A stretch of DNA of 26,562 nt from positions 1 to 26,562 of the IMG/VR virus record IMGVR_UViG_3300047383_000128; one strand, 5' to 3'. The stretch comes from a virus. Under the pieces are notes generated by a model that worked only from the letters and a program-made list of their open reading frames with translations, ran no database searches and had not been told where the DNA came from. How positions within the stretch are numbered: position 1 is the stretch's first letter; each line of letters opens with the position of its first letter. This document shows positions 1-26,562 of the stretch, in pieces. Both the position numbers and the translations under genes were made by a program.

Positions 1-651
1 ACCAGAGTTATAATAAGCATTACTAACCACTCGCATATCGTGCGTAGGTGCGTAATTAGCGATAGCGCCATTTCCAATCTGAAGTGTTTTGTAGGTGTTC
101 CAAGACTCTGGAGTAACGCCAATACCAACATTGCCTGACGAGTCGATGCGCATGCGTTCTGAGCCAGCAGTAGTAAACTTTGCACCAGCAGAGCCATCTA
201 ATGTTTGTATCCCGAAACGACCAGAACCACCTTCATAAAGTTGTAAAAGGGCGCTTCCGCTAGTCGCGTTTACATTTAGTATGTTGCCAGTACCATCGAC
301 TACAAACTTGCCGTAAGCAGATGGGCTTGAATTGTTAATTCCCACATTCCCACTAGAGTCGATACGCATGGCTTCGCCTGAACCAAAAGTATTATTATTT
401 ACATTAAATTGAATACCTTTACCTGAACCACCCTGTACAACAGCTAAATCTGATTTAAAACCAAATTGGCTTCTATTACCTGCTACACCTATTGTAGTTT
501 CTGCATTGGCATCTCCTACAGTTAATTCATGTGAAGGACTGCTAGTGCCAATACCAACCTGTTCACTACTATCAATCGTAATCGCCGTGGCATTACCGTT
601 GTCTACAATACTTGTACTAAGGAGTCCTCTGGATACTTTAGTTAAAGCCAT
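1..651 (-). CDS. Tail fibre/spike protein, N-terminal part (cut by window edge)
   Basis: The reading frame is open from the ATG at 651 to the left edge, giving 217 codons without a stop. It starts MALTKVSRGLL, and its first ~45 residues closely parallel the start of the next fibre gene (shared NATAITIDSSE and VGIGTSSP). Repeats of the type MRIDSSGNVGI recur, as in large beta-structured phage fibres and S74-type tail proteins. The ATG overlaps the stop of the upstream fibre gene by one base (TAATG), implying translational coupling. A C-terminal S74 chaperone would be expected by analogy but lies outside the window. The paralogy to the neighbour is seen directly; the receptor-binding role is inferred. 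Confidence 0.8.
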   Translation of the reverse strand, partial: MALTKVSRGLLSTSIVDNGNATAITIDSSEQVGIGTSSPSHELTVGDANAETTIGVAGNRSQFGFKSDLAVVQGGSGKGIQFNVNNNTFGSGEAMRIDSSGNVGINNSSPSAYGKFVVDGTGNILNVNATSGSALLQLYEGGSGRFGIQTLDGSAGAKFTTAGSERMRIDSSGNVGIGVTPESWNTYKTLQIGNGAIANYAPTHDMRVVSNAYYNSG

Positions 652-1904
652 TAGTTGTTCTCCAGTTGTTCAATTCTTGCAGTAAGTGCAGTGATTGTCG
701 CTTGTTGTTCTTGGATTGCTTTAAGCAATACAGGGATAGTTTCTGTGTAGTTCATACCCAAAGTTCCATCTTCATCTTCATGGACAACACTGCTAAAGTT
801 TTCTTGCCAATCTTGCGCTATAAAACCTGTTTTAATATTGTCAGACTCTTGCGCTTTAAGGTTGTAAGTTACACATCTCAAGTCTTTAACTTTATCCAAA
901 ACAGACGTTAGCTCAATAATGTTCTCTTTTAAGTTTTCATCTGATTGAGTCGTCCAAGATGTTGCACCGTTCACAAGTTTGACGCCTATTGCTGTAGCGT
1001 TTAAAACAAAGTAATTTGAGCCATCAAAGTGAATGCGGTCTAAACCAAAGGTCGCGCGATTACTACCGTCATTGATACCGTATTGTAAATCTGTAACAAT
1101 GTTTGGAGTATGTGTGGCAATGGTTGCTGTATTAGTAGTACCCACCAGCAAGTTGCCGCCTTTCAGCCTCATGACCTCGCCAGTTGAGTCGCCAAAACGC
1201 AAGTCTGCGGCAGAGGTAGTTACGTCGTTACCGATGAAAGCCCAATTATTCTGTGACTGATTATAAAAGCGTATTCCGTAATTCGCGTCGTGAGCTATAG
1301 CGACTTCACCAGCAACATCCAAAGCTACGCGAGGAGTTCTCCCAATACCCACGTTGCCTGTCAAAAAACTATATGTTAAGGCAGAACCGTCACTTGTTAT
1401 TGAAAATCCATTTGAAACGCCAGTCTGACCTGCTTGAAAAATATTTTGCGAGCCAGCAGCTGCTAGTACGTTTAGCTTGTAGTTAACGCTACTCGTACCA
1501 ATACCTAAGTTGCCAGAGCTATCAAGGCGCATTCTTTCAGTGCCAGATTGAGCAAAAACAGTACCAATACCAGAAGCATCAATTGTTATTGGATAGCCAC
1601 TATCAATATGTAATCCGATTGTATTTCTAGTATCATAAGGATGTTTTATTGAAGTAAAATTTGTACTATCTGTATTAAATGTCCAATTAATTGCACCTGA
1701 TGTACCAGTTGCTCCAGACTTTAAATTTATTTCTGCATTAGTTGCATCTAGTAGTATATTTCCTGCAACTTCTAATTTATCAGCAGGACTACTCGTGCCA
1801 ATACCAACATTTTCACTACTATCAATCGTAATCGCAGTAGCATTGGAGTTGTCAACGATCCCCGGAGTACTTGATAGTTCTATTGGGACTTGTGTTAAAG
1901 CCAT
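651..1904 (-). CDS. Tail fibre protein with C-terminal S74 intramolecular chaperone
   Basis: This 417-residue protein has a short N-terminus, a middle of beta-type repeats (RMRLDSSGNLGIGTSS and similar), and a C-terminal peptidase S74 / endosialidase-chaperone domain from about residue 321. The domain begins with SDENLKENI, continues with GFIAQDW and ends in a coiled coil, ARIEQLENN. In S74 families the chaperone helps the fibre trimerise and then cuts itself off just before the Ser of the SDxxLK motif, using a Ser-Lys pair; here these would be S321 and K326. It overlaps the larger fibre gene upstream by one base (TAATG) and the partial fibre downstream in the same way. It probably forms an alternative or accessory receptor-binding fibre. 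The domain call is strong; the receptor is unknown. Confidence 0.88.
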   Translation of the reverse strand: MALTQVPIELSSTPGIVDNSNATAITIDSSENVGIGTSSPADKLEVAGNILLDATNAEINLKSGATGTSGAINWTFNTDSTNFTSIKHPYDTRNTIGLHIDSGYPITIDASGIGTVFAQSGTERMRLDSSGNLGIGTSSVNYKLNVLAAAGSQNIFQAGQTGVSNGFSITSDGSALTYSFLTGNVGIGRTPRVALDVAGEVAIAHDANYGIRFYNQSQNNWAFIGNDVTTSAADLRFGDSTGEVMRLKGGNLLVGTTNTATIATHTPNIVTDLQYGINDGSNRATFGLDRIHFDGSNYFVLNATAIGVKLVNGATSWTTQSDENLKENIIELTSVLDKVKDLRCVTYNLKAQESDNIKTGFIAQDWQENFSSVVHEDEDGTLGMNYTETIPVLLKAIQEQQATITALTARIEQLENN

Positions 1905-4900
1905 TAGTTATTCTCCAGTTGCGCAACTCTGGCGCGTAGTGATTGAATTTCTTTAACAAGCATTGGGACTAGCTTGCTGTAGTCCACACCTAGCATTTCA
2001 TCAGGGTCACTAACGTCACCTACAGCCTCTGGTGCAACATTTTGTAGCTCTTGTGCAATCATGCCGAAGCGTTGATGCTCACCGTCAGCCTTCCAATCGA
2101 AGGAACGTACTTGGATAGCGTCGATTAGTTCGCCAGCGTCCTCTGCTGCGTCTGCGATGTTGGATTTAAGGCGTTGGTCTGATGAAACTTGATAAAGAAC
2201 TTGTGACGTTCCGTTCTGACTAATTTTGCCTATTTCCGATGTATTGTAGATGAATGACGCATAAACAGCGCCAGAAGAAGTTCCGTTTGCGTGTCGGATA
2301 TAAATATCAGAGCTACTGGCACCACCTGCAATAGCAACGCCAGATTGATCGCCCGACCCAGTGGCAGTAGTACCCACCAACAAGTTGCCAGATGAGTCGA
2401 TGCGCATAGCTTCGCTGCCGTCCACTTCAAAAGCCATGAAGCTACTAGCAACAGCATTCGTACTATCTGCACTAAGAACCATTCTCCCAGCGTTTGCAGT
2501 TATAAAATTTGTGGTTGTGTTATCTTTAATTATTACTTTTGCGTTAGCGTCCGAACTTTCAAATGTAGCGACATTGTTGGTGTTTCCTGAATCAACGTGT
2601 AAAGCTGTACTTGGACTGCTAGTACCAATACCGACCAGCCCCGATGAGTCTATGCGTAGGCGTTCTGTTCCACTAGTCGCAAATCTTGTTGCTGTAGCCT
2701 CATAGTTCCAAAGAATAGCTGACTCATCTGTGTCTACGCCAAAGAGTAATCCATCAGTAAACGTACCATCACCAGTAGTGCTGTTTACAAATTTCATGTA
2801 AGCCTGATTACTGTCAGTAGCTTTTAATTGAGCCATTACACCGCCAGCTTTTTCTAAATGTAAAAGATAATCTGGACTGCCAGCGCCGATACCTATGCCT
2901 GTGGAGGTGGCTGTAAGGACTGAAGTTCCAGATGGTTTCAGAAAAATAGTGCCAGAAGCGCTTGATATAGATAAGTTGCCTGTCGGCTGGTAAATCGTAT
3001 TGCCTGTATCAGCCCCTCCGACTCTTAGCCCATTTAGGTAAGAGTTTGCGTTAGTGGTTACGCCGCCAGTAACGTCTATGCCTGTGGAGGTTGTGGCTAG
3101 TTTTTGGCTGTTGTTATGGTTGAATACCTGAGCGCCGCCTGCATTAAATCTTGCCGCAGTTATTGTTCCTGCTGGATTGCCAATGTAGGTAAACGTGTCT
3201 GCGCCGATAACAAGATTACCAGTGCCTGAGTCAGTTACATAACTATTAGAGCCATCGTGATAAATCTGTAGGTCAGAGCCAGCACCGAAGATAGCCTTGT
3301 TGTTATCAGCAAAACTTAAATCACCCGGAAGCGTAAGATCTCCAGACAACTTAGCAGACGTTATAGTTCCATCAACAGGAACATTAATATCCGTCTGAGT
3401 CATTGTCATAACCTCTACAGCACTTCCAGTAGGTGGAGCCGTAGAGAACGTCAGAGTAGTTCCAGAGATGCTATAGTTAGACTTGCTCTGATATACACCG
3501 TCAATAAATACTTGTGTATTATTTTCATTGACAGGGTTTATAGAAAGCGTTAAAGTAGTATCACTTCCATCGCCTGTCATACTATCAATGTTCAAGTTAG
3601 AACCTGATACACCAGCAGCTACAGAGTAAATAAGAATACTGTTACCATTGGCGGGAGCAGAGCTAAAAGTTAGTGTAGTTGTACCACTTGATGTTGCAAT
3701 ACTGTAAGCATCTTGCTGCTGGAATACACCTTCAATAAATACAAGTAAGTTATCTTCAGAAGATACTGTTTGGCTTAAAGCATACGCAGTAGTAGAGCCA
3801 TTACCAGTAAAGCTATCAGTAGTAAAGGTGTTAGTACCACCACCTCCAATGGCTCCCCAAGCGTCTGTATAGCCTTCAAACTGTGCAAGGCTACTGTTGT
3901 ATCTAAACATACCAGCAGCGGGGCTACCGTCTCTCTGAGCCGTTGTACCAGCAGGAACCTTAACAGATCCTGTGCCGTTCAGAGTTAAGTTAGTAAATGC
4001 AGGGCTATCTGTAGTAGCTACACCTTGATTCAAAGCTTTAACAGAGGCAATTGCAGTAAGCTCACTGTCCATTAAGGCACCAGCAGCAGTTACATTGGCT
4101 GCGTCAGTTACATCTGCACTGGCTTCAATACCGTCTAGTTTAGTACCATCAGTAGCTACATCACGACCATCAAAAGTACTATTAGTTGTAATAGCACCTG
4201 TCATGGCTCCACCAGTTCTAGGAAGAGCAGCATCTGCTGTAGTACCTTGTGCGGCTGTAGCATAGTCTGAAGAATTAAATGCTTTTACTTGAGCAAGGTT
4301 AGTTACTTCAGAATCCATCAAAGCGCCAGCGGCTGTCACATTCGTAGTGTCCGTAACATCTGCACTAGCCTCAATACCATCTAGCTTAGAGCCATCTGTA
4401 GCCACGTCACGTCCGTCTACGAGGCCATCAGTAGTAAGGTTACCCGATACCACAGGGGTAGTTAAAGTCTTGTTAGTGAGCGTTTGAGAGCCTGTTAAGG
4501 TAGCTACAGTAGAATCAATAGCAAAGGTTACAGCATTACCTGAACCAGACGTATCAATACCTGTACCGCCTGTAAAGGTCATAGCCTCACTGTCTAGATC
4601 AATACTTAAAGAACCACCAGAGTCTGCACTAAAGTCAAAGTCCTGTGCAGTTACTTGAGCGTCTACATAAGCCTTAACAGACTGTTGAGTAGGTACAAGC
4701 GTTGCACTATCAGAAGCCATGTTGTCTTCATCAACAAAAGCTGTTACAGTAATTGAGCCATCATTGAGGCTTCCAAAGGTTAAGTCTGCAATAGTAGTAG
4801 CAGCAATTGTACCGCCTTCTACTTTATCCCCGGAGATCTGGTTGTCTGCAAGCGTAAGAGTACCTGCTGAAACATCTAGAGTCTTTCCAGACCCTACAGT

Positions 4901-5620
4901 AACATCAGCAGCATCAATAGTACCGCCGTTAATGTCTGCTGTGTCAGCTACAAGGCTGTCAATATTAGCAGTGCCATCAATATACAAGTCTTTCCACTCA
5001 GATCCTGAAGCACCTAAGTCATAAGTATTATCAGCACTAGGAAGTAAGTTAGAGGCTACATCAGCACTAAAAGCTACCGTATCTGTAGCAGCATCACCGA
5101 AGGTTAGGTTACCTGCAATAGTTGCATTGCCTGTTACTGTAAGATTACCACCTACACTTAAGTTATCTGAAAGAGTTGTAACGCCTGTAACGCCTAGAGT
5201 ACCTGCAACGGTAGCGTTTGCATCTACATCTAAAGTATCTACGTGGGCTGTGCCGTCTAAGAATAAATCTTTAAACTCTAAAGAAGACGTACCTAGATCA
5301 ATATCATTATCCGTAACAGGTACAATAGCCCCATCTTGAATACGGATCTGCTCTACAGCAGCACTAGAAACTTCTACATAAAAACCTAGACGATTGTTTG
5401 TTCCGTCTACTTCAATCTTGTTAAGAAAATCAAGATCGCCAATCTTGAAAATATTACCACCTTGACCAGCAGTACCGTCGTGTCTATGGCCTGTGTTTAC
5501 TTCACTAGTAGATGAGTAAGCAAAAGAGTTTAGTAATTGGTTGTACTCGTTATTGAACAACGATGCTGAGATAGTATCTCCATCAGCGAATGTACTTTGT
5601 CTGGTATAGCTCTGAGCCAT
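1904..5620 (-). CDS. Large tail fibre protein with S74 chaperone
   Basis: At 1238 residues this is the longest gene in the window. The N-terminus probably attaches to the tail and carries GHRHDGT at residues 44-50, a motif common near the start of phage fibres. A long Ala/Thr/Asp/Gly-rich shaft follows, with internal duplications: DGRDVATDG-KLDGIEASADVTD occurs twice, and two beta modules share FI-GV-Q and TLTFS-AP. The last 92 residues are an S74 domain starting SDQRLKSNI (S1147, K1152), containing RFGMIAQELQ and ending in the coiled coil RARVAQLENN. The ATG has a clear upstream AAGGAG four bases past the nozzle gene's stop. It is probably the main receptor-binding fibre, with the chaperone cleaved after trimerisation (family knowledge). 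Confidence 0.9.
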   Translation of the reverse strand: MAQSYTRQSTFADGDTISASLFNNEYNQLLNSFAYSSTSEVNTGHRHDGTAGQGGNIFKIGDLDFLNKIEVDGTNNRLGFYVEVSSAAVEQIRIQDGAIVPVTDNDIDLGTSSLEFKDLFLDGTAHVDTLDVDANATVAGTLGVTGVTTLSDNLSVGGNLTVTGNATIAGNLTFGDAATDTVAFSADVASNLLPSADNTYDLGASGSEWKDLYIDGTANIDSLVADTADINGGTIDAADVTVGSGKTLDVSAGTLTLADNQISGDKVEGGTIAATTIADLTFGSLNDGSITVTAFVDEDNMASDSATLVPTQQSVKAYVDAQVTAQDFDFSADSGGSLSIDLDSEAMTFTGGTGIDTSGSGNAVTFAIDSTVATLTGSQTLTNKTLTTPVVSGNLTTDGLVDGRDVATDGSKLDGIEASADVTDTTNVTAAGALMDSEVTNLAQVKAFNSSDYATAAQGTTADAALPRTGGAMTGAITTNSTFDGRDVATDGTKLDGIEASADVTDAANVTAAGALMDSELTAIASVKALNQGVATTDSPAFTNLTLNGTGSVKVPAGTTAQRDGSPAAGMFRYNSSLAQFEGYTDAWGAIGGGGTNTFTTDSFTGNGSTTAYALSQTVSSEDNLLVFIEGVFQQQDAYSIATSSGTTTLTFSSAPANGNSILIYSVAAGVSGSNLNIDSMTGDGSDTTLTLSINPVNENNTQVFIDGVYQSKSNYSISGTTLTFSTAPPTGSAVEVMTMTQTDINVPVDGTITSAKLSGDLTLPGDLSFADNNKAIFGAGSDLQIYHDGSNSYVTDSGTGNLVIGADTFTYIGNPAGTITAARFNAGGAQVFNHNNSQKLATTSTGIDVTGGVTTNANSYLNGLRVGGADTGNTIYQPTGNLSISSASGTIFLKPSGTSVLTATSTGIGIGAGSPDYLLHLEKAGGVMAQLKATDSNQAYMKFVNSTTGDGTFTDGLLFGVDTDESAILWNYEATATRFATSGTERLRIDSSGLVGIGTSSPSTALHVDSGNTNNVATFESSDANAKVIIKDNTTTNFITANAGRMVLSADSTNAVASSFMAFEVDGSEAMRIDSSGNLLVGTTATGSGDQSGVAIAGGASSSDIYIRHANGTSSGAVYASFIYNTSEIGKISQNGTSQVLYQVSSDQRLKSNIADAAEDAGELIDAIQVRSFDWKADGEHQRFGMIAQELQNVAPEAVGDVSDPDEMLGVDYSKLVPMLVKEIQSLRARVAQLENN

Positions 5621-5623
5621 CTA

Positions 5624-7228
5624 TTATCTCCTTCCTGATGGAGTGTAGTCTACATAAAGACCATTCACTGTATATGGCGATTGTTTATCTGAACTTGTTA
5701 TAATAAAACTTACAGTATGTCCACTGCCCTGTACGGTTTGACGTATCAAAGGATCTGAAGAAGCTCCAAATACATTGGCTCCGAATATACCCGATCCAAA
5801 AATACTAGGCAGAGGAATACTATCTAATACGTAATCTAAAGGTTGTGCAATAAGAGGATCTTCGTAATCATAACGTACACGCAATGTAGGTTGTACAGCC
5901 CCTTCAGGACTCATCGAAATGCGTACATACCGCATAGTCTTCTTAGTACCTACATCACCAAAGTCTAAGTTAGGTGTTTGATAAGCTGCTGTTACATTTG
6001 AAGAAATGCCACCATAGTCAAAAGAGTTACCATCATCGTGGTTATAAATGTAACCATCGGTATCTCCATGCCACGTTTGTTCAATACCATCAACATCTAA
6101 ATCTGAAGTCAAGGCAGTTGCTTTAATTCCTTGAGTCTCTGAGTATTGAAAACCTTCATTTGTTAATGTAGCAATAACGCCTTTAGCCGCAATATTAGTA
6201 GTACCATCTGTATTATAAAATAATCTATATTGTGATTTACTTCTAAGTACAGCACTTGTAAGATCTAAGTTATCAATGTTAGCCGCAATACTTTTAATCG
6301 TAGGCTGAATAGGTCTACTTACAGTTCCTAATTCAACGTCACCAATTCGTACCGTACCTGCAACGGTTCTAAGACCGTCAGGACTCAAGAACAACAAGTC
6401 ACCTGCAATTTCTTGAATGCTCTGGGCATCCATACAACCTACGTTTTTTGTAACTGGTTGTACTACAATATTATTAGAATCATTAATGTTAAGAAGTTTA
6501 AAAATACTATTCTTACAAAAGATAATAAGATCACTACGGAAACTAGCCAAGCCTACTACTTGGTCTTCAAGTACAATAGAGCCTGCTCCAGTACCTGTAA
6601 AGTTATCAGGATCATTTGTATGACTGTAGTAAATTGTATTAGATGCAGAACCTGCACCGGCAACTACAAAGTGTTTGTCATGAATAGTTCCTGTTGCTGG
6701 CGCAACTGTACCATCTACAGTAATTTCATCAGCAAAGAAAGTACGGGTAGTTAAAGCACCAGTGCCTTCCATTCTAAAAAAGTAAGGTTTGTTAACTCCA
6801 TCGCATATAAGAATTTCACCGTAGTCTGACAAACCTTCAAAGAATGAAAAACTAGTTTGTTTCTGATTAGTACGTGCTAAGTCTGTGCGACCTGTGAAGG
6901 TTGTGTAGTTATCTCCACTACTATGTACACCCTGCTTAGAGATAGAAATCCAAGATGTACCGCCCTGACTAAAAAAGATTCCAGTGCCAGAACAAACTAT
7001 TACACCATCAGCATAACCTTTAATGCCCAATACTTTAGAAGAACCATTAGGACGTACTGATGAGGCTCCTCCAAAGACACTAAAGCCATTAATACGACGA
7101 TAGCCACCATCGGTATCTACTTCAAAGTTTGTAAGCTTAGAAGCAACACCCGGCTGTCCCAGCATCTCAAGCTGGTTAAGGCTAGTGTATAGACCACCTT
7201 TTGCGGATAAACCAAAAGGTTGAGACAT
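5624..7228 (-). CDS. Tail nozzle/tubular protein B-like (T7 gp12 / P22 gp10 role)
   Basis: This 534-residue beta-rich protein sits directly after the adaptor gene and before the fibres, the place of T7 gp12 or P22 gp10. Its N-terminus (GLYTSLNQLEMLGQPGVASKLTNFEV, then GGYRRINGF) resembles the opening of these nozzle proteins, where a G-x-RR-x-G element follows a glycine-rich start. The rest is short beta repeats without membrane segments or signal peptide, compatible with a beta-propeller. These proteins form the distal end of the short tail tube and plug the DNA channel. The ATG overlaps the adaptor stop by one base (TAATG). The role rests on position and weak motif resemblance. Confidence 0.7.
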   Translation of the reverse strand: MSQPFGLSAKGGLYTSLNQLEMLGQPGVASKLTNFEVDTDGGYRRINGFSVFGGASSVRPNGSSKVLGIKGYADGVIVCSGTGIFFSQGGTSWISISKQGVHSSGDNYTTFTGRTDLARTNQKQTSFSFFEGLSDYGEILICDGVNKPYFFRMEGTGALTTRTFFADEITVDGTVAPATGTIHDKHFVVAGAGSASNTIYYSHTNDPDNFTGTGAGSIVLEDQVVGLASFRSDLIIFCKNSIFKLLNINDSNNIVVQPVTKNVGCMDAQSIQEIAGDLLFLSPDGLRTVAGTVRIGDVELGTVSRPIQPTIKSIAANIDNLDLTSAVLRSKSQYRLFYNTDGTTNIAAKGVIATLTNEGFQYSETQGIKATALTSDLDVDGIEQTWHGDTDGYIYNHDDGNSFDYGGISSNVTAAYQTPNLDFGDVGTKKTMRYVRISMSPEGAVQPTLRVRYDYEDPLIAQPLDYVLDSIPLPSIFGSGIFGANVFGASSDPLIRQTVQGSGHTVSFIITSSDKQSPYTVNGLYVDYTPSGRR

Positions 7229-7995
7229 TATACAAACCTCATACGGTCATCTTTAAACTCACCGGGATTAGGACTCATCAAGTTAAGCTTCATCAAACGT
7301 AATCCACGCTTGTAGTCTTCAAGAGCAAATGCAGAGAACTGTGGACTTTCTTTGAACTGGTAGATATAATATCTAGCCCTGTTAAGTAGTACAGTCTTAT
7401 AAGTATTTGGAAATACTGTTTCATCACCAAAGTCTGAAAGTTCTGTAGGTAGTGCGTAAGCATAAAACCAAACACGATATACCTTATCTGGTATAGCACT
7501 TAAACCAAACTTACGGTTATCAGGACTTTTAATTACACGATCAGGTATACCGTACTGTTGCGTATCTGTATCATCTAAGTTTTCTGAAATACGTCTATAG
7601 TCTTTCCAAGCTTCTGTCGTAGTAAAACGTAAGTTACGCGCAGTATAAGGAGCAGCTTCACCAGATACACCTACAGTAGTTAAATAAAAGTTATCCCAAT
7701 CTATGTAGCCATAGTCAGTGGTCAAAGAAGAGCTAGTAGGTTTTAAGTTATACCAGCGTTGTCCTGCTACAGTTTCTACATACACATTACCGTACATGGG
7801 ATCTGTTTCACCACTAAGATTAGCAGCAAGGAAAGGCCACTGAGGTTCTTCATTAACAATATCTAGATAAGCCCTGTTAATAGAGTCTTTAACGTGTTGT
7901 TGAATACCCACAGCAGAAGCAAAGCTAGAACTTGTAAGCTCTACCTCATTCATCTCCCGTAGGAGTTCATTTGCTAAATCTAGATATGTTGCCAT
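7228..7995 (-). CDS. Head-tail adaptor / tail tubular protein A-like (T7 gp11 / P22 gp4 role)
   Basis: The 255-residue product starts MATYLDLANELLREMNEVEL and continues with HVKDSINRAYLDIVNEEPQWPFL, the helical pattern seen at the start of phage adaptor proteins that dock under the portal ring. The C-terminal part (LNRARYYIYQFKESPQFSAFALEDYKRGLRLMK) is also typical of this group. It lies between the head genes and the nozzle gene and overlaps the nozzle start by one base and the tiny gene upstream by one base. A dodecameric ring joining portal to nozzle is expected from the family. Confidence comes from gene order plus the helical motifs. Confidence 0.75.
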   Translation of the reverse strand: MATYLDLANELLREMNEVELTSSSFASAVGIQQHVKDSINRAYLDIVNEEPQWPFLAANLSGETDPMYGNVYVETVAGQRWYNLKPTSSSLTTDYGYIDWDNFYLTTVGVSGEAAPYTARNLRFTTTEAWKDYRRISENLDDTDTQQYGIPDRVIKSPDNRKFGLSAIPDKVYRVWFYAYALPTELSDFGDETVFPNTYKTVLLNRARYYIYQFKESPQFSAFALEDYKRGLRLMKLNLMSPNPGEFKDDRMRFV

Positions 7996-8138
7996 TATTT
8001 ATGCGCCTTTTGAACCTCAAAGGTTGCTGATTTACTTGCACCCTTATGAGGCTTGTAGCCATCTTTAGGATCTTTCATAAGCTTAAAAGTCTTTCCAGAC
8101 TTCATCCAGTGATAACCTTTAGGAGCAGCTACTTTCAT
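7995..8138 (-). CDS. Small basic conserved-type phage protein, 47 aa
   Basis: A 47-codon frame reads from ATG 8138 to TAA at 7995-7997, starting MKVAAPKGYHWMKSGKTFKL. It is Lys-rich and contains the PKGYHWMKSGK stretch, which I associate with small unnamed proteins of marine phages. Its ATG overlaps the stop of the upstream gene by four bases (ATGA), and its stop overlaps the adaptor start by one base. This continuous overlap chain is the best evidence that it is translated. Function is unknown; a minor virion protein or DNA-binding factor is possible. Confidence 0.7.
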   Translation of the reverse strand: MKVAAPKGYHWMKSGKTFKLMKDPKDGYKPHKGASKSATFEVQKAHK

Positions 8139-8299
8139 TTTACTTTCTGCTTAACAGTTTTGCTACTACACATCCTTTCCATATCTTGCACAGAAGCATA
8201 GCCACCACTACCGTACATAGAGCGTCCACCGCCCATCTTACCTTCACGTACCATACTGCCGTACATCATGCCCTTCTTTTTATCTTTACCGTGCATCAT
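8135..8299 (-). CDS. Small Met/Gly-rich protein, 54 aa
   Basis: A 54-residue frame from ATG 8299 to TGA at 8135-8137 starts MMHGKDKKKGMMYGSM and is unusually rich in Met, Gly and Lys (YGSGGYASVQDMERMC near the end). It overlaps the upstream gene stop by one base and the downstream start by four bases, as for neighbouring real genes. Similar tiny MMYG-type proteins occur in podophage morphogenesis clusters to my recollection, but no function is established. A minor structural role is inferred from location only. Confidence 0.6.
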   Translation of the reverse strand: MMHGKDKKKGMMYGSMVREGKMGGGRSMYGSGGYASVQDMERMCSSKTVKQKVK

Positions 8300-8505
8300 T
8301 AGTCTTGCTCCATTGAAAAAGTTTTACTAATTGCTCTGGCACCTTCAAATTCTGTAGCACATTCAGGGTCAGAGTCTTTATTAAAAATTTTATCAAAGTT
8401 ATCTTTATAACGTGCGTAATTAGTTCCTTTGCGGATTCTACTACTTTTATTAGCAATAGTTTGTCGCATCATTAAAGGCTTTTCATCGCTACCAAGTCTA
8501 GGCAT
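8299..8505 (-). CDS. Hypothetical morphogenesis-cluster protein, 68 aa
   Basis: The frame can be extended upstream into the capsid gene, but the credible start is the ATG at 8505, preceded by GGAGA at a good distance and lying just beyond the capsid-gene terminator. The product starts MPRLGSDEKPLMMRQTIANK and is basic in its first half, ending ISKTFSMEQD. It is the first gene after the terminator, so its expression depends on read-through. I do not recognise the family. Confidence 0.6.
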   Translation of the reverse strand: MPRLGSDEKPLMMRQTIANKSSRIRKGTNYARYKDNFDKIFNKDSDPECATEFEGARAISKTFSMEQD

Positions 8506-8517
8506 TATAATCTCCAA

Positions 8518-8550
8518 TAAAAAAAGGAAAGGGGCCACCGAAGCAGCCCC
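8518..8550 (-). terminator. Intrinsic terminator with UUCG loop after the capsid gene
   Basis: Read on the minus strand, GGGGCTGC (8550-8543) pairs with GTGGCCCC (8538-8531), with two G-T wobbles, around a TTCG loop closed by C-G, the very stable cUUCGg tetraloop. TTTCC and then seven T follow. It starts 14 bases after the capsid stop and should separate very high capsid expression from the genes downstream. Confidence 0.85.
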
Positions 8551-8563
8551 CACCTTAAAAGGT

Positions 8564-9553
8564 CTAGTCGATACCGTAGAAGGCTGAAACCAGAGCTTCT
8601 GGTCGCAGTACCTTAGCACCGTAAACGTGTAGACCACGTACAATGTCACCGAAGCTATCTGGGTCACGGATGACCTCAGTGCTGGTGATCGTCTGAGCAG
8701 TAGCCGTAGAAGACATGTGACCAGCCAGACATTGACCAGCAGCATTAGATACCGCAGGAATGTTGTTTGACTTGTACATATCGAAACCACGTAGCTTGCC
8801 AGAGCTTACCAAACCATTACGGATGGAGCCTTGACCAGCGTTGAAGTCTACGTTCAGCAGCTTAGAGCTAGACTGAGACAGTACTTCGTAGAACTGTGGT
8901 GAAGCTACGAACCAGCGGCCTTCTTCTGGGATATTCTGCTCGTCTAGCAAACGTGCCATACGTGCCATAATATCCAGAGGATCATGCTCGTTAGTACCAA
9001 AACCAAGGTCTAGGTTACCAGTACCGTCAAAGGTTCCTTCAGCAATATCAGTAGCATTGTCCGTACCAAGTACATGGTCAGGGCTAGAGGCAGATACACC
9101 AGAGAACATAGAAGCCAGTACACCTTGGTCAAAAGCATCACGCAAAGAGTAAGCTGCTGAAGACGTTGCTACGTCACGGAAGTTAACGTGAGACATATTA
9201 GTTTCAATGTCATCTACGATGAACTTAAATGCGTTAGCAGTGTCAACAACCAGAGTTACTTCTTGGTCGGTCAACTTCGTAGCAGTCACATCTTGGCCAC
9301 GCTCATACTGATAAACAGTAATTTCAGGCTCTTTGATGATACGTACACTATCACCGAATGCTGCGATTTCACCCGCATAGTCAGTGTTCGTAATACCTTC
9401 AATCACAGAAGCCTTACGGAAAAAGTTTAGTACCTGCTTGGAATAAACTTTAGGTAGGAAAAACGAGTTAGTTTGACCTGATACAGAGTTACCAAAGTTA
9501 GCATTGGTATCTGTAGACGGTTCAAAAAATTGGTCACTTACATTATAAGCCAT
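8564..9553 (-). CDS. Major capsid protein
   Basis: This 329-residue protein directly follows the scaffold gene and precedes a strong terminator, the usual position of the major capsid gene. It starts MAYNVSDQFFEPSTDTNANF and includes FLPKVYSKQVLNFFRKASVIEGI, a typical N-arm/E-loop opening of HK97-fold capsid proteins of podophages, and later DEQNIPEEGRWFVASPQFYEVL and GLHVYGAKVLRPEAL, which match the P-domain/A-domain style of this group. The start has an AGGAG-like site in the 29-base gap after the scaffold gene. The HK97 fold is family knowledge rather than seen. Its GC content is slightly higher than its neighbours, as often found for highly expressed genes. Confidence 0.88.
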   Translation of the reverse strand: MAYNVSDQFFEPSTDTNANFGNSVSGQTNSFFLPKVYSKQVLNFFRKASVIEGITNTDYAGEIAAFGDSVRIIKEPEITVYQYERGQDVTATKLTDQEVTLVVDTANAFKFIVDDIETNMSHVNFRDVATSSAAYSLRDAFDQGVLASMFSGVSASSPDHVLGTDNATDIAEGTFDGTGNLDLGFGTNEHDPLDIMARMARLLDEQNIPEEGRWFVASPQFYEVLSQSSSKLLNVDFNAGQGSIRNGLVSSGKLRGFDMYKSNNIPAVSNAAGQCLAGHMSSTATAQTITSTEVIRDPDSFGDIVRGLHVYGAKVLRPEALVSAFYGID

Positions 9554-9582
9554 GTTAATATTCTCCTAATAACACAAATTAA

Positions 9583-10401
9583 TTATGCTACTACGCGACC
9601 CTCCATCATTGCTTGCTTAATATCTTCTTCATATTTATCAAACTGATCTAGGGACATAGCAGCGATTTCCCGTTCAGTCCAGATCTTAGGTTGACCAGCA
9701 TCTACGTTAGTTGTTTTAGTTGATACCATATCTGCTGCCGAACCTTGAGGTTTCTTTCTGGGCTGTTGTTTTTGAGCAACACCAGTTTCCAATTTGTAAA
9801 GATCAATAGCTTTTGAAGCCAAAGCAACATTATCAGGATTATTATAAATCCAATCTTGAATCTGCTCAGGTTGCTCTTTAGCCCACGAATGAAACTGCTC
9901 ATCCCCTCTGATATCTTCAAAGTCTGGATGTCGCTGTTGCAAAGTGGTTTCAGCTTCTCTCCGCAGTACTTCAGACTCACGTTGCCGCATAGCCTGTAGT
10001 TGTGCTTCAAGGTCTGCTACCTGCCGTTGACTCTGCATATGTGCTACAGATTCAACAGTGTTATACAGATCAGGATACTCCTCTTTAAAACTTTCTAACT
10101 CTTCTTCAGACTTAGGCGGTTCATAACGAGGTTGTGCTTGTTGAGCCATCGCAAGGAGTTCTTGTTCCTTTTGTTTAAACTCTCCAAGTTTTTGATCATA
10201 ATGTTTCTTTAGATCATCGTATCGCTTCTTATAGTTAGTCCTCTTTCGAGGTTGAGCTTCTTCTTCAGGGGCCTCTTCGAGGGTAGCCTGTTGTGGCTCA
10301 AAAAATAATCCATCTGCACTGCCTCCACTGGGCTTATCAGCTTCGTGCCAAGGCTTACGAGCATTGTATGGATTACTAACTTCTTCTTGTACTTCTGACA
10401 T
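9583..10401 (-). CDS. Capsid scaffolding protein
   Basis: A 272-residue, highly charged, Gln/Glu/Lys-rich and mostly helical protein immediately upstream of the capsid gene, the classical place for a scaffold. Coiled-coil stretches include YKKRYDDLKKHYDQKLGEFK and ADLEAQLQAMRQRESEV. The C-terminal half holds RHPDFEDIRGDEQFHSW and ends in DQFDKYEEDIKQAMMEG, where scaffolds usually contact the coat. A TTG start six bases upstream is possible, but ATG 10401 is preferred because GAAGGAGA lies at the right distance. It should assemble inside the procapsid and leave before DNA packaging (family knowledge). Confidence 0.8.
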   Translation of the reverse strand: MSEVQEEVSNPYNARKPWHEADKPSGGSADGLFFEPQQATLEEAPEEEAQPRKRTNYKKRYDDLKKHYDQKLGEFKQKEQELLAMAQQAQPRYEPPKSEEELESFKEEYPDLYNTVESVAHMQSQRQVADLEAQLQAMRQRESEVLRREAETTLQQRHPDFEDIRGDEQFHSWAKEQPEQIQDWIYNNPDNVALASKAIDLYKLETGVAQKQQPRKKPQGSAADMVSTKTTNVDAGQPKIWTEREIAAMSLDQFDKYEEDIKQAMMEGRVVA

Positions 10402-10417
10402 TCTCAATCTCCTTCAC

Positions 10418-10442
10418 GGGGCTTGTGTCTTGCAAGGTAGCC
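10418..10442 (-). repeat. Late-operon intercistronic repeat, copy 1
   Basis: On the plus strand it begins GGGGCTTGTGTCTTGCAAGG and ends TAGCC. It matches copy 2 at 10465-10488 except for a few central bases. The internal CTTG/CAAG pair could form a small hairpin. It lies just upstream of the scaffold ribosome-binding site. Confidence 0.7.
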
Positions 10443-10464
10443 ATATTAACTCCGTCGAGTTTAT

Positions 10465-10488
10465 GGGGCTTGTCTTACCAAGGTAGCC
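10465..10488 (-). repeat. Late-operon intercistronic repeat, copy 2
   Basis: On the plus strand it begins GGGGCTTGTCTTACCAAGG and ends TAGCC. It is the second copy of the element at 10418-10442, with the CTTG/CAAG pair kept while the loop differs. It lies just downstream of the stop of the preceding gene. Confidence 0.7.
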
Positions 10489-10495
10489 GTAAAAA

Positions 10496-11362
10496 TTATT
10501 GAAGACTAGGCATCTTATTTGCACCCATCATGAGCTTCTTGATTTCCTCGTCGGTTTGACTGAGGGGTGAATCTTGCTCTTCAGGGTCTTCTTGCATATA
10601 ACCGCCAATAGCCTTCATTTGATAACCGCCATCATAAGCACGTTCAGCATCATCCATAATTGTTTGAAGCTGATCCGCACCAATCTGGTCGGTTGCTTTT
10701 CTGGTAAATACAAACTCTCCATCACTCAAACGAGCGGGGATAGAATCTGATACACCAGTTCCGGGGCCTTCGACTTCTCCAGCACCCGAAAACTCACTAG
10801 CAACTGTAATTACTTTGTCTAAGATATCTGATAGTCTTGGATCATTTTGTAATACACCTGCTAGGTAATCTTGTTCATCATCGTCAAGGGATTCATCCAT
10901 GACGTAACTAATATAATCATCTTCCATTTCATCATCTGGAAGCTGTGAAGCCAGTGCTTCATCCATTTCATCTTCTGGTATGTTTGGATAGGTATCTACT
11001 GGCATACCTTCAGGGGGCATCATCATAGAGCCGCCTTCGTTGAATACTCCACGTCCTTTCAAGACATCTGCCTGAGTAACTTTTCCATCGCCTGTAAGAT
11101 CTGGTAAGCCGCCTTTAGCTAAGGGTTGTTTTTCTTGTCGAGCAGCAGCTTCATTCATTTTACGTTGCGTTTCTTCTTGCTGCATTTGTTTTACTAAGGC
11201 TTCTACTTTTTCAGGGGTAGGAGTCATATTATTAGCTTTTAGACGAGCTTTTGCATTTTTTTCTAACTGAAGAAGCCTTTGACGCTCATTGTTATCTGCT
11301 GAGGCTCTTTTAGCTGCTAATGACTCTTCAGTAACTTCTGGGTCAAAAATACTCTTATTCAT
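10496..11362 (-). CDS. Acidic putative virion-associated protein
   Basis: The 288-residue protein lies between portal and scaffold. Its first ~80 residues are helical and charged. A calcium-loop-like DLTGDGKVTQADV follows around residue 90, then a very acidic, Met/Pro-rich middle. Around residues 200-220 is GPGTGVSDSIPARLSDGEFV, an SDxIPAxLSDGEFV motif that recurs in many phage structural proteins near head-tail genes. Its ATG lies eight bases inside the small gene upstream. The exact function is not known to me; a minor head or ejection-related protein is plausible. EF-hand/dockerin-like calcium binding is suggested only by one short loop. Confidence 0.65.
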   Translation of the reverse strand: MNKSIFDPEVTEESLAAKRASADNNERQRLLQLEKNAKARLKANNMTPTPEKVEALVKQMQQEETQRKMNEAAARQEKQPLAKGGLPDLTGDGKVTQADVLKGRGVFNEGGSMMMPPEGMPVDTYPNIPEDEMDEALASQLPDDEMEDDYISYVMDESLDDDEQDYLAGVLQNDPRLSDILDKVITVASEFSGAGEVEGPGTGVSDSIPARLSDGEFVFTRKATDQIGADQLQTIMDDAERAYDGGYQMKAIGGYMQEDPEEQDSPLSQTDEEIKKLMMGANKMPSLQ

Positions 11363-11588
11363 AATCTTTCCTATTAAGTGCTTCGTCTACTTGCTCAGGT
11401 AAAGTTTCTAGTCTAGCCAGAGAACTCAGCTTCCCCTGACTGCGGAACAATTCCAGTTCCGATGTTGCCGCCACCAGTACCTGTAGCTCCAAGATCTTGA
11501 GGCTGTTGAGGTACTCCTTCAGGGCCTCCCATTGGTGCTTGTCCTTGACCATCGGGGCCAACTTCCGGGCTAGGGCTTTGTCCAACAT
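11355..11588 (-). CDS. Small protein overprinting the 3' end of the portal gene, 77 aa
   Basis: This frame shares 176 bases with the end of the portal gene in another frame and ends eight bases inside the next gene. It starts MLDKALARKLAPMVKDKHQW and continues WEALKEYLNSLKILELQVL, then FRSQGKLSSLARLETLPEQV. The W-xx-L-xx-YL, RSQGKL and LETLPE pattern matches small helical proteins I know to be encoded between portal and scaffold in other podophages, so it looks like a real, folded product. The second in-frame ATG (11552) has GGAAG upstream and may be the true start (65 residues). The portal's overlapping part is low-complexity Gly/Pro/Gln, consistent with overprinting. Function unknown. Confidence 0.7.
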   Translation of the reverse strand: MLDKALARKLAPMVKDKHQWEALKEYLNSLKILELQVLVAATSELELFRSQGKLSSLARLETLPEQVDEALNRKDYE

Positions 11589-13587
11589 TATTTTGCATTC
11601 CTATAATCTGAGCCATCATTGCAGCTTCTTCAGGGTCATTCATCAGTTCATCTGGGTCTAGGTCTAAGCTGTACGCCAGTTCACTAATAAGCTTGTTCAT
11701 CTTAATAAACGGAGCTACAGCAGGATTAGCTGCGGTCTGAAGGAACATTGTAAGCCTTTGAGAGCGTACTTCCTTCTGCATCAGACTGTTCGTGCCTGTA
11801 GCCTTAACTTCTAAATCACCCTCAATACCAAGCTTGTAGTCTGAAAACTGCATGTTCCATTGGAAGTATGCTTCACCCATAGGCTTTAACAGGAAGTCAT
11901 CAAGATTTTTAATAACAGTCTTAATGTTTAATGAGGCTGCACCAAGCAACATAGACATACCTGATGCGGTACGTGTCATGCTTTGTACGCCTGTTTGACC
12001 GTGGCTATAAGAAGGAATACCTGTTTGTTCGTCTGCAAGCTGTCGGAACTTGTCAAACATTTGCATGTTTTCATTAGTGGTGTTAGGAAACTTCAAGCCG
12101 TTAATAGCTTGTCCGGGTACACCAGCTTGTCGCCTAAATACTTTACCGGGATAAATCTCCATGCTCTGACCACCTACAAGGGCAGTTTCATCTACATCAA
12201 AAATTACAGAGCCTGATAGAGCTAGATTATCAATAGCCATACGTGCATGACCATTCATAATCTTTTGACTGTCATCCATGTTTTCTGCTACACCAATACC
12301 AAAAAAGCTATAGGGGTTCTTTTCGTAGCTAAACGCATGGTAAGGAATACGAAAAGGTGTAAAAGGATTAATTACACTTCGTAGCATTTGACCATTGCAG
12401 ACCCAAGCGTTGATCTGTACTTCATCTAGGTCATCTACTTCTTCAGGAATATCCATGCCTACCTGTCGGCAGTACTCTGCGTCCATAACACCCCAGTATT
12501 CTAAAACTTCATACTGAGATGCACCATACTCATCATTACGATTGTCATCTTTTAACTCATGCTCGTAATCTTCTTCTACGTAGTTAGGCCCCATCTGGAG
12601 GCACTCACGAATAGCTTCTTTGTCAAAGTAAGGCATCTTACCAAGACTGCGAAGCTGAGTACGGTTCATTCTATGGCGGTGGAATACATACTCTGATTCA
12701 TCAACATTTGTTGCGTTGGGGTCTGGGAAAAAGTCCCAGATGCTGACAAACTCCAAGCGAGGCACCCTAACATCAATAGGAGAGTAAACTCTAGCGCCAT
12801 CCTCTCCTTCATCCCATCGGTGGAGGGTCTTGTTAAAATTGAACGGCCCTTTGACGATTCCTGTGCCGAATAAAGCTGATTCAAATAATGCGTTTCTAAT
12901 TTCACTAGCGCCGTTAGACTCCTCTATCTGATCGTGTATAAGTTTTTCCATGCGTCTTGCAGCTTTCTGTGCAGGACTTAATTCAAGTACTTTCGGGTCT
13001 GGTGAAGGCCCTTCAACAAGCATACCTTTTTCTTCAGCAAGTTTGTCTAGTTTAATATCTTCAAACTTACCTGTAGCAAAAGTAGCTCCGGGTTTTAATA
13101 CCCGTCCATCCCCTTCAAAGCCTACATCAAAAGGATTCTCAGGTGTTTCTTCTTCCATCTCAGGAGCTTGTCCTTGAGAGGTTTCAATACCCGGTGAAGC
13201 TGTTGCGTCTACGTGTGCGTACTGAGAAATACCTTCAGGCATCTTAGTTTCACTAATACCGATAGGAAACTTATTAGCACCAAACACAACATCTACAAGT
13301 TGTCCAAAAGCTGCAAGTACTTTGGTCTTAGTTACTTTAACAAAGATACGGGACTTTTCAGACTCTCTAAAGCGTACATTCTTGCCGTATAGACCACGAT
13401 AGTTATGATACGCTGTAAGCCAACGCTGCTCATCTAGGTCGCGTGAGGACTTAGCAGAAACATAGCGATCAGTAATTAGACCTACTAGGTTATTGCGTAG
13501 ATTCTCTTCTAGGGTTAGTTCAAGGCCATCTTCGCCCTCAACGTTTCCGAAGTAAATCCCATTCGCTGTTAAAGTATTTTCTGCCAT
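11413..13587 (-). CDS. Portal protein
   Basis: This 724-residue protein, directly after the large terminase and overlapping it by one base, has the length and features of P22/SU10-type podophage portals. Seen are a polar N-terminus, an insertion rich in Pro/Glu around residues 125-205, the core region ALFGTGIVKGPFN, a wing segment EYVFHRHRMNRTQLRSLG, and near the C-terminal third TGVQSMTRTASGMSMLLGAA followed by IKNLDDFLLKPMGEAYFQW. The dodecameric portal forms the DNA entry channel and binds terminase. The last ~60 residues are Gly/Pro/Gln-rich and probably disordered; they are overprinted by another gene. Confidence 0.88.
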   Translation of the reverse strand: MAENTLTANGIYFGNVEGEDGLELTLEENLRNNLVGLITDRYVSAKSSRDLDEQRWLTAYHNYRGLYGKNVRFRESEKSRIFVKVTKTKVLAAFGQLVDVVFGANKFPIGISETKMPEGISQYAHVDATASPGIETSQGQAPEMEEETPENPFDVGFEGDGRVLKPGATFATGKFEDIKLDKLAEEKGMLVEGPSPDPKVLELSPAQKAARRMEKLIHDQIEESNGASEIRNALFESALFGTGIVKGPFNFNKTLHRWDEGEDGARVYSPIDVRVPRLEFVSIWDFFPDPNATNVDESEYVFHRHRMNRTQLRSLGKMPYFDKEAIRECLQMGPNYVEEDYEHELKDDNRNDEYGASQYEVLEYWGVMDAEYCRQVGMDIPEEVDDLDEVQINAWVCNGQMLRSVINPFTPFRIPYHAFSYEKNPYSFFGIGVAENMDDSQKIMNGHARMAIDNLALSGSVIFDVDETALVGGQSMEIYPGKVFRRQAGVPGQAINGLKFPNTTNENMQMFDKFRQLADEQTGIPSYSHGQTGVQSMTRTASGMSMLLGAASLNIKTVIKNLDDFLLKPMGEAYFQWNMQFSDYKLGIEGDLEVKATGTNSLMQKEVRSQRLTMFLQTAANPAVAPFIKMNKLISELAYSLDLDPDELMNDPEEAAMMAQIIGMQNNVGQSPSPEVGPDGQGQAPMGGPEGVPQQPQDLGATGTGGGNIGTGIVPQSGEAEFSG

Positions 13588-15416
13588 TAGTATCCAAACT
13601 CCGAATCAACGGGTGTATATGCCTGTTCCATTCTTAGATTTCTAAACTGACTAAAGATATCATTGACTTTAGGCCGTGACATAATTAAGTAGCGTAACGC
13701 ATCATAAGCGTGATCAGGTGCATTTGTATTAACATCTTCTGGGTTAGATCTGTCCAGAGGAAGACTTTGGAGTTCACGTATCAAGTTGGGACAGCTATTA
13801 AATATCTGTATCTTAGGTCTGCCACTTGGTTGCACTCTCAAGTATTCGTGGATTTGTATCTTACCTTGTATTCTATTTTTATCTGCTCTACGCAATTTAT
13901 GCCCTGCTCGTTGAAGTGTCTCTCCAACTGTAGGGCCTGTAGTACCTGTTCTGTTCCATGCCGCTGTATCAAGTACTCCCGACACAGAGTAAGGGTCTGT
14001 TAGCTCCATGTTCGTAATCATCTGAGCTAAATCAACACCTGTCAGTCCTTTCCGATAAAGTTCCCTATATATAATAAGTGTACCGTCAGAGGGATCAACA
14101 GTGCCCCAAACACAAGCAGATTCTGAAGCGTATCCGTAGTCAATTCCTTTCACCCTTTCCCAGCCTACTGGGATTTCAAATGGTGTTATAACGTGCTCCA
14201 TTACATCAAACTCTGTAAAGGCAGCACCTTCTGTAACATCCCAGTTACCTTCTAGAAGCTGCTTACGCTGTACCGCTGGTAGAGCTTTAAGCATCTGCTC
14301 ATACCTACCATCTGTAGACAGGTACGGGTTATCTTCTAGACGGGCTGGTATGAAACGTCGTGTCAAACCATCATGACCTGTAAAGCTCTCATTAGGCTCT
14401 GATGGGTTCACATAACGCTTCTTTACCCATGTTGCACCAGCACCCCCGGGGTTAGCTGTACAACGCATGTACGGCGTAATCTCAGGGTCTGTAGTACGCA
14501 GTCGTGATGCTAGGTAGTTCCAAGAAAACTCTGTTGATAGGTGAGTAATCTCATCGAAACCGATCCAACTATAAGCTTGTCCCTGATAGCGATAGACATC
14601 TGCATCTCTTTCAAGGAAGCCAAACTCTAGTTTAGCACCACTAGGGAATGTCCAGATCTTTTCAACTTCTCTAAACCTGCATCCCGGAAAAGCCTTCGGG
14701 TATAACTCCCTAGACTTATCTATAAGTTCCCTCAGTTCAGGCATGGAGCGTCTTAATATCAACGCTCTGTGGGCAGCCCTGTGGGCGAATCTGAGGGGAT
14801 CTACGAGCATAGCATAGGACTTACCACCCCCTGCTGCGCCACCATACAATACGTCCGTCTCTGGAGCCGCTAGAAAGTCTGTTTGCGGCCCATCATTAGG
14901 CTTAAAGATAATCTTGTCATCTACTATCTCCTTTGTACTAGGAGTTAACAGATCAAGTTCATCCTCTGTTAAAATCTTACCTTCAGTTGTAGAGGCATCT
15001 AAAGCCTCATCTAACTTAGATTGTACTTTTGTCTGCTGGTTTAGTGTAGCCTTAGCAGACTTCAACTTCTTGTCAAGGGCTTCTATACGGCGCTGCTTGT
15101 CCTTTACAGACCTTCTAGCAGCCATCTTAGCCTTTTCTTTCTTACTGTAACGATATTTAGGAGATTGTCCTCTATCCTCTCTTTCCTGCTTTACATGGTT
15201 AGAGAGAGTTTGTACCGATACCTTGTAGCCCTTAGACTCTATAAACAATCTACCTTCACGGATAGATTTATACTTACCATCAACAATACCTTCTACAACC
15301 TCTTTGAGTACTTTGTAGACTTTATCATTGCGTACAAATAGCTTACTCTCTGGATCTGCATCGTATGCAAATGGAGCAACACCCTGTGTACGGGGTTTAG
15401 TCTTGGGTAACTTCAT
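13587..15416 (-). CDS. terL: Terminase large subunit
   Basis: The packaging motor ATPase/nuclease. Counting from an in-frame GTG six bases upstream (611 residues), the Walker A motif GGAAGGGKS lies at 194-202, Walker B IGFDE at 287-291 and the coupling motif TANPGG just after residue 322. The RuvC-like nuclease has acidic residues in GIDYGYA (D428), LDTAAW (D485) and HAYDALRY (D574). The first ~170 residues are an extra N-terminal region: an HTH-like part (SVQTLSNHVKQE) and a long basic coiled coil, unusual for this family. I prefer ATG 15416 because AAGGTG lies just upstream; GTG 15422 is the alternative. It overlaps the small terminase gene by about 20 bases and the portal by one. Confidence 0.93.
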   Translation of the reverse strand: MKLPKTKPRTQGVAPFAYDADPESKLFVRNDKVYKVLKEVVEGIVDGKYKSIREGRLFIESKGYKVSVQTLSNHVKQEREDRGQSPKYRYSKKEKAKMAARRSVKDKQRRIEALDKKLKSAKATLNQQTKVQSKLDEALDASTTEGKILTEDELDLLTPSTKEIVDDKIIFKPNDGPQTDFLAAPETDVLYGGAAGGGKSYAMLVDPLRFAHRAAHRALILRRSMPELRELIDKSRELYPKAFPGCRFREVEKIWTFPSGAKLEFGFLERDADVYRYQGQAYSWIGFDEITHLSTEFSWNYLASRLRTTDPEITPYMRCTANPGGAGATWVKKRYVNPSEPNESFTGHDGLTRRFIPARLEDNPYLSTDGRYEQMLKALPAVQRKQLLEGNWDVTEGAAFTEFDVMEHVITPFEIPVGWERVKGIDYGYASESACVWGTVDPSDGTLIIYRELYRKGLTGVDLAQMITNMELTDPYSVSGVLDTAAWNRTGTTGPTVGETLQRAGHKLRRADKNRIQGKIQIHEYLRVQPSGRPKIQIFNSCPNLIRELQSLPLDRSNPEDVNTNAPDHAYDALRYLIMSRPKVNDIFSQFRNLRMEQAYTPVDSEFGY

Positions 15417-15819
15417 ACTCACCTTCTACAACAGTCTTAGCAGGAAGTATGAATAAAGCGCCACCCTCTGACTCAACATTAACCTCTAGTCTATCTTGCT
15501 TACCTAAACCAGTGCGATCCAATATCGTTTGAGCAGCTTGTAACTTTACATTAGCTTGAGGCATAGGATCATCTGAATCTAATACCTGTACAAGCTTCAT
15601 AGCTGCCTTGGGTGCAGACTGAGCAAGTATATGAGAGGCCAGTTCTATTATTTCATTTTTAAGTGATTTAACTACTTGAGAATAGCTACCTTCGGCATAA
15701 CCTGCTAGTTCCGCTGCGTATTTTGGATCACCTCCCGTTTGGATTAGACAGTCCAAGAACTTCTGTTGCTTTTCTGTTAGCTCGCGTTCTTTGGATGTTT
15801 GAGGTAAATAAGCATTCAT
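15397..15819 (-). CDS. terS: Terminase small subunit
   Basis: A 140-residue protein immediately before the large terminase. LTEKQQKFLDCLIQTGGDPKYAAELAGY (residues ~15-42) is the terminase-small HTH opening, in which the subunit recognises packaging-site DNA. The rest is helical (AAMKLVQVLDSDD; AAQTILDRTGLG), with a beta-type tail. The gene is first in the leftward operon. No ribosome-binding site precedes the ATG at 15819; instead a near-perfect sigma-70 promoter lies so close that the RNA would start about two bases before the ATG, which suggests leaderless translation. Confidence 0.87.
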   Translation of the reverse strand: MNAYLPQTSKERELTEKQQKFLDCLIQTGGDPKYAAELAGYAEGSYSQVVKSLKNEIIELASHILAQSAPKAAMKLVQVLDSDDPMPQANVKLQAAQTILDRTGLGKQDRLEVNVESEGGALFILPAKTVVEGEYEVTQD

Positions 15820-15827
15820 AACAAGAC

Positions 15828-15856
15828 AGTATAGTGTTGTATTGAGGTTTTGTCAA
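15828..15856 (-). promoter_or_regulatory. Leftward sigma-70 promoter for the late operon
   Basis: On the minus strand TTGACA (15856-15851), a 17-base spacer and TATACT (15833-15828) form a near-consensus sigma-70 promoter. The expected RNA start is about 15821, two bases from the small-terminase ATG. It mirrors the rightward promoter at 15885-15913 exactly, with the centre of symmetry at 15870/15871. Confidence 0.88.
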
Positions 15857-15884
15857 GTCTTTTTTAAAAAAAATAATAAAAAAC

Positions 15885-15913
15885 TTGACAGATTGAGAAT
15901 CTGACACTATACT
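15885..15913 (+). promoter_or_regulatory. Rightward sigma-70 promoter of the hub
   Basis: TTGACA (15885-15890), a 17-base spacer and TATACT (15908-15913) form a near-consensus promoter, with RNA expected from about 15920. Inverted copies of ACTTGACA and ACACTATACT make it the mirror image of the leftward promoter, with an A/T tract between them. Confidence 0.88.
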
Positions 15914-15940
15914 ATAGTAACAGCCGCCGAGGGTGTAAGT

Positions 15941-15982
15941 ATGTATTATATAGATTTATATATATGTACTTTAAAGCTTTAA
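15941..15982 (+). CDS. Possible 13-residue leader peptide
   Basis: The first ATG on the rightward hub transcript has CGAGGG upstream, the same type of ribosome-binding site as several early genes, and encodes MYYIDLYICTLKL before a TAA. A start-stop pair (ATGTGA at 15996-16001) with GGGAG upstream follows shortly after. It could be a leader peptide or simply a decayed gene start; nothing proves translation. Confidence 0.3.
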   Translation: MYYIDLYICTLKL

Positions 15983-16125
15983 AAGGGAGCCGCAGTATGT
16001 GAAGATACTGTCAAGGTTAGACAACTTGAAAAGCTTTCAAAATGTTTATAATTGTATTACTCCCCACCCCTACCCCCATGGCCACCTGCCCCGCCCCTCA
16101 CAAGCCTCACAAGCTTCACAAGCCC

Positions 16126-16142
16126 TGCAATAATTGTGCCAA
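16126..16142 (-). promoter_or_regulatory. Sigma-54-like promoter, leftward
   Basis: The minus strand reads TTGGCACAATTATTGCA: TGGCAC at -24 and TTGCA at -12, with the diagnostic GG-N10-GC spacing. It points toward the terminase operon. Confidence 0.65.
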
Positions 16143-16171
16143 CAAAAAAGATTTAGAAAAACTTTTAAAAC

Positions 16172-16187
16172 TGGCACGAAGTTTGCA
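16172..16187 (+). promoter_or_regulatory. Sigma-54-like promoter, rightward
   Basis: TGGCACGAAGTTTGCA matches TGGCACG-N4-TTGCA exactly, with GG at 16173-16174 and GC at 16185-16186. Confidence 0.7.
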
Positions 16188-16203
16188 TGGGTTTCAGAAG
16201 CCT

Positions 16204-16220
16204 TGCAAGAATTGTTCCAA
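16204..16220 (-). promoter_or_regulatory. Weaker sigma-54-like site, leftward
   Basis: The minus strand reads TTGGAACAATTCTTGCA. GG-N10-GC is kept, but TGGCAC is TGGAAC. Its surroundings look like a diverged copy of the segment around 16126-16142. Confidence 0.45.
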
Positions 16221-16362
16221 GATTTAAAAGCTTCCGCATATATTCCAAAAACTTCTAAAAAGCTTTCGAGTTATTCCAAAGCTTTGACAATCTTGTGCGC
16301 ACTTTAAAAGGTTTAAAAAGGTTAGCACTTATAACCAAAACTTCTAAAGCTTTTCAAATACT

Positions 16363-16378
16363 TGGCACACTTTATGCA
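16363..16378 (+). promoter_or_regulatory. Sigma-54-like promoter, rightward
   Basis: TTGGCACACTTTATGCA has TGGCAC and correct GG-N10-GC spacing, but ATGCA replaces TTGCA. It starts about ten bases after an AAAGCTTT palindrome. Confidence 0.5.
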
Positions 16379-16404
16379 ATGTCCCATACCCTCAAAATCC
16401 ACCA

Positions 16405-16421
16405 TGCAATAACCATGCCAA
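16405..16421 (-). promoter_or_regulatory. Sigma-54-like promoter, leftward
   Basis: The minus strand reads TTGGCATGGTTATTGCA, matching TGGCAY-N5-TTGC with correct spacing. Its -24 side abuts the AAAGCTTT palindrome at 16420-16427. Confidence 0.6.
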
Positions 16422-16587
16422 AGCTTTAAAAGGTACTGTATGTTTGTTCAGTACTGTATAGGCATCCACATCCTGAGAGTTTCTATTTTTAAGTTTAAGA
16501 TGCCCTTTAATTACCCCAATGCATTGCCTAGGGACTATTTTTAGCCCTGAGAATGGCCCCTCGAAAGCCTGAGAGCATTTTTAGACT

Positions 16588-16603
16588 TGGCACGATTGTT
16601 GCT
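16588..16603 (+). promoter_or_regulatory. Sigma-54-like promoter, rightward
   Basis: TGGCACGATTGTTGCT is an exact TGGCACG-N4-TTGC match, with GG at 16589-16590 and GC at 16601-16602. It forms a tandem with the next site 38 bases on. Confidence 0.7.
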
Positions 16604-16625
16604 TGGTAGTGGTTACTCCGCTAGT

Positions 16626-16641
16626 TGGCACGATATTTGCA
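16626..16641 (+). promoter_or_regulatory. Sigma-54-like promoter, rightward
   Basis: TGGCACGATATTTGCA is an exact match with GG-N10-GC spacing. The start site would be near 16653, just ahead of the hairpin-rich segment that ends in the terminator at 17411-17445. Confidence 0.72.
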
Positions 16642-16749
16642 TACCTAAAACAAACCTACTCTGTAACAAACTGTTACAATTTATAACACTTTAGAAATAC
16701 TTATTTTGTTTTATTTGCTATTCTCTACCCATCGCTTCAACGGCGATGC

Positions 16750-16772
16750 GGCCCAGTAGAAATGCACTGCCC
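16750..16772. repeat. 23-base duplicated hairpin element, copy 1
   Basis: It begins GGCCCAGTAGAAATGC and ends ACTGCCC, identical to copy 2 at 17131-17153. CAGT and ACTG inside can pair, and the flanks GATG (16745-16748) and CATC (16775-16778) are complementary. Confidence 0.8.
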
Positions 16773-17130
16773 GACATCACCCGCGAGCGATTCAACCGTG
16801 CAAGTGCGGGTAGCATTGTGCAAGTGCTGGTGCGGTTGGGTTATGGTAGATAGATTCCTTGCCGCGTAGATTCGCCAGAATCGCGCAGCAAGTAACAAGC
16901 GGCACGCCACTGGTATTTTTGCCAAGTGAAAAAACCAATACTTTGTATTGTATGTCGAGTTCTTGGATCTATCGAGAGCGACCCAACTGCCCAGAAACTG
17001 CCCAACATACAGCGCAACACTTTGCCCGAGCCGTTACGTGATTAGCGGCTAGACTATGAGAGGTTAAGCGTCCCGATAGGTGACGTATGCCGCGAGGTTA
17101 TCTCTCTCTCTATATATCCAAAATGTACTA

Positions 17131-17153
17131 GGCCCAGTAGAAATGCACTGCCC
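17131..17153. repeat. 23-base duplicated hairpin element, copy 2
   Basis: Identical to 16750-16772. Here the flanks give ACTAGG (17127-17132) pairing with CCTAGT (17152-17157), so the outer stem has a different sequence but is kept. Confidence 0.8.
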
Positions 17154-17410
17154 TAGTCTGATTCTGCTACCGGCTGGCGCTGGTTTGCGGATTCCCTTGC
17201 GGGTATTGTCGAGCGTGAAGTAGTCGAAGTCCGAGCGGAGTGAGAGCCGCACGGAATGCGCCCTGAGTGCGCGGGTAATAGAGGCAACTATTACTTTTAC
17301 ACTCAAACACAGATTGCGCCACCCTAGCCTATGGCACTTTAAACCGTGCATATCATATACAGTGGTCACCAGCGTCGAGAGTAATCTGGAAAATTTATTT
17401 TTATAACCTG

Positions 17411-17445
17411 AAAGGGCTTGACAATTGTGTCAGGCCCTTTTTTTT
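17411..17445 (+). terminator. Strong intrinsic terminator ending the hub
   Basis: AAAGGGC-T-TGACA (17411-17423) pairs with TGTCA-G-GCCCTTT (17428-17440), a 13-pair stem with one T-G pair and an ATTG loop, followed by eight T (17438-17445). It lies 58 bases before the first early gene and would stop RNAs from the hub promoters unless they are antiterminated. Confidence 0.88.
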
Positions 17446-17503
17446 GGTTTTCATTATGCTGTCAATTCCGACGGCATAACCACAGACCAAAACCGAGGGT
17501 ACT

Positions 17504-17953
17504 ATGATAAATTCAAATAAAAAACTATCAAACGCGCTTCAGCGAATCAGTAAAGAAAACGTGGCGAGTGTACTACTTGATGCGGAGACTTTTGCAGTTT
17601 CTCAATTGTTGGAGCATCGCAACACGTCGCCACTAGCAACAATCGCAACGGCACTGGGCAACATTGCTGGCAAGCCATACGGTTTGTCGCCAAAGCAATA
17701 TGTCGAGCATTACGAAGCGATGGGGCTTGTATGGGATAAGAAAAAATCATCGTTTAGTATTGGCAAGGATGCTAATTTTGCCGAGGCTCCGGTAGGTTAC
17801 TGGGTAGGAATGGAACGCCCAGTGAATAATGAGTCTGATAGTGAAAAGGCAACAAAGGCATTCGCACGAATCGCCAAGTCTGAACTAACACTGACTCAGG
17901 CTATCGCACTGTTGCAAAATGCCTACCAGACTGATCTTAAAGTAGCAGCATAG
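17504..17953 (+). CDS. Hypothetical early protein, 149 aa
   Basis: First gene of the rightward block. ATG 17504 has GAGGG upstream. The product starts MINSNKKLSNALQRISKENV and appears mostly helical, with a glycine-bearing central part (ATALGNIAGKPYGLSPKQYV) and a polar C-terminus ending in NAYQTDLKVAA. There is no signal peptide, membrane segment or recognised motif. Codon use resembles the following genes. It lies between the hub terminator and the five-copy repeat stretch, so it may be under special early control. A host-takeover role is only a guess from position. Confidence 0.75.
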   Translation: MINSNKKLSNALQRISKENVASVLLDAETFAVSQLLEHRNTSPLATIATALGNIAGKPYGLSPKQYVEHYEAMGLVWDKKKSSFSIGKDANFAEAPVGYWVGMERPVNNESDSEKATKAFARIAKSELTLTQAIALLQNAYQTDLKVAA

Positions 17954-18040
17954 CATCATACTCAGCCCATGCTAGTATATGGTGGGCTGGACTATGGTTC
18001 TATTTCAATACCAGCGTTTCTCTCCGGCGCTGGGAACCAT

Positions 18041-18066
18041 CCTTGCCACGATGTAAAACTTGCTCG
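18041..18066 (+). repeat. Early hairpin repeat, degenerate copy 1
   Basis: CCTTGCCACGATGTAAAACT followed by TGCTCG keeps the order of the family motif (CC-TGAGCA-ATG-TAAAC-TGCTC) but has lost most of the left arm. Confidence 0.4.
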
Positions 18067-18072
18067 ATGCGT

Positions 18073-18099
18073 CCTGAGTATGACGAGAAAAACTGCTCA
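18073..18099 (+). repeat. Early hairpin repeat, copy 2
   Basis: TGAGTA (18075-18080) and TGCTCA (18094-18099) flank a 13-base loop. One T-G pair replaces C-G in the stem. Confidence 0.6.
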
Positions 18100-18218
18100 C
18101 GATTTTAGCGGCAGGGCGGGACAAGTATGACTGTAAATCATATTCCTCTGGACTCCTAGGCTGTTTGCCGTGGCTCTGGTGTGACTTGATGGATCACTAC
18201 CCACGAACTGCTGCGCGT

Positions 18219-18243
18219 CCTTGACATGACGTTAAACTGGCAT
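18219..18243 (+). repeat. Early hairpin repeat, copy 3
   Basis: CCTTGACATGACGTTAAAC followed by TGGCAT keeps the conserved loop GACGTTAAAC but has weakened arms. It abuts copy 4. Confidence 0.55.
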
Positions 18244-18244
18244 G

Positions 18245-18269
18245 CCTGAGTATGGCGTTAAACTGCTAC
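18245..18269 (+). repeat. Early hairpin repeat, copy 4
   Basis: CCTGAGTATGGCGTTAAAC followed by TGCTAC shares the 11-base loop of copy 5 exactly. Confidence 0.7.
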
Positions 18270-18319
18270 CCTTACGCTGGCGGGGAGTTGCAAATCTCCA
18301 AAGGTATTGGGTCTATCGC

Positions 18320-18350
18320 CCTGAGCATGGCGTTAAACTGCTCATTTTTT
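18320..18350 (+). repeat. Early hairpin repeat, copy 5, followed by T-run
   Basis: TGAGCA (18322-18327), loop TGGCGTTAAAC and TGCTCA (18339-18344) give a perfect six-pair stem. Six T follow, so this copy could also act as a weak terminator or attenuator. Confidence 0.75.
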
Positions 18351-18352
18351 GT

Positions 18353-18382
18353 TTAACAAACGAGGGTAAGTGTATGATCTTA
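18353..18382 (+). repeat. Duplicated ribosome-binding leader, copy 1
   Basis: A 30-base segment containing AACGAGGGTAAGTGTATG is repeated at 18564-18593 with 28 of 30 bases identical. Each copy supplies the start of one gene. Confidence 0.8.
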
Positions 18383-18571
18383 ACTGACACAAGCGGGAAA
18401 CGATGGAAGCTTTATGAGCGGTTGAGCGGTTGGAGGTATCAGATATATCCAAACCACTCACAATTGAATATCGGCAAAGAAGACGGCGATTGTCCGACTA
18501 CTGCCCTAACAATACCTGATCATATTGCAGATAGATGGGTAGCAGGTGAAGTGAGAGTCAAAGTTAACTAA
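18374..18571 (+). CDS. Hypothetical early protein, 65 aa
   Basis: The frame is open further upstream through repeat copies, but ATG 18374 is the credible start because CGAGGGTAAGTGT directly precedes it, and almost the same 30-base leader precedes the next gene. The product starts MILTDTSGKRWKLYERLSGW, looks like a small beta-rich protein (WRYQIYPNHSQLNIG) and ends VAGEVRVKVN. No known domain was recognised. Confidence 0.7.
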   Translation: MILTDTSGKRWKLYERLSGWRYQIYPNHSQLNIGKEDGDCPTTALTIPDHIADRWVAGEVRVKVN

Positions 18572-18593
18572 CGAGGGTAAGTGTATGAACTTA
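18564..18593 (+). repeat. Duplicated ribosome-binding leader, copy 2
   Basis: Second copy of the 30-base leader at 18353-18382. It spans the stop of the preceding gene and the start of the 55-residue gene. Confidence 0.8.
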
Positions 18594-18752
18594 AAAGGTT
18601 TGTCAGACTCACAAGTCCGTGAGTTCGGTTTGAGATATTGGGGAAAAGCAAATAAATCTCAAGGGAGTGTTGCAAAAGATTATTTTATTAGGCAGGGTAT
18701 GGCTTGCCAACTTGAACTTGAACGGCGACACAATTGGAGGAAGGTAAGTTAA
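18585..18752 (+). CDS. Hypothetical small basic protein, 55 aa
   Basis: ATG 18585 follows the duplicated leader with GAGGG. The product starts MNLKGLSDSQVREFGLRYWG and continues NKSQGSVAKDYFIRQGMACQ, ending ERRHNWRKVS. It is basic and probably helical, and its stop overlaps the next start by one base (TAATG). Very short, but the ribosome-binding site and coupling make it likely real. A small DNA- or RNA-binding role is possible; no family recognised. Confidence 0.65.
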   Translation: MNLKGLSDSQVREFGLRYWGKANKSQGSVAKDYFIRQGMACQLELERRHNWRKVS

Positions 18753-19084
18753 TGGATATACATTGCAGATACTGCGGCGAGCCGTGGGATAACGACGAAT
18801 TGCATGACATGGAATCACATATGGGTGAGGCCATGACGTACTTACAGGCAGCAGAGCGATTCAAGGCGCTGGGCTGTAACGCTTTCAGGCCAACTACAGG
18901 TAGGCTTCGTGAAAGGGCTGGACTACCTCCAAAGCCTAGGCACTGTACCGCAGAGCCAATCTTACCGGCTGAGATGCTGCGGCATGTTGCAGACTCTCAG
19001 GACATGTCGGATTATCCCGACGAGTGGCATAGTCCTGAGGATATTGAGTTTATGTTAGAAATAGCAGAGGAAATGTTCGGATGA
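18752..19084 (+). CDS. Small protein with N-terminal CxxC zinc motif, 110 aa
   Basis: The ATG at 18752 overlaps the previous stop by one base and has GGAGGAAGG upstream; a TTG 18 bases earlier is possible but would lie on that site. The N-terminus MDIHCRYCGEPWDNDELHDM contains CxxCGEPWD and His, a metal-binding start seen in small proteins of several phages. The remainder is acidic (DEWHSPEDIEFMLEIAEEMFG). Zinc binding is likely; the function is unknown. Confidence 0.75.
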   Translation: MDIHCRYCGEPWDNDELHDMESHMGEAMTYLQAAERFKALGCNAFRPTTGRLRERAGLPPKPRHCTAEPILPAEMLRHVADSQDMSDYPDEWHSPEDIEFMLEIAEEMFG

Positions 19085-19275
19085 TATTTAAAGAATTAGA
19101 CCTTGACGAGATCAAAAGTTTTAAGGACTGGGCTTGGGATTTTTACAAGGCCGGTGATCCTATTGATGAACTCTGGCACCCAGTTATTCAGGCTGAGTGT
19201 CAGAAGATAAACTCAATCATAAACCAGTGCGAGCAATACGACCATTACGTGGCAACCTTGGAGGATTACGAGTGA
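19081..19275 (+). CDS. Hypothetical acidic protein, 64 aa
   Basis: ATG 19081 overlaps the previous stop by four bases (ATGA), and its own stop overlaps the GTG of the next gene (GTGA). The product begins MIFKELDLDEIKSFKDWAWD and is acidic and helical. No recognised motif. The tight coupling at both ends suggests co-translation with its neighbours. Confidence 0.65.
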   Translation: MIFKELDLDEIKSFKDWAWDFYKAGDPIDELWHPVIQAECQKINSIINQCEQYDHYVATLEDYE

Positions 19276-19964
19276 AACTACTAGACACGACAGGCGGCAA
19301 CGCCAAGCTAAAAAAGAGCGACAAGAGTAGCCAAGAATACCGGCTCGCAGGTTTATCACTCATGCCCGATGACATACTCTGTCCCTATCGGAACGTGGCA
19401 GGCTGCGCTAAGTCTTGCCTAGAGTCGGCAGGCATGGGCGTATTCTCAAACGTCAAGGCTGGCAGGCAACGCAAGTCTGATTGGTGGCACAGTGAGCGGG
19501 CTGGGTTCTTGGATCAGTTACGCAAAGAACTTGGCAACTTCGACAAGCTTTGCAAGCGGCAGGGAGTCAAGGCGGCAGTGCGTCTAAATGTATTGTCGGA
19601 CATACCTTGGGAAAAGCATGGGATACCGCAGGAGTTTCCCGATATTTTCTTCTATGACTACACCAAGAATGCGTCAAGGCTGGGCAAGACTCCGTCTAAC
19701 TATGAGTTGATGTTCTCCTATAGTAACGAGCCGGACTATCAGAAGCATGTCGCTAAGGCTTGGCATACCAATGCGCCTATATCGGTGGTGTTCCGTGGCG
19801 GTATGCCAGAGTATTACAAGGGGCGTAGGGTCATTGATGGCGATGCCTCAGACCTTGTAAACGTCAAGGCTGGTAAGGTTGTTGTCGGGTTGGTAGCCAA
19901 GGGCAAGGCCAAGAAAGATGATGGCAACTTTGTGGTAGATACTAATCTAATCGCAATAGCATAA
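19272..19964 (+). CDS. GP88-family phage protein
   Basis: The preferred start is GTG 19272 (GTGA overlap), giving 230 residues; a longer frame from 19197 would overlap the upstream gene by 79 bases. The product has the features of the GP88 family of phage proteins: a Cys-rich part LCPYRNVAGCAKSCLESAGM (~residues 37-56), then RQRKSDWWHSERAGFL, AVRLNVLSDIPWE and FYDYTKN. The conserved cysteines suggest metal binding, and the C-terminal half has an alternating beta/alpha pattern (VFRGGMPEYYKGRRVIDGD). The family's role is not established. Family match is by recognition of motifs only. Confidence 0.75.
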   Translation: MKLLDTTGGNAKLKKSDKSSQEYRLAGLSLMPDDILCPYRNVAGCAKSCLESAGMGVFSNVKAGRQRKSDWWHSERAGFLDQLRKELGNFDKLCKRQGVKAAVRLNVLSDIPWEKHGIPQEFPDIFFYDYTKNASRLGKTPSNYELMFSYSNEPDYQKHVAKAWHTNAPISVVFRGGMPEYYKGRRVIDGDASDLVNVKAGKVVVGLVAKGKAKKDDGNFVVDTNLIAIA

Positions 19965-20022
19965 GTTAACTATGTCAGTGCAGGTAACGAGGGCCTACGC
20001 TGGCAACCAAAACCCCTCGCAT

Positions 20023-20047
20023 CCTGAGCATGATGTAAAAAGGCTCA
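20023..20047 (+). repeat. Early hairpin repeat, copy 6
   Basis: CCTGAGCATGATGTAAAAAGG then CTCA: TGAGC and GCTCA pair around a longer loop. It sits in the 98-base gap between the GP88-like gene and the next gene. Confidence 0.6.
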
Positions 20048-20062
20048 ACGAGGAAAAAGAAA

Positions 20063-20290
20063 ATGGCTAAAGTAAAATACTTTAAAGTAAGTTCAACCGA
20101 AGCGCCTAAGCGTAATACTCAACCGCATTCCACGTGGGGTTCCCTAATAGGGGGCATGAAGCGTGGTCAGTGGATGTATGTACCTGCGGAAAAGCGAGCC
20201 TGTGCAGCGGCTGCGGCAAACAAGTATTGCAGAGGACGTTACACAATGTTCAAGGTGCCTGAAGGTTTTTGCTTTCAAATTATTAAGTAA
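20063..20290 (+). CDS. Hypothetical basic protein, 75 aa
   Basis: ATG 20063 has CGAGGAAAAAG upstream. The product begins MAKVKYFKVSSTEAPKRNTQ, carries RGQWMYVPAEKRACAAAAAN and ends RGRYTMFKVPEGFCFQIIK. Basic, with a beta-helix-beta pattern that could suit a small nucleic-acid-binding protein of the AP2/Arc-like type, but no clear family. It is downstream of hairpin repeat copy 6. Confidence 0.7.
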   Translation: MAKVKYFKVSSTEAPKRNTQPHSTWGSLIGGMKRGQWMYVPAEKRACAAAAANKYCRGRYTMFKVPEGFCFQIIK

Positions 20291-20299
20291 GGAAGTGTA

Positions 20300-20557
20300 A
20301 TGAATATACATCACGTAAGTAAGGCGACGATCAAGCGTCGTGCAGATAAGGGCTGGACTACTATGAAAGTAGTCACTAAATGCCCAACCGTTGAGATATC
20401 TCGGGAAAGCGCCGAGGCTATCGCTGAAGAGGTAGGCATCGATTTCCGGAAGGTTTACGACGTTCTGCATCTGCTCAACTGGGATCACGGTTTTGTTCAG
20501 GAAGAGGTGACGCTTTTCCATGACAAAGATAAAGACTTAAACTTGGAGATTTCATAA
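20300..20557 (+). CDS. Hypothetical protein, 85 aa
   Basis: Starts MNIHHVSKATIKRRADKGWT, with AAGGAAGTG before the ATG. The middle (ESAEAIAEEVGIDFRKVYDVLHLLNW) resembles a short HTH-like helical segment; the tail is acidic. The stop overlaps the DUF932-like start by one base (TAATG). Regulatory or partner role to the next gene is guesswork. Confidence 0.7.
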   Translation: MNIHHVSKATIKRRADKGWTTMKVVTKCPTVEISRESAEAIAEEVGIDFRKVYDVLHLLNWDHGFVQEEVTLFHDKDKDLNLEIS

Positions 20558-21504
20558 TGTCGGTAATATCACTGTTTCAAAACAACTCAGGCGTAGATAT
20601 GCTACGTGACTCAGGCTATGGCGGTGCGGATTTCAAAGTCCTCAAAGCACCCATGACCTACTCGGATACCTTTGGAAGGACTCACAAGGTAGATGGTAAG
20701 GATATGTACTACCGTGAGGATACGGGCCAACAGCTAGCCATCCACGGCAAGCGTTACAATGCTGTTCAGCATACCAAGATGATCGACACAAGCCGTAACA
20801 TCTTGGAGCGTAGCAGCCTGAACCTTAACGATGTCCGAGAGGATATACAGGTAGGCTCCGATGGTGCTATGTGTTTTGTAAAGCATACCCTGCCTGATCA
20901 TATCATTGAGACGCCTGACGGTGATACGGCCTGCATGACCATGCTGCACATCAACTCATTCAACGGGGTCTGGTCTTACCAAGGCTCCGCTGGTGTGTTG
21001 CAGTCTGCATGTACAAACTCGCAGGTCTTTGTCGGTGGTGCCGCTACCATCTATAAGGCTCGGCATACAAATGCCCTGAACGTAGAGCATGGTGCCCGTC
21101 TTCTCAATGGTATCTTAGGTATCATGGATCAGCAGAATAATATCTGGGCTGAGTGGGCCAAGCGTGAGTGCGGTAACCGTGAGGCATTCAAGCACATCGC
21201 AGAGGCTGCGGGTTCTAAGATTGCTTTGCAGATGCTACACGATGGTGAGCGTATCCCTGAGATAATCATGTACGGTAAGGTCAATGCCAACGATGGTCTG
21301 ATGTACATGTGGACAAAGTACCAAGAGCATTACAGTCGTAAGTTGGGTGAGAATTACTGGTCAGTTTACAATGTAATGACTGACTGGTCTTCACATCATG
21401 TCGGTAGACGTCGTAAGAATGCTGTTGATATTCCCGTTGCACAACTCAAGAAGTCCGAGAAGGTGCAAGAGATTATCACTAAGGCTTTCCCGATTGCAGC
21501 CTAA
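20557..21504 (+). CDS. DUF932-like phage protein
   Basis: A 315-residue soluble protein in the style of DUF932 / phage-plasmid-like proteins: an N-terminal part with YREDTGQQLAIHGKRYNAVQ, a central GVLQSACTNSQVFVGG, followed by KARHTNALNVEHGARLLNGI. Proteins of this family are common on phages and plasmids near replication genes; their biochemical function is not settled. The start overlaps the upstream stop (TAATG) and has GGAG at the proper distance. Codon use is typical of the more strongly expressed early genes. Repeat copy 7 follows it directly. Confidence 0.75.
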   Translation: MSVISLFQNNSGVDMLRDSGYGGADFKVLKAPMTYSDTFGRTHKVDGKDMYYREDTGQQLAIHGKRYNAVQHTKMIDTSRNILERSSLNLNDVREDIQVGSDGAMCFVKHTLPDHIIETPDGDTACMTMLHINSFNGVWSYQGSAGVLQSACTNSQVFVGGAATIYKARHTNALNVEHGARLLNGILGIMDQQNNIWAEWAKRECGNREAFKHIAEAAGSKIALQMLHDGERIPEIIMYGKVNANDGLMYMWTKYQEHYSRKLGENYWSVYNVMTDWSSHHVGRRRKNAVDIPVAQLKKSEKVQEIITKAFPIAA

Positions 21505-21514
21505 CCCTCCGGCA

Positions 21515-21539
21515 CCTGAGCATGTGTATAAACTGCTCA
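21515..21539 (+). repeat. Early hairpin repeat, copy 7
   Basis: TGAGCA (21517-21522), loop TGTGTATAAAC and TGCTCA (21534-21539) form a perfect six-pair stem with the same loop length as copies 4 and 5. Confidence 0.72.
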
Positions 21540-21573
21540 CTTAATAAAACCCCCGGTAATGGAAGATGGATAT

Positions 21574-21870
21574 ATGGATAATAGAATTAAAAATTTGTTT
21601 GGTATCACTGAAGATGGTTACTATGATCTTCGGTTTAATCTTAATGAGTCTAGTGTACATACTGCTCTAGGTGGTGATGATTTACATGTTCTTTATTTTG
21701 ATTCTGATGATGGCTGTGCTTTATTCTCTACTCCTTGTGAGATCTTTGAGGAGTCTGGAATTAAATTTGAATTAATTGATTGTAAATACTGTGACATAGC
21801 CCTTTCAGACCTACAGTTTATTTATAAAATATTTAAATCTTTTTCTGCGGAGAACACTGATGTCCACTAA
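21574..21870 (+). CDS. Hypothetical acidic protein, 98 aa
   Basis: Two in-frame ATGs exist. 21574 is preferred because GGAAGA lies upstream, whereas 21559 has no such site. It begins MDNRIKNLFGITEDGYYDLR and is rich in Asp, with DSDDGCALFSTPCEIF in the middle. AT-rich compared with the DUF932-like gene. Its end overlaps the next gene by 11 bases. No recognised family. Confidence 0.7.
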   Translation: MDNRIKNLFGITEDGYYDLRFNLNESSVHTALGGDDLHVLYFDSDDGCALFSTPCEIFEESGIKFELIDCKYCDIALSDLQFIYKIFKSFSAENTDVH

Positions 21871-22039
21871 AAAAATTCTTGTCGAAGTAGCTCTTACAGT
21901 TGAAGAGAATGTTGACTCTGAAGATGTAGTTTGTTGCTGTGACTACTCATTTACAGATTATGACAACAGGATAATCTCTACTGAAATTAGAGGCTACACT
22001 GAAGTTTTTCCTAATGGTCAGATTACTGAGGATGTTTAA
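21860..22039 (+). CDS. Hypothetical small acidic protein, 59 aa
   Basis: A 59-codon frame from ATG 21860 to TAA at 22037-22039 starts MSTKKILVEVALTVEENVDS and contains VVCCCDYSFTDYDNRIISTE. GCGGAGAA lies upstream within the previous gene. Its stop overlaps the next start by one base (TAATG). It fills what would otherwise be a gap. Beta-rich and acidic; function unknown. Confidence 0.65.
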   Translation: MSTKKILVEVALTVEENVDSEDVVCCCDYSFTDYDNRIISTEIRGYTEVFPNGQITEDV

Positions 22040-22314
22040 TGATGGATACTATAGATATATTTGTCGATCACTTTGTGATTCACTCTGATAGCCGAGAGGC
22101 TCTAATTCTTAATGGTAGTGTTGATACTTTTAAAAGTAACTTGCGTGAGCTTGTTTCTTCTGAGGTTAGAAACGTGCTACTTGAGCGTGTGAGTTTGATA
22201 GATGATGAGATCACACTTACCGAACCTCACCGGCATGTAAGTCCTCAACAAAAACTACTTAAAACTTACAGGAAAGCTTTGATGGACGTACACAACTCAA
22301 TGCTTTTTAATTAA
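22039..22314 (+). CDS. Hypothetical protein, 91 aa
   Basis: Starts MMDTIDIFVDHFVIHSDSRE at the TAATG overlap; GAGGA lies upstream. The protein is helical (FKSNLRELVSSEVRNVLLER) with a basic end. No domain recognised. Same AT-rich composition as the two genes before it, suggesting they form a small unit. Confidence 0.68.
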   Translation: MMDTIDIFVDHFVIHSDSREALILNGSVDTFKSNLRELVSSEVRNVLLERVSLIDDEITLTEPHRHVSPQQKLLKTYRKALMDVHNSMLFN

Positions 22315-22357
22315 TAAGTACAGCCCTCTCCGTATACCCGTAACGTTAAGGAATTAA

Positions 22358-22834
22358 ATGAATATATTCTACATAGACCCATGCCCTGTAAAGGCTGCAC
22401 AAATGCAGTGCGATAAGCATGTGGTCAAGATGGTTTTAGAATCTGCACAAATGCTCTGTGCTGCTCATCACATTGAGGGTGATGGTAATGTACCTTACAA
22501 ATTGGCTCACAAGAATCACCCCAGTACCGTTTGGGTAAGGGATAGTGCGCCTAATTATAGGTGGCTTTACAGGCATTTTGAGGCCCTCTCAGAGGAGTAT
22601 ACCGATAGGTATGGTAAGGTACATCTTACGTGGGAAAAGTGCCGAGAGCCTCTTAGACACCCTCCTACAGCCCTATCCAGTCCTGAGCTAGGGTGGAAAG
22701 ATCATACACCACCACCTCAGTGTATGCCTGATGAGTGCAAGCGTGAGACTTCACTGGCTGGGTACACTGAGTATTATTTTAATTACAAACCAAAGGTTAT
22801 TGATATGCGTTTCCGAGGAGTTAAGTATGAGTGA
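22358..22834 (+). CDS. Conserved-type phage protein of unknown function, 158 aa
   Basis: Begins MNIFYIDPCPVKAAQMQCDK and continues HVVKMVLESAQMLCAAHH, then KNHPSTVWVRDSAPNYRWLY and PPPQCMPDECK. This combination (QCDKHVVKM, HP-xxWVR, NYxWLYRH, PPPQCMPDE) is a phage family I recognise as widespread in T4- and T7-like phages but without a firmly known role. Several His and Cys residues suggest a metal site. Start has AAGGAA upstream; the end overlaps the HTH gene by eight bases. Confidence 0.75.
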   Translation: MNIFYIDPCPVKAAQMQCDKHVVKMVLESAQMLCAAHHIEGDGNVPYKLAHKNHPSTVWVRDSAPNYRWLYRHFEALSEEYTDRYGKVHLTWEKCREPLRHPPTALSSPELGWKDHTPPPQCMPDECKRETSLAGYTEYYFNYKPKVIDMRFRGVKYE

Positions 22835-23060
22835 TTTATTTTACAGGGCTGTTCGTGGTCAAGAGTACCTTGATGAGTTTTACCCTGAGCGTAACTGGCC
22901 TTTGCAATGTAGCCGTCAGCCTAGACCACACGTCATAGAGACTGTGAAGTTGTTGCGGAAAGGTCATGCCCCTTTAGAGATATCTAATCTTTTAGGTATA
23001 TCTTATTCATCAGTCAAGTCAACCGCACGCAGGTGTAATCTACATGAAGAATATAATTGA
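22827..23060 (+). CDS. Small HTH protein, 77 aa
   Basis: Preferred start ATG 22827, with GAGGAG upstream; longer frames read back into the previous gene. MSDLFYRAVRGQEYLDEFYP is followed by a helix-turn-helix at about residues 34-72: RPHVIETVKLLRKGHAPLEI and SNLLGISYSSVKSTARRCNL, the pattern of a sigma-region-4/LuxR-type HTH. It is likely a DNA-binding regulator and the clearest candidate regulator seen in this window. Targets are unknown; the hub and early repeats are possible. Confidence 0.68.
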   Translation: MSDLFYRAVRGQEYLDEFYPERNWPLQCSRQPRPHVIETVKLLRKGHAPLEISNLLGISYSSVKSTARRCNLHEEYN

Positions 23061-23235
23061 TATGTGTAACCACATCCTTGGGTTCAGTGAGTGTTACTTT
23101 GAGACTGGGATTGTAACACCTGTTGTACGCGAGGATGCCTTACGCCTGTGTCTTAAACATGGTGATGACTTCTGCATAGGGTTCGTTGCTATCTACCTTG
23201 AGGTACAGAATCAGGAGTATCAAAAATTCTCTTGA
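23044..23235 (+). CDS. Hypothetical small protein, 63 aa
   Basis: ATG 23044 lies 17 bases inside the HTH gene and has AGGTG eight bases upstream. The product starts MKNIIDMCNHILGFSECYFE and is Cys-containing with a mixed alpha/beta look. Its stop overlaps the -35 hexamer of a sigma-70 promoter at 23232. No family recognised. Confidence 0.6.
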   Translation: MKNIIDMCNHILGFSECYFETGIVTPVVREDALRLCLKHGDDFCIGFVAIYLEVQNQEYQKFS

Positions 23236-23260
23236 CACCGTTCTTGACTAGCTGTACAAT
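23232..23260 (+). promoter_or_regulatory. Internal sigma-70 promoter
   Basis: TTGACA (23232-23237), a 17-base spacer and TACAAT (23255-23260) differ from consensus by one base. The -35 overlaps the stop of the previous gene. RNA would start near 23267 and run into the AAGGAG-led gene at 23291, then toward SSB, primase-helicase and polymerase. Confidence 0.85.
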
Positions 23261-23290
23261 CCCTTTCAAGGTTTTAAAGGAGATATAAAA

Positions 23291-23515
23291 ATGAGTTCTA
23301 CAGATACTAGAATGGAGTTTTGTTCAGAGTTAGACGATTGGTGGTGTCAGTTGTTTGCTATGCGGTTAGGGGCACCTTTACCTTCTGAAAGAATTAAGTT
23401 AAGGTTTATTGGGTTTGTTGAAGAGCGTTGCCAAGAGGTAGGATCTTGGAGGATACGTGACGATGATCTAACAGTATTGTTTTCTGAATTCATAGACGAA
23501 CTAGGAGGTTGGTAA
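23291..23515 (+). CDS. Hypothetical acidic protein, 74 aa
   Basis: First gene after the internal promoter, with an excellent AAGGAG before ATG 23291. Starts MSSTDTRMEFCSELDDWWCQ and continues LFAMRLGAPLPSERIKLRFI; acidic and helical. The stop overlaps the next ATG by one base (TAATG). Function unknown; promoter-proximal position suggests a product needed early with the replication genes. Confidence 0.72.
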   Translation: MSSTDTRMEFCSELDDWWCQLFAMRLGAPLPSERIKLRFIGFVEERCQEVGSWRIRDDDLTVLFSEFIDELGGW

Positions 23516-23709
23516 TGTTATTTGATATTACTACTGATGAGTACAAGGCTTTCACGGCCTCTCATCTTATTGGATTGTTATATGAGAATAAGTCTAGTTA
23601 CCATATAACTTACGGTAAGGACAGGCATTGCCTGACAATAGAGGAGGGCATCGACGGATCTATAGAAGAGCAAGTCTCTGAATTTTTTATTGACAACGCA
23701 TCCACGTGA
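23515..23709 (+). CDS. Hypothetical acidic protein, 64 aa
   Basis: True start is most likely ATG 23515 (AGGAGG at 23503-23508, TAATG overlap) rather than a TTG six bases earlier. Begins MLFDITTDEYKAFTASHLIG; acidic C-terminus (SIEEQVSEFFIDNAST). No recognised motif. Just upstream of the SSB gene. Confidence 0.68.
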   Translation: MLFDITTDEYKAFTASHLIGLLYENKSSYHITYGKDRHCLTIEEGIDGSIEEQVSEFFIDNAST

Positions 23710-23746
23710 TGTTAATTTATAATGACGCTAACAAAGGAGAAAACCT

Positions 23747-24202
23747 ATGCGTATGATTGATGGTATCCCACAAGTGTTAACTGGCGAAGCCTTTTATCCA
23801 CATGTGAAAGTTCCTGTCCCTAACTTCAGTGGTGACCGTAACGGGTATGAGATTAACCTAGCGGTATCTGATGAGGTATATAATCAGTTTGTTGCTGCCG
23901 GTTTCAATGTCGGTATCAAGGCGGCTGGTCGTTCTAAGTACACGGAAGATCCCGTGATTCATTTCTATCAGTGGGAAGTGAACGGTAAGGGTGAGAAGAA
24001 TCCTGCACCTAGACTGGTAGACCTTGAGAAGAATGAGATTGATGTGCAGATTGGTAACGGCTCAAAGGTAGCAGTGCAGTGGCGAGCAGCCGTGTACGGG
24101 CCTAACAAGCAGTACAAACGTGCCATCCTTGAGAACGTACAGATCATTGAGCTTGTCGAGTACGGGCAGGGTGCATCTGGTGAATCAGCTTTAGCATTTT
24201 AG
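23747..24202 (+). CDS. Single-stranded DNA-binding protein, T7 gp2.5-like
   Basis: The 151-residue protein has an OB-fold-like pattern. The C-terminal half reads VQIGNGSKVAVQWRAAVYGP then RAILENVQIIELVEYG, closely paralleling the T7 gp2.5 segment with IGGGSKLKVKY and ELATFG. It ends in Phe like gp2.5, whose terminal aromatic contacts the polymerase, but the acidic tail is short (GESALAF). It would coat ssDNA at the fork and coordinate helicase and polymerase (family knowledge). Good GGAG before ATG 23747; ATG 23753 is an alternative. Neighbours are replication genes. Confidence 0.82.
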   Translation: MRMIDGIPQVLTGEAFYPHVKVPVPNFSGDRNGYEINLAVSDEVYNQFVAAGFNVGIKAAGRSKYTEDPVIHFYQWEVNGKGEKNPAPRLVDLEKNEIDVQIGNGSKVAVQWRAAVYGPNKQYKRAILENVQIIELVEYGQGASGESALAF

Positions 24203-24212
24203 AGGAGGTAGT

Positions 24213-24443
24213 ATGACTGAAGAAACTACAAACACCGTGACCTTTGAGGACAAGGAATACAATGTCGCTGATCTTTCTGAACGTGGTCAGTCCCTTGTAG
24301 GTCTTATACGATCAGTACGTGAAGAGTCTGCGGGTTTGCAGACCCGACTAGCTGTTCTACAGGCAGCAGAGATAACCTTCTCCAAGGAATTGGAGGGGGT
24401 ATTCAACGAGCCTGATCAGGAAGAGCTTGAAGGGATGGACTAA
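24213..24443 (+). CDS. Small DUF6447-like protein, 76 aa
   Basis: Starts MTEETTNTVTFEDKEYNVAD and continues LSERGQSLVGLIRSVREESA, then a helix with LQTRLAVLQAAEITFSKEL. The short beta hairpin with a D-K-Y-V-D-L pattern followed by a coiled-coil helix resembles the DUF6447 group of small phage proteins; function unknown. AGGAGG precedes the ATG, and a terminator follows its stop. Confidence 0.65.
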   Translation: MTEETTNTVTFEDKEYNVADLSERGQSLVGLIRSVREESAGLQTRLAVLQAAEITFSKELEGVFNEPDQEELEGMD

Positions 24444-24449
24444 ACTAAG

Positions 24450-24475
24450 AGGGGCTGAAAGGCCCCTTCTTTTTC
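24450..24475 (+). terminator. Intrinsic terminator before primase-helicase
   Basis: AGGGGC (24450-24455), loop TGAAAG and GCCCCT (24462-24467), followed by TCTTTTTC, form a compact terminator. The primase-helicase ribosome-binding site begins directly after, so replication genes depend on read-through or on another promoter. Confidence 0.8.
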
Positions 24476-24485
24476 TGGAGGCATA

Positions 24486-26150
24486 ATGGCTTTTGTAGAG
24501 ACACATCTAGACTGCCCCACTTGTGGACACAGACAATGTCTTGGTCTTAACGAGGATGGCAGCGCAAAATGTTTTTCATGTGGTGATTATATTAGAAACT
24601 TCAAAGAGGGAGATATGGAACCAACCCCTAGATTGGTAAAAGATAATGTCGTAGTCAGTGAAGGAAACTTCAACAACCTTCGTGACCGTGGGATTAGTGA
24701 GGCTACTGCAAAGAGATACGGCGTTAAGTCCACTGTTAATTCTAATGGTGACATAACACGACACTTCTATCCGTACTACAATGGGTCGGAGGAGGTGGCG
24801 TACAAGACACGCATCGTGGATGGTAAAGGCTTCATAGCTACCGGCCCTATATCAGACTGTGGGTTGTTCGGACAGCAGTTAGTAGGCGACAAGGGTGGCA
24901 AGTACGTTACCCTAGTTGAGGGTGAGTGCGATGCGATGGCAGCCTATGAGTTGCTAGGATCTAAGTGGCCTGTAGTGTCTATTAAGAATGGCGCACAGGG
25001 TGCAGAGAAAGATGTAAAGAATCAGATAGAATTCCTCGAAAGGTTCGACAACATCATCATCTGCTTTGATGCTGACAAACCCGGACAGGAAGCAGCAAAG
25101 AAAGTAGCAAGGCTGTTGAAGCCTAACAAGGCTAAGATCATGGTCATGCCTGACGGCTTCAAGGATGCCAATGATATGCTTCGTAAGAACCAGCATGGCT
25201 CCTATGTTGCTGCGTGGTGGAACGCTAAGACCTACACACCTAGCGGTGTACTCAATGTAAGTCAGAATAAAGACAAGTTCCACAACCGTGTGAAGAAGAA
25301 GGCTATCCCATACCCTTGGGAAGGTTTAAACAAGAAGCTAGAAGGCTTACGTCAGGGTGAGCTTGTGCTACTTGCAGGTGGTACAGGGCTTGGTAAGTCC
25401 AGCGTCACACGCGAATTAGAACACTGGCTTATCAAAGAGACTGATGACAATATCGGTATCGTTGCTCTTGAAGAGGACTGGACACGGACTGTGGATGGTA
25501 TTCTTTCTATCGAAGCTAATGCTAAGTTACACATTGATCGTATACGGGAGGAACACTCAGTAGAGGAATTGAACATTCTGTTTGATGATCTGTTTATTGA
25601 TAACGATAACAATGACAGGGTGTGGATACACGCTCACTTCGGTTCCAATGATATTGATGGTATCTTTTCTAAGCTACGCTACATGATCGTTGGTTGTGAA
25701 TGTAAGTGGGTTGTAATTGATCACCTGCACATGATGGTATCTGCCACATTAGAGGGTGATGAACGTCGCTCTATTGATTCTATCATGACACGCCTTCGCA
25801 GCCTTGCTGAAGAGACGGGCGCTGGTCTTATTCTTGTGTCACACCTTCGTCGTATTGATGGCAATAAGGGACATGAGAAGGGTGCTGAGACAGACCTTAG
25901 CCACCTTAGAGGTAGTCAATCTATCGCTCAGTTGTCGGACTGTGTCATAACTCTTGAGCGTAACCAGCAGGCTGATGACCCTATTGTGGCATCCACCACC
26001 CGTGTCCGTATCCTGAAGTCTAGATACACAGGTGATGTCGGCATCGCTACCTACTTGCAATACGATAAGGATACTGGTAGGCTCCATGAAGTTGATGACT
26101 CAGACATTGACTTTAATCCTGAACAAGAAGATACGCTGGCGTTTGAATGA
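24486..26150 (+). CDS. Fused DNA primase-helicase, T7 gp4-like
   Basis: A 554-residue bifunctional replication protein. N-terminal zinc domain with C10, C13, C29 and C32 (CPTC...CFSC); TOPRIM primase domain with VEGECDAM (E145) and FDAD (D195, D197); linker; then a RecA-type helicase with Walker A GGTGLGKSS (~298-306), Walker B VVIDHLHMM, the SHLRR histidine motif and LRGSQSIAQLSDCVITLERN, matching T7 gp4 closely. It unwinds DNA as a hexamer and makes RNA primers for lagging-strand synthesis (family knowledge). ATG 24486 has GGAGG upstream; the end overlaps the polymerase start by four bases (ATGA). Confidence 0.95.
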   Translation: MAFVETHLDCPTCGHRQCLGLNEDGSAKCFSCGDYIRNFKEGDMEPTPRLVKDNVVVSEGNFNNLRDRGISEATAKRYGVKSTVNSNGDITRHFYPYYNGSEEVAYKTRIVDGKGFIATGPISDCGLFGQQLVGDKGGKYVTLVEGECDAMAAYELLGSKWPVVSIKNGAQGAEKDVKNQIEFLERFDNIIICFDADKPGQEAAKKVARLLKPNKAKIMVMPDGFKDANDMLRKNQHGSYVAAWWNAKTYTPSGVLNVSQNKDKFHNRVKKKAIPYPWEGLNKKLEGLRQGELVLLAGGTGLGKSSVTRELEHWLIKETDDNIGIVALEEDWTRTVDGILSIEANAKLHIDRIREEHSVEELNILFDDLFIDNDNNDRVWIHAHFGSNDIDGIFSKLRYMIVGCECKWVVIDHLHMMVSATLEGDERRSIDSIMTRLRSLAEETGAGLILVSHLRRIDGNKGHEKGAETDLSHLRGSQSIAQLSDCVITLERNQQADDPIVASTTRVRILKSRYTGDVGIATYLQYDKDTGRLHEVDDSDIDFNPEQEDTLAFE

Positions 26151-26562
26151 AGCTATTATTTGACATAGAGACTGACGGACTTGAGTACACAAAGATATGG
26201 TGTCTTGTTGCTAAAGAAGTAAACACTGGTGAGGTCTGGAGCTTTGGGCCTGACGAGATAGAAGAAGGAGTTAAGTTACTAAATAAAGCAGAGCAACTGG
26301 CAGGACATAACATCATTGGTTTTGATATACCTGCCCTAGAAAAGCTCACGTCTTTCAAGCTTGGCAATCAGCAGATCATAGATACCTTGGTGTTGTCTAG
26401 ATTATTTAATCCTGTACGTGAAGGTGGTCACAGCCTTGCGGTATGGGGAGGCAAGCTAGGCTTGGCTAAGATTGAGTTTGATCAGTTTGATTGTTATACA
26501 CCTGAGATGCTTGAGTACTGTGAGCGTGATGTTGGAGTCAACGTCAAGGTTTATAAGGCTTT
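26147..26562 (+). CDS. T7-like DNA polymerase, exonuclease domain (cut by right edge)
   Basis: Only the first 138 residues are in the window. They form the 3'-5' proofreading exonuclease: Exo I DIETDG (D6, E8), Exo II GHNIIGFD (D60), Exo III YCERD (Y124, D128). The segment IDTLVLSRL is identical to the T7 gp5 sequence, and HSLAVWGGKLG parallels T7 HALEAWGYRLG. A family A polymerase domain should follow outside the window. All acidic exonuclease residues are present, so proofreading is likely active. It overlaps the primase-helicase stop by four bases. Confidence 0.9.
   Translation, partial: MKLLFDIETDGLEYTKIWCLVAKEVNTGEVWSFGPDEIEEGVKLLNKAEQLAGHNIIGFDIPALEKLTSFKLGNQQIIDTLVLSRLFNPVREGGHSLAVWGGKLGLAKIEFDQFDCYTPEMLEYCERDVGVNVKVYKA

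Follow-up and report, generated by a model that had tools for sequence, protein, structure and literature searches.

A cluster of sigma-54-type sites in the control hub of a marine podovirus-like phage, with a predicted large structured RNA behind a tandem pair

Results

The phage and its control hub

The window, by which we mean the whole stretch of DNA analysed here, is a 26.6-kb viral contig (IMG/VR IMGVR_UViG_3300047383_000128; 26,562 nt). By its homologous terminase, portal, capsid and primase-helicase, which it has in common with the HMO-2011-type and HTVC103P-type phages (PMC9038755, PMC8528129), the phage is a HMO-2011/HTVC103P-like marine podovirus, and by inference it probably belongs to the 'group IV' genomes of PMC8528129, a group of unknown host. 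Judging by relatives of 52 kb and 54 kb, the window covers about half a genome, and its end may fall inside a possible polymerase gene (26147–26560). The leftward arm carries terminase, portal ('head-tail adaptor'), capsid and tail genes, the rightward arm a gp2.5-like protein and the primase-helicase. A gene for a Gene product 88 family protein (19197–19964; PF17338, E 7.6e-36) and a pyrimidine-dimer DNA glycosylase-like gene (22358–22834; PF03013, E 1.8e-8) are also present. Between the two arms lies a hub of about 1.7 kb without a convincing gene. The hub and the genes on either side comprise the following features, in which L numbers denote loci of other phages and 7/8 means one miss among eight scored positions.

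15397–15819, minus strand: terminase small subunit, whose gene opens the leftward late operon (phrog_2538, E 9.8e-8)
15828–15856, minus strand: sigma-70 promoter motif TTGACA-N17-TATACT, toward the terminase genes
15885–15913, plus strand: sigma-70 promoter motif TTGACA-N17-TATACT, rightward
16126–16141, minus strand: sigma-54-type site TGGCACAATTATTGCA, toward the terminase and late operon; conserved in L263 and L265
16172–16187, plus strand: sigma-54-type site TGGCACGAAGTTTGCA; conserved in L265, removed by a deletion in L127/L263
16204–16219, minus strand: sigma-54-type site TGGAACAATTCTTGCA (7/8), toward the late operon; counterparts TGGCACAATCTTTGCA in L263 and TGGCATGATCTTTGCA in L265
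16363–16378, plus strand: sigma-54-type site TGGCACACTTTATGCA (7/8); absent from L127
16405–16420, minus strand: sigma-54-type site TGGCATGGTTATTGCA; conserved in L263 and L265
16434–16453, no strand assigned: LexA-type SOS box TACTGTATGTTTGTTCAGTA, 13/14 arm positions; 14/14 in several clade-A relatives
16588–16603, plus strand: sigma-54-type site TGGCACGATTGTTGCT, the upstream member of the tandem pair ahead of the RNA; kept in L127, L137/L250 and L265
16626–16641, plus strand: sigma-54-type site TGGCACGATATTTGCA, the downstream member of the same pair; kept in L127, L137/L250 and L265
16652–17445, plus strand: predicted large structured non-coding RNA (type 1), about 790 nt, predicted ends; 219 pairs
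16662–16678, plus strand: palindrome TGTAACA-N3-TGTTACA, either an operator or a hairpin at the 5' end of the RNA; also in L244, near-identical in L148
17410–17445, plus strand: predicted intrinsic terminator at the RNA's 3' end, a 14-bp stem followed by a T run; compensatory changes preserve the stem (helix 30)
17504–17953, plus strand: first rightward protein gene past the RNA, 149 aa, no family match above the cut-off

The divergent sigma-70 pair, both members with the same motif, forms the left edge of the hub. The SOS box conforms to CTG-N10-CAG and reads CTGT-N8-TCAG, one base off the E. coli form CTGT-N8-ACAG; it is a candidate binding site for LexA. It is kept in L125, L261, L262 and L268, all of which lack sigma-54 sites. 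No such box was present in the clade-B hubs scanned, and among isolates a single weaker match occurred, in CRP-738. In the search for an enhancer-binding activator site near the sigma-54 sites only repeats and palindromes were seen, with the TGTAACA palindrome and repeats like AAAGCTTT as candidates for such sites. Repeats resembling AAAGCTTT or CTTTTAAAAG are scattered among the sigma-54 sites at 15973–16433, and each relative has its own repeat family; they may be activator sites, an origin, or neither. A conserved C-rich tract (16062–16097, core GGCCACCTGCCC) lies at the same place in relatives; it is G-rich on the minus strand, where a G-quadruplex is possible.

Sigma-54-type sites in the hub

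Seven GG-N10-GC sites had been reported for positions 16126 to 16641 in an earlier note on this DNA, and all of them, four rightward and three leftward, lie where that note placed them. Three read exactly TGGCACG-N4-TTGC, as it had said. All eight further scored positions are matched by five of the seven sites, while the remaining two miss one each, the leftward site TGGAACAATTCTTGCA being a single base off. If the C of the GC is counted as -12 (C16640 for the second site of the tandem pair), the predicted transcription starts of this pair are 16614 and about 16652.

Under a near-strict criterion, with GG-N10-GC fixed and at least seven of the eight other consensus positions matched, the window contains seven sites, every one inside the hub; the dinucleotide-shuffled hub gave a mean of 0.03 and a maximum of 1 in 500 shuffles. 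The strict pattern TGGCAYR-N4-WTGCW was found six times, again only in the hub (expected 0.077 in the window and 0.0035 in the hub). These figures bear out the consensus fit, the diagnostic spacing and the far-above-chance clustering that had been claimed. The accompanying statement that no sites occur elsewhere is correct for good matches and limited to them, because sequences two mismatches from TGGCAC-N5-TTGC are near background in the window (38 found, 23 expected). The leftward sites do face the terminase and late operon. For the rightward sites, which had been assigned to the early block, the orientation stands, but the two best ones (16588 and 16626) front a structured non-coding region of about 790 nt with a terminator and not an early protein gene.

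Conservation in relatives

Relatives were gathered with the large terminase as query, and those of clade A can mostly be aligned over the whole protein. Clade A has sigma-54-type sites in the same hub and in both directions, at shifting positions. The 34 clade-A hubs (31 kb) contain 50 sites at the 10-base spacing, which are not all independent since some of the hubs are mutually close; the same hubs have none at spacings of 6–9 or 11–13 and three at 14, and the neighbouring DNA, 166 kb that is largely coding, has none at spacing 10. Conservation in the same hub, a check set beforehand, was confirmed, and neither shuffled nor coding DNA reached the site density of the hub. A gapped-word search ranked TGGC-N8-TGCA first, in 20 of 20 hubs compared to 0.33 in shuffles, a result that is partly circular because these hubs were chosen for having sites. 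In a profile of 66 distinct sites, T or C occupies the unscored position before TGG in 94%, as in the sigma-54 consensus. The 17 RNA-proximal sites share an unvarying TTGGCA, G after Y, and TGC; two positions of their four-base spacer vary freely, and the other two are T only or A/T.

The sister clade B (30 hubs) has no sigma-54-type site. That clade B is simply a group of SAR11 phages was considered and dropped, since ten sampled loci have a GC content of 37–41%, above the 30.8–34.0% of HTVC103P-type genomes (PMC8528129). HTVC115P, CRP-3 and HMO-2011 differ from the present phage by having no match to the sigma-54 pattern across the whole record, and the terminase regions of further roseophages gave none at a comparable place.

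The terminases of L124–L126 are 98–99% identical to that of the window, and their DNA is 96–98% identical up to about 16055 and divergent after it; these relatives have neither a sigma-54 site nor the RNA, whose place in L124 is taken by protein-coding sequence. The three loci match the window again from about 19272, with mostly unrelated DNA in between, as in a module exchange spanning 16055–19272. Sites and RNA are therefore absent together in close relatives, yet the two also occur apart: in L130, L259, L264 and L266 the sites stand before a protein gene rather than the RNA, and the RNA-like region of L244 is accompanied by a leftward site alone, with no good rightward one. The idea that the sites exist solely to drive the RNA was dropped because of the former four loci.

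A large structured RNA behind the tandem pair

The tandem pair fronts what is, as predicted from its fold and covariation, a previously undescribed large non-coding RNA. The region of about 790 nt folds far better than its shuffles (z = -5.4, 20 shuffles). On three sequences, the type 1 structure has 97.1% of its 219 pairs paired, and 30 pairs changed on both sides compared to 10.7 in shuffles and 1–6 in slid controls, in which the pairing partners were shifted by 1–3 columns. Because no more than about two of these sequences are well separated, and because slid controls are biased towards a structure that comes from their own alignment, the weight rests on the compensatory pairs. L137, which lies on the same contig as L250, retains the tandem pair, the RNA and the terminator, with about 77% identity in this region, in a hub whose other parts barely align. 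Inside the RNA, 23 bases (GGCCCAGTAGAAATGCACTGCCC) are repeated exactly (16750–16772 and 17131–17153), both copies in hairpins; in L250 the loop of the second copy is altered and the stem kept.

L309 carries a distant relative of the type 1 RNA, and a tRNA gene lies near the RNA in both L250 and L309. A second RNA type occupies the same place in L249, L252, L253 and L243, usually behind a rightward sigma-54 site; 17 of its 61 pairs show compensatory change, on few independent sequences. For neither RNA did Rfam contain a family at the gathering cut-off, a relaxed search giving chance-level matches only, and BLAST of both types against 50,697 phage records returned no match. A scan with the type 2 motif AGTTGGGGTACTGCYC yielded mostly chance matches.

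Similar sites in other phages

Viral contigs were scanned for two TGGCACG-N4-TTGC sites 12–42 bp apart. This tandem scan returned at least 120 stretches (L004–L123) and the N5-spacing control one, with an estimated chance expectation of about 0.15 for either pattern; the feature is not confined to this phage. The single control match, L315:12901-13156, consists of two tandem pairs in one contig and is perhaps another repeat. A looser pattern was present in 25 of 30 whole records and its reversed control twice in total, figures that measure the specificity of the motif and not its frequency, as most of the 30 were picked by the tandem scan. The matching contigs range in GC from 0.35 to 0.67 and show little protein similarity to this phage. 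Many of these phages, for example L057, L066 and L070, have dense alternating arrays with facing sites 1–5 bp apart, and tandem sites are commonly 10–13 bp apart. The contigs of L004, L020 and L023 have their sites spaced out across kilobases, for the most part on a single strand, as though several genes were served. Next to the array of L018 lie a G-rich tract and a sigma-70-like promoter, an arrangement also seen in the present hub, and G-rich tracts flank the arrays of both L018 and L070. No sites occur in the isolates CHOED, Slicky01 and MQM1, which were examined as potential cultured models.

Discussion

Regulatory RNAs with sigma-54 promoters are known from bacteria, such as Qrr of Vibrio and CrcZ of Pseudomonas. 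The hub sites resemble bacterial sigma-54 (RpoN) promoters in having GG at -24 and GC at -12 with ten bases between them, in the full consensus, and in a position directly before a non-coding RNA gene. They differ in lying in a phage, clustered and in both directions, with candidate activator sites only; moreover, Qrr is far smaller and less structured than the phage RNA. To our knowledge, sigma-54-type sites have not been described ahead of the phage-borne GOLLD, ROOL or ICP1 RNAs, which the present RNA resembles in its length of about 800 nt, its elaborate predicted fold and, in the relatives L250 and L309, the tRNA gene close by, but it matches neither GOLLD or ROOL nor any other Rfam family. 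The ICP1 transcript is about 800 nt long (PMC7567579). In common with LexA-controlled SOS promoters the hub has an E. coli-type CTG-N10-CAG palindrome, perfect in several relatives, but here the box stands beside sigma-54-type sites and has one mismatch in the phage's own copy, and LexA is a putative regulator.

We consider it probable that the hub is a promoter cluster for host RNA polymerase carrying sigma-54. The holoenzyme would bind the hub sites as closed complexes, and a host enhancer-binding activator would be needed for transcription to start. From the rightward tandem pair a dedicated structured RNA would be made that ends at the terminator, while the leftward sites would direct transcription across the divergent sigma-70 pair to the terminase and late operon. 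LexA at the SOS box may add DNA damage as a further input. Sigma-54 closed complexes require an ATP-driven activator (PMC3844500), so the output would follow a host signal. PspF, the phage-shock activator, is an attractive candidate because the phage-shock response is sigma-54 controlled (PMC3844500). A tie to nitrogen or stress activators of the host, as suggested in the earlier note, is conjectural. Neither RpoN nor an activator is encoded in the 8 plus 49 phage records searched; in the larger set, 0 of 49 records had the DNA-binding domain of RpoN or an activator domain for sigma-54, and the activator search is a permissive one, positive in all 14 control genomes. This implies host sigma-54, and the timing would then depend on host signals, possibly on stress brought about by the infection itself.

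RpoN is common among Gammaproteobacteria. The E. coli LexA motif is CTGT-N8-ACAG, that of Alphaproteobacteria GTTC-N7-GTTC (PMC8565304). The tRNA-Tyr of the RNA-bearing L250 has 88–89% identity with the closest tRNAs of 369 Gammaproteobacteria, compared to 81% with the best full-length match from 190 Alphaproteobacteria. Together, the LexA-type box and this tRNA suggest a gammaproteobacterial host, a class label that rests on a MAG named SAR86. Assignment of the host by MAG binning (Sphingobacteriales, Maricaulis, SAR86) was rejected as too weak.

The promoter reading is supported by the clustering, spacing and conservation of the sites, by the compensatory changes in the RNA, by the joint absence of sites and RNA in L124–L126, by the contrast between N4 and N5 spacings in the tandem scan, and by L137, which kept the tandem pair, RNA and terminator in an otherwise unalignable hub. 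It is weakened by the facing, closely spaced sites of other phages, which would be odd for promoters, and by the uncoupling of sites and RNA in L130, L259, L264, L266 and L244. The full footprint of a sigma-54 holoenzyme exceeds gaps of 1–5 bp and 10–13 bp, and arrays tighter than this footprint, as well as hub sites in both orientations that partly face each other, would suit true sigma-54 sites acting mainly as a sponge or roadblock, in which phage DNA would retain sigma-54, by itself or as part of inactive closed complexes, and so damp host sigma-54 responses or stop read-through of the hub. About seven sites in the window are few for titration, however, and the rightward pair lies directly ahead of an RNA with a terminator and is retained there as the rest of the hub changes; we regard this explanation as unlikely, though it is the strongest of the alternatives. 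Ranked below it, as rather improbable, is an accidental likeness of the motif to sigma-54 sites, the true ligand being another phage or host protein at origin iterons or a repressor operator. The leftward triplets of L260 and L266, at exactly 29-bp spacing and with identity reaching past the motif, and the A+T-rich, repetitive, origin-like character of a hub beside a G-rich tract would fit this. Yet the whole sigma-54 consensus is reproduced, including its degenerate positions and the 10-base spacing, the motif recurs in contigs of widely different GC with little protein similarity, and unlike iterons the sites of several other phages extend over kilobases.

If the tandem pair is real, the region behind it could also be a long structured leader of a rightward early transcript, with the terminator as attenuator. 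The first protein gene starts about 60 bases past the terminator and the sigma-70 promoter at 15885 could read through the same region, but with its 14 pairs and T run the terminator is a strong one, the region is far longer than usual leaders and relatives swap it as a block, so that we give this version very little credence. As to chance or a base-composition artefact, two-mismatch matches do occur near the background rate, but six strict sites were found in a hub where 0.0035 were expected, they are conserved in relatives, and wrong-spacing and reversed controls are near zero; such an origin is hardly conceivable.

Beyond the single phage, we tentatively suggest, as a possibility that we hold with much less confidence than the promoter role of the hub, that diverse phages use arrays of host sigma-54 sites to sense or sequester the host's stress sigma factor, for example via PspF, and that in this marine clade such sites drive a new family of giant RNAs. 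If sigma-54 control is true, phage expression would be conditional on an ATP-driven activator of the host; in the open-access literature we found neither a phage precedent for this nor a report of sigma-54 arrays in phages. The comparison of N4 and N5 spacings suggests a spread among uncultured phages, so a general coupling of phages to the state of the host may have been overlooked, and the large new structured phage RNA, with its predicted promoter and terminator, lends itself to direct testing.
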